From Pseudomonadota bacterium (GTDB lineage: Bacteria > Pseudomonadota > Gammaproteobacteria > Acidiferrobacterales > Acidiferrobacteraceae): a stretch of 64,000 nucleotides of DNA. The stretch covers positions 1 to 64,000 of the forward strand of contig JAKBUS010000004.1 in NCBI GenBank assembly GCA_021841585.1. The letters run 5' to 3'. Of the stretch, positions 1 to 64,000 are shown piece after piece (position 1 is the stretch's first letter; the number at the start of each line of letters is the position of its first letter). Under the pieces are notes generated by a model. That model ran no database searches. It had not been told where the DNA came from and saw nothing but the letters and a program-made list of their open reading frames with translations. Both the position numbers and the translations under genes were made by a program.

Positions 1-128
1 TGACCGGCCACACCGGGGGATCGGGGCCCGTTGATGGAGGCCGACATGAGCGGGGCTCGAGGACGCGGCCTGGCGCCGACCTGCACCCAAAACGCCCGCG
101 CGAGCGCGGCCACGCCACCCCGTGGTGC

Positions 129-160
129 AGGGCCTGCGCTCGCGCGCGAGCGCAGGCCCT
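129..160. repeat. perfect 32-bp palindrome in the permease leader
   Basis: The sequence agggcctgcgctcgcg is followed directly by its exact reverse complement, so an RNA hairpin or DNA cruciform could form. It lies about 110 bp before the permease start I prefer. There is no T-run after it, so it is not a classical intrinsic terminator. It could be an operator, an attenuator or an end-of-operon structure for the gene to the left. Confidence 0.8.
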
Positions 161-270
161 CTGGCGGCGCGTCATCGGCCGATCGCGCGCCTGGCGCGGA
201 TATTGCTTCGGTGCTTGGGGACTCGACCGCCAGGGACGGCGGCGGGTCCTCTTCCCCAAGGGACATGCCC

Positions 271-1569
271 ATGCCGGACTCACGCCACAGGGAACACACA
301 CAAGACGCGGTCTCGGGGCGCGAACGCCTGAGCGCCGGGCGCCTGGCGATCACCTGGATGGGCTTCCCCTTCATCCTCGCCATCACCATGACCGGGTCGG
401 TCCTGGTCTTGACCGCGGGCCTTCGCAATGCGGTGCTGGCCACCATCATAGGCAGTCTCGCCATGTTCGCCTATGTAGGGACGCTCGGTGAATGGGGATG
501 GCGTTTTGGCCAAAGCTTTGCGCAAATCGCGCAAGGCGTTTACGGAGCACGCGGCTATCGCATCATCTCGGGCCTCCTATCGACGCTGGTGCTCGGGTGG
601 TTTGCGATCAATACCGCGATGCCAGCCGAGATCCTGGCATCGGCCTACCACATCCCCTACCCGCTCACCGCCACGATCCTCGGGATCCTCTATGTGGCCA
701 TCACGGCCACTGGCATCGTCGGTTTGAGCCGCCTGTCGCTTTCGGCGGTACCGGTCTATGTCGCGCTTCTTTTGTATGCATTCCTGCGCCTCGATCCCCA
801 CGCCACGAGCGGCGCGCCGCCGGCATGGCCTGCCCCGATCATGGGCTTTTGGCCGGCCCTGTCGGCCGTGCTCGCGGCGTTCGCCGATTCAGGCACCCTG
901 GCGCCGGACTTCAACCGCTGGGCCAAGACCCGCGCCGCATCGTGGACGGCAAGCGCCTGCGGCTTTCCGCTAGGCTTTGGGCTGGCCATGGGTCTCGGCG
1001 AACTCTTTACCGAATCTCTGCGCGCCGCCCACACCCATTTCCTTCAACCCTTCCAGAACGGCAACCCAGTGGGTTATCTCCTCGCCTTCGGCGGCCTGCC
1101 CGCGGCGTTCGCGGTCGCCGTCGCCGTCCTCAATCAGGGATCGAATGCCACCCATTGCCTCTACAACAGCACCGTCGGGACGGCGAAGCTCATGGCCCTG
1201 CGCTATCGCGCCACCGTGCCATGGCTGGGTCTTTTGGGGGTAGTGATCGCCGCGAGCGGCGTGTGGAAATACCTGCTCGACTGGCTGCAGCTAATCGGCT
1301 TCGCGGTACCCCCGATTGGCGGGGCCCTGATCGCGCGCTACCGTGCCCTGCTCAAGCGCACAGGCGCCACCGAGGCCACGGACCTGAGCTCGCACGCGCC
1401 CTGGATTGGCACCGCCATCGGCTGGATGGCAGGCGGGGCCATCTTGCTTACACACACCCAAGCGGCGGCGCCGCTGGCCCTCGTCACCTTCGCGGCCGCC
1501 TTTCTCACAACCTCCCTACTGGATGCGCGCATCGCCAGCAATCGCGAGCCGCGGGCCGTGAAATCCTAG
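271..1569 (+). CDS. NCS1-family nucleobase/cation symporter (cytosine permease-like)
   Basis: A polytopic inner-membrane protein of about 432 residues, the usual length for nucleobase:cation symporter-1 proteins such as CodB. Hydrophobic segments fill most of the chain after a short polar N-terminus. The family signature around APDFNRWAKT matches the D-x-x-R-[FW] motif seen after transmembrane segment 6 or 7 in this family. The open frame extends back to 31, with an ATG at 46 behind GGAGG, but those 75 residues are low-complexity and cross the palindrome at 129-160. I prefer the ATG at 271 because AAGGGA sits 7 bases before it. Substrate is not provable from sequence; cytosine, another pyrimidine or a thiamine precursor are possible. 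No thiamine or pyrimidine genes adjoin it. Confidence 0.8.
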   Translation: MPDSRHREHTQDAVSGRERLSAGRLAITWMGFPFILAITMTGSVLVLTAGLRNAVLATIIGSLAMFAYVGTLGEWGWRFGQSFAQIAQGVYGARGYRIISGLLSTLVLGWFAINTAMPAEILASAYHIPYPLTATILGILYVAITATGIVGLSRLSLSAVPVYVALLLYAFLRLDPHATSGAPPAWPAPIMGFWPALSAVLAAFADSGTLAPDFNRWAKTRAASWTASACGFPLGFGLAMGLGELFTESLRAAHTHFLQPFQNGNPVGYLLAFGGLPAAFAVAVAVLNQGSNATHCLYNSTVGTAKLMALRYRATVPWLGLLGVVIAASGVWKYLLDWLQLIGFAVPPIGGALIARYRALLKRTGATEATDLSSHAPWIGTAIGWMAGGAILLTHTQAAAPLALVTFAAAFLTTSLLDARIASNREPRAVKS

Positions 1570-2095
1570 GAAATGGTGGGGAAGGCCCCTCTCCGGGGGT
1601 CCGCGCCCCATGCGCCCTTGCATCGCCACAGCCCCACCCCGGGGTGCGCCGGGACCGTTGCCGACGCCATCGGTCGCGCCACAAGCGAGGCCTCCGGTAT
1701 CGGCCCGCCGAGGCCCATCGGATGGTTTTGCGCGCCCGGCGACACGCGGGGGTAGCCTTTGGCTGCGCGCAAACGGCGATCACAGGCCATAAGCCCCGCA
1801 ACGGTGCACACGGCATCAAGCGGGTAAGCCGCTCGCCCAATCGCCGACACGGACGGACGGGGCGCGCGTGGCGGGCGGGAGCCCATGGCACAGGCCTGAA
1901 AGCCCCACGCATCGGTGTCGCAGGTCACGACGAGACAGGGGCCGCCCGCGAAAAGCGTCTTTCCCTCAAGCCCCGCAAGCAGGTGGCACGAAGTAGGCTC
2001 ATAAGTGGCGTCTCAAGCGGCACGCCAAGACCAGTGGGCGAGGCACGGGCCCGCACCATGACGAATGCGAGGACGAACACAACGATGATTGCTCA
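1570..2095. other. gap with no recognisable gene
   Basis: About 530 bp between the permease and the decayed GAF/EAL gene. The open frames here, including the 597-codon frame 492..2285, are high-GC shadows with no domain-like content. I see no tRNA, T-run terminator or riboswitch consensus. Confidence 0.5.
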
Positions 2096-3072
2096 ATGCG
2101 GGGGCCGGCACGCCGCGCGCGGCTGGCGCGGGGAAAGCCGGCAAGGCGGGCCGATGGATGGGGAATGGTCGCTGATCGAAATGATGGCGGACCCATCGAC
2201 ACAGAATTCCTCCATCGCCTGGTGCGCAAGCTCGATATCGGCCGGTTCTTTCATATCGCCGCCGATGGACTGGCCACCGACCTAGGCGCCGACGGCGCGG
2301 CAGTCATCGTATGCGAGGCGCCCGAGCGCCTGCGTTACCGCTTCTTTCATGGCTTACCGGCGCGATACCAATCGTCTGATCTTTTATTATCAACCGATAG
2401 GCGAGATCATATCCGCCGAGGGCCCGCTTTGCTGGCGCCATCCGGTTCATGGGCTTTTATCGCCGCCGCCGTTCATGGGGGTTTTGAAGCACGCCTATAA
2501 CAGTCTAAAGCTCGACGCCTGAGTGATCAGCGAGGCCCTCGCGGCACTAGCGCGCTGGCAGGGCTGGGGGGTCTTCAAGACACTGCGCATCAACCTGTCG
2601 ACCTCGTCGAACGAGAATCACCGCTTTTGCGAGACCCTGCGGCGTACGCTCGCGGCCTCCTCGGCGACCATAGATCCCCGCTACCTCGGGGTCGAACTCG
2701 TCAAATGGAACACTATCCAGGACATCGAGGCGGCGCGCGCTCATCATGGACTGCCGGGCCCCGGGCATAACCGTGACCCTAGACGACTTCGGGACCGGCC
2801 AGGCGTCGCCCCAGCACCTCCGATCACCGCCCATCGACAGCATCGAGATCGACCGAAGCTTCTTATCCGAACTGGCGCGCGAGCCCGCCGACCGGATTCT
2901 GGTACAGAGCATGATCAGCGCCGCCCAGGCCTTCGGCATCGAGGCGCTGGCCGAGGGCATCGAGACCGAGGAACAGAACCGGCTTTTGATCACCATGGGC
3001 TGCGTGTATAGGCAGGAGTACCTGTTTGCGCCGCCCCTGCCGGAGGAGGCGTTGTGGAACCCTATCCTCTGA
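2096..3072 (+). pseudogene. decayed GAF/EAL-type cyclic-di-GMP phosphodiesterase
   Basis: Three frames each carry a piece of one protein. The first (2096..2500) has a GAF-like stretch. The second contains an EAL-domain middle with KTLRINLSTS, matching the usual LRxxxNLS motif; it is broken by TGA at 2520, where the family normally has tryptophan in a W-V-L/I motif. The third, starting near 2746, carries TLDDFGTG, IEIDRSFL, EALAEGIETEEQ and the closing QEYLFA, the conserved C-terminal half of EAL domains. The switch between the last two frames lies around 2735-2750. The EAL motif itself and the early substrate-binding residues are not recognisable. An intact enzyme would hydrolyse c-di-GMP to pGpG; this copy should not make a working protein. 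Confidence 0.75.
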
Positions 3073-3237
3073 GACGCCAGGCGGCGTGCCCACCAGTAAG
3101 CCCATCCCACCCCCTCCCATTTCCCGCCATTGAATCCCGGCCCTCGTTTTCCAGGATCGCCGAGGCCCGCGCCACGCCCCATACTGGCGGCTGACCAGAC
3201 GAGCGCCTAAGCTAGAGGCGGAATCTCGGGGGATACC

Positions 3238-3903
3238 GTGGGGACGGGTGTCTTATTGGCAATCTTGGCGGCGGTGGCTTTGGCCATCGAGCTGTCGTCC
3301 ATGACCTTTTACCTGCTCGCCGTGGCCGCGGCGCTGGCCGCCGGAAGCGTGGTCGCGTGGGCCGGAGGACCGGCGGACTGGGCGTGGGCGAGCGTGGCCC
3401 TGGGGGCCATGGCCGGGCTACCCGTGGCCCACAGGATCCGCGCGCGACTGTCGCGCGCGACGCCGGAATCGGCGCGGCTGGCCGATCCCGACGCGGGGCA
3501 CGTCGTGCGCGTGGAGTCGGTGGCGCCCGAGGGGCTGCGCGTCGCCTACCGCGATACCTCGTGGGCCGGACGCTTGGCCGACGAATACCGGGCTACCGCG
3601 GTGTCGTCGGGCGATCTCTTGACCATCGTCGCGCGCGAGGGTAATGACCTGCTGCTCGCGCCGGCCGGGGCCGGGATCGCGGCGCGCGCCGCCGATCCGG
3701 ACTTAGGCCATTTCGTGCGCGTGGAGTCGGTGGCGCCCGAGGGGCTGCGCGTCACCTACCGGGACCGTTCGTGGCCGGGGCGGCTTGCCGACGAATACCA
3801 GGCTATCGCGGTGTCGTCGGGCGATCTGCTGACCATAGTCGGCCGCGAGGGCCACGATCTGCTGCTTGCGCCGGTCCCGGCACGTAGCACCGCACAACCA
3901 TAA
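3238..3903 (+). CDS. NfeD-like membrane protein with two C-terminal OB-type domains
   Basis: A 221-residue protein starting at GTG behind GGGGGA. The N-terminal 60 residues form two hydrophobic helices, followed by a soluble part built of two near-identical 70-residue units (about residues 82-146 and 152-216), each with RVESVAPEGLRV and a GDLLTIV core typical of the NfeD C-terminal beta-barrel. Short NfeD proteins usually have one such domain and about 150 residues, so this one carries an internal duplication. It lies 41 bp upstream of the SPFH gene; NfeD and stomatin-like proteins are commonly encoded together and are thought to act in membrane microdomain or quality-control complexes. That pairing supports the call. 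The role of the extra domain is unknown. Confidence 0.75.
   Translation: MGTGVLLAILAAVALAIELSSMTFYLLAVAAALAAGSVVAWAGGPADWAWASVALGAMAGLPVAHRIRARLSRATPESARLADPDAGHVVRVESVAPEGLRVAYRDTSWAGRLADEYRATAVSSGDLLTIVAREGNDLLLAPAGAGIAARAADPDLGHFVRVESVAPEGLRVTYRDRSWPGRLADEYQAIAVSSGDLLTIVGREGHDLLLAPVPARSTAQP
3481..3882 (+). repeat. in-frame tandem duplication inside the NfeD-like gene
   Basis: Two units of about 192 bp, offset by 210 bp (70 codons), one at 3481-3672 and the other at 3691-3882. An exact 41-bp match occurs at 3503-3543 and 3713-3753. Elsewhere the units differ mostly by scattered substitutions, so the duplication looks recent but not brand new. Confidence 0.85.
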
Positions 3904-3944
3904 GCAAGGGCATAATTCACAATTAAAGGGAACGAGGAGGCGAC

Positions 3945-4889
3945 ATGGGGGCAGGGATCGTCATTGTAATCATTCTGGCGTTCGTTGCGCTATTCGTGGT
4001 GGTCAAGGGTATACGGGTCGTCCCGCAACAGCATGCCTTCGTACTCGAGCGGCTCGGGCGCTTTCACGGTGTACTGGGTCCGGGACTCAACATTATCTTC
4101 CCGCTGATCGACCGCGTCGCCTACCGCTTCGATCTGCGCGAGACTCCGATCGATGTCCAAAAGCAGGTGTGCATCACCAAGGACAATACGCAGATCGCCA
4201 TCGACGGGGTCTTGTACCTGCAGATCACAGACCCCAAGGCCGCCGCCTACGGCACCACCAATCCGACCATGTCGATGATCCAGTTGGCCCAGACCATCCT
4301 GCGCGCCGATGTCGGCAAGCGCGCGCTAGACGAGGTGCTGTCGCAACGCGCCGAACTGAATGCGACCGTCGTGCAGGAGCTCGATCGCGCGGCCGTCACA
4401 TGGGGGCTTAAGGTCCTACGTTACGAGATCCGCGACATCACCCCGCCCGCCGACGTGATACGCGCCATGGAGCTCCAGATCACCGCCGAACGTGAGAAAC
4501 GCGCCACCATCGCCACTTCCGAGGGCGCCAAGCAACAGGCCATCAACATCTCGGAGGGCGAACGCCAACAGGCGATCAATCGCGCCGATGGTGCGCAGCA
4601 GGCCCAGGTATTGCGCGCCCAGGGCGAGGCTCAGGCAATCCTGCTGGTCGCCAAGGCCACCGCCGAGTCCCTGAAGGTGGTCGGCGACAGTCTGAAAGAC
4701 GACAGCGCGCGCCAGGCAATGGCGATGCGCGTCGCGGAATCGTTCATTGCCCAATGGGGCGCCATCGCCAAGGAATCGAACGTCATGATCGTGCCCGCCG
4801 ACATGGGCGATCTGTCACGCATGGTGGGTACCGCGTTCCGCATGGCGGAGGGCATCAAGGCCAGCGCCGACACCCGCGCCAGCGGCTGA
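3945..4889 (+). CDS. SPFH/band 7 (stomatin-like, QmcA-type) membrane protein
   Basis: A 314-residue protein with GAGGAGG placed 5 bases before the ATG. One N-terminal transmembrane helix (residues 2-22) anchors a band 7 domain: RVVPQQHAFVLERLGRF, FDLRETPIDVQKQ and LYLQITDPKAAAYG are typical of the stomatin/QmcA group. It is followed by a long charged region rich in E, Q, A and R (about residues 180-250, with EGAKQQAI and EGERQQAI repeats) that should form a coiled coil for oligomerisation. Family members assemble ring-like scaffolds at the inner membrane and partner NfeD proteins, as the upstream gene suggests. A specific substrate or protease partner is not evident. Confidence 0.88.
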   Translation: MGAGIVIVIILAFVALFVVVKGIRVVPQQHAFVLERLGRFHGVLGPGLNIIFPLIDRVAYRFDLRETPIDVQKQVCITKDNTQIAIDGVLYLQITDPKAAAYGTTNPTMSMIQLAQTILRADVGKRALDEVLSQRAELNATVVQELDRAAVTWGLKVLRYEIRDITPPADVIRAMELQITAEREKRATIATSEGAKQQAINISEGERQQAINRADGAQQAQVLRAQGEAQAILLVAKATAESLKVVGDSLKDDSARQAMAMRVAESFIAQWGAIAKESNVMIVPADMGDLSRMVGTAFRMAEGIKASADTRASG

Positions 4890-5407
4890 CGTTGCGGGCG
4901 TGCCTCGTGACGTCGGTACGCCCACCGCCACCACGCCTTTTGCCCCCTGGGGACGCGCAGGCATTTACCAATGGCCACAAGCGCGCCGCTCGGTCGCCGG
5001 CTCGTGCCCTGCCCGGATTCGAGCGGCGGCAAGCCCGCACTCTTAAACCCAACATCGCGGCCACATCCATCCGCCGACACGCCTCATCCATGGAGCGCAT
5101 GCCATTGTGCCGCGAGCGAAGCGACACACCGCCACCAAGACGCCCTCGAGGCATCTCAGATCGAATCCCCATTTCCACACATGCCCGACTCAGCAACGAG
5201 ATTTGGCCCGCGCGGACACGCGACGCGCACCGCTTCGCGGCCCGCTGGAAATTCGTCGCGTCGCTCGAAAAACTTGTCGCGACCTACAACCCGCGTTCTG
5301 GACGAGCACCGCCCGCGAGAACTGCGAAGGCCGCCAACGCACGAAATTGATGCCTTACCCGTCTCAATCTGTCTCATCATAACATGACGACTTATGTCTC
5401 GGACACC

Positions 5408-5448
5408 CGCCCAATTTCGCTTTAAGCGGACTTGGGCGTTTCATATTT
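5408..5448 (+). terminator. hairpin with T-rich tail, possible intrinsic terminator
   Basis: CGCCCAA at 5408-5414 pairs with TTGGGCG at 5432-5438, with an inner CGCT/AGCG stem, and TTTCATATTTT follows. This resembles a rho-independent terminator reading rightwards. The nearest annotated upstream gene ends about 520 bp earlier, so it may end a long 3' UTR or an unannotated small RNA. Confidence 0.5.
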
Positions 5449-5616
5449 TCAGTGTTTTGTCTTTTCATGCGCGATTCTATCTCAAGAACCCGTCACGCAC
5501 AGGCTTGCGTCATTAACGCTCCTTGGTTCAAGGCTATTTGCCGACTATTAGGATCGCCTTATTATAAATAAATGATCATGTATCCGACGCTATCACAAAC
5601 ATAATCCGGTTTCCGC

Positions 5617-5644
5617 TTGTCTAACGACGATCAACGTTAGACAA
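5617..5644. repeat. 10-bp inverted repeat
   Basis: TTGTCTAACG and its exact reverse complement CGTTAGACAA are separated by 8 bases. No T-run follows. It could be a regulator binding site or a structured RNA element; nothing in the sequence decides between them. Confidence 0.6.
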
Positions 5645-6010
5645 TGAATGGCATAAACGCTATAGTAACTGACACCCTCTGCACGCTACGAAGAACACCA
5701 CGCTGACACGTCTTTGTTTGTGGGAATAGGCTAACAGCAAGAACGACGGTCATAGGTCATACGGCTGGCAACGTGATCCGGGTCCAGACTGGCCCCGAAA
5801 GCGGCAATGTCCGCGGCGCAATAACAACGGCATGCTCATTGTGCATGGCGAATTCCGGCCCGCTTATGTATACGAATAACCTCTGTTGCATAGATTGTTC
5901 ATTGGAAATGATAGTTATAGCGCTGCAAGATTTTCTCTGAAATTTCATTAATCGCGTTAATATATGTATATATGTGTCGCTTTTTTTATTATTAACACGA
6001 GGAGAGCACT

Positions 6011-6382
6011 ATGAACCACCAAATCCGTTTAAACCGTACATTATTAGCATGGACAGCCTCTCTTGCGGCAGTGACTTTGGGTGGTTGCGCCCATATAGGA
6101 AAAAAGCCAACCAATATTCTCACTCAGGCAAGGGTGGTAGTGGCTCAGGCAGACAGAGATGGGACCAGGGCCTACGCTGCTTACGACCTCAATAAGGCAC
6201 ACTTGCATCTGAAGAAGGCCACAGAGGAGATGAACAATGGCCATTATAGAAAGGCGCGCTATTTAGCAGCAGAAGCCAAAGTGGAGGCGGAACTCGCTAT
6301 AGCCAAGACGCAGACTCAAAAAACGAAGGCCGCGGAAAAGCAAATAAAGAAGAGCCTTAACACTCCTGCTATTCATAATTGA
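6011..6382 (+). CDS. DUF4398-type small lipoprotein
   Basis: A 123-residue protein with GAGGAGAG just before the ATG. The N-terminus has a basic stretch, a hydrophobic core and the lipobox LGGC, so the mature protein starts at about Cys26 and should be lipidated by Lgt and cut by LspA. The rest is alpha-helical with alternating alanine and charged residues; DLNKAHLHLKKATEEMNNGHYRKARYLAAEAKVEAELA matches the DUF4398 pattern in spirit. The OmpA-type lipoprotein 81 bp downstream has the same kind of helical region, so the two are probably co-transcribed. Base composition is AT-richer than in most of the window. Function is unknown; a cell-envelope role is the likely guess. Confidence 0.72.
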   Translation: MNHQIRLNRTLLAWTASLAAVTLGGCAHIGKKPTNILTQARVVVAQADRDGTRAYAAYDLNKAHLHLKKATEEMNNGHYRKARYLAAEAKVEAELAIAKTQTQKTKAAEKQIKKSLNTPAIHN

Positions 6383-6463
6383 TGATGCAAAAAATATTTC
6401 AGTATGGTGTTAACGCGCTTTTTTGCCCTAATAGAATTTCTATTTCAAATGTGAGGCTTATAC

Positions 6464-7261
6464 ATGAGAATGAAAATCCCATCGAAGAGTCTTACCGCAT
6501 CCGTCCTTGCGTGCTCATTATTAGCCGGGTGCGCTAGCGTACCTCCAAGAAATCCAGAGCTGGCTCGAGCCCGCTCCGACTATAATGCTGCGCATGCTAA
6601 TAGCGCTGTGCGACAAGCCGCGCCTGCACAGCTTCAAAAGGCGTCTTCTGATCTTTCTCGAGCAGAACAGCTTTTAAAGAACGGGGCTCCAACATTTAAG
6701 GTGGATCATTATGCCTATCTGGCAAGGCAGCGAGTGGCTATTGCCCGTGAAGAGGCTGCAAATGACGCAGCGGAGAAGAAGATAAGCGAGGCTGGTCGCC
6801 GCCGCGCCAAAATGCTTCTTGAGGAAAAGAATGGAAGGATCGCGAAGCTCAACGCAGAACTTTCCAAGCTCAAAGCCAAGAAAACAAGTCGAGGGCTTGT
6901 GCTTACCTTGGGTAACGTGCTCTTTGCTCTTAATAAGGCCACGTTAAAACCCGGAGACATGAAAAGCGTAGATAATCTTGCGATGTTCATGAGGTCCTAT
7001 CCTAAGCGCAATGTCATGATCGAGGGTTATACGGACAGTACGGGACCGGCTCAGTTTAACAAAAAGCTTTCGCGGGAAAGGGCCGAAGCTGTCCGAAACG
7101 CGTTGGTTAAAGATGGAATTAGCCCGGAACGCATCACGATCAAGGGATACGGCGCCGAGTATCCTGTGGCCTCGAACAAAACTGCGGCTGGTCGGCAGCA
7201 AAATCGTCGAGTCGAGGTTGTCATTTCTGGTCCCAACGGGAATTTTCTAAAGAGTCGATAG
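6464..7261 (+). CDS. OmpA-family lipoprotein with N-terminal DUF4398 region
   Basis: A 265-residue protein with signal peptide and lipobox LLAGC (Cys at about 23). Residues 30-145 are an alanine- and charge-rich helical region like DUF4398. Residues 150-260 form an OmpA C-terminal peptidoglycan-binding domain: FALNKATLKPGDMKSVDNLA, EGYTDSTG, LSRERAEAVRNALV, GYGAEYPVASN and NRRVEVVI are all in order. The protein should sit in the outer membrane by its lipid anchor and bind peptidoglycan through the OmpA domain. It follows the shorter DUF4398 lipoprotein and is followed by an intrinsic terminator, so the pair looks like a two-gene operon. Confidence 0.85.
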   Translation: MRMKIPSKSLTASVLACSLLAGCASVPPRNPELARARSDYNAAHANSAVRQAAPAQLQKASSDLSRAEQLLKNGAPTFKVDHYAYLARQRVAIAREEAANDAAEKKISEAGRRRAKMLLEEKNGRIAKLNAELSKLKAKKTSRGLVLTLGNVLFALNKATLKPGDMKSVDNLAMFMRSYPKRNVMIEGYTDSTGPAQFNKKLSRERAEAVRNALVKDGISPERITIKGYGAEYPVASNKTAAGRQQNRRVEVVISGPNGNFLKSR

Positions 7262-7313
7262 CATATTTCGGAATCGTGTATAGGACGATAGACACAAACG
7301 TCCCTCTAGACGG

Positions 7314-7336
7314 CGGGGCCCTCGGGCCCCGTTTTT
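7314..7336 (+). terminator. rho-independent terminator after the OmpA-type gene
   Basis: CGGGGCC (7314-7320) pairs with GGCCCCG (7325-7331) around a CTCG tetraloop, followed directly by TTTTT. It lies 52 bp after the stop codon. Confidence 0.88.
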
Positions 7337-8188
7337 AATGGATTCTGGGCGTGGGTGGAAGGTCCCGTAGAGCAGGCAGAACCGACGGTAGCCGTGAGCC
7401 TACCCAAAATGGGCGTGGGCGTATACGACGGCTCAGGGTCACTTCAGGGCGCTTCATTTCTAATGGACATCGCCGCAATCGAAGGGCGCGTGGGCGGCCA
7501 CGAGCACCGGTGCGCGCGGCAAGAGCCGGGTCAGCTAAAGCGGCGTCGTTTTCATCGGGGGCAAGCGGCGAGGTAAGCCCCTGATCGCGGGCAGCCGCCG
7601 GGTATTCGCCGACCACCCCTGGGATGGCTGCAAGGCCCAGGCAATCTGACACTGACTCAAGCGCGGCCCATGAGAGGCGCAACATGTCACGGACGAAACG
7701 CATGGGTAGACCCCCCTGTCGGCATGTTTGCTCCGGACAAACACCAGGAGATCAGTCCATTAGAAGGGAAAATCCAGCGCTTTACGCCGTCGTTCCGGTG
7801 TCGTGATCACCGATTTCGGCGCGTGGCCGCAAAGTGATCACGGCCGGCCAGAATGGGTGATCACGAGAGGCCAGAAAACGCACTGGCGATCCGGGGCGTA
7901 CCGCATCAACTTTTTCATCGCCCCGCCATGCCTTCCAGACTCAAGGCTTGCCCCAAAGCCGGATCGGACATGCCGCACCTACTTGCAATAGCGAGCCCTG
8001 TTACGCCATGAGCCACACCTTGTGCCCTGCCCTGATTGTTTGCCTGCCTTGTGAATCGCTGGATGGCCTTCCTCACATTTAAGGACCCGGGGAGATGAAT
8101 GGCGCGGTCTCCGGCTGAAAGAAGCGCGTCCAGACCTTGACACTCGCGACGGTATTCGCCATTCTCGGGCGATTCTGAACGGACACGC
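7337..8188. other. gene-free region upstream of lgt
   Basis: About 850 bp without a credible protein gene. It includes the IS-end-like relic at 7747-7883. The remainder contains only short high-GC open frames that look like shadows. The promoter of lgt should lie in the last 100-200 bp, but I see no clear consensus. Confidence 0.5.
7747..7883. repeat. IS21-type end relic, copy A
   Basis: This stretch resembles the one at 20205-20365. Shared blocks are aaaatccagcgctt, cgtgatcaccgatt and cacgagaggccagaaaacgc, in the same order and orientation. Several GTGATCAC-like words in tandem are a feature I associate with the multi-repeat ends of IS21-family elements. No transposase gene is present, so this would be a decayed or solo end. 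The family assignment comes from memory of such ends and is not proven. Confidence 0.55.
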
Positions 8189-9004
8189 ATGCTCGCCTAC
8201 CCGCACATCAACCCCGTCGGATTTCACATAGGCCCGATCCCCATCCACTGGTACGGCCTGCTCGAAATCATAAGCTTCGTCATCGGCACCGTGTGGCTGA
8301 TCCGGCGGGGCCGCCGCCGCGAATGGCAATGGACGCGCGATCAAGTCCTCGATCTCGAATATTATCTGTCGGTGGGGGCGATCGCCGGTGGCCGCCTGGG
8401 TTATGTCCTGTGGTACGACCTCCCCTACTATCTCGGCCACCCCCTTCAAATCCTCGAGGTCTGGAACGGGGGCATGTCCTTCCACGGCGGGCTCATAGGC
8501 GTCATCCTTGGGTGCTGGGCCTACGGGCGCAAATACCGGCGGTCGACGATGACGGTGCTCGACTTCGTGGCGCCGGCGGCGCCCATAGGTCTCGGCCTAG
8601 GGCGGCTGGCGAACTTCATCAACGACCAGCTGTTTGGGCGCGTAAGCCACCTCCCGTGGGCGATCGTGTTCCCGGCGGGCGGTCCGCAGCCGCGCCAACC
8701 CTCGCAGATCTACGAATTTTTCCTGGAAGGCGTCGTGTTGCTGACGATCCTCGCGGTCTATGGCCGCAAGCGCCGGCCCGTGGGCGCGGTCGGTAGCCTG
8801 TTCGTGCTCTTCTACGGGCTCTTTCGCTTCCTCGTCGAATACACGCGCCAGCCCGATATCCAGCTCGGTTTCGTGCTCGGCCGGCTCGACATGGGGCAGA
8901 TTTTGTCGATCCCAATGATCCCGATCGGCATCGCCCTGCTGTATTGGTCGTACCGGGGCGGCTTCGAGTCGCCCTCAAACGAGCCCCCCGGGGATACGGC
9001 ATGA
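8189..9004 (+). CDS. lgt: prolipoprotein diacylglyceryl transferase
   Basis: Inner-membrane enzyme that moves a diacylglyceryl group from phosphatidylglycerol to the lipobox cysteine of prolipoproteins, the first step of lipoprotein maturation. The 271-residue length is normal. Recognisable motifs are IHWYGLLEI near the N-terminus, GGRLGYVLWY, the region GMSFHGGLIG with the conserved histidine, and the Lgt signature GLGRLANFINDQLFGR with the conserved arginine and asparagine. The C-terminal FRFLVEYTRQPD stretch is also typical. Seven hydrophobic segments are visible. The stop overlaps the next start as ATGA. The later enzyme of the pathway, LspA, is encoded at 25869-26348. Confidence 0.97.
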   Translation: MLAYPHINPVGFHIGPIPIHWYGLLEIISFVIGTVWLIRRGRRREWQWTRDQVLDLEYYLSVGAIAGGRLGYVLWYDLPYYLGHPLQILEVWNGGMSFHGGLIGVILGCWAYGRKYRRSTMTVLDFVAPAAPIGLGLGRLANFINDQLFGRVSHLPWAIVFPAGGPQPRQPSQIYEFFLEGVVLLTILAVYGRKRRPVGAVGSLFVLFYGLFRFLVEYTRQPDIQLGFVLGRLDMGQILSIPMIPIGIALLYWSYRGGFESPSNEPPGDTA

Positions 9005-9462
9005 TGGCGCGACCTGAAGACCTGGCCGCGCACGCCTCCGCCCCCTTGGGGGCGGAGGGCGCCGCCACGCGCCGGTTCACGCGCATCGTGATCGCGCTGA
9101 CTATCCTTTATGGGCTGTGGGCCGCGGTCTTGAGCTTTCGGATCGTGGTCGAGCAGCAGGCCGTGCGCCAACACCTGGATGTGGCGCTGCGCGTGCGCCC
9201 GCCTGGACCCTTTGCCTCCGTGCGCCAAGCGCGCGCAAAGGCGCGCAACTTTGTCACACGACTCAACCATGCCTTCCCGCGCAATCCCTGCGCCCGTGGC
9301 CCGGCCTTCGTTCTCGCCCCACCCACGGCGATCCCCCGCAGGGACTGTCTGGTGGTCATCGTGCCAGGCCTGCATCGCCTCCATGTCCGCGCCTACGATA
9401 CTCAGGGGCATCACATGGACAATATCTTCGAACGCCTGAATCCACCCCCGCGCCGACTGTGA
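9001..9462 (+). CDS. small membrane-anchored protein of unknown function
   Basis: A 153-residue protein whose ATG overlaps the lgt stop as ATGA, which suggests translational coupling. After a short polar N-terminus there is one hydrophobic helix (about residues 27-47, IVIALTILYGLWAAVLSF); the remainder is predicted soluble and contains two cysteines (NPCARG and RRDCLVV) that could form a disulfide in the periplasm. I recognise no family. Its position between lgt and a penicillin-binding protein suggests an envelope role, but that is inference from context only. Confidence 0.65.
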   Translation: MMARPEDLAAHASAPLGAEGAATRRFTRIVIALTILYGLWAAVLSFRIVVEQQAVRQHLDVALRVRPPGPFASVRQARAKARNFVTRLNHAFPRNPCARGPAFVLAPPTAIPRRDCLVVIVPGLHRLHVRAYDTQGHHMDNIFERLNPPPRRL

Positions 9463-9673
9463 GCGACGACCTTGCGGCCCCCGATCAAGAATAGGAACGT
9501 TCAGCCATCCGCCACGGGCGACCGCGGTTCTTGCCAAGACCGCCTCGTATCGGGGAACCTTTGTGCCCGGCCGTCCTCCTATTTTATTTTAGACACCATG
9601 GCGATATGGCCCCGTTCCCGCAAGGTTCGGGGCACGCCCCGACCTCGGATAAGGCCCGCGAACCGCGAAACCC

Positions 9674-12157
9674 GTGTCGACATCTGAACCCACACCCTCT
9701 CCATCACGCCCCCGCCCACGGTGGCGGTTTTGGGCGCTGCTCGCGCTCGCGGTGGGCGGCTTTAACACGTTGCTCGGAATCGGCGCCTGGACGTGGTGGA
9801 CCTGGGACCATCTGCCCGCGGTACGCGCCCTCGAGGATTGGCATCCCGAGCAGCCATTGCGCATCTACGCCGCCAACGGCCGGCTGCTACAGGCCATAGG
9901 CCCCCAGATCCGCTTCGCGCTGCCCCTCACGAAGATCCCGAAACACCTCCAGGAGGCCTTCATCGCCGCCGAAAACGGGCGATTCTACAGCCACGACCCC
10001 CTGTATTATCCGGTGAGCTACCCGGGGATCCTGCGCGCCGCATTCGTGGACATCATCCATCTGGCGCCGGTACAGGGCGCGAGCACGATCGCCGAGCAGG
10101 TCGCGCGCAACTTCTATCTCTCGCCGAAAAAGACGATCGCGCGCAAGGTCGCCGAGATCCTCCTTGCCTACAAGCTCGCCGGTCGCCTCACGCGCGCGCA
10201 GATTCTCGATCTCTACCTGAACAAGATCTATCTCGGCCAGGGCGCCTATGGCGTCGAGGCCGCGGCGCGCACTTATTATGGCAAGGACGTCTCGCAGCTC
10301 ACGCTCGCGCAGATGGCGACCCTGGCCGGATTGCCGGCCGCCCCCTCCTATTTCAATCCGGTCAAGGACCCACAGCTTGCCCGCAAGCGCCGCGACTACG
10401 TGTTGCGCCGCATGTTTGCCGATCACGACATCACGCACCACGCCATGGTCCTCGCCGAGGCGCAACCGATTCGTACGCATTATCATGCGCCCGCCAACAG
10501 TATCGCGCCCTATGCGACCGATTGGATCCGCAAATGGCTAGTGAAGCGCTTCGGGGCGAGCTTCACCTACCGCCGCGGGCTACGCGTCTATACGACCATC
10601 TCACCTCGGGATCAGCGCGCCGCCGATCACAGTCTGGCGGTGGGGCTTGAGAACTACGCGATGGGGCTAGACAGCCTCGACCCCAAGATCTGGCGGGGGC
10701 CGATTGCACGCTTGAAGGGCGCGGCCCTGAAGGCGGCGCTCGCCGGCGAGCGACCGTCCGTGCTCCCCGACCGCGACCCGGCGAACCTACGCTGGGGAGT
10801 GGTCGTGCAAAGCGCCCCGGGGCAGGCGCGCGTGCGTCTCGAGGGGCATCGCAGCATCATCCTGGACTACCGGGACATCGCCTGGGTCCGTCTGCCGCCA
10901 CAAGGCCTGCAGGCCGGAGCGGTAAACCAGATCCTGAAACCCGGCGACCTCATATGGCTGCGCCACTATGTATCAGCGACTAATGCCGGGGCCGGCAACC
11001 GCGCCTGGGGTGCGACCGCGGTGTGGCAACATGTCGCCAATGCCGGCTGGCAACTGGCGGTGGTGCCCAAGGCCCAGGGTGCGCTCGTCTCCCTCGACGC
11101 GCGCACCGGCGCGATCCTAGCCCTGAATGGCGGCTTTAGCTACAAGCTCAGCCACTTCGATCGCGCGCTGTACGCCTATCGCCAGCCAGGATCGGGCTTC
11201 AAGCCCTTCGTCTACGCCGCGGCCATGGATGCCCCGGCCCTGAAGGCCGCCGGCGATCGCCACTACCTGACACCGGTATCGCTCATCAAGGATACGCCGC
11301 TTAGCGTGCCGCTTCCCGATGGCAGCGATTACCGGCCGACCAATTACAGCAACACCTTCTCGCGCACGCCGATCGCGGTCTGGCAGGATCTGGCCGACTC
11401 CCATAACGTTCCGAGCGTGCGCCTGCTGCTCCATATCGGCATCCCGTACGCCGCCGCTTATGTCCATCGCTTCGGCTTTCCGGTTCAGCAGATCCCGCAG
11501 GTCCCATCCATGGTGCTCGGCTCTGGTGACTACACGCCCATGCAGATAGTCCGCGGCTACGCGACCTTTGCAAGCGGGGGCTATCGGCCCCGCCCCTACC
11601 TGATCTCGCGCATCCAGACCACAAGCGGCGGCCATATCTCCCTGCGTGACTGCGCCCTCGGCTACCATCCCGAGACAGCGTCGACACCCGCCATACCGCC
11701 CGGCGTCGCCTTCCTGATGACGCGCATGATGGAGCGCGTCATCCACCAGGGCACGGGGGTTGCCGCCCAAATCCTCCACCGCCGGGCACTGGCCGGCAAG
11801 ACCGGCACCACCAACGGCGAGACCAACGCGTGGTTTACAGGCTACAGCCCGCGCGTGGTCACCACCGTATGGGTGGGCTATGACGACAACCACAGTCTCG
11901 GGCGCTGGGCGGCCGGCGCCCGCGAGGCCCTGCCCATCTGGATCCACTTCATGAAGGCCGCGCTCCAGAATGAACGAGGCCTGCGATTCACAAAGCCCGC
12001 ATCCGTCGTGCGCCGGCGCTACAATCCCAAGACCGGCCTATTGGCCGACTCCGGGCCCTATAAGGCCTATTTCCTTAAGGGCTATCTGCCCCCCCATGGC
12101 GGCGCGGGTTTCGGGGCCATCAAGCACTTCTTTCATAGGCTCGCGAACTTCTTATAA
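9674..12157 (+). CDS. mrcA: class A penicillin-binding protein (bifunctional transglycosylase/transpeptidase)
   Basis: An 827-residue inner-membrane enzyme that polymerises glycan strands and cross-links peptides. One N-terminal helix (about residues 15-40) is followed by a GT51 glycosyltransferase domain with AAENGRFYSHD (catalytic Glu about residue 99), GASTIAEQVARNFYL, and LNKIYLGQGAYGVEAAA. The middle carries an inserted OB-like region. The transpeptidase has SGFK (catalytic Ser about residue 507), SHN (about 575) and KTGT (about 709), all intact. Length and the insert fit PBP1A better than PBP1B or PBP1C. The start is GTG with only a weak ribosome site, so it could lie slightly elsewhere. 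No partner lipoprotein is adjacent. Confidence 0.9.
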   Translation: MSTSEPTPSPSRPRPRWRFWALLALAVGGFNTLLGIGAWTWWTWDHLPAVRALEDWHPEQPLRIYAANGRLLQAIGPQIRFALPLTKIPKHLQEAFIAAENGRFYSHDPLYYPVSYPGILRAAFVDIIHLAPVQGASTIAEQVARNFYLSPKKTIARKVAEILLAYKLAGRLTRAQILDLYLNKIYLGQGAYGVEAAARTYYGKDVSQLTLAQMATLAGLPAAPSYFNPVKDPQLARKRRDYVLRRMFADHDITHHAMVLAEAQPIRTHYHAPANSIAPYATDWIRKWLVKRFGASFTYRRGLRVYTTISPRDQRAADHSLAVGLENYAMGLDSLDPKIWRGPIARLKGAALKAALAGERPSVLPDRDPANLRWGVVVQSAPGQARVRLEGHRSIILDYRDIAWVRLPPQGLQAGAVNQILKPGDLIWLRHYVSATNAGAGNRAWGATAVWQHVANAGWQLAVVPKAQGALVSLDARTGAILALNGGFSYKLSHFDRALYAYRQPGSGFKPFVYAAAMDAPALKAAGDRHYLTPVSLIKDTPLSVPLPDGSDYRPTNYSNTFSRTPIAVWQDLADSHNVPSVRLLLHIGIPYAAAYVHRFGFPVQQIPQVPSMVLGSGDYTPMQIVRGYATFASGGYRPRPYLISRIQTTSGGHISLRDCALGYHPETASTPAIPPGVAFLMTRMMERVIHQGTGVAAQILHRRALAGKTGTTNGETNAWFTGYSPRVVTTVWVGYDDNHSLGRWAAGAREALPIWIHFMKAALQNERGLRFTKPASVVRRRYNPKTGLLADSGPYKAYFLKGYLPPHGGAGFGAIKHFFHRLANFL

Positions 12158-12189
12158 GGCCGCAAACCCGCCATCCGCCCATCGGTCAC

Positions 12190-13527
12190 TCAATAACCGG
12201 GGTATTTTTGCTCCATTCGCGCGCGCAGCGCGTGATCGGGTTGGTGACTGGCGTCGCCGGGGTCTCCGTCATACCATTTTGCAAACGCCACGAGGTCTTC
12301 GGCGAGTTCGGTTATGACGTCACGCAACTCCAAGGGCTCGAGAAGGGACGCCGGAATAGTCTCCGCCCCCCACAAGGCCCCCAGGATGTTGCCGGTGATC
12401 GAGCCGGTCGAATCGGAGTCACCACCATGGTTGACCGCACGGATCACGCCGTCGCTGAAATCCCGGGCGGTCAGCGCACAATAGACTCCAACGGCCAGGG
12501 CCTCCTCGGCGATCCAGCCCTCACCAATATGCGGGATCGCGGCGACGGGATCGTCGGGGCACTGCTGTGCCCATTTTTCGGCCCGCTGCAGTGCATCCTC
12601 GGTGTTTGCACCGTGCCGCTCACGGGCCAAACACTCGTGGACGCAGGCAAGCGCCTCTTTTACATCACGCCCCCGCACGATCTCGGCGATCAGTACCGCC
12701 AGTGCCCCGGCGGCAATCGCGCCCGTCGGATGACCGTGGGTGAGCGCCGCCAAGGCCTTGCCGAGCGCCATGGTCTTGCGCGGCTCATAGCCCACCCAAC
12801 CGTGCACGAGCCCCACCGGGGCGATACGCATGACACCCCCGCAGCCCTTGCTGTCATTAGTGGCAGGCTCGCCTAAGACTGTCATCGCTTCCAGTGCCGC
12901 AAGACATGTCGCCCCCGGGCCGCGGCGGTGGTGGAGATCGTCGTGGCTCATGAGCCAGCCATCCTGGGAGCGGCCGTCGCCGGCCGGGGGCCACTCCAAA
13001 ACGCCCCCATCGCGTCCGAAACGCGGCGGCCGCCCGGTCTGGGTACTGAACCAGCGGTCATAGGCCGCCGCCACCAGGCCCTCGACCGTCCCGCGATTGC
13101 CCAAGGCACGACGCATGCCGTCACGGATCAGGCCCTCGGCGGTAAAGAGCGTCATCTGCGTGTCATCGGTGATCGCCCCCATGCGCCCGTAAGCCAAGGC
13201 ATAACCGGTGATCCCGGTGGCTCCGAAACGCGCCAAGATCTCCGGATACCGCAGAAACTCCACCGGCGCGCCGAGGGCGTCACCCGCCGCCCCGCCGACG
13301 AGACAACCCACGAAGCGCGAGCGCAGAAGCGCCTTTCGCGTCTCTTTGTCTGCGCGCGCCACGGAAGACGGAGCGGCCGAGGCGGACGTCCCATGCGCAC
13401 CTTCCGGCTGGCGGCCCGGCCCTTTTGTCACCGCGCCCACCGCATCGGGCATGCCGGCCTCATTGATTGCGGGATGCGCATACCACGCGGTCGGCGGGCC
13501 TTGCTGTTTTCGTCCTTGCGCATACAC
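12190..13527 (-). CDS. ADP-ribosylglycohydrolase family protein
   Basis: The DraG/ARH fold starts at about residue 68 with RFVGCLVGGAAGDALGAPVEF, and holds the two metal-ligand motifs ITDDTQMT (about residue 118) and GGDSDSTGSITGNILGA (about residue 368). These aspartates coordinate the two divalent ions used to remove ADP-ribose from arginine or related sites. The usual length is 300-350 residues; the first 65 here are proline- and alanine-rich and may be noncoding, so the true start could be at ATG 13452 or later. The next two genes upstream on the same strand are a small unknown protein and a double AAA+ ATPase. No ADP-ribosyltransferase is recognisable nearby, so the target is unknown. 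Confidence 0.88.
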   Translation of the reverse strand: MYAQGRKQQGPPTAWYAHPAINEAGMPDAVGAVTKGPGRQPEGAHGTSASAAPSSVARADKETRKALLRSRFVGCLVGGAAGDALGAPVEFLRYPEILARFGATGITGYALAYGRMGAITDDTQMTLFTAEGLIRDGMRRALGNRGTVEGLVAAAYDRWFSTQTGRPPRFGRDGGVLEWPPAGDGRSQDGWLMSHDDLHHRRGPGATCLAALEAMTVLGEPATNDSKGCGGVMRIAPVGLVHGWVGYEPRKTMALGKALAALTHGHPTGAIAAGALAVLIAEIVRGRDVKEALACVHECLARERHGANTEDALQRAEKWAQQCPDDPVAAIPHIGEGWIAEEALAVGVYCALTARDFSDGVIRAVNHGGDSDSTGSITGNILGALWGAETIPASLLEPLELRDVITELAEDLVAFAKWYDGDPGDASHQPDHALRARMEQKYPGY

Positions 13528-13633
13528 ACCTCACGTCTCGTTGTCGCGCTTCCATTATACCCATCCCCGCCGCACGGCCTCTTTGGAGCTGCCATCCCCG
13601 CCGGACCCTGGCGTCACAGGCCCCTGGGCACCG

Positions 13634-13987
13634 CTAGCCCGCCGGGCTTACCGACGTGATGCGATAGGTCAATTCCTCGCCCTCGTCATCGATGACCGTG
13701 AAATGCTCGCCCGCCACCAGGACCTTGTTGAACACATTCGTGCCATACGGAAGGGCCGGCTCGTCCGGACACCAGGTCCGCCATCCACAGAAATCGAAGC
13801 GTGCGCCGTCACGGTCCGTAACGAGCGTGCAAGGATACTTCTGGGGACCCTCGTCGTTGCAGTCCTCCACCGTATAGCCCATCCACTCTCCCGGTATCAA
13901 CCGGCGCTCGTCATCGACCGCCCCTAGAAACATGATCTTCTCATCCGGCTCCACGACCCACTCCGCTATCACGCGCATGACCGTCAT
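13634..13987 (-). CDS. small acidic protein of unknown function
   Basis: A 117-residue acidic protein. The ATG at 13987 is preceded by GAGGGGGTG, a strong ribosome site, so I reject the longer frame from 14137, whose extra 50 residues are glycine-rich filler. The sequence contains several tryptophans and cysteines (GWRTWCPDEPALPYGTNVFNK) and ends in a beta-rich stretch, FTVIDDEGEELTYRITSV. I know no family for it. It sits between the ADP-ribosylglycohydrolase and the double AAA+ gene on the same strand. Confidence 0.7.
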   Translation of the reverse strand: MTVMRVIAEWVVEPDEKIMFLGAVDDERRLIPGEWMGYTVEDCNDEGPQKYPCTLVTDRDGARFDFCGWRTWCPDEPALPYGTNVFNKVLVAGEHFTVIDDEGEELTYRITSVSPAG

Positions 13988-14190
13988 AATCACCCCCTCG
14001 TTTATAATATCGATGTGCCCAATCGACCTTCGGTCGCACCCGGATCCCAAACCAGATCCCCAACCAGACCCGCCCGCGCGCGGATGCCTGAACCCATAAC
14101 AGCCAACGCACGCCAAACCCGCGGGCGTGCTCATCAATGACCCCGATATCTAACGCACCCGGGGGCCGCGACAACACGGCTCGTCGCGCC

Positions 14191-16305
14191 TCATGACACG
14201 GCGGCTGTGAACCCCATGCCACGGCCGTAAGCGCGGCCACGGCCGCGCCATGCCGCGTGGATGGCCTTCACAAGACCGGTGGGGGTCCAGGACTCCTCGA
14301 GACGCAGACCCTGGAGGACGGCAGCGACATCGCCCACGGTCAGGCCCTCGCATTGATCCAGAAGGCGCATCTCCGGCAGCGGCAGTCCCGCCGTCATCCC
14401 ATGATCGGCGAGGATGTGCGCCACGAGCGCGTGCCGCTGCTCGCGGGCGAGCGGATGAAACGTGACGATGCGATCGAAACGACGGAAGGCGGCCTCGTCG
14501 AGATCGTCGCAGGCATTGGTGGTGGCGATAAAGACCCCCTCGAAACACTCCATCTGCGTCAGCATCTCGTTGACCTGCGTCACCTCCCAGTGGTGGCGCG
14601 CCCAGGCACGGCTGCGCAAGAAGGAATCGCATTCATCCAGCAACAACACCGCGCCCTGCGCACGGGCGCGATCAAACATCTCGGCCATGCGCCGTTCGGA
14701 CATACCCAGATAGGGATCCAGCAGATCCGAGGCCCGATAGGCGAGCAGCGGCCGCCCCAGGGTCTCGGCCAGATGCCGCGCCCACGCGCTCTTTCCGGTA
14801 CCAGGCGCCCCCGCGCACAAGACCCGGGCGCATCCCCGGCGGCCGACGCCGGCAGCCAGGGCCGTCAGATCACAGTCGGCATTCACGAACGCCGTTTCAT
14901 AGCCGAGCCACGCGCCCTCTCGGTCTGGCAATGCCGCGTGGCCTAGCGCCGCCAAAAGCCCATTCAACACCCGCCCGCAATACTCGGCGCGGGCCTCGGC
15001 ATCATCGATGGCCGCAAGCCCCGTGGTACGGGCGGCCTGCGCAAGCAGACCGGGGACCAGGCGCTCGTGGCGCGCGATGCGGCCGGCCAGCGGATGGCCA
15101 GCCAGGCCCAGGGGCGCCAGATATTCAGCGGCAAGGCGCGCGCGGACCGCCATCGGCGGCGGCGGGATCTCGCAAGCCAGACTAAAGCGTCGCAGCAGCG
15201 CCGGATCGATATCATCGATCTTGTTGCCGATCCAGATCACGGGGCTTGCCGTTTGCTCTAGGAGATCAATCGAAAAGCCCTTGCCGACACCGACCCGATC
15301 GGTCATTCCGGGGAATGCGTATTCCTCCCGAAAATAGTCCTCGACCTCATCGAACAACACGACCGCCCGCTGGCCGTGGGCGGCGAGTTGCGTCACCAGC
15401 CGCAACGCCCGCGCCCGCCCTTGAGGCGCCAGGGTATCGCCATGGGCATTGGTGACGGCTACCTCGAGAAGGCGCATGCCCAGATCGGCCGCAAGCGCCC
15501 GCGCCAAGGCGGTCTTACCGGTACCTGGGGGCCCATAAAACAGGACATTCACGCCACGCTCGCCATGAGTGGCGCCCTTTAGGAGCGGCCCTGCCAGCGT
15601 AAGCACATGGGCGAGGTGAGCGAAGTCGGCCACGGCCCGCGGCGGCTCTCCGCCGGTCTTCAGGTAAGAGGCGAGCAGCGTTGCCGCTGATAGGTTCGGT
15701 TCGAGCAGGCGCGCCAGCAGGTCCGGGGCGGTCTCCAGCCAATCATCCAGGTCGCTCCCGTAACCCGGGGTCTCCACGGTCACGAGACCGACGGCCACGA
15801 GCACGGACCCGCGCGCCAGCACCGCCGCCACCTCCGACTCCGTCACCCCGAGGCAAACGGCGGTCAGCGCGATCAACTCGGCGCGGCTCCGCACCTTGCT
15901 CATGTGCTCAAGGCCCTGCCGAAAGAGCCCAGGGGCCTTGGCGAGCGCGGCAAAGAGCAGGACCTCCTGCTCGATGGCGTTCAAGTGAATTTCGGCGCTC
16001 AAGGTTTGCACGCCGGGCAGGCCGGCGAGTGCCGTCTTTTCGGCGGCCTGCAAGGCGGCCCGCATGGCCGCCAGGATGCCCCGCCGGGAGGCATCGCGGG
16101 AGAGAGTCCCAAGACCCAGCAGCCGCCGCATCTGAAACGCCTCGGCCTCCTCGTGTTCCTCATCACCCTCGTCTAGACGCAACGACCGCCAGCCTTCGAT
16201 CTTCAGCAGCCCGCGCAAAAGCCACAGGCGCATGCGCGCCTCCAGGGCCGGCCACTGGCCATAACCGGTATTGCGCCGCAACCCGCGCGCAACGACTTTT
16301 TTCAT
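14191..16305 (-). CDS. double AAA+ ATPase
   Basis: A 704-residue protein with two AAA+ modules after a 240-residue helical N-terminal region. Module 1 has Walker A GPPGTGKTALA, Walker B VVLFDEVEDYF, a sensor asparagine in WIGNKID and an arginine finger in LLRRFS. Module 2 has Walker A GAPGTGKSAWA, Walker B VLLLDECDSFL, sensor ATTNACDDLD and FRRFDRI. Both ATPase sites look intact, so it should work as a ring-shaped remodeller of the Cdc48/ClpA broad type, though the N-domain matches no adaptor domain I recognise. I chose ATG 16305, with GGTGA before it, over TTG 16320. No protease partner is next to it. Confidence 0.82.
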   Translation of the reverse strand: MKKVVARGLRRNTGYGQWPALEARMRLWLLRGLLKIEGWRSLRLDEGDEEHEEAEAFQMRRLLGLGTLSRDASRRGILAAMRAALQAAEKTALAGLPGVQTLSAEIHLNAIEQEVLLFAALAKAPGLFRQGLEHMSKVRSRAELIALTAVCLGVTESEVAAVLARGSVLVAVGLVTVETPGYGSDLDDWLETAPDLLARLLEPNLSAATLLASYLKTGGEPPRAVADFAHLAHVLTLAGPLLKGATHGERGVNVLFYGPPGTGKTALARALAADLGMRLLEVAVTNAHGDTLAPQGRARALRLVTQLAAHGQRAVVLFDEVEDYFREEYAFPGMTDRVGVGKGFSIDLLEQTASPVIWIGNKIDDIDPALLRRFSLACEIPPPPMAVRARLAAEYLAPLGLAGHPLAGRIARHERLVPGLLAQAARTTGLAAIDDAEARAEYCGRVLNGLLAALGHAALPDREGAWLGYETAFVNADCDLTALAAGVGRRGCARVLCAGAPGTGKSAWARHLAETLGRPLLAYRASDLLDPYLGMSERRMAEMFDRARAQGAVLLLDECDSFLRSRAWARHHWEVTQVNEMLTQMECFEGVFIATTNACDDLDEAAFRRFDRIVTFHPLAREQRHALVAHILADHGMTAGLPLPEMRLLDQCEGLTVGDVAAVLQGLRLEESWTPTGLVKAIHAAWRGRGRAYGRGMGFTAAVS

Positions 16306-17356
16306 GATATTCACCGTCAAGACAACGAACTTACGACACCGCTCATCATGCGCCGCGCTTGCCTCATTTCCTGTCGCACCGCGTCCCGTCTGAACTCAGA
16401 CAGCCATGACCTCCCCCGATCAGGCCATGACCCAGACCCCTTTGAGCCCAAGTTTGAGACCGGCGGCCCAATCTCGCATCCCCCGCGCCCCGGATCGCCA
16501 CATGGGCCTACCGCGGTCACCGCTCGCGCGATTCGCGGATCGCGCTAGGGCCACTGGGTATTTATGGGACGCCGGCTTGTGGCCCCACCATGGCGCATCA
16601 CCGCTTACGCTCGCGGCCGCACATCACTTTGTGATGAGCCTCATCCCAAATGCACGGATGACCCTGCCACGGCGGAGGCGCTATTAGAGCGCCTTTTCTA
16701 TCACGAATCTTTGATAATACTCAGTCATTCATAGCGATATGATAATATTCCCGCAATTATTGCGTCCGCTTACCTCATTCAGAACCTACGGACATGGGCC
16801 TTACCGGTCACGTGTCATTTCTTCAAAGAACACCTCACAAGCCGCGACACAGACACATTCTCTGGTCAGCACGCGGATGCGCCATTCCGCGGAACCTGCC
16901 ACGCATGCCTGCCGTGCCATTTCGGCAGATGCCATCGCAAAGATTTTGTCTCCTTTCGGATACAAAATACCTGGAAATTTCCCAGCATTACATCCTTATG
17001 CCCGCGCACCCTTGCCTTGTGCACGGCCAATACAGGACCCTTATCACAACATGGCCTGCGAATGCCCTATCATGCTGCTTGCACCGGTATCTTTGCTGCA
17101 ATCATTTGGTATCAAGAATATTCAGGAACTTGTCCCGATCATTCGCACACATGAGACACGACGGGCATCGCGTACAGGACAGTGAGTCGCCACCCTTTGC
17201 GCCACCACCATGCAGGATAGGTGCGCGGCGCTTGACGGGGATCGTAATTGCGCCCGCGCGGGCGACAGGCCGGGACGAGAAATATGAATGCTCGCCCTCA
17301 CCCCGCATGGACCCGCATAAGCGGCATGCGCGCCGCGCGGCAACCAGGAGAATCCT
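16306..17356. other. intergenic region at the left edge of the accessory stretch
   Basis: About 1.05 kb with no convincing gene. The ORFs 16739..17185 and 16794..17531 overlap each other in different frames, lack a ribosome site and show no domain-like pattern. Composition drops toward AT around 16690-16780. No tRNA or terminator is evident. Confidence 0.45.
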
Positions 17357-17932
17357 ATGCATGTCCTTTACGGCATGGACTTTAGGTTCAACCGCGGCGC
17401 TCATGGTGAGGGATTTGAAAGTTTCCAGATTACTGCCCGCCCGGACCCGGGACACCCCACGTCGTTGCGTGACACCTTGGGGCATATCGAGCGAATCATC
17501 GATACCGTGGTACAAGGGGGCGCGCGCATAGACGTCCCCGACGGGGGCTCTTGCGCCATCATCGAGCTTAGCAAGATCTCCGTGTACAACGAGGCCTTTT
17601 CGAAGATCGGGGGCGGGTTTGACTATAGAGGCAAGTATCGGCCGGCCTCCGGCGAGCGCTCGGTGCAGTACCTCACCGCTAGCGTCCGCGGCATAGTCCG
17701 GCGCCTTTTCAACGGCACGATAGACGCCCGCGTCACCTCTTTCCTGTCAGCGGGACCGATCATCAATCTGGCTCTTTTCGATCGGATCCTGGCGGACCGG
17801 AAATTCCGCGCGAGCGACGAGGCGCAAGAGGTTCTGGCGCGCATTGCCACTCTACGCGCCGGGCGGCGTTCCGCCGATCTTGACGAATGGGTGGCGCTTC
17901 TGGGCCGGAAAGATTCGGCAAGGCCGGCATGA
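17357..17932 (+). CDS. orphan protein of unknown function
   Basis: A 191-residue protein with CAGGAGAATCCT before the ATG, a plausible ribosome site. It begins MHVLYGMDFRFNRGAHGEGFESFQITARP and has balanced composition with mixed helix and strand, and no signal peptide or membrane segment, so it looks like a soluble cytoplasmic protein. Codon use is like that of the surrounding genes. I recognise no family. Neighbours on both sides are long gene-free stretches, so context gives no help beyond its place in the accessory region. Confidence 0.6.
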   Translation: MHVLYGMDFRFNRGAHGEGFESFQITARPDPGHPTSLRDTLGHIERIIDTVVQGGARIDVPDGGSCAIIELSKISVYNEAFSKIGGGFDYRGKYRPASGERSVQYLTASVRGIVRRLFNGTIDARVTSFLSAGPIINLALFDRILADRKFRASDEAQEVLARIATLRAGRRSADLDEWVALLGRKDSARPA

Positions 17933-18389
17933 CGGCCGGGCGGGAATCCGTATCGAATTTCGCGCATGCCTTAATTGCGATTTATTGACGACTGTAAAGG
18001 GCCATCGCGATCCCCGCCGCGAGATGGCGCCCATACACGAGGTTTCCACCTCATTTGGGCGCGGCGGCGGCGGTCTTCGGTCCCAGCCATGAGCCTAAAC
18101 GGCCTTGATGGCCGCGGTCGTGCCCTCATATGGCGTGCGGATAGCTGGGTCCGCCTCGCCTCGAAGGCGACGCCTTATCGCCGTGCCATAAAAACCCGAC
18201 CCTGTCTGGCCCGATGGGCCCATGAGCCGGGGCCCTGTTATGGCATGAGGGCGCGCTATGGATATTGGAACACCGGATGGGCGCGCATTGAGGGCATGAC
18301 ACAAAAGGGCCCGCCTGGGGCGTGCGACCCGGATTGGCGGCTTGCGCGCGGGTCAAAGGCCAAAACGAAGACCCCGCTCCAAATCAATA
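17933..18389. other. gap with no recognisable gene
   Basis: About 460 bp between the orphan gene and the first hipA. Several short open frames overlap here in all directions and none stands out. Confidence 0.4.
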
Positions 18390-19706
18390 TCAAACGGCCA
18401 GGCGGGCGCGTATCTCGTCTGCCTGGCTTCTGATGACGGCTGCAGGCCCCATAAGCGCGGTAAAGGCGTATGGATTGAGAAATTGTCGGCCCCAAAAAAG
18501 ATTCCGATCCGCCTCCGTCAGCGCCGCTTCCTCACAAACACTCCGCCAGTTATCCGCAATCCCGTCGAGTTGCCCTTTGACGAGAGTGATGGCCTCGGTC
18601 TCGCTAAGCTGAAAATGATGCGCCCCCTCAAGACAGGAGGCGATCCGGCTCATGCGGTTCTTGCCGTTGATCAGCATCGCCTGGGTCGCCTCTTGTCCGC
18701 TCCTGATCTGAGGACAAATGTCGTAGGCGGGCGTCAAGCTAAGGGCGTCCCCATCCCAGAACGCGGCATGGTTCCTGGCATGATCGTCGGTGTTCCCGCA
18801 AAGGATATTGAAGACCATACGCGCGAATAATTCGCGCAGTGTTTCAGAGGGCCTTGTGAAGCGGTGGCGGACCCTTTCGGCAAGATCCTCGTAGCTTGCA
18901 TAGCGGGCCATCATTTCATCGAGGCCCAGAATGGTCAGCGCTGACACCAACGGCTTGCGGCGCCAGCCATCATCCGCTCGTATCCGATCAAAGCGCCCGA
19001 CTATCAGCGCATCTTTCCCAGAAGCGCGGACGAGCGAGACGTCCGCCGCATTGATCCCGCACAGACGAGCAAGGCGCATGGCAACGAATTCCCCTTTTAC
19101 GACGCTAAAGAGGTCGCTAGACGAGGCAAACTTCGCGATATACTTCGTCGCGCCGTCTTCGATCAGCGCCTTTGGCCTGGCCCCCCCGATTGAACTACCG
19201 TGGTAGAGGGCCTGATCCAACTCGGGCGAAAGTGGGGTGCCCCGCTCGACCCGCTCAGCCGACTGGATCAACTCTTCGAGAGTGGCGTTGAGCGGCGCGC
19301 GCGGCTGGTAATTGGTGGGCGAAAGCTGAAAATCGAGCGCCCCAATGCGATCCGAGCCTGATTCGAGCAGATAGGTCAGCTCGGAAAGGTCTGGCTCGGT
19401 AACCTCGTTAGCCTTGGCGCCAAACTTGCGATTGAGGATAACGCGCCGTCCCCAGGCGTCCGGGGACGCATCGCGAATGCAACCGGGCATGGTCAGGCCG
19501 GCAAGGAGCGGCAATTCACCGGCCTCTAGGGGCAGCTCCGGCAGATAAAGCGGGATCGCATCGCGCCGCTCGCGATAGGTTCTGCCATAATTGAAAGCGA
19601 CAAGCCCGTCATGAGCATGGAGCCGCCCCGCCACAACCGGCGTCGTGGCATTCGGCAACCAGGCCCACACATACGCCTCATGGTATTTTGGCGCCTCAGA
19701 AGTCAT
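18390..19706 (-). CDS. hipA: HipA-family serine/threonine kinase toxin (module 1)
   Basis: A 438-residue HipA-type kinase, close to the E. coli HipA length. The N-terminal subdomain includes FNYGRTYRERRDAIPLYLPELPL and AGLTMPGCIRDASPDAWGRRV. The phosphate-binding loop is GSSIGGARPKALI, followed by TKYIAKF; the catalytic loop is GNTDDHARNHA and the metal-binding motif is AYDICPQ, so the kinase appears intact. HipA toxins phosphorylate aminoacyl-tRNA synthetases such as GltX and slow growth; the target here is unknown. ATG 19706 has AAGAAGG 6 bases before it and overlaps the antitoxin end by 11 bp, as is usual for these pairs. It differs strongly from the second HipA at 20968. Confidence 0.88.
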   Translation of the reverse strand: MTSEAPKYHEAYVWAWLPNATTPVVAGRLHAHDGLVAFNYGRTYRERRDAIPLYLPELPLEAGELPLLAGLTMPGCIRDASPDAWGRRVILNRKFGAKANEVTEPDLSELTYLLESGSDRIGALDFQLSPTNYQPRAPLNATLEELIQSAERVERGTPLSPELDQALYHGSSIGGARPKALIEDGATKYIAKFASSSDLFSVVKGEFVAMRLARLCGINAADVSLVRASGKDALIVGRFDRIRADDGWRRKPLVSALTILGLDEMMARYASYEDLAERVRHRFTRPSETLRELFARMVFNILCGNTDDHARNHAAFWDGDALSLTPAYDICPQIRSGQEATQAMLINGKNRMSRIASCLEGAHHFQLSETEAITLVKGQLDGIADNWRSVCEEAALTEADRNLFWGRQFLNPYAFTALMGPAAVIRSQADEIRARLAV

Positions 19707-20034
19707 CGACGACCTTCTTGCCGGCCTTGTAGACATGCTTGGGCAATAGCGCTATACGGTCGTCCGTACGCTCGGAAAGCCCCGCGACACCCTTCTCGTC
19801 TGCGTCAAACAGCTTCACGCCCACAACGGCGGCCGCTTCGAACATCAGTCCGATTTCGACCTTAGGGTCACCCTTTTCGATGCGCTGCAAGGTGCTCCGC
19901 GAGATACCGACCCGCGCCGCCAATTCCGGCGTCGTTAACCTTCGTTGCATGCGCCCAAGCCGAATCATTTTCCCGAACAGGGAAAGCCCTTCGAGCGCAT
20001 AGCGTGAGTATGTTCGTTGCTGATTAGCAGCCAT
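19696..20034 (-). CDS. hipB: HipB-type antitoxin, Xre-family regulator (module 1)
   Basis: A 112-residue protein with a helix-turn-helix at about residues 25-70: RLGRMQRRLTTPELAARVGISRSTLQRIEKGDP. The C-terminal tail contains FDADEKGVAGLSERTDDRIALLPKHV, as often seen in antitoxins paired with HipA. I chose ATG 20034 (MAANQQ) over the longer TTG frame. It is the first gene of a hipB-hipA operon read leftwards and should repress its own promoter by binding the repeats at 20044-20091. Confidence 0.85.
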   Translation of the reverse strand: MAANQQRTYSRYALEGLSLFGKMIRLGRMQRRLTTPELAARVGISRSTLQRIEKGDPKVEIGLMFEAAAVVGVKLFDADEKGVAGLSERTDDRIALLPKHVYKAGKKVVDDF

Positions 20035-20043
20035 ATCACAACC

Positions 20044-20091
20044 TAATATGCCCCATATATCCACCAAATCGACATAATATGGCCTATATAC
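20044..20091 (-). promoter_or_regulatory. putative HipB operator repeats for module 1
   Basis: Two similar AT-rich words, taatatgccccatatat at 20044-20060 and taatatggcctatatac at 20075-20091, are repeated with a 31-bp period, about three helical turns, just upstream of the hipB start. Each is an imperfect palindrome. They are good candidates for autoregulatory binding sites; no strong promoter consensus is visible on the minus strand. Confidence 0.5.
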
Positions 20092-20204
20092 GAGTCACAT
20101 TAACGGAATGGACCTAAGTAATCAATTACTGACTCGTACAGGGATCAGATCGCTATGATTCGCGTCGTATAGGGGGATTCATGGCGGTCAACACGAAAAA
20201 AGCC

Positions 20205-20365
20205 GGAGGATCAGCCAGTTAGAAGTGAAAATCCAGCGCTTCACGCCATTGTTCTGGTCTCGTGATCACCGATTCTGGCGCACGGACCCGAAATGATCAC
20301 GATCGATCAGAATCCGTGATCACCATCAATCAGAATGAGTTATCACGAGAGGCCAGAAAACGCAC
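20205..20365. repeat. IS21-type end relic, copy B
   Basis: Similar to 7747-7883 in sequence and orientation, but with an extra repeat. GTGATCAC-like words recur at 20261, 20293, 20316 and, degenerate, at 20341. No transposase is encoded nearby. It lies in the roughly 640-bp gap between the two divergent hipBA modules; the rest of that gap holds no gene that I can support. Confidence 0.55.
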
Positions 20366-20609
20366 CAGTCGGGGATCGCCGGGCCAAAGGATCAAGGCGT
20401 GCCATGATGGCGCCATACTCCGGACTCAGTGAGGCATTGGGCGGTGTCCGCAAAAAGGTCCTAGCCGACCGTGTTTTGAATAAATGGGGCGGAACGCTTG
20501 GGCGAAATACGCCCGGAGGCTCCATCGGATACTGTGACTACGCTCACTTGCTTTATTGTTTTCTTTTTTAAGAAATATTCTTGGCAATCAATGCTTCTTT
20601 CATAATATT

Positions 20610-20673
20610 TCTCCTATGCAAGAAAGTATTGACAAACTGCTAACAGTCGCCTGATACTTTCTCGTACAGGAGA
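20610..20673 (+). promoter_or_regulatory. hipBA module 2 promoter flanked by inverted operator arms
   Basis: TCTCCTATGCAAGAAAGTA (20610-20628) and TACTTTCTCGTACAGGAGA (20655-20673) are inverted copies matching at 16 of 19 positions. Between them lies a consensus -35 TTGACA (20629-20634); the -10 GATACT (20653-20658, 4 of 6) at 18-bp spacing overlaps the right arm, which also contains the ribosome site. A repressor bound to both arms would occlude the promoter, which fits autoregulation by the HipB-like protein. Confidence 0.75.
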
Positions 20674-20677
20674 AATT

Positions 20678-20971
20678 ATGGCTCGCACGATCACGCCAAC
20701 CCCGTTGCCAAAAAAACCGACAATTGCAAGCGTCGCGGAATTTGGTGCCTTCGTCCGTAGCCTGCGCACCCGGCACGGTCTTCGTATTGATGACGCCGCG
20801 GCCCTCTGCGGCGTCTCGGTCGCGTTGCTGTCGGCGCTGGAGAACGGTAAACCGCGTGGCGTAGGCCTGGATAAGGCGTTGCGGATCGCCGACCAACTGG
20901 GGCTGGCACTGCTTGCCGTTCCGCAAACGACCCTGCGCGAGACATTGGCCTGCTTGGAGCATAAGGAATGA
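20678..20971 (+). CDS. hipB: HipB-type antitoxin, Xre-family regulator (module 2)
   Basis: A 97-residue protein with AGGAGA 6 bases before the ATG. Residues 20-75 form an Xre-type helix-turn-helix: FGAFVRSLRTRHGLRIDDAA, ALCGVSVALLSALENGKP. The DNA just upstream carries a strong inverted repeat around the promoter, as expected for an autoregulated antitoxin. The last codons overlap the toxin start as ATGA. It shares no obvious close similarity with the other antitoxin at 19696-20034. Confidence 0.9.
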   Translation: MARTITPTPLPKKPTIASVAEFGAFVRSLRTRHGLRIDDAAALCGVSVALLSALENGKPRGVGLDKALRIADQLGLALLAVPQTTLRETLACLEHKE

Positions 20972-22293
20972 CGAGCCATCGTCTCGCTGCCTGGGTAGAC
21001 GGCCGACGGATGGGAACCCTCATCTACCATGACGACACTGGGCGATTCGCTTTTGACTATGCCCTCGAGTGGGTGACCTTTCGATCGGCGTTTCCCCTCT
21101 CCCCCGCCCTCCCTCTTGAGAGTCCCAAGCCAGTTATCGACGAACACCATTCCGTTAGCGTGCGCCGTTTCTTTGAAAACCTTCTGCCGGAAGGCAAAGC
21201 GCTGGACGACGCCGTCGCTGCACACCGGCTCTCCAAGGCCAACCTCTACGGCCTGCTGCTTGTTCTCGGCCGGGAAAGCACGGGTGCGGTGAGGCTGCTT
21301 CCGGAGGGCGTCCCGCCCGAACAGGTCCCCGATTCCAGGCGCGAGGTGACCTTAGAAGAGCTTGCCGAACGGATCCGCAGCCGCACCCATGAGCCCTTTA
21401 ACATTTGGGACGGACGGGCACGGATGTCGATTGCCGGATACCAGGATAAGCTCGCGGTCTATACGGACCGGAACCGCCTCTACCTGGTGGAGGGGCGGCT
21501 TGCCTCGACCCATATCCTCAAACCGGAGCCGTTAAGCCCAAACCTCCCCTTTCTTGTCGCCAACGAACACTTTTGTTTACGGCTGGCCGGAGCCCTCGGT
21601 CTCCCGGCCACCGGCGTTGCTATCTTGCGGGTACCCGAACCAGTCCTTGTGGTCGAACGCTTCGACCGCCAACGACGCGATGACGCAGTCCAACGCCTGC
21701 ATGTCATCGATGCCTGCCAAACGTTGGATCTGGCAACAAGCCACAAATACGAACGCAATTTCGGTAGTGGTCGGGACGTAGCGCACATCCGCGACGGGGT
21801 TGGCATCGAGCGGCTTTTTTCCATCGCCAATCTTGCCATCGCCGCCGCACCCATGCGCCTTGGTTTGCTGCGCTGGACTTTGGTCCAGTACCTTATCGGC
21901 AACTCGGACGCCCACGGAAAGAATGTCTCGTTCTTTGTCGAGCCCGGTGGCCTGCGTTTGGCGCCTTTGTATGATCTGGTCGCGGCCTGCGTCTATCCTA
22001 AGGTCGACCATGAACTGGCCATGGCGATAGGTGACGAATTCGATATCACCAAGGTGCGCGCCTACGACTGGGCCGAATTAGCGGCGCACTGCGGCCTGAT
22101 TCGCCGACTGCTCATTCGGGAGATGACCCGCATGGCTGGGCGTCTGCGCAAGGTCTTGCCCGAACTACAACGTTGGCCCGGCTACACTCAGGATGAACGA
22201 ACGATAATCGACCAGATTGCTCGATTCGCGCTTAGCCAGTCTGATCGCCTTCAAGTCGACGCCAAGTTGCTGCCCAAGGTTGTTCTCGACTGA
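20968..22293 (+). CDS. hipA: HipA-family serine/threonine kinase toxin (module 2)
   Basis: A 441-residue kinase whose ATG overlaps the antitoxin stop. The N-terminal subdomain has LEWVTFRSAFPLSPALPLE and FFENLLPEGKALD, standard for HipA. The phosphate loop region is MSIAGYQDKLAV, followed by THILKPEP; the catalytic loop is GNSDAHGKNVSFF and the metal-binding motif is PLYDLVAA, so all kinase elements are present. This layout is nearer to classical E. coli HipA than the module 1 protein is. Its target is unknown. Confidence 0.93.
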   Translation: MTSHRLAAWVDGRRMGTLIYHDDTGRFAFDYALEWVTFRSAFPLSPALPLESPKPVIDEHHSVSVRRFFENLLPEGKALDDAVAAHRLSKANLYGLLLVLGRESTGAVRLLPEGVPPEQVPDSRREVTLEELAERIRSRTHEPFNIWDGRARMSIAGYQDKLAVYTDRNRLYLVEGRLASTHILKPEPLSPNLPFLVANEHFCLRLAGALGLPATGVAILRVPEPVLVVERFDRQRRDDAVQRLHVIDACQTLDLATSHKYERNFGSGRDVAHIRDGVGIERLFSIANLAIAAAPMRLGLLRWTLVQYLIGNSDAHGKNVSFFVEPGGLRLAPLYDLVAACVYPKVDHELAMAIGDEFDITKVRAYDWAELAAHCGLIRRLLIREMTRMAGRLRKVLPELQRWPGYTQDERTIIDQIARFALSQSDRLQVDAKLLPKVVLD

Positions 22294-22699
22294 TGCCGTG
22301 TGCGACGACCGAGACATTCATCCCTATGGTGGCAGCACCGCAGCCCTTCTAAAGCGAGTTGCTCAGCTGCTGGGCGCCATGAGCGAAGGCCGCCGTCTTG
22401 TATTGACGCCGACCGAACAGAAGTTCACAGCGGGTGGGCCGGCCAATTTTCTCAATGTCTCCCGTCCGTCCTTGCCTTGCCTACGCGGCGAGGGTGTCGA
22501 TAAGCGCCATGGCGCGCGCTTGCGGCGACGACCGAATCGAAGCCGCTACAACGGCGCGCCTTGGATCTGATCGACCAGCTGGTGATGTAGTCAAAAAGCA
22601 GCCACCGGATTTCCGCAAAAAGGCTTGGATGCCAAGGGAAATCTCTTCGGGGCTAGCAGTTTCGGTATTCCCGACGGGTCTGCTACAGGCTGGATTTTA
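22294..22699. other. gap between hipA and tRNA-Thr
   Basis: About 400 bp with no convincing gene. If the neighbouring accessory stretch is an integrated element, a decayed integrase or attachment site would be expected here, but I cannot see an integrase fragment. Confidence 0.4.
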
Positions 22700-22775
<76 letters not shown>

Positions 22776-22824
22776 ATGGTGGTGGGCCGCTACTATAACC
22801 TCTGGACCGAAGGAAATGAAGGCT

Positions 22825-23259
22825 TCACGCGACGCGATCCGCCGACGACCGCAGCCGCACGATCACTTCCACCCCCTCCACCTCGGTACCCTGGGGGAGC
22901 GGCGGGAGGCCCGCGACCGACATCGTGCGCTCCTCGATATCAAAGAGCTCGCCGGTCTCGGTATTGTAAAAATGGTGGTGCGGCGAGGTGTTGGAGTCGT
23001 ACACCACGCGCGTGGGGTCTATCACCACCTCGCGGATCAGGCCCTTCTCCGCAAACACACCGAGGGTATTGTAGACCGTGGCCTTGGAGACATGCGCCCC
23101 ATCCCGGTTCACGAGCCGAAACACGTCCTCGGCCGTAAGATGTATCCGCCGATACACGAGGAGCCTCGCGATCTCGATGCGCTGGACCGTGGGATTGATC
23201 CCATGGGTTCGCAAGAGGTCGGCAAGATCGCGGCTGGTGTGATCCTGGTAGCCCTTCAC
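22825..23259 (-). CDS. Fur-family transcriptional regulator, Irr/PerR-like
   Basis: About 144 residues from GTG 23259. The winged-helix domain contains INPTVQRIEIARLLVYRRIHLTAEDVFRLVN and SKATVYNTLGVFAEKGLI, matching the Fur DNA-binding region. The dimerisation part has SPHHHFYNTETGELFDIE with the histidine cluster used for metal or haem sensing. The CxxC zinc-binding pairs found in classical Fur and PerR are absent, which points to the Irr/Fur-like subgroup. It follows thiO by 10 bp. The longer frame from 23343 would overlap thiO, so I chose the internal GTG, although its ribosome site is weak. Targets are unknown. Confidence 0.85.
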   Translation of the reverse strand: MKGYQDHTSRDLADLLRTHGINPTVQRIEIARLLVYRRIHLTAEDVFRLVNRDGAHVSKATVYNTLGVFAEKGLIREVVIDPTRVVYDSNTSPHHHFYNTETGELFDIEERTMSVAGLPPLPQGTEVEGVEVIVRLRSSADRVA

Positions 23260-23269
23260 AGATGCTATC

Positions 23270-24379
23270 TTAGCACAGCCCCGCCGCTCCCGTCCCCGAC
23301 GGTCGATCAAGTCCGTAAGCGGCCGGATCCAGGGCCGGATCACGCCCCAGCGCGAGGTCCGCCCCTAGGCGGGCGGACGCGGGCGCGAGCACGATACCGT
23401 TTCGGAAGTGCCCGACATTCATGAACAGCCCACGGATCTCCGGGTGCTCCCCGATGTAGGGGACCCCTTCCGGCGACGACGGGCGCAACCCGGCCCATTG
23501 GTGGGTCACGGGATAGCGGGCGAGTTCCGGCAGGATGTCGTGCGCGGCCTTCAACAGGTCCTCGCGCGCGGCCTCGGTCGTCTCCTTCGTAAAGCCCACG
23601 CTCTCCATGGTGCTGCCGACCAGCACCACCCCGTCACGGCGCGGCACGAGGTAACGGGCACCCTTCAAAATCATGGGCGAAAGGAACCCTGGAGGCGCCT
23701 GGATCACAAGCATCTGGCCCCGCATGGGCCGCACCGGCAATGACAGCCCGTAGGGCTCCAAAAGCGGCCGGCTCCAGGCCCCAGCACACACGATCACCCG
23801 CGAGGCGGCGACGGTCTCGCCGTTGACCACAAGCCCCGTCAACCGCTCCCGGTCGCGCGTAAAGCCCTCGACCGTGGCCTTTTCATGCACCACCGCGTTG
23901 AGGGCGCGCACGGCGGCAACCAGGGCGCGCAGGAGGCGCGGGCTGCGGACATGAGCGATGGCCGGCATCCATAGGCCGGCCCCGTCGATGCCATGGCCGG
24001 GGCACACCTCGGCGAGATCCCGGGACTCGAGGGGCCAATCGAACCGCGCCGCCCACTGCTGCGCCTCGGGCGCCTCATCGAGACCCACGCGCATGAGGCC
24101 CGATGGGGTCCATTGCGGATCGATACCGGTCGCCTCGGCAAGGCCTTGGCAGAGGGCCGGATAGGCCGCCATGCTGGCCTGCGCAAGGCGCGTGACCGCA
24201 TCCGGATAACGCCACGGATGCAAGGGAGACAATATGCCGCCGGCCGCCCACGACGCTTCGTGGCCGACGGTGCCCTGCTCGAACAGCCGCACCTCATGAC
24301 CGGCCATGGCCAGTTCGCGGGCGGTGAGGAGGCCTATGACGCCGCCTCCCACGACAACAAGGGGATGGGTTCGCACCAC
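23270..24379 (-). CDS. thiO: glycine oxidase ThiO
   Basis: FAD enzyme of the D-amino-acid oxidase family that oxidises glycine to the imine needed for the thiazole ring of thiamine. The 369-residue protein starts with a dinucleotide-binding fold VVVGGGVIGLLTARELA, followed by HEASWAAGGILSPLHPWRYPD, and ends with HQWAGLRPSSPEGVPYIGEHP and VGHFRNGIVLAPASA, the FAD-contacting C-terminal motifs typical of ThiO. No other thiamine gene is next to it. It lies between ispH and the Fur-like gene on the same strand; a possible terminator separates it from ispH. Confidence 0.92.
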   Translation of the reverse strand: MVRTHPLVVVGGGVIGLLTARELAMAGHEVRLFEQGTVGHEASWAAGGILSPLHPWRYPDAVTRLAQASMAAYPALCQGLAEATGIDPQWTPSGLMRVGLDEAPEAQQWAARFDWPLESRDLAEVCPGHGIDGAGLWMPAIAHVRSPRLLRALVAAVRALNAVVHEKATVEGFTRDRERLTGLVVNGETVAASRVIVCAGAWSRPLLEPYGLSLPVRPMRGQMLVIQAPPGFLSPMILKGARYLVPRRDGVVLVGSTMESVGFTKETTEAAREDLLKAAHDILPELARYPVTHQWAGLRPSSPEGVPYIGEHPEIRGLFMNVGHFRNGIVLAPASARLGADLALGRDPALDPAAYGLDRPSGTGAAGLC

Positions 24380-24390
24380 AACATTCTCAC

Positions 24391-24434
24391 AATTAAGGGC
24401 CCCTCCACGAAAGCTTGGCTTCCGGGGAGGGGCC
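24391..24434 (-). terminator. possible intrinsic terminator or attenuator after ispH
   Basis: On the minus strand GGCCCCTCC pairs with GGAGGGGCC across a 19-base loop, followed by TTAATT. The U-tract is short, so termination may be partial. It lies between ispH and thiO. Confidence 0.45.
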
Positions 24435-24461
24435 GACTAGGGGCGTGGCCTTGCGGGCCCT

Positions 24462-25406
24462 TTACGATTGCCGCGCCGCGCTCCCGCGCTTCAGGGCCTT
24501 GGGGAGCGAAAACACCACGGTCTCGGCGGGCCCCTCCTCTTCCTGTACCAAGCGCGCACCCCATTCGCCCAGGCGCCGGATGACTGCCTGCACGGCATGC
24601 TCCGGGGTGGAGGCGCCGGCCGTGATCCCTACCGCCTCGCTGTGCGCAAACCACTCACGCTCCAGGTCCGCCGCGCCATCGACGAGATAGGCGGGGATAC
24701 CCATGCCGGCGGCGAGCTCGCGCAGACGATTGGCGTTCGAGCTGTGTGCCGAACCCACGACCACCACCACATCGCAATGCCGCGCCAGCGCGCGCACCGC
24801 GTCCTGGCGGTTTTGGGTCGCATAGCAGATATCATCGGTGCGCGGCCCGCAGGCCGATGGAAAACGATGGCGCAGCGCCCCTATGAGGCGCGCGGTGTCC
24901 TCGACGGATAACGTCGTCTGGGTCACATAAGCGACATGCTCGGGGTCCTTCACCGGCACCGAGTCGAGATCCTGTTCGGTCTGCACCAAATAGACGCCGT
25001 CTGTCACCTGCCCGAGTGTCCCTTCGACCTCCGGGTGCCCTGCATGCCCGATCAGCAGGCACTCATAGCCCTCCCGGCGCCAGCGTATGACCTCCTTGTG
25101 GACCTTTGAGACCAAAGGACAGGTGGCGTCGAACACGGTCAGTCCGCGCGCGCGCGCCTCCTCGGAGATAGAGCGCGCAACACCGTGGGCACTGAACACC
25201 ACGCGCGCCCCACGGGGCACGTCGGCGAGACTCTCGACGAACACCGCGCCTTGCGCACGCAGGTCCTCGACCACCGTCTTGTTGTGAACCACCTCGTGAC
25301 GCACATACACGGGCGGCCCGAACTCCTCCAGCGCACGCCCCACCGTCGCTATGGCCCGCTCGACACCCGCGCAGAAGCCCCGCGGGTTTGCGACATAAAT
25401 CCTCAT
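24462..25406 (-). CDS. ispH: 4-hydroxy-3-methylbut-2-enyl diphosphate reductase
   Basis: Last enzyme of the MEP isoprenoid pathway, a [4Fe-4S] protein that turns HMBPP into IPP and DMAPP. The 314-residue protein carries the three conserved cysteines in [17 protein letters not shown] and [11 protein letters not shown], plus [15 protein letters not shown] and [12 protein letters not shown] 25406 has GAGGGGCGG before it; the longer frame adds only seven residues. It is downstream of fkpB and lspA in the classical ileS-lspA-fkpB-ispH order. The isoprenoid units feed IspB, encoded at 35694. Confidence 0.96.
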
Positions 25407-25423
25407 ATCCGCCCCTCGGGCGC

Positions 25424-25861
25424 TCAATGGCCCCCGATCGCTACGATATCGACTTCGAATACCAAATCGTGGCCGGCGAGCGGATGAGTGAAGTCCACCT
25501 CGACCCCACCCTCCGTCACCGCCATCACCTGGCCCATGGCCTCGCGACCATCAGGAAGTGTAAAACTAAACGCCATGCCCGGGATGAGATCAACGTCCAC
25601 CGGAAAGTCCGTGCGCGGCATGATCTCGCGGGCCCCGCTATCGCGTTCCCCGTAGGCGTCGGCGGCGGCCACGAAATACCGCCCGCGCTCACCGACGGCG
25701 AGCCCCACGAGACAGCGATCGAGGCCGGGGGGGAGATCCCCTCCCCCCACCACGACCTCCCATGGGGCCTCGCCAGGCGCCGTGCCCTCGACTTGCGTCC
25801 CGTCGGCAAGCGACAGCGTGAAACGCAAGGCGACCCGCGCGCCGGCCTGGATGCGCTCCAT
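25424..25861 (-). CDS. fkpB: FKBP-type peptidyl-prolyl isomerase (FkpB/SlpA)
   Basis: A 145-residue isomerase of the SlyD/SlpA group, cytoplasmic since it has no signal peptide. It begins [24 protein letters not shown] and has [22 protein letters not shown], the FKBP core, with an insert-in-flap region of moderate length and a closing [21 protein letters not shown] typical of this group. The histidine-rich tail of SlyD is missing, as expected for FkpB. It lies 7 bp after lspA and 17 bp before ispH. Confidence 0.92.
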
Positions 25862-25868
25862 CGCCGCC

Positions 25869-26348
25869 CTACCTCCTCTCCGGGGCCGCCGTCGCGCGCC
25901 GCGAGACCCACGCGTCTATGGCAAGCAGCACCGCGCCCACGGTAATCGCGCTATCGGCGAGATTGAACGTGTACCAGTGCCAGGAACCGATATGAAAGTC
26001 GATAAAATCCACGACCTCTCCCAGGCGCACGCGATCCGCGAGATTACCGGCAGCACCCCCCAGGACCAACATCAGGGCCACCACGGTCAACCGGTCGCGC
26101 CGTCCCCCACGCACGAGGAATATGACGATACCGGCGACGATCGCCACCGCCACCGCGATAAAAAAGGCGTTCTGCCACCCGCTTGCGTTGCTCAAAAACC
26201 CGAACGCGGCCCCGCGATTGTAGACCAGGACCAGATTCAGGAAACTCGTCACATGCACGGATCCCCGCGACAGATAATGGACCGCCTCGGCCTTGCTCCA
26301 TTGATCGAGCACAAATACCGCGACCGCGATCAGGAGATAACCCAGCAT
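25869..26348 (-). CDS. lspA: lipoprotein signal peptidase II
   Basis: Inner-membrane aspartic protease that cuts the signal peptide from diacylglyceryl-modified prolipoproteins. The 159-residue length and four hydrophobic segments are typical. The catalytic aspartates lie in GAAGNLADRVRLGEVVDFIDFH, and the family motif NRGAAFGFL is present. The start codon shares one base with the ileS stop (TAATG), indicating coupled translation. Substrates should include the lipoproteins at 6011-7261. Confidence 0.96.
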   Translation of the reverse strand: MLGYLLIAVAVFVLDQWSKAEAVHYLSRGSVHVTSFLNLVLVYNRGAAFGFLSNASGWQNAFFIAVAVAIVAGIVIFLVRGGRRDRLTVVALMLVLGGAAGNLADRVRLGEVVDFIDFHIGSWHWYTFNLADSAITVGAVLLAIDAWVSRRATAAPERR

Positions 26349-29170
26349 TAGGCGTACCTCCGCGCCCTGGGACTGCCGGCAAGCGTATCGTGGCAGCGCG
26401 CGCAGAGCGCCGGGTGATCCGCGAAGCGCCCGACCTCAGGCCTATGATGCCAGCAGCGCGCGCACTTGGCATGAGGGGAAGGCTTGACGACGATGCCGAG
26501 ATCCGCGCGCGCGGTGGCAACCGCGGCCTCGGGGCGTGGATCGGCTTCATGCACGCGGGCATCCGATGTGATGAAGATATAACGCAGTTCGTCTGTCAAT
26601 TCGGCAAGCTGCGCGTGCAGCTCGGGCCCCGCATAAAGGTCGATCTCGGCGTCCAACGACGATCCGACCGCCCCGCTGACCCGCAGCCGCTCGAGCTCCG
26701 GTCCCACCGCCTGACGCAAGTCGAGGAGCAAGGACCAGAACGCGAGATCCACGGAGGCCTCGCTGGAAACCTCCATGTCATGCCAGGTATTCAAAAAGAC
26801 GCTCGCCGCGCGCTCGCCCGGCATGTACCGCCACACCTCTTCGGCGGTAAAGCTCAAGATCGGCGCCATATGGCGCACCAGGACCTCGAGCATATGCCAC
26901 AAGACAGTCTGCGCCGAGCGCCGCTCGCGGCTAGACGCGGGCGAGGTGTAGAGCCGGTCTTTCAGTACATCGAGATAAAAGGCGCCGAGATCGACCACGC
27001 AAAAATGATGCAGCCGCTGATAGACGATATGAAACTGGAAGTCCTCGTAGGCCTCGCGCAGCGACCGGTCGAGGTCGGCGGCGCGCGCCAGCGCCGCGCG
27101 GTCCAACGCCAGCAGCTCCGCGGGTGCGAGCGCATCGCGGTCGGGGTCGAACCCGGCGAGATTGGCAAGCAGGTAGCGCGCGGTGTTCCGCAACCGCCGG
27201 TAGGCCTCGGTGATGCGCTTTAGAATCTCCGGCGACAGCGACATCTCGGCGCGGTAATCGGTGGCCGCGATCCATAGCCGCAGGACATCGGCCCCCAGGG
27301 TCTTTGTGATCTCCTGGGGCTCGATGCCGTTGCCACGGGATTTCGCCATCTTCTGCCCTTCGGCATCGACCGTGAACCCGTGTGTCAGCACCGCCTTGTA
27401 GGGAGGCTCGCCGGAATCCGCGACCGAGGTCAAAAGCGATGACTGGAACCAGCCGCGATGCTGATCCGAACCCTCCAGATAGAGGTCCGCGGGATGCGCA
27501 AGATCCGGCCGCACGGCCAGCACGCAGGCATGCGTCGAGCCCGAATCGAACCACACATCCAGGACATCGCGCACCGCCTCGTAATCCTCGGCCTCGGCGC
27601 CGAGCCACGCCGACACCGGGCGCTCGAACCAGCCGTCCACGCCCTCGGCCTCGATCACGCACGCGACCTCCTCCAGGAGCGCATCGGTGCGCGGATGCAG
27701 TTCACCGGTCACCTTGTGCAGGAAGAACGGGATGGGCACGCCCCACACGCGCTGGCGCGAGATACACCAGTCGGGGCGACCGGCGACCATCTGCGCGATG
27801 CGCTGCTCACCCCAGCCCGGCATCCAGCGCACCCGGCCGATGGCCGCCAGGGCATCGGCGCGCAGATTCGCGGCCTCGAGCGAGATGAACCATTGGGCGG
27901 TGGCACGGAAGATGATCGGCGTCTTGTGGCGCCAGCAATGCGGATAGCTGTGCGTGATGGTCTCCACCGCCCACAGCGCCCCGCGCTCGCGCAGCACCTC
28001 GACCAGACGCCGCGAGCCCTCGGCAACACCGAGACCCTCCACGAACGGGGTACCGGGCAGGAACCGGCCATCCGGCCCGACCGGGCCCTCGACCGGCAGG
28101 ACCTCGCCGCTTGCGCGCCCATAGGCGCGCGCCGCCTGATAATCCTCTTCGCCATGGGCCGGGGCGATATGCACAAGCCCCGTGCCGGCCTCGGTGGTGA
28201 CATGCGCGCCCTCGATCACAGGCAGCGTGCGGTCCAGGAACGGGTGGCCTAAGCGTAAACCGGCAAGCGCCGTCCCGCGCACATCAAGCCCGGTGGGCGT
28301 ATTCGCAAAACCATAGCGCGCCGCGACCGCGTCGGCCAATTCCTCGGCCACCAGCCAATAGTCGTCGCCGGAAGACAGGATTCGATAGGTGATTTTGCCA
28401 TTCACCGCCACCGCGCGATTGGCAGGCAGTGTCCAGGGGGTGGTCGTCCAGATCGGCAGGCGCACCGCGCCAGCGCGCGCCTCGACCCCCACGCGCCGCC
28501 AGAAATCCTCGGTGTCGATCACCGCGAACGGCACGTCCACCGCCAGTGAGCGGTGCTCGGCATAGTCGACCTCGGCCTCGGCCAGGGCCGAGCGGCAATC
28601 GAGACACCAATGCACCGGCTTTTCACTACGGTAGACGTGGCCACGCGCGCGGATGCGCGCAAGCTCGCGCACGATGCCGGCCTCGAACCCGAAATCCATG
28701 GTGAGGTAGGGGTGCGCGAAGTCCCCGAACACGCCTAAGCGGATGAAGTCGCGCTTCTGGCCTGCCACCTGCTTGGCGGCATAGTCACGACACGCCTTGC
28801 GGAAGGCGCGCGCGTCGACATCGCGTCCGCAGCGCCCCACGTCCTTCTCCACGGCAAGCTCGATGGGTAACCCGTGGCAATCCCACCCCGGGACATAGGG
28901 GGCATTGAAGCCGGCCAGGCCCTTGGCCTTGACGATAATGTCCTTCAAAACCTTGTTCACCGCATGCCCGAGATGGATGGCGCCGTTGGCGTATGGCGGA
29001 CCATCATGCAGGACATAGCGCGGGTGATGCGCGTGATAGGCGCGCAGCTGCTCATAGAGGCCAAGCGCCTCCCAGTCCTTGAGCTGCTCCGGTTCGCGCG
29101 CCGGCAGACTCCCGCGCATCGGGAAATCCGTATGCGGCAGATTGAGGGTATCTTTATAGTCCGCCGTCAT
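26348..29170 (-). CDS. ileS: isoleucyl-tRNA synthetase
   Basis: Class I aminoacyl-tRNA synthetase of 940 residues, the normal size. The HIGH-type motif is in PPYANGAIHLGHAVNK, the KMSKS-type motif is KMAKSRGN, and the CP1 editing domain shows the TTPWTLPANRAV region. The C-terminus has zinc-binding cysteines in CARCWHHRPEVG and LCARCHDTL, the bacterial short form. I chose ATG 29170 (MTADYKDTLNLP), which overlaps the ribF stop as ATGA; the longer frame to 29212 is not needed. No T-box or other leader element is visible because the start lies inside ribF. Confidence 0.97.
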   Translation of the reverse strand: MTADYKDTLNLPHTDFPMRGSLPAREPEQLKDWEALGLYEQLRAYHAHHPRYVLHDGPPYANGAIHLGHAVNKVLKDIIVKAKGLAGFNAPYVPGWDCHGLPIELAVEKDVGRCGRDVDARAFRKACRDYAAKQVAGQKRDFIRLGVFGDFAHPYLTMDFGFEAGIVRELARIRARGHVYRSEKPVHWCLDCRSALAEAEVDYAEHRSLAVDVPFAVIDTEDFWRRVGVEARAGAVRLPIWTTTPWTLPANRAVAVNGKITYRILSSGDDYWLVAEELADAVAARYGFANTPTGLDVRGTALAGLRLGHPFLDRTLPVIEGAHVTTEAGTGLVHIAPAHGEEDYQAARAYGRASGEVLPVEGPVGPDGRFLPGTPFVEGLGVAEGSRRLVEVLRERGALWAVETITHSYPHCWRHKTPIIFRATAQWFISLEAANLRADALAAIGRVRWMPGWGEQRIAQMVAGRPDWCISRQRVWGVPIPFFLHKVTGELHPRTDALLEEVACVIEAEGVDGWFERPVSAWLGAEAEDYEAVRDVLDVWFDSGSTHACVLAVRPDLAHPADLYLEGSDQHRGWFQSSLLTSVADSGEPPYKAVLTHGFTVDAEGQKMAKSRGNGIEPQEITKTLGADVLRLWIAATDYRAEMSLSPEILKRITEAYRRLRNTARYLLANLAGFDPDRDALAPAELLALDRAALARAADLDRSLREAYEDFQFHIVYQRLHHFCVVDLGAFYLDVLKDRLYTSPASSRERRSAQTVLWHMLEVLVRHMAPILSFTAEEVWRYMPGERAASVFLNTWHDMEVSSEASVDLAFWSLLLDLRQAVGPELERLRVSGAVGSSLDAEIDLYAGPELHAQLAELTDELRYIFITSDARVHEADPRPEAAVATARADLGIVVKPSPHAKCARCWHHRPEVGRFADHPALCARCHDTLAGSPRARRYA

Positions 29171-30108
29171 GCTTCCATCATTCCCCGACTGACAAAAAAG
29201 GTGCGTGCGCAAGCACGGTCGCGCTCGATCTGCGCGGTGAGCGCCTCAAGCGACGGAAACCTTTGCTCCTCGCGCAGGCGCTCGAGAAAGCCCACCTGCA
29301 GCCGTTGTCCGTATAGATCACCGGCGAAATCCAGCAGATGGACCTCGAGCAGTATGCGTCCGCCACCCACAGTCGGACGCCGCCCGGCATTGGCGATACC
29401 GGCATACACGCGCCCTTCCTCGGTGCGTACCGTGACCGCAAACACCCCGGCCACAGGCGGCGGGTCCGGCATGAGGATGTTGGCGGTGGGAAACCCCAGA
29501 AGGCGCCCGCGGGCATCGCCCACCACCACCCGCCCCCCATAATGGTAAGGGGCCCCGATGAGCCGTTCGGCCTCGCGCATGTCGCCGCGCGCCAAAGCCG
29601 TGCGCAGCCGCGTGCTGCTGACCCGATGACCCGTCTCGCTCAAGGTCCCCGTGGACTCGACAAAAAAGCCGTGACGCGCCCCGGCGGCCTTCAGCATCGC
29701 AAAATCGCCGGCGCGTCCGGCCCCGAACCGGAAGTCATCGCCGATGACAAGCCCGCGCGCGCCGAGCGCGCCGGCCAGGACCGCCTCGATGAAGTCCACC
29801 GCCGGCAGGGTGGCAAGCCGCTCATCGAAGCGCAATACCATGGCGTAATCGACGCCGGCAGCGCGCAACGCCGCAAGCTTCGCCGACAGCCGCATGAGCC
29901 GGGTGCGCGGCTCGCCGCGCGCGAAGTATTCCTGGGGCTGCGGCTCGAACAGCATGACAAGCGATGAGGCATCGTGCGCCTGGGCCCGCGCCTCAAGGAG
30001 TCCCACCAATTGCCGGTGGCCCTGATGAAAACCGTCGAAATTCCCGATCGTGATGACCGCCCCGCGATGACGCGGACGGACATTGTAAAGCCCCCGAATA
30101 CACTCCAT
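29167..30108 (-). CDS. ribF: bifunctional riboflavin kinase/FAD synthetase
   Basis: Makes FMN and then FAD from riboflavin. The 313-residue protein has the nucleotidylyltransferase motif TIGNFDGFHQGH near the N-terminus, then GDDFRFGAGRAGD and SSTRLRTALARGD, followed by the flavokinase domain with GRLLGFPTANI and GVFAVTVRTEEGRVYAGIANAGRRPTV. All are standard for RibF. It precedes ileS with an ATGA overlap. FAD made here would serve the flavoproteins encoded at 23.3, 50.7 and 54.6 kb. Confidence 0.96.
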   Translation of the reverse strand: MECIRGLYNVRPRHRGAVITIGNFDGFHQGHRQLVGLLEARAQAHDASSLVMLFEPQPQEYFARGEPRTRLMRLSAKLAALRAAGVDYAMVLRFDERLATLPAVDFIEAVLAGALGARGLVIGDDFRFGAGRAGDFAMLKAAGARHGFFVESTGTLSETGHRVSSTRLRTALARGDMREAERLIGAPYHYGGRVVVGDARGRLLGFPTANILMPDPPPVAGVFAVTVRTEEGRVYAGIANAGRRPTVGGGRILLEVHLLDFAGDLYGQRLQVGFLERLREEQRFPSLEALTAQIERDRACARTFFVSRGMMEA

Positions 30109-30246
30109 GCCGGCGTTAACCGAAAGCCAAAGATGTTAACGCATTGCCCCGGTGCGGTCCAGGCGCGACGCGCCTGCCCGTCCCCGCGCAAGGCCTACGC
30201 CCGCGGCCATCGCGCGCACCGGCCCCGCGAGGCGCCACGCGGCCGT

Positions 30247-30654
30247 CTAACAGGCCCAATCGGGGTCCAACTCCTCGATCACCTCCCGCAACGGGCGGCG
30301 GGTGGCGTAATCCTCGCGATAGCTGTGGTAGTAGGCGAGCCGCAGCTCCGGGAAACGCCAGCAGAGGTAGCCATCTCCGGTGTCGAAGTCCACGAGCCAC
30401 AGGCCCTTGACGACCACCCCCAGGCGCTCCATCTTCGCCACCCAGCGCTTCACGATGCACTCGTAATCCTCTTCCGCCTCATAGAGCGCGCCACTATCCG
30501 GGGGCAAGGTCGACAGCAGGCGCCGGACGGGCTCGAGTTCGCGGTAGGCGCCATAGGTGATATGCCGCACCAACGGAAAGAGCTCCTCGGCCTCCGCAAG
30601 GGTAAAGACGCGCGGGTCCCCTGGTGACCCGATCTGCCAAATCGCCGCCGTCAT
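30247..30654 (-). CDS. DUF2203 family protein
   Basis: A 135-residue acidic protein. FTLAEAEELFPLVRHI near the N-terminus and VKGLWLVDFDTGDGYLCWRFPE in the second half are the conserved signatures of DUF2203. It has no signal peptide or membrane segment. The start overlaps the murJ stop as ATGA, so the two are translated together. The function of the family is unknown. Confidence 0.75.
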   Translation of the reverse strand: MTAAIWQIGSPGDPRVFTLAEAEELFPLVRHITYGAYRELEPVRRLLSTLPPDSGALYEAEEDYECIVKRWVAKMERLGVVVKGLWLVDFDTGDGYLCWRFPELRLAYYHSYREDYATRRPLREVIEELDPDWAC

Positions 30655-32225
30655 GCGTCCTCATTCGCCCCAATCGACCGCAACCGTAATGCCTGGGGGC
30701 GAACCCCCAAAAGCCACATCACTGTACCATATACGGTAAGTCCCGCTGCAATCCACGCCCCCAACACCATGGCCCGGTGCGCCCCCGATGCCGTGAAAAA
30801 GGCCCGGGACACATGATGCGCCGGCCACAGCAGCAGCACCATGGCCAAGCTCGCGCCGCCGACCTGGACCCATAAGCGCCGCCAGCCGGGCCCCGGCCGA
30901 TAGATCTCGTCACGGCGCAGGCCGCGGTACAGGAGATAGGCGTTCAGTATGCCCGACAGCGAGGTGGCGAGCGCCAGACCCGCGTGGGCGAGCGGCCAGA
31001 TCAGGGCGAGGTTGAAGCCCATATTGGCGATCAGCGCGATCGTCCCGATCTTCACCGGGGTACGCGTGTCCTGGCGCGCATAGTAGCCGGGGGCCAGGAC
31101 CTTGATCAGCAAAAACGCCGGCAGGCCGACGGCAAACGCCACCAGGGCGCGTCCGGTCATGGCGGCATCAAAGGCGGTGAAGGCGCCGTAGCGGTATAAC
31201 GTCACGATGATGGGCATGGACAGGACCATGAGCGCGGCAGCCGCCGGGATCGCAATGATCACCACCCAACGCAGCGCCCAGTCCAGGGCGTGCCCGAAAT
31301 CCTCGGATGAGGCCTTCACATGCTTTGCCGACAGATGCGGCAGGATCACCGTACCGAGCGCCACGCCGAATATCCCCAAGGGGAACTCGAGCAGGCGGTT
31401 GGCGAAATAGAGCCACGAGATGCTCCCGGTCACGAGAAACGAGGCCAGCATGGTATCGACCACGAGGTTGATCTGGGCGATGGACGACCCGAAGATCCCG
31501 GGCACCATCAGCTGGAACACGCGGCGCACGCCCGGATGGTGAAACGAGAAACGGGGGCGCGGCAGAAAACCGATGCGCCGGAGAAACGGGATCTGGAACA
31601 GGAGCTGCAAGATGCCGCCCATGAACACCCCCCATGCGACCGTGACCGCCGGGGCCCTGCTATGGGGGGCGATCACGCCGGCGGCGACGATAAGGCTCAG
31701 ATTGAGGAGCACCGGGGTAAAGGCCGCCGCCGCGAACCGCCCGCGGGTGTTCAGGATGCCGGCAGCCATGGCCACAAGCGAGATGAAAAAGAGATAAGGA
31801 AAGGTGATGCGCAGCAACCGCACGGCCAGGTGATACTTGGCGGGATTGGCGAGAAAGCCCGGCGCCAGCACCCAAATGACCACGGGTGCCGCCAGCACCC
31901 CGACTACGGTCACGAGCAGCAGCACGAGCACGAAGGTGCCGGTCATGTGATCGATGAACGCCCGCGCCTCATCCTCCGCCGAGGCCCCTTCCCCTTTCTC
32001 GTGGAGCTGCGCGGCGAACACCGGCACGAAGGCCTGGGAGAAGGCCCCCTCGCCGAACACCCGGCGCAGGAAGCTCGGTATGCGAAACGCCACGAAGAAG
32101 GCATCGGCGAGCGCCGTGGTCCCAAGGAGCCGCGCGAGCAGGATGTCACGGACAAAGCCCGTGATCCTTGATACGAACGTCATGCCCCCCGCGGCAAACA
32201 GCGATCGAACCAGGCGATTGGCCAC
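30651..32225 (-). CDS. murJ: lipid II flippase MurJ
   Basis: A 524-residue polytopic inner-membrane protein of the MOP superfamily, which moves lipid II across the inner membrane for peptidoglycan synthesis. The N-terminal region has GGMTFVSRITGFVRDILLAR, ADAFFVAFRIPSFLRRVFGEGAFSQAFVPV, strongly conserved in MurJ, and fourteen or so hydrophobic segments follow. I chose GTG 32225 because AGGAGA lies 6 bases upstream; the frame to 32636 runs through the divergent rpsT gene and is spurious there. It leads the minus-strand run murJ-DUF2203-ribF-ileS-lspA-fkpB-ispH. Confidence 0.96.
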   Translation of the reverse strand: MANRLVRSLFAAGGMTFVSRITGFVRDILLARLLGTTALADAFFVAFRIPSFLRRVFGEGAFSQAFVPVFAAQLHEKGEGASAEDEARAFIDHMTGTFVLVLLLVTVVGVLAAPVVIWVLAPGFLANPAKYHLAVRLLRITFPYLFFISLVAMAAGILNTRGRFAAAAFTPVLLNLSLIVAAGVIAPHSRAPAVTVAWGVFMGGILQLLFQIPFLRRIGFLPRPRFSFHHPGVRRVFQLMVPGIFGSSIAQINLVVDTMLASFLVTGSISWLYFANRLLEFPLGIFGVALGTVILPHLSAKHVKASSEDFGHALDWALRWVVIIAIPAAAALMVLSMPIIVTLYRYGAFTAFDAAMTGRALVAFAVGLPAFLLIKVLAPGYYARQDTRTPVKIGTIALIANMGFNLALIWPLAHAGLALATSLSGILNAYLLYRGLRRDEIYRPGPGWRRLWVQVGGASLAMVLLLWPAHHVSRAFFTASGAHRAMVLGAWIAAGLTVYGTVMWLLGVRPQALRLRSIGANEDA

Positions 32226-32317
32226 CGCTTCTCCTTGCAATGAATGGCTACGGCCGTGCAAAGCCCGCGAGTATAGCGCCGAGCGCGCCCCCCACAAACG
32301 CCCAGGGGCGCGCGCCA

Positions 32318-32346
32318 TTGACAAGCCCCGGAGGCCGCGGCATAGT
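32318..32346 (+). promoter_or_regulatory. rpsT promoter
   Basis: TTGACA at 32318-32323 and CATAGT at 32341-32346 are spaced by 17 bp, a perfect -35 and a 4-of-6 -10. It lies 38 bp before the rpsT start, in the gap between divergent murJ and rpsT. Confidence 0.75.
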
Positions 32347-32384
32347 GTGGCGCTTTTTCCTATCTTCATCCCAGGAGCAGGCTT

Positions 32385-32651
32385 TTGGCGAACACAGTTC
32401 AAGCAAAGAAGCGGGCACGGCAGGCCGAGATCCACAGGCAGCGGAACGTGGCGTTTCGCTCGCAGATCCGCACCGCGATCAAGAAAGTGCTGAAAGCGGT
32501 ACACGACAAGGACATCGCGGGCGGCCAGATGGCGCTGCGCGAGGCGAGTTCCGTAATCGACCGCGGGATATCGCGCGGCATCATGCACCGCAACACCGCG
32601 GCGCGCTACAAGAGCCGCCTGAACGCCCGCCTGCACCGCGCCAGCGCCTAA
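32385..32651 (+). CDS. rpsT: 30S ribosomal protein S20
   Basis: An 88-residue basic protein that binds 16S rRNA early in 30S assembly. ANTVQAKKRARQAEIHRQRN and HRNTAARYKSRLNARL are typical of S20. The start codon is TTG, with AGGAG 8 bases before it; E. coli rpsT also starts with UUG and is autogenously controlled at translation, so the rare start is probably functional rather than an error. It is divergent from murJ. Confidence 0.96.
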   Translation: MANTVQAKKRARQAEIHRQRNVAFRSQIRTAIKKVLKAVHDKDIAGGQMALREASSVIDRGISRGIMHRNTAARYKSRLNARLHRASA

Positions 32652-32674
32652 GGGGCAGCGGCCTCCAGACGCGG

Positions 32675-33790
32675 CTAGACGATCACGAGGTTATCCCGAT
32701 GGATAACCTCGGGTTCGCCCTGATAGCCTAGTACCTGCTCGATCTCCTCGCTCGGCCGCCCCATCATAAGGCAGAGTTCCGCCGCCGGGTAGTTGACGAG
32801 CCCGCGCGCCACCTCGTGGCCCTCGGCATCGACGCACGCCACCATCTCGCCACGCGCAAACGACCCCTCGACCCCCCGGATCCCGACCGGTAACAGGCTC
32901 CTGCCGGCCTCGCGCAAGACCCGCACCGCGCCCGCATCCAGGGTGAGGCGGCCACGTACCGCAAGATGCGCGGCCAGCCACTGCTTGCGCGCCGCGAGCC
33001 GCGAGGTCGCCGGATAGAGATAGGTCCCGAGTCTCTCGCCGGCCAGCACCCGCGGGAGCACGTCCGGTTCGCGCCCGGCCACGATCACGGTGGCCGCCCC
33101 CGAGCGCGCCGCCTTATGGGCGGCGGTCAGTTTGGTGCGCATCCCGCCGCGCCCGAGCTCGCCCGGCGCGCCGGCCATGGCGAGATATACGGGATCGCCG
33201 GCCGGCGCCTCGGAAACTAGACGCGCCGCGGGATTGATGCGCGGATCCTCTTCATAGAGGCCGGCCTGATCGGTCAAAATGATCAACAGTTCGGCCTCGA
33301 TCAGGTTGACGACGAGCGCCGCCAGCGTGTCGTTATCGCCGAAGCGGATCTCCTCGGTGGCCACGGTGTCGTTCTCGTTGATGATCGGCACCACCCCAAG
33401 CGACAAAAGCGCGCGCAAGGCGCTACGGGCATTCAGGTAACGCTTGCGGTCGGCGAGGTCGTCGTGGGTCAATAGCACCTGCGCGGCATGACGGCCATGG
33501 CGCGCGAACGCCGTCTCATAGGCCTCGATGAGCCCCATCTGGCCAAGCGCCGCCAGGGCCTGCAACTCGTGCAGGGCGCGCGGCCGTTTCTTCACCGCGA
33601 GCCGCTGCATGCCGCACGCCACAGCCCCCGACGACACCAGAAGCACGTCGCGCCCGGCTGAGCGCAGCGTGGCAAGCTGCGCCACCCAGCCCTCGAGCGC
33701 CGGCCGGTCGAGGCCCGCGCCATGATTGGTGAGCAGGCTGCTGCCGATCTTCACCACCACCCGGCGCACGCCGGGAAGAGCGCTACGCAT
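32675..33790 (-). CDS. proB: glutamate 5-kinase
   Basis: First enzyme of proline synthesis, phosphorylating glutamate on the gamma carboxyl. The 371-residue protein has the amino-acid kinase domain with [50 protein letters not shown] and [20 protein letters not shown], followed by a C-terminal PUA domain (from about residue 280). The start overlaps the obgE end by 8 bp, so it belongs to the rplU-rpmA-obgE-proB operon, an order seen in other gammaproteobacteria. Feedback inhibition by proline is a family property; nothing here shows it directly. Confidence 0.96.
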
Positions 33791-34844
33791 CGTCGCCCTC
33801 TTCCAGGACCTCGGGCGGTGGCGGCGCCACCGGGCCTAAGGCCTCGAGACGCTGCATCAGCCGCCCCATGAGCTCCGCGCAGCCCGACCCCTTGATGGCC
33901 GACACCGCGGCGTATGGGCCCGTCCAATCCAATGCCTTACGCAAGGCCTCGATGCGCGCGGGGCGCTCGGCCTCCGGCCACAGGTCGACCTTGTTGAGCA
34001 CAAGCCAGCGCTCCTTTGACCCAAGGTCGCCATCGAACAGCCGCAGCTCGTCTTCAATGACGCGCACGTCGTGGACGACGTCGGTATGCTCGTCCAGGGG
34101 CGCGACATCGACGAGATGCAAAAGCAGACGGGTGCGCGCCAGATGGCGCAAAAACTGCACGCCGAGACCCGCGCCCTCGTGGGCGCCGGCGATAAGGCCC
34201 GGGATATCGGCGATCACGAAGCTGCGGTGGCGCTCGACGGTCACCACCCCGAGTTCCGGATGGAGGGTGGTAAAGGGGTAGTCAGCAACCTTGGGGCGGG
34301 CCTCGGAGACCGCGCGCAGAAACGTGGATTTGCCGGCATTGGGCAGGCCCACGAGACCGACGTCGGCCAGCACCTGCAATTCCAGATACAGCTCGCGGCC
34401 CTCGCCCGGGGCCCCGGGAACCGTGCGCCGCGGGGCGCGATTGGTGCTGCTCTTGAAGTGGGTATTGCCAAGCCCGCCGCGGCCGCCCTTAGCAACCAAA
34501 AGCCTGGCCCCGTCGCGCGTGAGATCCCCAAGGAGGTCGCCGGTCTCTTGATCGCGCACCAGCGTGCCGATCGGGACCGCGACCACGAGATCGGCGCCGT
34601 TGCGGCCGGAGCGCTGCCGCCCGGAGCCGCCGCCGCCGTTGGGGGCGCGGAACTGCCGGGTGTACCGGAAATCAGCCAGGGTATTGAGGCCGCTTCGGGC
34701 CTCGAAGTAGATGCTGCCTCCGGCCCCGCCGTCGCCACCGTCAGGCCCGCCACGTGGCACGAATTTCTCGCGCCGGAAGCTCAAGGCCCCGTTGCCCCCA
34801 TCGCCCGCCTGGACATGGATGGTGGCCTCATCGACGAACTTCAT
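33783..34844 (-). CDS. obgE: GTPase Obg/CgtA
   Basis: Essential GTPase linked to 50S ribosome assembly and stress signalling. The 353-residue protein has the glycine-rich Obg fold [38 protein letters not shown], then the G domain with the P-loop [14 protein letters not shown], the G2 region [30 protein letters not shown] and NKVDLW. The C-terminal extension is short and acidic, as in many proteobacteria. It lies 42 bp after rpmA. Confidence 0.97.
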
Positions 34845-34886
34845 GCATCCCTCCCCGAGGATCCCGGGGCCGCGGCAGCGGATTCT

Positions 34887-35147
34887 TTAAGAGGCGGAGA
34901 CGACGCTGACCGTCTTGCGGCGCTGCGGCCCCTTGACCTCGAACACCACCTGTCCCTCGGCACAGGCGAACAGGGTGTCGTCCTTGCCGATACGGACATT
35001 GCGGCCGGGATAGAAGCGGGTGCCACGCTGGCGGACTATGATATTGCCGGGTATGACCTTCTCTCCGCCGAAACGTTTGATGCCCAGGCGCTTCGACTCG
35101 GAATCGCGACCGTTGCGGGAACTACCGCCTGCCTTCTTGTGTGCCAT
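34887..35147 (-). CDS. rpmA: 50S ribosomal protein L27
   Basis: An 86-residue protein at the peptidyl transferase centre. It starts [28 protein letters not shown], with no N-terminal extension needing cleavage, and includes [15 protein letters not shown]. It follows rplU by 9 bp. Confidence 0.98.
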
Positions 35148-35156
35148 GACCGCTCC

Positions 35157-35489
35157 TTACCCCTGCGCCGACTGTTCGCTCTTGCCCGCTATGGCCAAGA
35201 TCTTCAGTTCCGTATAATTCTGACGATGACCCGCGTGCTTGCGGTAGTGCTTGCGCCGGCGGGTCTTGAAGATGCGGATCTTCTCGCCACGGCCATGGCT
35301 CTCGACACGTGCCGTCACGGTCTCGGACAAGGCCGGGGCACCGACCCGGACATCACTGCCATCGGCTATCAGCAGGACCTTGCCCAAGGTCACGTCCTGG
35401 CCCACCTCGGCTGGCAACGTCTCGACCCGCACGGTCTCGCCCACCGCCACCCGATACTGCTTACCGCCCGTCTCGATTACCGCGTACAT
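35157..35489 (-). CDS. rplU: 50S ribosomal protein L21
   Basis: A 110-residue rRNA-binding protein, slightly longer than usual by a few C-terminal residues. It begins [23 protein letters not shown] and has [28 protein letters not shown], the L21 signature. It is the first gene of the rplU-rpmA-obgE-proB operon, and its promoter is at 35567-35595. Confidence 0.97.
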
Positions 35490-35566
35490 TGCCGTGAATG
35501 ACTCCCTGACCGAATGTCTCAGGGGCGGCTGGAAGATTCCGGTTGCCGGCCCCGTTAAAAGCGGCG

Positions 35567-35595
35567 ATTCTAGTGGCTTTGGGTGCGCCGGTCAA
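35567..35595 (-). promoter_or_regulatory. rplU operon promoter
   Basis: On the minus strand, TTGACC (35595-35590) and TAGAAT (35572-35567) are spaced by 17 bp, each matching 5 of 6 consensus bases. It drives rplU with a leader of about 70 bases, and lies in the gap between divergent rplU and ispB. Confidence 0.8.
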
Positions 35596-35693
35596 TGCAC
35601 CGCGCCGCGGGGGCGAGGGCCGCCGCCAGTCGGTCGCTTGACAGCACACGTCATTCCGGAAGAGCATGACGGCGCTTTTGCCAAGGGGAGTCC

Positions 35694-36692
35694 ATGTCCA
35701 CGCCTGCGCCTGTCGATCGCCCGGCCTTCGACCTCGATGACATCCACGCCCTCATAAAAGACGAGAGCCTGGCCATCGACCACGAGATCGCGCGTCGGCT
35801 CGACTCGGAAATCGTACTTATCAACCAGCTGGGGCGCTATATCATTCAAAGCGGCGGCAAGCGCCTGCGCCCGGCGGTGCTACTGCTGGCCGCCAAGGCA
35901 TTCAATTATGCGGGTACGGCGCACGTCACCCTCGCCACCGTCATCGAGTTCATCCACACGGCGACTTTGCTGCATGATGACGTCGTCGACGGCTCGGCGA
36001 TGCGCCGTGGGCAGGCGAGCGCCAACGCCGTGTTCGGCAACGAGGCGAGCGTGCTGGTGGGCGATTTCTTGTACTCGCGGGCCTTCGAGATGATGGTCGA
36101 GATCCAGAACCTGCGCGTCATGGAGATCCTGGCGCACGCCACCAATACCATTGCCGAGGGCGAGGTCATGCAGCTCATCAACTGCAACGACCCGGACATC
36201 GAGGAGGACCGCTATCTCACGGTCATCCGCAGCAAGACCGCCAAACTCTTCGAGGCCGCCGCCGAACTTGGCGCGGTGCTCGGCGGTGCGCCCCTCATGG
36301 AACCGGTTCTGGCCGCCTACGGCCGCCATCTCGGCACCGCCTTTCAGCTCATCGACGACGCCCTCGATTATGGCCAGCACAACGCGCGCCTGGGGAAAAA
36401 CATCGGCGATGACCTGGCGGAGGGCAAGACCACTTTGCCTCTCATCCACGTACTGCGCACCGGCACGAGCGCCGAGCGCGCGCTGGTGCGCGATGCCATC
36501 GAACAGGGTGGGCTCGAGCGCATCGATGGGGTGGTGGCCGCCATTGAATCCACCCAGGCGATCGCGTACACTTGCGCGCGGGCCGAGGGCGAGGCCGATT
36601 TGGCGCGGGCGGCACTCTCACCTATGCCCGACTCCCCATATAAACAGGCATTGCTGGACTTGGCCCATTTTTCCGTTCACAGGGACCACTAA
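35694..36692 (+). CDS. ispB: octaprenyl diphosphate synthase
   Basis: Makes the polyprenyl side chain of ubiquinone and menaquinone from FPP and IPP. The 332-residue protein has the first aspartate motif LLHDDVVDGSAMRRG and the second LIDDALDYG, along with GGKRLRPAVLLLAAKAF near the N-terminus. The residues before the first motif do not show the bulky pattern of short-chain synthases. Its substrate is supplied by the MEP pathway including IspH in this window. It is divergent from rplU, a standard gammaproteobacterial arrangement. Confidence 0.94.
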   Translation: MSTPAPVDRPAFDLDDIHALIKDESLAIDHEIARRLDSEIVLINQLGRYIIQSGGKRLRPAVLLLAAKAFNYAGTAHVTLATVIEFIHTATLLHDDVVDGSAMRRGQASANAVFGNEASVLVGDFLYSRAFEMMVEIQNLRVMEILAHATNTIAEGEVMQLINCNDPDIEEDRYLTVIRSKTAKLFEAAAELGAVLGGAPLMEPVLAAYGRHLGTAFQLIDDALDYGQHNARLGKNIGDDLAEGKTTLPLIHVLRTGTSAERALVRDAIEQGGLERIDGVVAAIESTQAIAYTCARAEGEADLARAALSPMPDSPYKQALLDLAHFSVHRDH

Positions 36693-36721
36693 GAGGGATT
36701 CCGTGGTGGACGGCGCATCGA

Positions 36722-36798
36722 CGGGGTGTAGCTCAGCCTGGTAGAGCACTAGCTTCGGGAGCTAGGGGCCGGAGGTTCGAATCCTCTCACCCCGACCA
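36722..36798 (+). tRNA. tRNA-Pro (anticodon CGG)
   Basis: The gene begins CGGGGTG and ends CACCCCG followed by an encoded ACCA. The anticodon arm is CTAGC-TTCGGGA-GCTAG, giving anticodon CGG for proline codon CCG; the T arm has GGTTCGAATCC. All stems pair. Confidence 0.96.
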
Positions 36799-36818
36799 AT
36801 TTAGAGAGCGTCGCCTTC

Positions 36819-37067
36819 GTGAAGCTCCTGGTCGATATTCTTGTCATATGGGCCGCCTGGTGGTTCATCCGCCGCGCACTGCGTCCACAACGCCCATTCC
36901 ATGCCCCACCACGGCCTACGCCGCTACGCCGCCGCGTACGCACCGCAGGCGACATGGTGGCCTGTGCCCACTGCGGTCTCTATGTCCCGCGCTCGGAGGC
37001 CGTCCCCGGGGCCCATGACGCGCTATTTTGCTGCCCGGAGCACCGCGACGCCGCGCACCACGGCTGA
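36819..37067 (+). CDS. PP0621-family small membrane-associated protein
   Basis: An 82-residue protein starting at GTG. One N-terminal hydrophobic helix (KLLVDILVIWAAWWFIRRAL) is followed by a proline- and arginine-rich linker and a C-terminal domain with MVACAHCGLYVPRSEA and FCCPEHRDAAH, a CxxC plus CC/H pattern that looks like a small metal-binding module. This layout matches the PP0621 family often found just before pilS. Function is unknown. Confidence 0.75.
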   Translation: MKLLVDILVIWAAWWFIRRALRPQRPFHAPPRPTPLRRRVRTAGDMVACAHCGLYVPRSEAVPGAHDALFCCPEHRDAAHHG

Positions 37068-37107
37068 GCCTTTGCCTTAACCGCGAAACTGTGCTAATTC
37101 AAGGCGT

Positions 37108-38763
37108 ATGAGTGCTACCCATCATACCCTGGATCTGGCTGCAGACGGCGCCGAGACGCCGCTGTTCGTGCGTGAGCAGAATTGGCTGTTGTTGAGCTAC
37201 TTCAATATCTACCGCCTAGCACTGGCACTGCTCGCGTGCATCGCCGGGTTTTGGGCGGGATCGCTTTCACCCTTTGCCAGCACCGACCCACAACTCTTTC
37301 TCGTGGTTGCCCTGCTCTACGCCACCGTCTACCTCGTGGCCATCGACACCACGCGCCGGCGGCTGGGCGACTTCGAGACCCAGGCGGCGGTCTTGGCCTT
37401 CTGCGACGTGGTGGCATTGATCTTGCTCATGCACGCAAGCGGGGGGCTCGCAAGCGGCACAGGCATCCTGCTTTTGGTGTCGACCGCCGGCACGAGCTTC
37501 CTGCTGAATCGGCGCATGACCATATTCTTTGCCTCGCTCACTACCATCGGCATCCTGCTGGAGAGCGCCTGGCCCTACCTCACTGGCTTGCGGAACGGAC
37601 TGCCGACCAGCTACTCACAGGTCGGCCTTTTTGGTCTCGTGTTGTTTGCCACCGCAAGCCTCGCGCACCTGGTCGCCGACCGGCTACGCCTCACCGAGGC
37701 CCTGGCCGAGCGCCAGGAGCTGGATATAAGGCACCTTGGGCGCCTCAATGAACAGATCGTGCAGCACCTGCAGTCGGGGGTCTTGGTGGTGGCCCCCACC
37801 GGCCACATCCGGCTGGCCAACAAGACCGCCCAGACCTATCTGGGGCTTGCCGCGCCGGACACCCAGCCCCTGCTCCTCCAGACCGTCGCCCCGGCGCTCT
37901 TCGAGCAATGGGTGGCGCAGCGCAATGACGCCTCCGGGGGGCGCCGGCTGTTCGTGGCGGCCACCGGTTACACGCTGCTGCCGCGATTCAAAATCCTCGG
38001 GCGCGACGCCAATGCCGCAACCCTTGTGTTCCTGGAAGACACCGCCATCCTGAAGCAACAGGCACAGCAGCTGAAGATGGCGGGCCTGGCGCGACTCACC
38101 GCCGGCATCGCCCATGAGATCCGCAACCCGCTCGGCGCCATCACCCATGCCGCGCAATTGCTGACCGAAACCCCGGACATAGGCGCCGAACCGCGCAGCC
38201 TCGCCGCCATCATCGACGACCAGGGGCGACGCATGAACACCATCGTCGAGAACGTCCTGCAACTCGGCCGGCGCGACCGCACCAATGCCACCCGCTTTCT
38301 GCTGTCGACCTGGCTCACGCAGACCCTGCCGGCGGTGGCGACCGCCCTCAATGTCCCAGCCAAGGCCCTGAACCTCGTGATTGAGCAACCGCAAACGGTG
38401 TGCTTCGATACCGATCACCTTTTTCAGATCGTAAACAATCTCTGCCACAACTCGCTCAAGCACAGCGCGCCCTATCACGATGTCGCGATCGTTAAGCTCC
38501 TGATCAGCGTCGACGGCGAAGGCCATAGCGTCCTCGATGTCATCGACTGGGGCGAGGGCATCAAGGGTGCCATCGCCGATCGCATATTCGACCCGTTCTT
38601 CACCACCACCGCGCGCGGCACCGGCCTTGGCCTCTATATCGCCCGGGAGCTTGCCGAGGCCAACGGCGCGCGCCTGGATCACCGGCCGACGCCCGTGGGT
38701 TGCCAGTTCCGCCTGACCTTCGGCCGGCTCACCGACTGCACGGATGCAACTCTGGCGTCATGA
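37108..38763 (+). CDS. pilS: type IV pilus sensor histidine kinase PilS
   Basis: A 551-residue inner-membrane kinase. The first 200 residues hold six hydrophobic helices, as in Pseudomonas PilS, which senses pilin in the membrane. A PAS region follows (VVAPTGHIRLANKTAQTYLGL), then HisKA with GIAHEIRNPLGAI holding the phosphorylated histidine, and the ATPase domain with NNLCHNSLKHS, DWGEGI and GTGLGLYIARELA. It overlaps pilR as ATGA, so the pair is translated together and controls pilin genes through sigma-54. The cognate minor pilin operon converges on it from the other side. Confidence 0.93.
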   Translation: MSATHHTLDLAADGAETPLFVREQNWLLLSYFNIYRLALALLACIAGFWAGSLSPFASTDPQLFLVVALLYATVYLVAIDTTRRRLGDFETQAAVLAFCDVVALILLMHASGGLASGTGILLLVSTAGTSFLLNRRMTIFFASLTTIGILLESAWPYLTGLRNGLPTSYSQVGLFGLVLFATASLAHLVADRLRLTEALAERQELDIRHLGRLNEQIVQHLQSGVLVVAPTGHIRLANKTAQTYLGLAAPDTQPLLLQTVAPALFEQWVAQRNDASGGRRLFVAATGYTLLPRFKILGRDANAATLVFLEDTAILKQQAQQLKMAGLARLTAGIAHEIRNPLGAITHAAQLLTETPDIGAEPRSLAAIIDDQGRRMNTIVENVLQLGRRDRTNATRFLLSTWLTQTLPAVATALNVPAKALNLVIEQPQTVCFDTDHLFQIVNNLCHNSLKHSAPYHDVAIVKLLISVDGEGHSVLDVIDWGEGIKGAIADRIFDPFFTTTARGTGLGLYIARELAEANGARLDHRPTPVGCQFRLTFGRLTDCTDATLAS

Positions 38764-40124
38764 TCATCCCCCAAGTCCTGATCATCGATGACGAAGCCGA
38801 TATCCGCGCGCTGCTCGAACTCACGCTCGGACGCATGAACATCGAGACCCGCTCGGCCGGCGACGTGGCCTCCGCCTTCGCGCTGCTCGAGGAGTACCGG
38901 TTCGACCTGTGCCTCACGGACATGCGTCTGCCCGACGGTGACGGCCTGGCCATCGTCCGCCACATCGAGGAGCACTATCGCGGGCTGCCGGTGGCGGTCA
39001 TCACCGCCCACGGGAGCATGGAGACGGCCATCGCGGCATTGAAGGGCGGGGCCTTCGACTTTGTGTGTAAACCGCTCAACATCAATGAGTTGCGCGCGCT
39101 CGTACGCAGCGCCCTGAACGTCTCGAAACAGGCGCCGAGCGATGGCGCAAGCGCCGCCGCCAAGCTACTCGGTGATTCCCACGCCATGCGCGAGGTCCGC
39201 GCCCTGATCGAGCGCTTGGCACGCGGACAGGCGCCAGTATACATCTCCGGCGAGTCGGGCACCGGCAAGGAGCTCGCCGCGCGCCTCATCCACGATCTCG
39301 GACCACGCGCAGGCGGCCCGTTCGTGGCCGTCAACTGCGGGGCGATACCCGAGCAACTGATGGAAAGCGAGTTCTTCGGCCACAAGAAGGGCAGCTTCAC
39401 CGGCGCCTTCAGCGATAAAGACGGTCTTTTCAAGACGGCCAGTGGGGGCACCTTGTTCCTAGACGAGGTCGGTGATCTGCCGGTACCCATGCAGGTGAAA
39501 CTATTGCGCGCCATCCAGGAGAAGGCGGTGCGCCCGGTCGGCAGCCAACAGGAGGTGGCGGTGGACGTGCGCATCCTGTCGGCGACCCACAAAAACCTCC
39601 ACGAGCTGGTGCGCACCGGCGCGTTCCGCCAGGACCTCTACTACCGCCTGAACGTCATCGAACTCGTGATCCCGCCGCTGCGCGAACGCGCCGAGGACAT
39701 CCCGACACTCGCCGCGCACCTCGCCGCCAAACTGAGCATGGGTCGTCCCTTGCCGCTTACCCCCGCGGCGCTCGCGACACTAAAGAGATACCCCTTCCCC
39801 GGCAACGTCCGCGAACTCGAGAACATCATGGAGCGCGCGCTGACTCTGTGCGAGAGCGGCGAAATCGACGTGGCGGACCTCCGTCTGCCCGGGCATGACG
39901 CCCCGGGACTCACCGACAGGCTTGCCGAACCCGAGACCTCGCCACTTGAAACCGCCGACTATACGGGCGAACGCTCGCTCGATGAGCACCTGGCGCAGGT
40001 CGAGCGCGCGGCCATCGAAAAGGCCCTGCGCGACACCAACCAGAACAAGACCGCCGCCGCCCGCGAGCTCGGCATTACCTTCCGCGCCCTGCGCTATAAG
40101 CTCGAAAAGCTCGGCATCGAATAG
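38760..40124 (+). CDS. pilR: sigma-54-dependent response regulator PilR
   Basis: A 454-residue NtrC-type activator. The receiver domain shows VLIIDDEADI and the phosphorylation site DMRLPDGDG, the AAA+ domain has GESGTGKELAARLIH, KGSFTGAF (the GAFTGA-type sigma-54 contact loop) and GGTLFLDEVGDLP, and the C-terminal Fis-type helix-turn-helix contains NKTAAARELGITFRALRYKLEKLGI. ATG 38760 overlaps pilS. In this pathway PilR activates pilin transcription from a sigma-54 promoter; no pilA gene is in this window. Confidence 0.94.
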   Translation: MIIPQVLIIDDEADIRALLELTLGRMNIETRSAGDVASAFALLEEYRFDLCLTDMRLPDGDGLAIVRHIEEHYRGLPVAVITAHGSMETAIAALKGGAFDFVCKPLNINELRALVRSALNVSKQAPSDGASAAAKLLGDSHAMREVRALIERLARGQAPVYISGESGTGKELAARLIHDLGPRAGGPFVAVNCGAIPEQLMESEFFGHKKGSFTGAFSDKDGLFKTASGGTLFLDEVGDLPVPMQVKLLRAIQEKAVRPVGSQQEVAVDVRILSATHKNLHELVRTGAFRQDLYYRLNVIELVIPPLRERAEDIPTLAAHLAAKLSMGRPLPLTPAALATLKRYPFPGNVRELENIMERALTLCESGEIDVADLRLPGHDAPGLTDRLAEPETSPLETADYTGERSLDEHLAQVERAAIEKALRDTNQNKTAAARELGITFRALRYKLEKLGIE

Positions 40125-40194
40125 CCAAAAACCCCACCCCCTGACATCTTGCGCGCCCGCGCCCTGACCCGCCGCCGTATGCAGGGGCCATCCC

Positions 40195-43100
40195 CTACAA
40201 CAATTGCCGCCAGCCGGCCGGCCCCTCGACCGGCGGACCCGCTGTCTTATCCGCGGCCGGAAGGGCCGGTGGGCCACCACCGTTAGGGCCCGTGCCCGTG
40301 CCCGTGCCCGTGCCTGCACCCGTGCCCGGCAATGAAGGTGGCGCCCCCATGGAGGACGCCACCTGGATACGCATCTGGCCATCAAAGATGGCGAGCGAAG
40401 GAGTATAGGCGGTCCCATCGCCCACGAGGATCGGCCCAGTAATGAAATTGCCCTGCGCATTCTGATAGGTGTTGTCGGGGAATGCGCCGGCCCCTAACTG
40501 GTAAAGATAGAGATAGGCCGTGGGCGCCGCACAGGCGTTTGTCGAGGTACTGGCCGGCGGCACGGTGACTGGCAGCATCACCGCGCCATTTACGATGAGC
40601 GCGCTGCTTGTGATCGCCGAACCCGTCGGCAAGGCGGCAATCGCCGGATCAGGGACATAAGTCCCCGTGGTCGCATCCCATAAGTCACCACCGGCACTTG
40701 GACTTGCGCTCACCATGGTCGTCCACAGGGGTTGCCAACCTGACGAGCCGTTTTCGAGCAGCGTCAGGCGAGTTGCCGACTGCAGCCGCAGGTACTCGAT
40801 GCCATTATAGATCGCCCCACCGATGGCCGTCAGCGATGACGCGCCGCCCGAGCTCGTCGCCGAAGTCCCGAAATTCGCCGCCACCGCCGAGTTGCTCGAG
40901 GTGTCATTCAGGGCCGTCCATGTACCGCTCGACGCGAAGTTCGAAAGGGCCCCGTTGGTCGTGAAGGCCGGGGCCTCCCATACATTGGACGAGCCATCAC
41001 CCACGAACATGTTGCCATTAAAGTCGATATAGGGCTGGGTGCTGGCCATGAACGGCAACGTATAGCTCGTGCTTGCGCCCGTGCCGACGTCGGTCACCAC
41101 CAAACTGCTCGTCACCGTGGTCCCGCTCGTGACCGTAAGCACGGTTGCCAGATAGGCCGTCCCCGAGGATGGTGTTGGCCGAAACACAATTGGCGTGGTA
41201 CCGGGATTGGGCTCGGTCGCGTTCGCGGTGTCGACCTCCCAGGCCTCGCTATTCAAAGTCGCAGCCGTCGTCGTAGTAGAGGCGGTGTTGGGCGGCGCAT
41301 CGGTCAACTGCAGACCATACTGGACCATCCCCTGCCCGGCCACTCCGACGATATAGGTCCACCAGTTGCCATTGGCATCCTGGGCGTCGACCGCGCGCAC
41401 CCCACCCCCCATGTTGGAGTTCTGCCAGAAGGTCGAGTAATCCTGCAGGTACTGCAGCATGATCCGCGGGATCCATCCCCACACCAGGGCGCCAGTATTG
41501 GCGTCAGCTGCGTACACGAAGCCGTCGTTGTCGCCGAACAGGACGATCGGCTCGCGTCCCTGCTCGTTCTGCGCATAGGCCTCGTAGCTTGGGTCGCTCA
41601 AGAGGCCGCCGTTGCTAGGCGGCCCGACATATACCGGCGGCATCGAGGCCGTCATGCCCCAATACCAGGAACTGGCGCGCCCACCCAGATAGGCGCCACT
41701 ATTGTAGGAAGGATCGATGGTGTAATTGATGATATCGCCGACTGTGAGGCCCGACGGCAAGGTACCGAACGCGCTGCTGTTCGCGGCATTATTGAGGCTC
41801 GTGAGTGCCGCGATCGGTCCTATGGTGGCCGGCGCGACCGGCGCGCCCGTTGAGTAAAGGTCGGTCGACCGCAAAGTACTGTTCTGGGAAGTCGTGGCCG
41901 TATTCCCGAGCTGTCCCTCGATGTCCCAGGACGGGGTCGTGCTGACGTTGCCGTTCGCTTGGACCGGAAACGCGACCAAGTCCCCCTCACCGAGACTCGG
42001 GGTGCTCGTCACAGTGTATTGCAGAGAATTCACCCCAAGGCTTACGTTCGAGCCGCCGTTGGCCGCAAACACCTGGGACTCGATGCTATTTAGGATGGCT
42101 GCGAAGGCCTGCTGAAACTGCGCCGGACTCTGGGCACTGTAGGGCAGCACGGGCTGGCTCGCGGTCCCCCCTTGGCCGGCGGTCGCCAATTGTTCGAGGA
42201 CGCTATAACCGGCCTGCGCCTCGGCGGAACACGACGAATTGGCCGAGGGCGGGCAATTGATGTTGGGGCCAATACCGAGAACATAAGTGTGGATGCTACC
42301 GACCCCGCCAGCACTATTGTTGTAAAGATTTTTGACGGCGGTAATCGCCTCATTGACGGCATTGTCGTTCGACTGTGACTCCTTATAAGTGCTGGCCGCG
42401 GCACTCCCAAGGGGCGGATAGACATGCCCCTGCAATCCCATGGTCGGCTGCCCATCAGTGATCAGGATCACGTATTTGGGGGCACACGCCGGCTGTGGCC
42501 CGCTAGCGCCGGTAAAATATTCGAGCGCGCTCTGCAAGGCGCCGGCCATCGGAGCATATTCGGAATCAGCGACAATGCTCGTCCCCGCTGGAAACTGCTC
42601 GGGCATCAAATCGGTATTAAACTGGCTCAATACGGAACTGAACGACCCCACCGAGATCAGCAGGTTGCCCTGCCCCATCTGCGTGACGCCCGTATAACCG
42701 GCATAGGGGGTGGTGGTCGCTGCAATGTCCTCATTGGTCACCGGCGGGGCGTCATAGGCCTCGCCACGCTCCCCATACCAGACCTCGCCGCTATAAGGTG
42801 CGTAGCCGGCACTGGTGGGCGCGGTCTCGAAGACCCCTCCGGTCGAGCGCAAATACTTTTCCCACAAAGGGCTACGGTTGACGATCTGATCCTCGTATTG
42901 AGTGAGCGTATAGTTCGGCGGATAGGGCTTTGGACCATCGTAGGTCAGGATATTGGCGGCGTGACCGGGAGCGGCATACAAAACGTCATTGATCTGCGGA
43001 TCATCGGAGGTGGCGTTGATGTAGAGATACTCGCTGCTCGCAAGGGCCGTGCCCATGACCTTCTCGATGCTCGTGCAGGCGCTGGACGCCACGCCATCGC

Positions 43101-43758
43101 AGGGGTTGTAGGCCGCTACCGGGTCGGCGGCCAACGGCGAGGTTAGGGTATTGCCATAACCGAAGGCACCATACCGCGTGACCGCCCCGCTGCTATTTAG
43201 GGTGTTGTTGTTGCTCATGTAATACACCCAGGTGTCATAGAGGCTCGGTGCTTTGGCCGTCGCGTAGTCCATCAGGCCGACCTGGAAGGCGTTGCTATTC
43301 GAGGGGTTGTTGAACTCCGAAAGCAGGCTTTGCTCGGCGATATTGATCATCGACTCCGAATTATCCTGCAGGACGCCACCGACCTTGACCGTATAGGGCG
43401 CCGAACCGGATGGACAGGTATCGCCGTTGCTTGCGTTGCCACTCGCGCGCGGACTATAGCCGCTTGCGACCGAATAACACACGGGGGATGGCCAAGCGAG
43501 CGGCGGGACGGCAGTCGGCGCGAGCGGCCCGGCATTGGCCGCAACCGTCCCCGACCCGGACATGATGGCCCCCTGGAGGTCGCCGGCCATGCCCTGGGAA
43601 TTGTCGAGGATGATCAATATCTGCGGCTCCTGACCTGCCGTCAGGATCTGTGCATCGACAGTGCCCGCGCTCATTCCCGCCACGCACCCAAGCCACGCAA
43701 GCGTAATCGCCCATGCCCGCATGCGTCCCCGCCTCATGAAGCCTCCCCGGTCATCCAT
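40195..43758 (-). CDS. pilY1: type IV pilus tip adhesin/assembly factor PilY1
   Basis: A 1187-residue secreted protein with an N-terminal signal peptide (MRAWAITLAWLGCVAGMSAGTVDA). The first part holds a von Willebrand A-like region with ILIILDNSQGMAGDL, a degenerate MIDAS motif. The C-terminal half is the PilC/PilY1 beta-propeller: LFGDNDGFVYAADANTGALVWGWIP, VVGVAGQGM and the closing GWRQL. Calcium-binding loops look partly degenerate (DFNGN). A run of Gly-Thr repeats lies near the C-terminus. GGAGGGTG precedes ATG 43758. PilY1 is exposed at the pilus tip and helps adhesion and mechanosensing. It ends the fimT-pilV-pilW-pilX-pilY1 run and converges on pilR. Confidence 0.9.
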   Translation of the reverse strand: MDDRGGFMRRGRMRAWAITLAWLGCVAGMSAGTVDAQILTAGQEPQILIILDNSQGMAGDLQGAIMSGSGTVAANAGPLAPTAVPPLAWPSPVCYSVASGYSPRASGNASNGDTCPSGSAPYTVKVGGVLQDNSESMINIAEQSLLSEFNNPSNSNAFQVGLMDYATAKAPSLYDTWVYYMSNNNTLNSSGAVTRYGAFGYGNTLTSPLAADPVAAYNPCDGVASSACTSIEKVMGTALASSEYLYINATSDDPQINDVLYAAPGHAANILTYDGPKPYPPNYTLTQYEDQIVNRSPLWEKYLRSTGGVFETAPTSAGYAPYSGEVWYGERGEAYDAPPVTNEDIAATTTPYAGYTGVTQMGQGNLLISVGSFSSVLSQFNTDLMPEQFPAGTSIVADSEYAPMAGALQSALEYFTGASGPQPACAPKYVILITDGQPTMGLQGHVYPPLGSAAASTYKESQSNDNAVNEAITAVKNLYNNSAGGVGSIHTYVLGIGPNINCPPSANSSCSAEAQAGYSVLEQLATAGQGGTASQPVLPYSAQSPAQFQQAFAAILNSIESQVFAANGGSNVSLGVNSLQYTVTSTPSLGEGDLVAFPVQANGNVSTTPSWDIEGQLGNTATTSQNSTLRSTDLYSTGAPVAPATIGPIAALTSLNNAANSSAFGTLPSGLTVGDIINYTIDPSYNSGAYLGGRASSWYWGMTASMPPVYVGPPSNGGLLSDPSYEAYAQNEQGREPIVLFGDNDGFVYAADANTGALVWGWIPRIMLQYLQDYSTFWQNSNMGGGVRAVDAQDANGNWWTYIVGVAGQGMVQYGLQLTDAPPNTASTTTTAATLNSEAWEVDTANATEPNPGTTPIVFRPTPSSGTAYLATVLTVTSGTTVTSSLVVTDVGTGASTSYTLPFMASTQPYIDFNGNMFVGDGSSNVWEAPAFTTNGALSNFASSGTWTALNDTSSNSAVAANFGTSATSSGGASSLTAIGGAIYNGIEYLRLQSATRLTLLENGSSGWQPLWTTMVSASPSAGGDLWDATTGTYVPDPAIAALPTGSAITSSALIVNGAVMLPVTVPPASTSTNACAAPTAYLYLYQLGAGAFPDNTYQNAQGNFITGPILVGDGTAYTPSLAIFDGQMRIQVASSMGAPPSLPGTGAGTGTGTGTGPNGGGPPALPAADKTAGPPVEGPAGWRQLL

Positions 43759-43759
43759 A

Positions 43760-44428
43760 TCACCCTCCCTCCTTGCGGATCCCGGCCTCGATCAATACAC
43801 CATTTTCGATGGTGGTTGTGCCTGGGCGATCACGAAAGACGTAGACATAGGCGTCATAGACGCGATACGGCGTGGCCGGCGAACCGCTCTCGTAGCCATT
43901 TAGGGTCTGCTGGGCCAACCCGGTCGGTTCAACCACGTATTCCACGGTGAAATTCTGGCCCGCGAACGGCACGCCCGAGCTGCTGCCGTTCCAGTTCGTC
44001 ACCACCCCGCAGGTCTTGTTCGCGCAGCCTTGCCAGAAGGCATTCGTGTACGGGGTGATATAGACCCCTGGAGGATTAGGGGTAGTCGAGGTACTGGTGG
44101 TTGGCGGGATCGGTTGAATAATCGCCGCCCCGGACCCGTTCGCGGCCACCGTGGGCGGCGGATTGTACCACCACGGATAGGGCGACATATTCAAGACCTC
44201 GGGATAGTTGGGCAAACTCTGCAGGGCCTGGCTTGCGGCCGCGAGTCCGACATCGCTTGCCTGCACCTGGGCGGCATGCACGGCGGCATTTGAGGACACG
44301 TCGTTGTCAAAGCCGGCAAAATCCATGAGACCGAGCCCTATGAATGTCAGCGTCAGGATAACGAGTATCGACAACAGCAGCGTGACGCCAGCTTGACGCC
44401 TGTAAAAGTCGGGGATTCGACGGTTCAT
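43760..44428 (-). CDS. pilX: minor pilin assembly protein PilX
   Basis: About 222 residues with the PilX layout: an N-terminal hydrophobic helix QAGVTLLLSILVILTLTFIGLGLMDFAGFDNDVSSNAAVHAAQVQASDVG and a mixed periplasmic part. The GVTLLLSI region stands in place of the classic pilin GFTLIE, as in PilX and GspK-like proteins, which keep only a hydrophobic version. The start is uncertain between ATG 44428 and ATG 44443; neither has a strong ribosome site. It follows pilW by 2 bp and precedes pilY1 by a few bases. Confidence 0.85.
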   Translation of the reverse strand: MNRRIPDFYRRQAGVTLLLSILVILTLTFIGLGLMDFAGFDNDVSSNAAVHAAQVQASDVGLAAASQALQSLPNYPEVLNMSPYPWWYNPPPTVAANGSGAAIIQPIPPTTSTSTTPNPPGVYITPYTNAFWQGCANKTCGVVTNWNGSSSGVPFAGQNFTVEYVVEPTGLAQQTLNGYESGSPATPYRVYDAYVYVFRDRPGTTTIENGVLIEAGIRKEGG

Positions 44429-44430
44429 GG

Positions 44431-45642
44431 CTACTGGGCCCATATGACGTTTCGTACCGGTATCACGGTCTTAAACACGTGATAAAGATAATGCGAGCAA
44501 TTGCCATCCAGACAGCCGGTGGTGTTATTGGCCGGCAGCGCCGTCGGGATCACGTACGAGACAACGCCGTTATTGTTATTGGGGGCGGTACTATTCTGGA
44601 AAAGCGTAATCCTATTTCCGGTGACGGTACCGGCGTGCGGCACCACGCGCGTGCTACGCACGAGCAGCACAACCTTCACCGCGTCGACATCACGCCCAGG
44701 CTGCGTGCCAGGGGCTCCCCACGAGGTCACGAAACCGCCCGTGCCGTAACCGAATTCGACCTGCATGTCCACGACGCCACGGGCGATGAGTTCGGACGGG
44801 GGCACGCTTGCGTTGTTGGTAAGCGCGGTATACTGCTGCATATACAAAGAGGGCACGCTGTTGTAATCGAAAGTGTTCGTGATCGGATTGAGTTTGTAGC
44901 CGACGTAGAAATTGTCGACGGCGAAACTGGCGTTGCCGAGGTCGACGAAGCCCGCGTTCAGCAATTGGGCGGTCGTCACACCGGGATCGACGGCGCTAAA
45001 GGCCTGCGGCAGGTTATAGGCGGACCCGCCTTTGCCGGAATTGAACACCACGGTCGCGGTGGCGGGGTTGGTGTTGGTGATCTGGCCGAGCACGCAACTT
45101 GCATTCGGCAGGGTCACGAGAAAGAGGTCGCTTTTATTCAAGAGCAGAGTGCTTGCCACCTTGATGCTCGGGGCGGTGAGACTCGGTACGCTGCTGATAT
45201 AGGTGACCGGCGCCGAACCGTAATTCCCGCCGCCGGTCACCGTCTGGAGTTCATAGCTACCCACCCCGGCATTGACCGGTGTGGCCGAGGGATCGTAAGG
45301 ATTCAAGGTCGCGGATACCGGACTTTGGGCACTTACCGGCGCAAGCGACAATAGGCCGCCGCCCGCCGACTGGAAATTGTTGGTGTAGATCTGGCTGCAG
45401 TTCGTTATGGGTAGGCCGTAGCCCGCCGATTCCACAGCCTCGGTGATCAGGGTCATGGCGGTGCGGGCCTGCTGCCAGGCATTGCCCTGCGCCTTCGTCT
45501 GCCGAAAGGCGTTCGATGTGCTGATGAAGCCCTGGTAGATGCCCACGGCGGCAAGCGCCGAGACGACGAGCGCCACCATCATCTCGATCAGGGTAAAACC
45601 CGCAACTCGCGGCCTAGTAGCCGACCACCGTCTCGACAACAT
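44431..45642 (-). CDS. pilW: minor pilin PilW
   Basis: A 403-residue prepilin. The leader MLSRRWSATRPRVA is followed by G-FTLIEMMVALVVSALAAVGIYQGF, so prepilin peptidase should cut after the glycine. The large C-terminal part is rich in small polar residues, as is common in PilW. It is larger than pseudopilins such as GspJ and is encoded in the typical order before pilX and pilY1. The start overlaps the pilV end by 29 bp. Confidence 0.9.
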   Translation of the reverse strand: MLSRRWSATRPRVAGFTLIEMMVALVVSALAAVGIYQGFISTSNAFRQTKAQGNAWQQARTAMTLITEAVESAGYGLPITNCSQIYTNNFQSAGGGLLSLAPVSAQSPVSATLNPYDPSATPVNAGVGSYELQTVTGGGNYGSAPVTYISSVPSLTAPSIKVASTLLLNKSDLFLVTLPNASCVLGQITNTNPATATVVFNSGKGGSAYNLPQAFSAVDPGVTTAQLLNAGFVDLGNASFAVDNFYVGYKLNPITNTFDYNSVPSLYMQQYTALTNNASVPPSELIARGVVDMQVEFGYGTGGFVTSWGAPGTQPGRDVDAVKVVLLVRSTRVVPHAGTVTGNRITLFQNSTAPNNNNGVVSYVIPTALPANNTTGCLDGNCSHYLYHVFKTVIPVRNVIWAQ

Positions 45643-46090
45643 AGCTCTTGCGGCCTCCGTCCCAGGTGATCGTTACCTGCGCATTGCAGGGACACAATCC
45701 TACCGATACCCCGGCTTCTGGGGTGATCGTAATCTGCCCGTAGCCCCCATGTATTGCGCCGGATCCCGGAAGATACTGGAGTGATTGCATCCATGTGCTT
45801 ATGTTTTGCCCGGCCACGGTCGATGCGGGCGGCGCGCCGTTCTTGGTATTGACGTTGTTGTACTGATAAATCCCGGGACCAGCGGCGCGCATCATGCCTA
45901 TGATCTCCTGCGCGGCGACATAGGCCTGCGTCAGGCTCTGGCTTGTACGCGACAGCCCCACGCCGTTTAGCATCATATAGACGATGCCCATCATGCCGAT
46001 CGCAAACACCGCGAGCGCGATCATGTTTTCAATCAACGTGAATCCCGCGGCACCGCTGCCACTCGCCTGCGAGCGCCCGCCATGGTTCAT
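45614..46090 (-). CDS. pilV: minor pilin PilV
   Basis: A 158-residue prepilin. The type IV pilin motif AGFTLIENMIALAVFAIGMMGIVYMM comes after a short glycine- and serine-rich leader, and the mature part contains QAYVAAQEIIGMMRAAGP, a pattern seen in PilV. I chose ATG 46090 because it overlaps the fimT stop as ATGA. It sits second in the minor pilin operon. Confidence 0.88.
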   Translation of the reverse strand: MNHGGRSQASGSGAAGFTLIENMIALAVFAIGMMGIVYMMLNGVGLSRTSQSLTQAYVAAQEIIGMMRAAGPGIYQYNNVNTKNGAPPASTVAGQNISTWMQSLQYLPGSGAIHGGYGQITITPEAGVSVGLCPCNAQVTITWDGGRKSYVVETVVGY

Positions 46091-46743
46091 TGATTCGCGC
46101 ATGTCGGCACCGGGTTCTGGGCGCCGAGTGGCGCCATGACGCAAGAACGCAGCTCGCCGGCCCCGTAATACTTCACGAGCCAAGTGGCGAATTTGCTGGT
46201 ATCGCTTGTCGCCGTAAACGACAGGTAACTATCCGTGATCGCCGGGGGCCCTCCGCCCGCGGGAGGGGCGAAGATGGTGCCGTTAGGCATAAGCGTCAAC
46301 GGGAACGTCGCCGTGGCGCCGGCCGAGCAGGAGATGCCTGGATAACGCGTCGTGAAAATCCCGGCAGGCATGGCCGGCGCGCCTTGTATCGCGCTATTCA
46401 TCGTCGGAAGCGTCATGGACCAGCTGCAGCCGCCAGCGCCCGTGGCGGTCACCGCCACATCGACTTCCTGATCGGTCCTCAGGGCATAGGCGCGCGCCCA
46501 CTGGACGTCCTGCTGGAAATGCCCGGCAGCCTCCTGAATGCGCGAATTCACGAGCCATGTCGACATGTCCGGGAGCGCCACGGCGGTGGCAATGGCGACG
46601 ATCGCGATGACCACCATGAGCTCCACGATCGTAAAGCCATGCGCTCGGCGGCGCCCGCCCCCCGACAGAAGAGTGCCAGGCTTATTCTTCACGGGCTGCG
46701 CCCACCACGCGCAAACGGCCTTATGAGGGGGCTTGTCGCCCAT
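46087..46743 (-). CDS. fimT: minor pilin FimT/GspH-type
   Basis: About 218 residues. The prepilin motif HGFTIVELMVVIAIVAIATAVALPDMSTWLVNSRIQ is followed by a GspH/FimT-like C-terminal domain with RAYALRTDQEVDVAVT. It opens the minor pilin operon, where FimT or FimU is usually found. The start could be ATG 46743, ATG 46794 or a nearer GTG; the leader is longer than normal in any case. No classical promoter is obvious just upstream. Confidence 0.85.
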   Translation of the reverse strand: MGDKPPHKAVCAWWAQPVKNKPGTLLSGGGRRRAHGFTIVELMVVIAIVAIATAVALPDMSTWLVNSRIQEAAGHFQQDVQWARAYALRTDQEVDVAVTATGAGGCSWSMTLPTMNSAIQGAPAMPAGIFTTRYPGISCSAGATATFPLTLMPNGTIFAPPAGGGPPAITDSYLSFTATSDTSKFATWLVKYYGAGELRSCVMAPLGAQNPVPTCANQ

Positions 46744-47490
46744 ACCGCCCGGCGCGCGTACAGATCCGTGCCTCGCTTGGATACCATGCCCCATATGGCC
46801 CGCGCCCCGTTAAGCGCCCCTTTTTATCTTGTAGGCATAGCACATAAACGCCGCGTCTCAAGGGGCAAGTCGGCCGGGATTCTCCTTTTAGCCATATTTT
46901 CCACAGGTTAGGCTATGGTTTCGCGACCGCGGCTAAACACAATCATGGCAGCCTGGCGCTTGCTTTCGGTAGGCGCGATGAGGCCTGGGCGATGCCCTAA
47001 GGGCGCGCCCAGGGACAGGGTTTTGCGGGGGTGCAGGACCGGTGCGGCGGGCGCACGGTTCAGTGGAAGGCGTTGCCGGGCATCCCTCTCCCCACGTCAG
47101 TGGGGTGGGCCCAGATGATCACCGCCGCACCTCGGTCACAATGGCGGCCTTGGACCAAGCCGTCAGACAGCCTTTAGGGTCGGCCTCGCGACGCTGAACG
47201 GCGGTGTGTTTCGGGACCTTATGGGGCGTCCTGAGTCCCGTGGGGGAAATGTGAGTCATTGGCGACACCATCGGCGGCTTGGGCCCCATCTGTCTCCACC
47301 CCCACGCAGGCCGCCCAGATCTTCGCTGGCGGGCTTGGCCTCCGAGCGGGCCGATGAGGGTCCCGCTGCCGGTCATCTTGCGGTCATGCCGCGCCCTTCG
47401 CGCCCTCGCGGTTGCAAGCCACGGCCGGCCGCCCCGCGGACTCCGCGCCCTTTTCTGCGCGCAACGAATGGACCGCGATCATAATCCTCA
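46744..47490. other. gap between fimT and pilC
   Basis: About 750 bp in which I recognise no gene. A perfect short hairpin CCCCAC-GTCA-GTGGGG sits near 47091-47106, without a T-run. A minus-strand open frame at 47119..47376 reads as lysine- and proline-rich filler with no domain. The region may hold the fimT promoter near its left end. Confidence 0.45.
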
Positions 47491-48768
47491 TCAGCCGCCG
47501 TGGGTGACCACTGCACCGAGCTCGAATATGGGCATATACATGGCCACGACCAGGGTACCGACAATGATACCCAAAACCACCATGATGATCGGCTCCATGA
47601 GCGTCGACATGCGCGCCACGGTCTCGCTCACCTCCCCCTCATAGAAATCCGCAACTTTTTCGGCCATGACCTCGATCGCGCCGGTCTGTTCGCCGATGGC
47701 CAGCATGTGCACGGCCATGGCCGGGAATACCCCGCTTTCCTTCAAAGAGTCGGTTATGAAACCGCCCTCCAAGACCCGTTCGCGGGCGGCATTCACGGCC
47801 CGTTCGATGATCACGTTGTTAGAGATCCGCGACAACGTCTCCAAGGCCTCGTTGATCGGGACACCGGCGGCCTGCATGGTGGCGAGCGTGCGCATGAAGC
47901 GCGCCACCGACCCCTTCAGGATGACGTCACCCATGATCGGGAGCTTAAGCGAGATGCGGTCGACCTGGGTACGGAAGCCTAAGCTCTTGCGATAGGCCAC
48001 AATGAAGACCCAGACCACGGCGATGGGAGTGAACACCACGATATACCAATGACCGTGCATCCAGTCCGAGATGCTGATGACCGCCTGAGTGAGCGCCGGG
48101 AGGGTCGCCCCGAAGCTGTCGAAGAGGTGGGCGAAGACCGGGATCACGAAGATCATGAGGATGGAGGTGACGAGCAGCATCACGGTGATGATCGATGCCG
48201 GATAGATCATCGCCGAGCGGATCTTCTTTTGCAGGGCGAGGGTCTTCTCGCGATAGTCGGCGAGCCGCAGGAGGATGGTATCGAGGATACCGCCCTGGTC
48301 GCCGGCAGCAAGCAGCGACACGAATAGACGATTGAAGTATTTCGGATAACGATTGAAGGCGTCCGCCACTCGCTCGCCATCCTTGATCGGGGTCAGTATG
48401 CCCTCAAGCATGGCCTTCATGCCCCGGCCATCGCTTGCCGTGACAAGAAGCTCGAAGGCCTGCACCATGGGCACGCCCGCATTGATCATGGTCGAGAGCT
48501 GGCGGATCATGACGACGATACTCGCCTCCTTGACCCCGCCCGAGCCGGAAAAAAGCGGCTTGGGCTTTTTCTTGACCGACAGGACCTCGAGTCCGCGCTT
48601 CCTCAGGGTGACGCGCACGATCGCCGCCGACGCCGCCTCCATCTCGCCTTTCTGGGGGGCGGCCTTGGCGTCCCTGGAGGTGCGCGCCTGCCACTGGAAG
48701 ACCATCATCTTGGGGCCGGCCTTTTTTTTGGCCGGGGTCCCGTTGGCCCCTTTCACTGCTGTCACCAT
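47491..48768 (-). CDS. pilC: type IV pilus inner-membrane platform protein PilC
   Basis: A 425-residue protein of the GspF/PilC family. The first 90 residues are soluble and basic. The two GspF repeats each contain a hydrophobic hairpin: LSTMINAGVPMVQAFELL with GILDTILLRLADY, and LATMQAAGVPINEALE with GEQTGAIEVMAEKVADFYEGEV, ending in STLMEPIIMVVLGIIVGTLVVAMYMPIFEL. This organisation and length are usual for PilC. ATG 48768 has GAGGATGGGATT before it. PilC anchors the PilB/PilT motors; neither pilB nor pilD is beside it here, unlike the usual pilBCD cluster. Confidence 0.92.
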   Translation of the reverse strand: MVTAVKGANGTPAKKKAGPKMMVFQWQARTSRDAKAAPQKGEMEAASAAIVRVTLRKRGLEVLSVKKKPKPLFSGSGGVKEASIVVMIRQLSTMINAGVPMVQAFELLVTASDGRGMKAMLEGILTPIKDGERVADAFNRYPKYFNRLFVSLLAAGDQGGILDTILLRLADYREKTLALQKKIRSAMIYPASIITVMLLVTSILMIFVIPVFAHLFDSFGATLPALTQAVISISDWMHGHWYIVVFTPIAVVWVFIVAYRKSLGFRTQVDRISLKLPIMGDVILKGSVARFMRTLATMQAAGVPINEALETLSRISNNVIIERAVNAARERVLEGGFITDSLKESGVFPAMAVHMLAIGEQTGAIEVMAEKVADFYEGEVSETVARMSTLMEPIIMVVLGIIVGTLVVAMYMPIFELGAVVTHGG

Positions 48769-49079
48769 AATCCCATCCTCGGTGTCGCCCACCCCATACG
48801 CGGCACACGCAATCCCCTGCCGACTCCCCTGGCGGGCTTGGCATCGGCGCGAGGCGATTGTGACCTCATGGGACTTAACCCTAGACGGTCACAGGCCATC
48901 CGGCAAGGTTGGGCGGCGGTCCGCGCCGGCGGAATGTCGCAAGATACAAGGCGGTCTTCGGCCCAGGATCGCCCCCGGCTTGTGCGCCATGGGCTTTTCG
49001 GCTTCACTGGCGCATTGTTGGCCGGCTGCAAATTTCGCCGACCACACAATCCCGATCATCACGGAGACTTGGCCGCGCC

Positions 49080-49943
49080 ATGCTTTTCATAGAACCCCAC
49101 GCCGGCGTCGCGCCGGTCATTCACTTCGTGCGCGCAGCGCGCACCCGGCTCGATATCAACACCTACCTCCTGACCGATCGCCGGGTGCTGGCGGCGGTGC
49201 GCGAGGCCGTAGCACGCGGGGTACGGGTACGCGTCATCATTGCCCGTCACCCCTACGGCCACAGGCCCCACGGTGAACTGGCGCGACTGCGCGCTACAGG
49301 CGCAAAAGTGCGCACCGCGCCACCCCGCTTCAGCGGCCGCTACGTGTTCGACCACGCCAAATACATGGTCTCGGGCAACCACGGTGAGATCGGTACCGCG
49401 AACATGAGCTGGTCGGCCTTTCATAGGAATCGCGAGTATCTGTGGATGGGCCACGATCCGCGCATTGCCAAAGCCTTGCGCACGGTATTCCGCGCGGATT
49501 GGACGCGCCGTCATGCCGGCGCCGCGCCGCGCCGTGTACTGGTGCTCTCCCCCGGGGCCACCGACGCGCTCGTACGCCTTCTGCGCACCCCGGGCCGGGT
49601 GTGTATCGAGTCCGAGGAACTCGGGCATGACCGGCCGATACTCGCCGCCCTGCGCGCCAAGGGGGGATCCGCCGATCTGCTGCTGCCCACGCGCCTCGAT
49701 CGCTATGACCGGCGCATCGCGCGCCTTGTCGCCTCGCAGGGCGTGCACGTGCGCTTCCTGCGTCGCCCCTACCTGCATGCCAAGCTGATCGCAGACCCCC
49801 ACCAGGCTTTCATCGGTTCGGAAAACCTAAGCGCATCGAGCCTTCAACGCAATCGCGAAGTAGGCCTTATGTTCCAACGGCGTGTGGCGCACAGACTCTT
49901 TGATCAGTGCCGGCGCGATTTCGCGCGCGGTTCAAAACGTTGA
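49080..49943 (+). CDS. phospholipase-D-like family protein, N-terminus probably lost by a frameshift
   Basis: The open frame gives 287 residues with two HKD motifs: FDHAKYMVSGNHGEIGTANMS (about residues 95-115) and LHAKLIADPHQAFIGSENLS (about 236-255), so both catalytic halves are present. This is the layout of cardiolipin-synthase-like or other PLD-family proteins. Another frame just upstream (from GTG 48982 or ATG 48934) encodes a signal sequence, GLFGFTGALLAGCKF, with a perfect lipobox. It reaches DLAAPCFS at the point where this frame reads MLFIEPHAGVAP. Adding one T to the TTTT run near 49083 would join the two. The intact gene would encode an outer-membrane or periplasmic lipoprotein. 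As written, the protein lacks its export signal. Confidence 0.78.
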   Translation: MLFIEPHAGVAPVIHFVRAARTRLDINTYLLTDRRVLAAVREAVARGVRVRVIIARHPYGHRPHGELARLRATGAKVRTAPPRFSGRYVFDHAKYMVSGNHGEIGTANMSWSAFHRNREYLWMGHDPRIAKALRTVFRADWTRRHAGAAPRRVLVLSPGATDALVRLLRTPGRVCIESEELGHDRPILAALRAKGGSADLLLPTRLDRYDRRIARLVASQGVHVRFLRRPYLHAKLIADPHQAFIGSENLSASSLQRNREVGLMFQRRVAHRLFDQCRRDFARGSKR

Positions 49944-50030
49944 CGCCGACGGCATTCGCCGCGAGGGTTGCGGGAACCAGGGCCGTTGTGTTGGATAATG
50001 TGTGGTAAATTGTGTGATTTAGGGGGTGAT

Positions 50031-50231
50031 ATGGCGACCAACCCGTCTCTGGACCCCGAGCTTCTCGAGCGGGCGCTGGCGGTGAGCGGGGAAAAAACCA
50101 AGAAGGCGGCCGTGACACGTGCCCTAAAGGAGTTCATCGCGCGGCGCACGCAAAGGCAGTTGCTGGATCTGATGGGAGCGCTCGACTGGGACGAGACATT
50201 CGACTACAAGGACGAACGCTCGCGCCCGTGA
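50031..50231 (+). CDS. vapB: VapB-type antitoxin
   Basis: A 66-residue protein with AGGGGGTGAT just before the ATG. It is mostly helical, with LDPELLERALAVSGEKTKKAAVTRALKEFIARRTQRQLLDLMGALDWD, which fits the family of short antitoxins with an N-terminal ribbon-helix-helix-like part and a C-terminal toxin-binding tail. The stop overlaps the toxin start as GTGA. Together with the PIN-domain gene it forms a type II toxin-antitoxin pair. Confidence 0.88.
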   Translation: MATNPSLDPELLERALAVSGEKTKKAAVTRALKEFIARRTQRQLLDLMGALDWDETFDYKDERSRP

Positions 50232-50638
50232 GTCTCTTTGTCGATACCAGCGTCTGGTCGCTGGCCTTGCGACGCGATATACCCCTTGCGTGTCCCGAGG
50301 TCCTGGCCTTGCGCCGCGCCCTCGAAAACGGCGAAACGCTCGTCACCACGGGCATCGTGCTTCAAGAGTTGCTCCTAGGCTTCTCGGGGGCGCGGGCGGG
50401 CGATGCCATCGTCGAACGATTCCGGGCCTTACCCTACCTGGCGCCAGATCGCAGAGACCACGTTGACGCGGCACTCCTACGTAACCTCTGCCGTCGCCAC
50501 GGGGTCCAACTGGGCACCATCGATGCACTGCTCGCTCAGCTATGCATCCATTATGATCTGACATTACTCACCACCGACCACGACTTCGCGCACGCCGCCA
50601 TTCACTGCCCCCTCAAGATCTGGGGCACGACGCCCTAG
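50228..50638 (+). CDS. vapC: VapC-type PIN-domain ribonuclease toxin
   Basis: A 136-residue PIN-domain protein. The acidic active-site residues are visible: D6 in FVDTSVW, the glutamate in VLQELLLGF, an aspartate in GTIDALLAQ and another in TTDHDFAH. VapC toxins cleave tRNA or rRNA in a Mg-dependent reaction; the target is not predictable from the sequence. Translation starts at GTG 50228, overlapping the antitoxin stop. It is followed by a gene on the opposite strand. Confidence 0.92.
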   Translation: MSLFVDTSVWSLALRRDIPLACPEVLALRRALENGETLVTTGIVLQELLLGFSGARAGDAIVERFRALPYLAPDRRDHVDAALLRNLCRRHGVQLGTIDALLAQLCIHYDLTLLTTDHDFAHAAIHCPLKIWGTTP

Positions 50639-50685
50639 ATCACGCCGCGCCCCACCTCGGGGCACCATAAGGCCGCGGGCCCCGG

Positions 50686-53600
50686 TCAGGCCCCACCCTT
50701 ATGCGATGCCGCCCTATCGAGCACGATCGACAGCCACTGGTTGCTGAGCCGCTCCGACAGCCGATTCTGGCCCTGACGGGCCGCGAGGTTGTCGAGATCC
50801 ACCCAGGCGAGCGGCTGGTCCTGTTCGGCACACGAGAACACCGCGCGTGTGCGTAGGCCCGTGGCCGGGTCGATCTGCCACTGCAGGCACTGCGCGCACA
50901 CCCCCTTCATCATGCATTGCATGGGGCTGCCGACGGTCGCTATGGCCTTCACGCCTGGCTTGAAAAGCGGCTGCAACGTCCCCTTCAGGGCCGTCTGGAA
51001 GGCCTTCAGGAGCCCCGTCGACCCCATGACCAGGATGCGGTCGACGGCCGACAGCGGGGGGGCGTCGGCCGGCAGGTCGAGCCCGCCCTCGGCATACTGC
51101 GTAAGCAGGGCCACCATGTCGGTGGCCTCGACCGAGCGGTCCTGCGGGCGACGCGTTGCGATACGGGGACCCTGCGCCGTGCACCATATAATCTGGTCGG
51201 CGGCCTCCTCGAGACCGTCCTGGTTATCGAGCTCCGAGGCCTTGGCGAACGCCGCGACGTAGACCACGCGATTACCGGCGGCGCGCAGCGCCGGGCCGAT
51301 GTCGAGCATGACCGCGGCCCCCCAACGCCCGGCCACCACCAGGATCGTCTGTCCCGACGGGATGTCGGTCGGCGAGCCGGTGGGGCCCATGAGGATGAGC
51401 GGGTCGCCGGGCTGCAAGGCCCCGGCGACGCGCGCGCCCGCGCCCCACTGCAAGACCATGAGGCGCACGCGGTCCTCCTCCACGCCCGTCCCGCTCACCG
51501 TGATCACCGGTACCTGCAGGCGGGTATTGGCGACGATCGGGCTTCGCGACTCGAAGGTCTGCAGCCGAAAGAACTGGCCGGGCCGGAAATTGCGGGCGGC
51601 CATGGGGGCCTTGATCCAGATCTCCGCCACCGCCGGGTTGGACTTGTCGATGGCCACCACCCGCGGCTCGAAAAGATCGCCCATGCGCCCAAGGAACACC
51701 GCCGGCGACTCCTCGACTGCCGGTCGCGGCATGGCCTCGAGCGCCGCCATGACCTGCGGGAAGGCGCTCTTGCTCGAGGCCACCGCCTTGACCACGCTGC
51801 CATGAAAGGCGGCGTGGGTGTCGCCCAAAAAGCTCACGCGATAGGCGCCCTTCTCATAAGAGGTAAAGGGCCCGGTCTCCGGGGCCTTGCAATGCGGCGC
51901 CACCTGCACCGCCTGCAAGTGGTCCCCATGCGCGACATGGCCCTCGAAGTGATCGCCGTCGAGCACGAAGGTGCCCGGATATTCCCGCTCATAGATGGTG
52001 TTGGGGACCGTTCCGGCGGCCACCAAAACCGTGCGCGCCGGGAGCTTCACCTCTTGATCGCCAGTCACCCAACGGCCTTCCACCTCGCGCATGCGCCGCA
52101 AGACCAATGCCTGGACATGCCCGTAGGCATCGAGATCCGCACGCATCGGATCCAGACCCTCGGCGTAATACAATCCCTCCTGCAAGGCCTTGATCAACTC
52201 CTCGTGATTGCGCGTATAGGCGGGCGAATTGTTCATGCCCTTGCGGTAGGCAAGCGTCACCCCGCCCCATGAGCGCAACAGCGGTATGAAGTTCGGGGCC
52301 TCGCCGGCGCGCTCGGCGCGTTCCCGTTCGGCGCGCACTGCCCGGCCATGGGCCAGGAACTCATCCAGGATGCCCTCGTCCTCGGGCGGCAGACCCTTGC
52401 GCACCACCTCCACCCCGAGGGCCTCGACCATGGTCTCGTAGCGGGTCAGGATCTTGCTCACCTGCTTCACGTAATAGGTCTGGACCTCGGTCGCGGTATC
52501 GACGGCGGTGAGCCCGCCGCCTATGACGACCGCCGGGAGCCGCACCTGCAGGTTTGCGAGGCTCGTGTCCTTGCCCGCGCCCGTAAGCTGCAGGGCCATG
52601 AGAAAATCACTCGCCTGACGCATGCCGCGGGCGAGACTGTTGGTCATGGGTATGACGCGCGGCAGGCCGGCGCCGGTGGCGATACAGATGTGATCGAAGC
52701 CGAGCGCCCAGGCATCATCGACACGCACCGTCCCGCCAAACCGCACGCCCCCCGTGATACGCAGGCGCGCGCGCCGCGCGAGGCTTAGGTAGATGAGCTT
52801 CAGGAAGTTCTTGTCCCAGCGCACCGTGATGCCGTATTCGGCGACCCCGCCAAAACCGAGCAGGATGCGCTCATCGAGGTCCTCGGTCAGCTGCCTCCAG
52901 GACGATACGGGACCGGCCACGATCGCCTCGGGCAGCGGTTCGATCTTGAGCCCGTCGATGCCAAGCACCGCGCAGCCGGCGCGGCTCAGATAGTGGGCCA
53001 TGGTGAAGCCCGCCGGACCCATGCCTACCACCAGCACCTTGCGGCCGTTGTCGATGCCCGGGAGGGGGTCGTGCTGGAGCAAGGGGTTCCAGCGCAGCAG
53101 CAGATCGTAGATCTCGACACCCCAGGGGAGATCGAGGACATCGGTAAGCACCCGCGTCTCGATCTGCGGGATATTGACCGCATCCTGCTTCTGATAGATG
53201 CAGCCCTTCATGCAATCGTTGCAGATCCGGTGCCCGGTGGCCGGGACCATGGGGTTGTCGATCATGACCATGGCGAGCGCGGCGATATTGAGGCCGTCGC
53301 GGCGCAGAAGATTCATCTCCGAGATCTTTTCTTCCAGGGGACAGCCGGTGAGGGTCACGCCGAGGGGATCGACCTTCAGGCCGAGCTCGGGGACACCCTT
53401 TTTCTCGGGAAAACCCTTCGAGCAGAAGTCACCGTCGTGGTCATGACAGTACAGACAATAGTGGGCCTCGCTCTGGATGTGACGCGCATCCATGCGTAGA
53501 TCGGTCAGATGGAAGCCATCGCGGCGCCGGAACCCGGCCTGCGGCCCCTCGGCCATATCGACGCCGTAGCGCTCGATGCGGTTCACGGGCACGAGATGCG

Positions 53601-54228
53601 TGTGGTCCACGCGCTCGGGGAGCACAAAGCTCGCCCAGCCCGAGAATTGGGCACGGATGTCGCCATCGTTCAAGACCATGGCGCACCATTGCGTAAGACG
53701 CGTAATCTCGGTCTCGAAACCCTTTTCGTCGGCCAGCCACTCCTCGCCTAAGCGCGCGATCGCCCATTCCCGATCGGAAAGCGGCAGGCCGCGTTTGCGC
53801 GCCTCGTCATCGAGCCAGGCATTGAGATCCGCGAAGCTTTGCGGGAAGTCCCCGCGGTAACGCCGGGCCCGGCGTTGCACGAACTGCTTCTTGAACTGCA
53901 TGACGCCGTCATGGCTTACGGTCACGCCATGCAGGGCCGCCACCTCGCCCTCGATCCCAAAAAGCTCAGCCATGAACGCATCGATATGCGCGGCCACCGC
54001 CAACAGGAAGGCACTATGGGCCACCGCCGACTCGGCAACAGCCCCGGCACGGAAGGCGCGCAGGCGCGCCGCAAGCTCGGCGTCGCGCGCCTGGACATGC
54101 TCCAAAAACTCGCCATCGAGGCGGGCAAGCCCCTCGCGCGGGAAAAGATCCTCGTAACGCCAGCCGCGCGCCAAGCGCAGCGTGGGCGTGGCGGAGGCGG
54201 CTTTCTGTGTATTCTCATCGACTGACAT
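50686..54228 (-). CDS. large fused flavo/iron-sulfur oxidoreductase (GltD-like plus PyrK-like modules)
   Basis: About 1180 residues, far longer than single oxidoreductases of either type. The first 240 residues match nothing I recognise. Cysteine clusters follow at about 255-270 (YCLYCHDHDGDFC) and 330-345 (CNDCMKGCIYQ), resembling the Fe-S binding part of the GltD N-terminal domain. A first Rossmann motif VLVVGMGPAGFTMAHYLSRAG at about 395 and a second VVIGGGLTAVDTATEV at about 560 bind FAD and NAD(P)H. From about 880 a PyrK/ferredoxin-reductase type part follows, with FRPGQFFRLQTF, and near 1100 CMMKGVCAQCLQW, a likely [2Fe-2S] cysteine set. It may transfer electrons between a nicotinamide cofactor and an unknown acceptor. 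ATG 54228 has only a weak ribosome site. Confidence 0.78.
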   Translation of the reverse strand: MSVDENTQKAASATPTLRLARGWRYEDLFPREGLARLDGEFLEHVQARDAELAARLRAFRAGAVAESAVAHSAFLLAVAAHIDAFMAELFGIEGEVAALHGVTVSHDGVMQFKKQFVQRRARRYRGDFPQSFADLNAWLDDEARKRGLPLSDREWAIARLGEEWLADEKGFETEITRLTQWCAMVLNDGDIRAQFSGWASFVLPERVDHTHLVPVNRIERYGVDMAEGPQAGFRRRDGFHLTDLRMDARHIQSEAHYCLYCHDHDGDFCSKGFPEKKGVPELGLKVDPLGVTLTGCPLEEKISEMNLLRRDGLNIAALAMVMIDNPMVPATGHRICNDCMKGCIYQKQDAVNIPQIETRVLTDVLDLPWGVEIYDLLLRWNPLLQHDPLPGIDNGRKVLVVGMGPAGFTMAHYLSRAGCAVLGIDGLKIEPLPEAIVAGPVSSWRQLTEDLDERILLGFGGVAEYGITVRWDKNFLKLIYLSLARRARLRITGGVRFGGTVRVDDAWALGFDHICIATGAGLPRVIPMTNSLARGMRQASDFLMALQLTGAGKDTSLANLQVRLPAVVIGGGLTAVDTATEVQTYYVKQVSKILTRYETMVEALGVEVVRKGLPPEDEGILDEFLAHGRAVRAERERAERAGEAPNFIPLLRSWGGVTLAYRKGMNNSPAYTRNHEELIKALQEGLYYAEGLDPMRADLDAYGHVQALVLRRMREVEGRWVTGDQEVKLPARTVLVAAGTVPNTIYEREYPGTFVLDGDHFEGHVAHGDHLQAVQVAPHCKAPETGPFTSYEKGAYRVSFLGDTHAAFHGSVVKAVASSKSAFPQVMAALEAMPRPAVEESPAVFLGRMGDLFEPRVVAIDKSNPAVAEIWIKAPMAARNFRPGQFFRLQTFESRSPIVANTRLQVPVITVSGTGVEEDRVRLMVLQWGAGARVAGALQPGDPLILMGPTGSPTDIPSGQTILVVAGRWGAAVMLDIGPALRAAGNRVVYVAAFAKASELDNQDGLEEAADQIIWCTAQGPRIATRRPQDRSVEATDMVALLTQYAEGGLDLPADAPPLSAVDRILVMGSTGLLKAFQTALKGTLQPLFKPGVKAIATVGSPMQCMMKGVCAQCLQWQIDPATGLRTRAVFSCAEQDQPLAWVDLDNLAARQGQNRLSERLSNQWLSIVLDRAASHKGGA

Positions 54229-54599
54229 GATCCGATCTCGAAGTGGCTGTGCTATGGGCGCGCAAGGCCCGATCGTACGCGGAAGGCCCAACTGCCGTCC
54301 CCGACCCCGCTATGCTGTAGCCGTATGCAGCCCGGGACCTTGATCTGATCCCGCCCGCATGCCGCCGGCCACCCCCTAAAGATAACCCGAAACGCCACGC
54401 GCGTCACAAAGCGCGGCCATCGGGCGCGACCGCACCAGGGGCCGCCGGACAATGGCCCCCGCGACCCGGCACTTAAAGACTCGGCCGGTGCGGCACGCCG
54501 CCGGCAGACACGGGTCACGCAAATCGGGTACAGTGGGGCCCCGCGACTTGCGCCAAGCATCGCGCGTGAACACTGCCAAACCGCCTACGGACATTTTTG
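54229..54599. other. gap between two divergent oxidoreductase genes
   Basis: About 370 bp that should carry promoters for both genes. I see no strong consensus and no structured RNA. The minus-strand open frames here are not convincing. Confidence 0.4.
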
Positions 54600-56219
54600 A
54601 TGTTACGGCTGCTTGAAGTCCGACTCCCCTTGGATCACGACGAACACGCGCTACGTATCGCCATCACCCGAGCACTCCGCGTGCCGGCGGCCGAGCTGCG
54701 CTCTTACACCATCGCCCGCCGCGGCTATGATGCGCGCCAACCGGATCGCATCATGCTCGTCTACACCATCGATGTAACCACAGGTGACGATGCACGACTG
54801 CTGGCGCGTCACCATAAAGACCCGCGCATCATCGCGCGTCCCGACACCCACTACCAGCCGCCGGTGTCTGCATCGCGGCCGCCGCACCCGCGGCCGGTGG
54901 TCGTGGGCCTCGGGCCCGCCGGCCTATTCGCGGGACTCTTACTTGCCCAGATGGGCCTTTGCCCCATCATCCTAGAGCGCGGCAAGCCAGTCCGTGCACG
55001 CACCGCGGATACCTTCGGCTTGTGGCGCGGGAAGGTGCTGAACCCGGAGTCGAATGTGCAATTCGGCGAGGGGGGCGCCGGGACCTTTTCCGACGGCAAG
55101 CTCCATAGCCAGATCAGCGACCCCCATCACTACGGGCGCAAGGTCCTGGAGGAGTTCGTGCGCGCCGGCGCGCCCCCCGAGATCCTCACGATCAGCAAGC
55201 CCCATATCGGCACCTTCCGCCTGGTGGGGGTCGTCGAGCGCATGCGCGCGACCATCGAGGGGCTGGGCGGCGAGGTGCATTTCGAGAGCCGAGTGGTCGA
55301 CATCGACCGGACGGGCGGGGCCGTGCGCGGCCTCATGCTCGCCGACGGCCGCAGCCTCGAGGCCAATCACGTCATACTTGCCATCGGCCATAGCGCGCGC
55401 GACACGTTTGCCATGCTGCACGACCGCGGGGTGTTCCTGGAACCCAAGCCGTTTGCGATCGGCCTGCGCATAGAACACCCGCAGTCCCTGATCGATCGCT
55501 GCCGTTTCGGGCGCCACGCCGGCCACCCCCTGCTCGGGGCCGCCGACTACAAGCTCACCCATCGCACCTTAGGCGGCCGCTCGGTCTACAGTTTCTGCAT
55601 GTGTCCGGGCGGCACGGTGGTGGCCGCGGCCTCCGAGCCGGGGCGGGTGGTCACCAACGGCATGAGCCAGTATTCGCGGAACGAGCGCAACGCCAATAGC
55701 GCGATCGTGGTGGGCGTCACACCCGCCGACTTCCCCGGCAACGACGTCCTCGCCGGGGTGGCCTTCCAACGCCATTGGGAGGAGCGGGCCTTCATCCTTG
55801 GCGGAAAGACCTATGAGGCCCCGGCCCAGCGTCTTGCGGACTTCCTCGCCGGACAGCCGAGCCAGGGGCCGGGCGATGTCGTCCCCTCCTATCAGCCCGG
55901 GGTCCGCTTCGGCGACCTGAGCGAGGCTCTGCCCGCCTACGCCATCGACGCCCTACGCGAGGCCCTGCCGGCGTTCGCGCGCAAGATAACCGGCTTTGCG
56001 CTCCCTGATGCGGTCTTGACGGGCGTCGAGACGCGCACATCCGCGCCGATCCGCATCACTCGCAACGACGATCATCAAAGCCGCAACACCCGCGGCCTCT
56101 ACCCCACCGGCGAGGGCGCGGGCTACGCCGGCGGCATCCTGTCGGCGGCGGTCGACGGCATCAAGGCCGCCGAGGCCGTGGCCCGATCGCTGGCCGCGGG
56201 CCACACCGCCGGCCGATAG
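54600..56219 (+). CDS. FAD-dependent dehydrogenase (COG2509 type)
   Basis: A 539-residue protein. The first 95 residues form a separate basic domain. The FAD-binding Rossmann motif is PVVVGLGPAGLFAGLLLAQMG at about residue 100, followed by SNVQFGEGGAGTFSDGKL, GGRSVYSFCMCPGGTVVAAASEPG and VETRTSAPIRITR, then the closing GLYPTGEGAGYAGGILSAAVDGIKAAEA, all typical of the COG2509 group of flavoproteins. I prefer ATG 54600 over the TTG at 54597. The protein is cytoplasmic with no signal peptide. Its substrate is unknown. It is divergent from the large fused oxidoreductase and converges with the sigma factor gene. Confidence 0.88.
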   Translation: MLRLLEVRLPLDHDEHALRIAITRALRVPAAELRSYTIARRGYDARQPDRIMLVYTIDVTTGDDARLLARHHKDPRIIARPDTHYQPPVSASRPPHPRPVVVGLGPAGLFAGLLLAQMGLCPIILERGKPVRARTADTFGLWRGKVLNPESNVQFGEGGAGTFSDGKLHSQISDPHHYGRKVLEEFVRAGAPPEILTISKPHIGTFRLVGVVERMRATIEGLGGEVHFESRVVDIDRTGGAVRGLMLADGRSLEANHVILAIGHSARDTFAMLHDRGVFLEPKPFAIGLRIEHPQSLIDRCRFGRHAGHPLLGAADYKLTHRTLGGRSVYSFCMCPGGTVVAAASEPGRVVTNGMSQYSRNERNANSAIVVGVTPADFPGNDVLAGVAFQRHWEERAFILGGKTYEAPAQRLADFLAGQPSQGPGDVVPSYQPGVRFGDLSEALPAYAIDALREALPAFARKITGFALPDAVLTGVETRTSAPIRITRNDDHQSRNTRGLYPTGEGAGYAGGILSAAVDGIKAAEAVARSLAAGHTAGR

Positions 56220-56806
56220 GGATAAGGAGACACCGCGACCGTCGGGATGACCAGGCGACAATGGCAAAGGCCGGCCGCCCAGGGGGCCCTCATGCCGTCA
56301 GATATTCCCGCACGAGCTTGCGCGCGATGGAGCCGGCCCTTCACGGCCATCGCGCTCAAGACAAGTCGCGCCGCCAGCGCCCGGATGGTCAGCCCCGCGA
56401 AGTCCCGCAAAAGCACCACCTCGCGGTAATGGGCGGCTAGCGATTCAAGGGCGTGCACCAGATCGACGCGCAAGACCTCGTCGGGACAGGTAGCCAGCCA
56501 CTCCTCCATGCGTGCCTCGTCCAAGGCATCGAGCCCGAATAGGCGTCGCTCCAGACGCCGACATTCACGCCGCACAATGGTAAAAAGCCACCCCGGAAAG
56601 GCCGCCAGCGCGCGTAGCGAGCGCAGGCGGCGGGAGAGGATAAGGAGCGCCTCCTGCACCGCATCGTCGACATCACTGATCAGGCAATGGCGATAGGCGT
56701 AACGCCGGACATCCGGGTGGCAGGCGCGCAGCAGATGATCAAGCACCGCCGCATCGCCCTCCTGCGCGGCCGCGATCACTGGCGCCAGTGTCCGTGTATC
56801 GATCAT
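56123..56806 (-). CDS. ECF-type sigma factor, probable frameshift at the C-terminus
   Basis: The first 160 residues look like a complete sigma-70-family protein: region 2 with DVDDAVQEALLILSRRLRSLRALAAFPGWLFTIVRREC, and region 4 with LESLAAHYREVVLLRDFAGLTIRALAARLVLSAMAVKGRLHRA. After that the frame runs on into an unnatural tail that overlaps the convergent dehydrogenase by 97 bp. One base away, the sequence reads KLVREYLTA and stops at 56290, a natural sigma C-terminus, so a deletion in the CG repeat around 56320-56327 seems to have shifted the frame. The start overlaps the DUF2892 gene stop as ATGA. No anti-sigma gene is recognisable beside it. Confidence 0.8.
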   Translation of the reverse strand: MIDTRTLAPVIAAAQEGDAAVLDHLLRACHPDVRRYAYRHCLISDVDDAVQEALLILSRRLRSLRALAAFPGWLFTIVRRECRRLERRLFGLDALDEARMEEWLATCPDEVLRVDLVHALESLAAHYREVVLLRDFAGLTIRALAARLVLSAMAVKGRLHRAQARAGISDGMRAPWAAGLCHCRLVIPTVAVSPYPYRPAVWPAASDRATASAALMPSTAADRMPPA

Positions 56807-57036
56807 GGTACCTTCGGCCTCGATTCGCGGCCGCCACGCCCCGCCAGTCGGCGGCCGGCGAGGGCACAGGCCGGACAGAACCCCAATAATCCGCTCAGCG
56901 CGAGCCCCATCGCCCCCACCAGGATGCCCACACCCCAAAGGCCGCCGACCTCCGCCAGGCCGTAACCGGCCAGCGCGACGCCCGCGCCCAGACGGAAAAT
57001 GCGCTCCCATGCTGGCACATTCTTGACGTAGATCAT
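56803..57036 (-). CDS. DUF2892 small inner-membrane protein
   Basis: A 77-residue protein with GGAGGGGCGG before ATG 57036. It has the YgaP-like DUF2892 pattern: MIYVKNVPAWERIFRLGAGVALAGYGLA, then GGLWGVGILVGAMGLALSGLLGFCPAC, two hydrophobic segments and a conserved CPxC that could be redox-active or bind metal. The stop overlaps the sigma factor start as ATGA, so the two are co-expressed. Function is unknown; in some members a rhodanese domain is linked, which is missing here. Confidence 0.85.
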   Translation of the reverse strand: MIYVKNVPAWERIFRLGAGVALAGYGLAEVGGLWGVGILVGAMGLALSGLLGFCPACALAGRRLAGRGGRESRPKVP

Positions 57037-57383
57037 CTCCGCCCCTCCGACGTCCCCGACGGGACCTATCGACAGCCAAGAGGCGGCGGCAAGCGCTTTG
57101 AATGCGCGCCACGCCACGACAGCCTTTAGACCCGCCTCGGCCGCGGGAGGCCCCCACGCGCATAAACCTACGCCCACGATAGACAGCGTGGTTATGGTCC
57201 ATCCTTGCGACTTGGCGGGATGATGTTGCGGCAGGCTACCGACCTGTCGGCGACAGGGACCACTGAAGCGGCCATGGCGCGTGGCGAAGGCCACGGCGGC
57301 TGCGCGCAAGCGCGCGCCACCAAAGGGGAGGTCGAATGATTTGCGAGACGGCGCCCCGGGGCGATATAGGATCCAGGCGAGGC
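57037..57383. other. gap between the DUF2892 gene and gspN
   Basis: About 350 bp with no convincing gene or terminator. The ORF 57236..57514 overlaps gspN on the same strand and is a shadow. Confidence 0.4.
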
Positions 57384-58130
57384 CTATAAAGGCATCCGGA
57401 AGTTGACCCGGCGGCCGCCGTGGCCATCCGGGACACCCATGTTCTGGACAAGCCCGCCGAGGCGCAATCCGCGGCCACGCACATCCCCTGTAAAGGAAAG
57501 ATCGCCGGCCGCAAGACGGTAGCGGCCGCGCCCGGTCACGCGCAGCGGACCTGTCAAGGTGCGGACATGGTAAGACAGCGTCTGGCTTGCGAGCACGAAG
57601 CGCGCCGTATAGCTCCCCAAGGGATTTACCGGGGCGCTCACGAGCGCCGCCCGCTCCCAGGTCAAGGTCCCCTTACCCGACGGATGCGGCCCCCATACAA
57701 GTCGATGGGCGTGAAGCGTCAGATTGCCGCCCGGCCCGAAGTCTTGCGCGGCCGGAACCAGCGCGGCCAGCGTCCCGGCGGGCGCTGTGACGGCAAGATC
57801 CGAGAACACACGGATCTTCCGCCCGACGGCTACGCGCATGTGCCCCCGCACGGCACCGGCAAAATGCAGATCATAGCCCGCGCGGCCGTCGATCAGGGCC
57901 AATGGCGTGAACCGAAAACGGACACGGCTCAGGGGATCGGCCCCGCTGTTCGTGGACACGAACAGCGCCAGGCGTCCATCCCATATCGTGCCATGAATGT
58001 CGGCGATGCGCAGGGACGTCGGTAGGCCTTCGACGAGATCCGACAACACCACGCGCGCAGGTGCGGTCACCAGCAAAAAAATCCCGTAGGCCCCGAGCGC
58101 CAACAGCCCATATAGAACCTTGCGCTTCAT
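57384..58130 (-). CDS. gspN: type II secretion system protein N
   Basis: A 248-residue protein with one N-terminal membrane anchor (KVLYGLLALGAYGIFLLVTAPARV) and a periplasmic beta-rich domain with GLPTSLRIADIHGTIWDGRLA, which matches the GspN family. It is the last gene of the operon and overlaps the gspM stop as ATGA. Its exact part in the machine is poorly defined, and some systems lack it. Confidence 0.9.
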   Translation of the reverse strand: MKRKVLYGLLALGAYGIFLLVTAPARVVLSDLVEGLPTSLRIADIHGTIWDGRLALFVSTNSGADPLSRVRFRFTPLALIDGRAGYDLHFAGAVRGHMRVAVGRKIRVFSDLAVTAPAGTLAALVPAAQDFGPGGNLTLHAHRLVWGPHPSGKGTLTWERAALVSAPVNPLGSYTARFVLASQTLSYHVRTLTGPLRVTGRGRYRLAAGDLSFTGDVRGRGLRLGGLVQNMGVPDGHGGRRVNFRMPL

Positions 58131-58630
58131 CCGTGCGCGGCCAGCGTCACCGACCCACTCACAAGCCCCACGCCGGATGGCGCGAGCTCGACGCGCGCGG
58201 ACTCGACGCCGCGTGCGCCCAGGTCCGCGAGAAAGCGCACCAAGGCGTTGAACGGGACCTTGGTGAACACCGCCTCGGCCTTATGCGCGCCGCGCGGCGA
58301 CAACTCACCGAGCGCACCGCCGATGGCCGCGGCCTGCGCGCGCTGTTCAATGAGACTCAAAAGCCCCGTGCCCGTGGGCGCATGCCCGGCATGCGCGCGC
58401 AACGAGCGCACCATGGAGGACTCCTGGCGCATGACCGCGAGTGCCGCCCGTTGCCGGGGCAACACATGCTGCCAGTGGGAGACACGCGAGGCCACGGGCC
58501 GCCAGACGATGGCGTAGAACAGTAGCGGCGCAATCATAAGGGCACCGAGGAGCATCAAGCGGCGCTCCTTTTCACTGCGCGCAAGCCACAGCGACTGCGC
58601 ACGAGATACCGCCGACGTAACGGCCTTCAT
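58127..58630 (-). CDS. gspM: type II secretion system protein M
   Basis: A 167-residue inner-membrane assembly protein. AAGGAGAT stands 4 bases before ATG 58630, so the longer ORF is rejected. The N-terminal cytoplasmic arm is followed by a transmembrane helix (LMLLGALMIAPLLFYAIVW) and a periplasmic ferredoxin-like domain, LIEQRAQAAAIGGALGELSP and VPFNALVRFLADLGARGV. GspM works with GspL to hold the cytoplasmic ATPase ring. The start overlaps the gspL stop. Confidence 0.92.
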   Translation of the reverse strand: MKAVTSAVSRAQSLWLARSEKERRLMLLGALMIAPLLFYAIVWRPVASRVSHWQHVLPRQRAALAVMRQESSMVRSLRAHAGHAPTGTGLLSLIEQRAQAAAIGGALGELSPRGAHKAEAVFTKVPFNALVRFLADLGARGVESARVELAPSGVGLVSGSVTLAAHG

Positions 58631-59949
58631 GGGGATCTCCTTGTAATCGTGACCAGCGCCTGGACGCCGCCCTGGTGGCTCATGGCGTGCGTCACGCGCA
58701 CGGCAAGCCCCGCGTGCGCGAGATTCTGTTTCAAGGCGGTGAGGGCACCGAAATTGGCGAGGCGCAGCGCGCATCGGACCTGCCCGTGGCGATACTCAAG
58801 ACGCGTAAGATCGCCAGGCGCGAGCCCCGCGAGCGCCGGACTCGCGGCGGTCAGGATCGCGAGAAAGCCCTGCGCGGCACCGCCCGCGCGCGCCGCCAGC
58901 CGCGCCACACCCTGACGCATCTGCCGCGCCGGATCAAGCACCGGGGCATTGGGAAAGTTCGTACTGAAAAGTGAGCTCATCTGCGCATGGACGCGCGCCT
59001 CCTCATGCGAAAACTTGACCCAATCAAACATGGTGCGGGCGAACCCAAGCGCGATAATCAAAAACAGAGCAATGAAGGCCGGCCGCAATGCGCGCAGCGC
59101 GGCGATCCCGCCCGCGCTCACCGCGCCGCCGGTCTCCCCGAGACGAAAGGGTGGCGTCTCGCCCGCGGCTATGGGCCGTGGGTCCGCAACGACCGGGATA
59201 CCGAGTTCCGTCGCGATCAACACCCGCAAGGCCTCATCGCCCCCGAACAATACGATCGCATCCGGCACGGTCTCGGTCTTCGCGGCCTCCTCCATGGCCT
59301 GACGGAGGGCCGCGGGGACCCTGGTCAGGGGGCTTGCCGCCCCAAAGCCGCTATAAGGTCCAGTGCGCACCGCCCATTGGCCGTCGCTGAAATGACACGA
59401 CCAGCTGCCCGCGCGATACGGGAGCGCCAGGGTCACCGGGCAAAAGGTCGCGCCAAGCCGCGCCTCGTCGATTGCCTTGCGCCACGCCGCCAGCCGCTCC
59501 TTGGCGGTCACCGCCACAAAGATTCCGGCACCGGTCTCGCGGTGGGAAAACGCCAGGGACTCGGGATCCGCGAGCAACTGTTCCTCGAGGAGATAGGGCA
59601 AGGCCTGTGCCAGACGCCCGCGAGCGCGCCCCGGCCACTGTGCGACCGTGAGCAGGGTCTCGACGGCCGGAGTCCAGACGCGGATCGTGGCTCGGCGGGC
59701 CGCCTCCGGGAGCGCGTCCAGGGGTCCACGGCCGGTCTCGCCATCCGGACCGCGCCACTCGACAGCGGGATCCTCGGGATAGGCCGGCGTCAGAAACACG
59801 TCCCACGGCTGCGCCCCCGGGGCGCGCAGCCATGCCTGCGCCTGTTCGCGCCATTTGCCGAACCTTGGGCCCGAACCGGCGAAACCGCCGATGCCGACGC
59901 GCCTAAAGCCCTCTAGGTGTGTGTATGCGTGATCCGACGATGCTCCCAT
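58627..59949 (-). CDS. gspL: type II secretion system protein L
   Basis: A 440-residue bitopic protein. The large N-terminal cytoplasmic part shows ALPYLLEEQLLADPESLAFS, the actin-like fold that binds GspE. A transmembrane helix at about residues 285-310 (AFIALFLIIALGFARTMFDW) leads to a periplasmic C-terminal domain. ATG 59949 has AGGAGG before it, so I prefer it to the TTG 15 bases earlier. It overlaps gspK by 37 bp. Confidence 0.92.
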   Translation of the reverse strand: MGASSDHAYTHLEGFRRVGIGGFAGSGPRFGKWREQAQAWLRAPGAQPWDVFLTPAYPEDPAVEWRGPDGETGRGPLDALPEAARRATIRVWTPAVETLLTVAQWPGRARGRLAQALPYLLEEQLLADPESLAFSHRETGAGIFVAVTAKERLAAWRKAIDEARLGATFCPVTLALPYRAGSWSCHFSDGQWAVRTGPYSGFGAASPLTRVPAALRQAMEEAAKTETVPDAIVLFGGDEALRVLIATELGIPVVADPRPIAAGETPPFRLGETGGAVSAGGIAALRALRPAFIALFLIIALGFARTMFDWVKFSHEEARVHAQMSSLFSTNFPNAPVLDPARQMRQGVARLAARAGGAAQGFLAILTAASPALAGLAPGDLTRLEYRHGQVRCALRLANFGALTALKQNLAHAGLAVRVTHAMSHQGGVQALVTITRRSP

Positions 59950-60848
59950 AACGCCTCCTGCCACAAGATAACGGTCGTCTGGCCGCGCACCGCGCGGTAT
60001 AAGAGCGCCCGTCGGCGCATGACGAGGCCGCCGAAGCGGGCGGTCACATGCGCCAAAAAATAATTCGTCTGCACAGCTGTCTGATAGCTTGGCTGCACAC
60101 CCTGAGGAAGGGCCTGCTGGAATGCGGCAGTGCTGGCAAACGGCGTGCGCAGCGCCTCATCACCCAGGATCTGGGCCTGCTTTATGGTCAGGCCCGGGCA
60201 CAGGGCCGCCAGCACCAAGGCCGGCGCGGTGTCGACGTTGACAGGCGTCGCGAGCGGCAAGGCCGTGATATAAGGCCGCAACTTGTGCACGATCTTGGCG
60301 CTGAAACCCTTCACGAGACGCAGTTCACTCACCCCGCTCAAGGGCTGACGGCCGGCCCGGTACGGCGTGCGGCGGCCCAGATATACGGAGTCGAAGCCAC
60401 CCCCCGGCGAACCCGGCGGGATCTCCCACGCCACCACCGCCTGCGCGAGCTGCGGGTTCAGGCCGACTAATTGCAGGAGCCGCGTGAACACCGCGAACGC
60501 GGTCGGTACCTCTTTACCCGCCACCACGAGATCATTCAGGTTGAAGCGTCCTTGCGGGTCCAGAAGCCGCGCATGTACCGTGCCACCGGCCACCGGGAAT
60601 CGCGGCAGCGGCTCTGCCCACCGCTCGGTCAGATCATCGATCTGATCATGGCGCCCTTCGAGGGTCGCCTCCACGGCGGCGAGCCTAAACGCCCCATCCA
60701 TGGCCGCATGCGCCTGCGACGACGCGCGGACATTGGCGCTTTCCTTGAACCACACCGACTCGCCGCGCATGAGCGCTGCGGCGATAATGGCCGTCAGCGC
60801 CACCACTAGGAGCGCCACGATAAGTGCAAGGCCGCGTTCGCTTCTCAT
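59913..60848 (-). CDS. gspK: type II secretion system minor pseudopilin K
   Basis: A 311-residue minor pseudopilin that caps the pseudopilus tip with GspI and GspJ. The hydrophobic N-terminus RGLALIVALLVVALTAIIAAALM replaces the usual FTLLE glutamate with isoleucine, as is normal for GspK. The body contains DPQGRFNLNDLV and VNVDTAPALVLAALCPGL, typical of the family. ATG 60848 overlaps the gspJ stop as ATGA. Confidence 0.93.
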   Translation of the reverse strand: MRSERGLALIVALLVVALTAIIAAALMRGESVWFKESANVRASSQAHAAMDGAFRLAAVEATLEGRHDQIDDLTERWAEPLPRFPVAGGTVHARLLDPQGRFNLNDLVVAGKEVPTAFAVFTRLLQLVGLNPQLAQAVVAWEIPPGSPGGGFDSVYLGRRTPYRAGRQPLSGVSELRLVKGFSAKIVHKLRPYITALPLATPVNVDTAPALVLAALCPGLTIKQAQILGDEALRTPFASTAAFQQALPQGVQPSYQTAVQTNYFLAHVTARFGGLVMRRRALLYRAVRGQTTVILWQEALWEHRRITHTHT

Positions 60849-61438
60849 CGGCCGACCGCAAACAGCCAGCGAATGTGCCGCCCATCCTTCAAGGTAAGCA
60901 CCACCTTCACCGCCGCCGGATCCGCGGCCGGCTGGCCGGCGAGTGGCCAGGTGCGCACGTACAGGCCGTTGGATGCCAAGAGCCGTACATGGAAGCTCCG
61001 TACACCGCGCATCAAAACCTCCTTGGCCCGGCGCTCGCCGGGGGCCCGATCCAGGACCGCCCACCGCCGCCATATCAGCCGCCCATGCATGACCGTGTAA
61101 TCGACGCGCCGCAGATCGCTTGCCGGACCCGCACCGAACGGCGGCGTGCCGCCCGTCGTGAAATTGAGGCGCACCCCGCGGCCCATCCGGCGCACCTCGA
61201 ATGCCGGCACCAATGTCCCCGCGCCGTCACGCACCGGCCGCCCACGCGCCTGAGCCAGGTCATTGGCCAGCCGGTAATAGGCAAGCCCGCGCGCCTGCCA
61301 GCGCACGCGCACGCTCTTTAGCTGCGCGCGAATCGCCATCGCGCGGTCAAGACCGGTGTAGGCGATCGCCCCGACGATGGCGAAGATCGCGATCGCCACG
61401 AGCATCTCGAGCAAGGTAAATCCGCGGCTTCGCGTCAT
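60845..61438 (-). CDS. gspJ: type II secretion system minor pseudopilin J
   Basis: A 197-residue pseudopilin. The motif RGFTLLEMLVAIAIFAIVGAIAYTGL comes four to five residues after the start, so the leader is short and normal. The body contains ARGLAYYRLANDLAQARGRPVRDGAGTLVPAFEV, as in GspJ. The longer ORF extends upstream into gspI and is rejected. Its ATG overlaps the gspI stop. Confidence 0.93.
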   Translation of the reverse strand: MTRSRGFTLLEMLVAIAIFAIVGAIAYTGLDRAMAIRAQLKSVRVRWQARGLAYYRLANDLAQARGRPVRDGAGTLVPAFEVRRMGRGVRLNFTTGGTPPFGAGPASDLRRVDYTVMHGRLIWRRWAVLDRAPGERRAKEVLMRGVRSFHVRLLASNGLYVRTWPLAGQPAADPAAVKVVLTLKDGRHIRWLFAVGR

Positions 61439-61827
61439 GGCTTGCGCACGAAGCCAACAAGCCGCATCAAGACCTGCGACCGCCGCGCACGGCGGATCGT
61501 GATCCGTACCCGCCGGATCTCCGGCAATGGCGTCGCCATAACCTTCGTCACTATCCGAAACCGCCGACCGTCCTCGCGCTCGCGCGTATGGCGCCGCCCC
61601 AGGGGCGGCCAATGAACGATGGCCTCCACGCGCGTCAACCGGTTCTCGGCTACCCACAGCGCCAACGTCCGGTCCCGCAGGGCGCCGGCGGTCGTGATCG
61701 CGCCCGTCACGTTACGCATGACCGCCGCCAGCGCGATCGCCAGGATAAAAAGCGCGACCAGCACCTCGAGCAGCGTGAACCCCGCGCACCTAGCTGCGCG
61801 CCAGGCCTTTGATATGCCCATCATCAT
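61435..61827 (-). CDS. gspI: type II secretion system minor pseudopilin I
   Basis: About 130 residues. The motif AGFTLLEVLVALFILAIALAAVMR follows a basic leader; the body has ALWVAENRLTRVEA, a pattern conserved in GspI. Start codons at 61827, 61824 or 61821 (a run of ATGs) are all possible; no strong ribosome site separates them. It overlaps the gspH end by about 35 bp. Confidence 0.9.
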   Translation of the reverse strand: MMMGISKAWRAARCAGFTLLEVLVALFILAIALAAVMRNVTGAITTAGALRDRTLALWVAENRLTRVEAIVHWPPLGRRHTREREDGRRFRIVTKVMATPLPEIRRVRITIRRARRSQVLMRLVGFVRKP

Positions 61828-62248
61828 TGCCTGACACAAGAAAACGCCCGTGGCTCGTCACGATCTCGCAATGAAATGTGCGCCCAAGACCGCTTGGCGT
61901 GAACATCACGACGCGCCTTTTCCCGAAACCCTTCAGCACCGCGCCCGTCGGCAGTCGTCGCGCTCGAAACAACGCACCCTTGATGGCCGCGAAGCGCCCG
62001 TGACCGTTGAGCCGTTGAAAATCATATCCGTGGGTCGTGAAGTCCACCCGATACGGCCGTCCGGTCACAATCGCCTGAGTACGCGCCGCCTGGAGAAGCG
62101 CCACGAGACGCGCGCCCTCGTGACGCGCGGACACCCCGACGTCGCGACCAAGGCGCGGCGCAATCACGCCTAGCATAATGCCGATCAAGACCAGAATGAT
62201 CAGGACCTCAAACAGCGTGAACCCGCGGCAGTTCGTTAGAGTTGCCAT
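61790..62248 (-). CDS. gspH: type II secretion system minor pseudopilin H
   Basis: A 152-residue pseudopilin. The motif RGFTLFEVLIILVLIGIMLGVIAPRLG has an extra change, LFE in place of LIE, but keeps the glutamate at position 5. The C-terminal part, SGLGRTFHCEIVTSHGRFLV, is GspH-like. It lies between gspG and gspI, overlapping both. Confidence 0.91.
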   Translation of the reverse strand: MATLTNCRGFTLFEVLIILVLIGIMLGVIAPRLGRDVGVSARHEGARLVALLQAARTQAIVTGRPYRVDFTTHGYDFQRLNGHGRFAAIKGALFRARRLPTGAVLKGFGKRRVVMFTPSGLGRTFHCEIVTSHGRFLVSGNDDGHIKGLARS

Positions 62249-62670
62249 GACCCGATGACGTCCTTCATGCCATGCCCCTTACCGTGCGGCCCGTAGCTAA
62301 AGACATCCACGCGCCCATGAATTCCTGGATTCAAGTACTGGTACGGCCGCCCCCAAGGATCGACGGGCAGGCGCGGGAGATAGCCGCCGGTACGCCAGTC
62401 GGACGCGGCCGGGCCCGAGTCCGGCTTCTGCACCAGGGCCTTCAGGCCTTGCTGCTGGGTCGGATATTGGCCGTTGTCGAGACGATAGAGCTTTAGAGCG
62501 CTCACGATCGAGCGGATATCATTCTTGGCCGCCACGATACGCGCCTGATTGGGGCGATTCATGATCTTCGGGACAATCACCGCCGCCAGGATCCCTATGA
62601 TCACCATGACGACCATGACTTCGATGAGGGTAAAACCACGCGATCGCAGACTCTTAGGCATAAGGTTCAC
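62236..62670 (-). CDS. gspG: type II secretion system major pseudopilin G
   Basis: A 144-residue protein that forms the pseudopilus shaft. RGFTLIEVMVVMVIIGILAAVIVPKIM is followed by the family signature LDNGQYPTQQQGLKALVQKP and LPRLPVDPWGRPYQYLNPG, with a C-terminal calcium-binding-like stretch. The GTG at 62670 overlaps the gspF stop as GTGA; ATG 62661 is an alternative. Confidence 0.95.
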   Translation of the reverse strand: MNLMPKSLRSRGFTLIEVMVVMVIIGILAAVIVPKIMNRPNQARIVAAKNDIRSIVSALKLYRLDNGQYPTQQQGLKALVQKPDSGPAASDWRTGGYLPRLPVDPWGRPYQYLNPGIHGRVDVFSYGPHGKGHGMKDVIGSWQL

Positions 62671-63878
62671 TTGATAAGTTGGTTCATATCGAATATCGGT
62701 AGAAGGATGGCGAGCACGATGAACAGCACCATTCCCCCCATGACCAGGATCAATACTGGCTCGATGAGACTCGTGAGCGCCGTCACGAAGCTCTCCAGTT
62801 CACGCGTCTGGGCCTCGGCGGCACGCGCTAGCATGGTGTCCAGGGACCCGCTCGCCTCGCCGCTGCTGATCAGATGAATCACAAGCGGCGGGAATAGTTT
62901 GGCCCGCCCTAGGGAACGGCCAAGCGAGCCACCCTCGCGCACCTGGCGCTTGGCCTCCTCGACGGCCATCTGCATCGGCAGATTGGTCACCACATGCAAG
63001 GCGGTGTCGAGCGCCGCCAAAAGCGGAATCCCGGAACTCGTCAGGATCCCGAGCGTGCTTGCAAGCCGCGCGGCATTCAGGCTGCGGATGAGCCGCCCAA
63101 GCAGTGGCACCCGCAGCAAAACCCTCTGCCAGGCGACACGCCGCTCGCGCTTGCGCAGCAACCACTGGCCGATAAGCACGACGGCAAGCGCGCCGGCCGG
63201 CCACAACACGCCGCCTTTCTTGGCGATATGGCTGATGGCGATCAGGGTCCGCGTGGCCCAGGGAAGCGGCGCGCCGCTATCGACAAATACCTGGGCGATC
63301 TGCGGCACGACATACACGAGGAGCCCCCCGACGATGGCCACGGCGACGATACTGACAAGCGCCGGGTAGAGAAACGCCACCCATACCTTCTGCGTCAATG
63401 CCTGACGCTGCTCAGTGTAATCGGCCAACCGCTCCAGGATAACCGGGAGTTTTCCGGACTGTTCGCCGGCCTCCACGAGGTGCCTGTAGAGGGGCGGAAA
63501 GGAGCCCGGAAAATCCCCAAGGGCCTGCGCCAAGGGCTGCCCCTCGCGCACCTTAGTGCGTACCGCCGCAAGGATCTTTCGGGCGCGCGCCGACTCGCTT
63601 TGTTCGGTCAGGGCGTGCAGGCTCTCCTCGATCGGCAGGCCCGCGCGCACCAAAGTCGCAAACTGGCGCGTGATAAGCGCAAGCTCCGCGGCCTTGAGAC
63701 CGCCCTGCCAGCGGAACGCCCGCCGTTCGCTACGCTCCTTGCCGATCGGCGCGACCTTGACGGGTATGAAGCCCTTTTCGCGCAGAAGGCCGCGGACGCG
63801 CCGCTCGGCATCGCCCTCCATGACCCCTTTGACAGCGCGTCCATCGCTGTCTAGTGCCTCATATTCGAATGCCGCCAT
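62667..63878 (-). CDS. gspF: type II secretion system inner-membrane platform protein F
   Basis: A 403-residue protein with two repeats of the GspF domain: ALITRQFATLVRAGLPIEESLHALTEQSES and GEQSGKLPVILERLADYTEQR, then STLGILTSSGIPLLAALDTA and SSGEASGSLDTMLARAAE, each linked to a hydrophobic hairpin. The end TSLIEPVLILVMGGMVLFIVLAILLPIFDMNQLI is diagnostic for GspF. It anchors the GspE ATPase. It resembles the PilC at 47491-48768, as expected for homologous platforms. Confidence 0.95.
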   Translation of the reverse strand: MAAFEYEALDSDGRAVKGVMEGDAERRVRGLLREKGFIPVKVAPIGKERSERRAFRWQGGLKAAELALITRQFATLVRAGLPIEESLHALTEQSESARARKILAAVRTKVREGQPLAQALGDFPGSFPPLYRHLVEAGEQSGKLPVILERLADYTEQRQALTQKVWVAFLYPALVSIVAVAIVGGLLVYVVPQIAQVFVDSGAPLPWATRTLIAISHIAKKGGVLWPAGALAVVLIGQWLLRKRERRVAWQRVLLRVPLLGRLIRSLNAARLASTLGILTSSGIPLLAALDTALHVVTNLPMQMAVEEAKRQVREGGSLGRSLGRAKLFPPLVIHLISSGEASGSLDTMLARAAEAQTRELESFVTALTSLIEPVLILVMGGMVLFIVLAILLPIFDMNQLIK

Positions 63879-63880
63879 AG

Positions 63881-64000
63881 TCAGTCACGGGAGACCCGCA
63901 TAACCTCTTCGGTGGTGGTACGTCCCTCGGCCACGACCCGCAGGCCGTCTTGATGGAGTGTCCGCAGGCCGCGCGAGAGCGCCGCCTCGCGCAGACGCGC
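63881..64000 (-). CDS. gspE: type II secretion system ATPase E, C-terminal end only
   Basis: The last 39 codons of a gene that continues beyond the right edge. The residues RGLRTLHQDGLRVVAEGRTTTEEVMRVSRD match the C-terminal tail of GspE, where the family usually reads as R-T-L-x-x-D-G-x-x-x-V-x-x-G-x-T-T. The stop is at 63881, just before the gspF start. The rest of gspE, and gspC and gspD if present, would lie beyond the window. Confidence 0.9.
   Translation of the reverse strand, partial: ARLREAALSRGLRTLHQDGLRVVAEGRTTTEEVMRVSRD

Follow-up and report, generated by a model that had tools for sequence, protein, structure and literature searches.

Two distinct hipBA modules, probably acquired separately, at a putative tRNA-Thr(CGT) integration hotspot in an Acidiferrobacteraceae genome

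Why do two hipBA toxin-antitoxin modules stand back to back in one genome, and do they act as a pair? The question is raised by a contig of an Acidiferrobacteraceae bacterium (GCA_021841585.1, JAKBUS010000004.1), of which we analysed the first 64,000 nucleotides (the window). A preliminary description of this DNA had pointed to two different hipBA modules in opposite orientations around an insertion sequence relic, and had suggested that two independent kinases imply different targets or cross-regulation. In our judgement the locus very probably holds two type II hipBA modules, each self-contained and acquired separately, that have accumulated in a tRNA-Thr(CGT) integration hotspot. The sequence itself shows the genes present, their separate phylogeny, the conservation of the active sites, purifying selection and the variable contents of the hotspot, on which this judgement rests.

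The arrangement is as first described, by coordinates, domain matches and repeats alike. Two complete, divergent modules fill positions 18390-22293, limits that are exactly the ends of hipA1 and hipA2. The first occupies 18390-20034 on the minus strand and comprises hipB1 (19696-20034), which encodes a helix-turn-helix (HTH) antitoxin/repressor of 112 aa matching HTH_31, HTH_3 and couple_hipB, and hipA1 (18390-19706), which encodes a HipA-family Ser/Thr kinase of 438 aa and probably starts at the ATG at 19706, overlapping the hipB1 stop, rather than at 19736; the two genes overlap by 11 nt. The second occupies 20678-22293 on the plus strand, where hipB2 (20678-20971; HTH antitoxin/repressor, 97 aa; HTH_31, 2.3e-10) and hipA2 (20968-22293; HipA-family Ser/Thr kinase, 441 aa) overlap in the sequence ATGA. 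Both antitoxins are Xre/Cro-type HTH proteins, each encoded upstream of its kinase in the same operon, and the divergent hipB1 and hipB2 promoters face each other across ~640 bp. In profile searches HipA_C matched HipA1 at 2.5e-49 and HipA2 at 1.9e-44, and Couple_hipA, the N-terminal HipA domain, matched them at 1.3e-5 (over the cut-off) and 1.9e-19 respectively; sequence alone is decisive for the family assignment. Throughout the whole assembly (2.57 Mb in 124 contigs), hipA1 and hipA2 are the only HipA_C genes found.

The two kinases are not close copies, as had been claimed, since they share 28% identity over 345 aligned columns (BLASTP) or 34% over 282 (local alignment), and the antitoxins likewise differ, their similarity being limited to 39 HTH residues at 33% identity. 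The conserved motifs are of different types, SIGGARPK and GNTDDHARN in HipA1, SIAGYQDK and GNSDAHGKN in HipA2. In a tree of 98 rows a branch with starred support has the GGARPK-DDHARN group on one side and HipA2 on the other; HipA2 lies near the HipA of Shewanella oneidensis (within a starred set of 12 rows) and with Escherichia coli HipA more distant; the tree, from which Caulobacter sequences were left out, is a quick one with long branches, and we place weight only on its deep split and near neighbours. On this same quick tree HipA2 shares a starred branch with S. oneidensis HipA and HipA1 falls outside that side; clade I of the published Hip Tree (1,239 sequences) takes in both E. coli and S. 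oneidensis HipA (PMC8262856). Separate deep branches, and nearest kin in different taxa, uphold the suggestion that the kinases are independent, and recent duplication is ruled out by the phylogeny.

Both kinases look intact. Aligned with E. coli HipA, both HipA1 and HipA2 retain the residues at S150, K181, D309, N314 and D332, which bears out the catalytic motifs recognised at first sight. At the hinge position (E234 in E. coli), 77 of the 89 members sampled from the HipA1 family carry Glu, and the window HipA1, alone among those sampled, carries Gly; the substitution might weaken HipA1. Comparison with a congener, G003, gave dN/dS of ~0.15 for hipA2 and ~0.21 for hipB2, and comparison of hipA1 with Roseococcus gave ~0.09, a long-branch average with saturated dS in which recent decay would not show. 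These ratios indicate purifying selection on both kinases.

The closest relatives of HipA1 are alphaproteobacterial (Roseococcus, 79%; Mesorhizobium, ~77%); a genome from a different genus of this family (G014) has a relative at 74%, and the best match in a class sample of 370 genomes is 65-67%. Kinases of this type are widespread, occurring in many proteobacterial genomes and matching 208 plasmid records, and viral contigs yielded two 64% matches for HipA1 and no relatives of HipA2. HipA2, by comparison, is 90% identical to a protein in one congener, G003, where the gene sits at the matching place, and at most 67% identical to anything elsewhere in the class sample. HipB2 has a 91% homologue in the same congener, and HipB1 homologues of 77-81% are encoded directly upstream of hipA1 relatives, a pattern which indicates that the cognate antitoxin travels with each kinase. 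Synonymous divergence from G003 is lower for hipA2 (dS 0.33) than for the neighbouring ThiO gene (0.61), and hipA2 may therefore have been exchanged between the two species, although one control gene is thin evidence. Of the two modules, hipBA2 is the one common to the window genome and a congener, and hipBA1, of an alphaproteobacterial type, probably arrived separately.

The setting offers an explanation for how such modules could come together. A tRNA-Thr(CGT) gene (22700-22775, minus strand) bounds the region; it and the ThiO gene beyond are conserved in the congeners examined, with variable DNA past the tRNA 3' end, and in several congeners the other side is bounded by an AAA+ gene (14191-16320), the DNA between differing from genome to genome. 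The islands of three relatives (G008, G011 and G001) contain partial copies of the tRNA 3' region, and those of G004, G011 and G001 contain phage-type integrase genes. In G003 the AAA+ gene is followed by a WYL-domain gene, hipBA2 and the contig end, the next contig starting exactly at tRNA-Thr, so that the link between hipBA2 and the tRNA spans a contig break. These comparisons point to the tRNA-Thr(CGT) site as a hotspot of integration within the genus; because neither an integrase nor an att copy of the tRNA end was found in the window's own region, we infer integration here from the relatives.

Several neighbouring features deserve mention. The AAA+ gene at the island edge encodes a double AAA+ ATPase that PADLOC matches to ATPases of the IetA type (6e-34), at most a candidate defence gene. 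Searches of Pfam, NCBIfam, PADLOC, PHROGs and plasmids gave no match to an open frame of 191 aa at 17357-17932, and a frame after hipA2 (22294-22570), by eye like a broken antitoxin-type HTH stretch, has none in Pfam or PHROGs. In a genome of another family (G275; locus L122, 371-9963), a HipA1-type module lies near a tRNA-Thr(CGT) and DrmB/DrmC-like defence genes.

The insertion sequence relic proposed between the modules is likewise real. It extends over about 20195-20375 and consists of 23-nt tandem repeats without a transposase; among outside sequences it best matches an IS21 element from Lichenicola, at the istA-side end (77% over 77 nt), and the ends of IS21 elements consist of multiple direct repeats (PMC10122671). 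Sibling copies occur at 7750-7883 of the window, on another contig of the same genome (C95, 41785-41836) and in G004, G011 and G001, and the relic is a remnant of mobile DNA that belongs to neither module. No transposase lies beside the copies at 7750-7883 and on C95, and the copies at 7750 and 20195 of the window and that in G004 have both boundaries in common, as in a small non-autonomous element.

Cross-regulation is the part of the preliminary description that operator prediction does not support. Palindromic operator models were built from the promoters of relatives and scored over 63,983 positions of the 64 kb; that for HipB1 used 82 sequences and excluded the window, that for HipB2 used only a few (4) and excluded G003 as well as the window, and in both cases the starting seeds were picked after the promoters were viewed. 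All three top sites of the HipB1 model across the 64 kb fall at the hipB1 promoter, as predicted operators TGGCCTATATACGAGTCA (20080-20097, rank 1), TGACTCGTACAGGGATCA (20130-20147, rank 2) and TGCCCCATATATCCACCA (20049-20066, rank 3). The top sites of the HipB2 model are, in the same way, all at the hipB2 promoter: TTTCTCCTATGCAAGAAA (20608-20625, rank 1), which adjoins a -35-like TTGACA at 20629-20634; TTTCTCGTACAGGAGAAA (20658-20675, rank 2), directly 3' of a -10-like TGATAC at 20652-20657; and the core TTTCTTTTTTAAGAAA (20558-20577), with ranks 3-4 in overlapping registers (20558/20560). Each module thus has strong, conserved predicted palindromes at its own promoter, whereas at the partner's promoter the best scores are background-like (rank 25 for the HipB1 model, rank 36 for the HipB2 model); earlier models with the window included had the same outcome. 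A repeat common to 20127-20142 and 20655-20670, which overlap a predicted HipB1 and a predicted HipB2 operator respectively, was considered as a route to cross-regulation and rejected, the spacer core being the same and the half-sites different. Each antitoxin therefore seems, on these predictions, to act at its own separate operator set.

These features have parallels in characterised systems. As in E. coli K-12, an HTH antitoxin precedes a HipA kinase with conserved catalytic residues and multiple operators are predicted, but identity to E. coli HipA is 31% for HipA1 and 36% for HipA2, and the predicted operator sequences differ from those of the E. coli hipBA promoter, which has four with the consensus TATCCN8GGATA (PMC3376134). 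The closest solved relative of HipA2 is the HipA of S. oneidensis MR-1 (structures 4pu3/4pu5; 4pu3, E 1.2e-79, 41% over 384 aa), with which it shares the N-terminal HipA domain, the active-site motifs and one supported tree branch, although identity is only ~41%. Caulobacter crescentus also carries several modules in one genome (hipBA1/2/3), and three operators each are reported for its hipBA1 and hipBA2 (PMC8545095), comparable to the triple operators predicted here. Those two modules have identical inverted repeats in their promoters and cross-neutralise at the protein level (PMC7029023); in the window, by contrast, the predicted operators of the two modules differ, a situation nearer that of the insulated Caulobacter hipBA3.

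In proposing how the modules work, we extrapolate from characterised HipA proteins. HipB1 and HipB2 would each most likely bind and repress their own promoter through their own three operators, and each would keep its partner kinase inactive. Once the antitoxin was lost, the kinase would be free to phosphorylate a target on which the cell depends, typically an aminoacyl-tRNA synthetase, and growth would stop. The target of E. coli HipA is GltX, the S. oneidensis MR-1 protein is listed without a known kinase target (PMC8262856), and the literature examined reports no target for any kinase that we could place in the HipA1-type group. Given their divergence, the supposition that HipA1 and HipA2 have different targets is plausible. 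Operator binding, toxicity, neutralisation and order of arrival, like these targets, are what we infer for the pair.

Does their proximity nevertheless reflect cooperation? The two modules might constitute a functional unit, their kinases acting on different targets and coupled through the antitoxins or the common 640-bp divergent promoter region. The facing promoters would permit this, the Caulobacter modules are capable of cross-talk at the protein level, and HipA-family pairs are somewhat commoner than chance: within 4 kb, ~0.6 would be expected among the surveyed genomes and two to three were seen (the window pair, another in G071 and perhaps a third in G004), and a second HipA-like gene lies within 5 kb in 3 of 80 HipA1-type loci (L199, L205 and L228). 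We nevertheless think it unlikely, as no cross operators are predicted, hipBA2 occurs without hipBA1 in G003, and the same two kinase families were not seen adjacent again in a survey of 78 relatives or in class-wide samples. That the pair is not seen elsewhere points to chance accretion, and the mild excess of HipA neighbours fits clustering in islands.

Nor do we give much credence to the view that one of the modules, hipBA1 more probably than hipBA2, has begun to lose its function and is a passenger in a decaying island. The DNA around the modules (16320-18390 and 22294-22700) contains no recognisable intact gene, and the hinge Gly unique to the window HipA1 would suit such a view; but the frames are open, the catalytic residues are all present, the top-scoring predicted operators are retained, and dN/dS against the nearest relative is low, albeit as an average blind to recent decay. 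Equally improbable, in our opinion, is that the modules, which are unrelated, have a divergent promoter region in common and would be insulated in regulation by their own triple operator sets, serve as a mutual addiction back-up and keep the island stable because their kinases hit different essential targets. Separate acquisition and accumulation in the hotspot remains our preferred reading, and in it the locus is a case of ordinary gene accumulation with no sign of the modules working together.

The locus is a clean natural case in which two HipA modules, unrelated and with distinct predicted operators, lie next to each other. As such, it would be useful for studying how insulation arises between related toxin-antitoxin systems.
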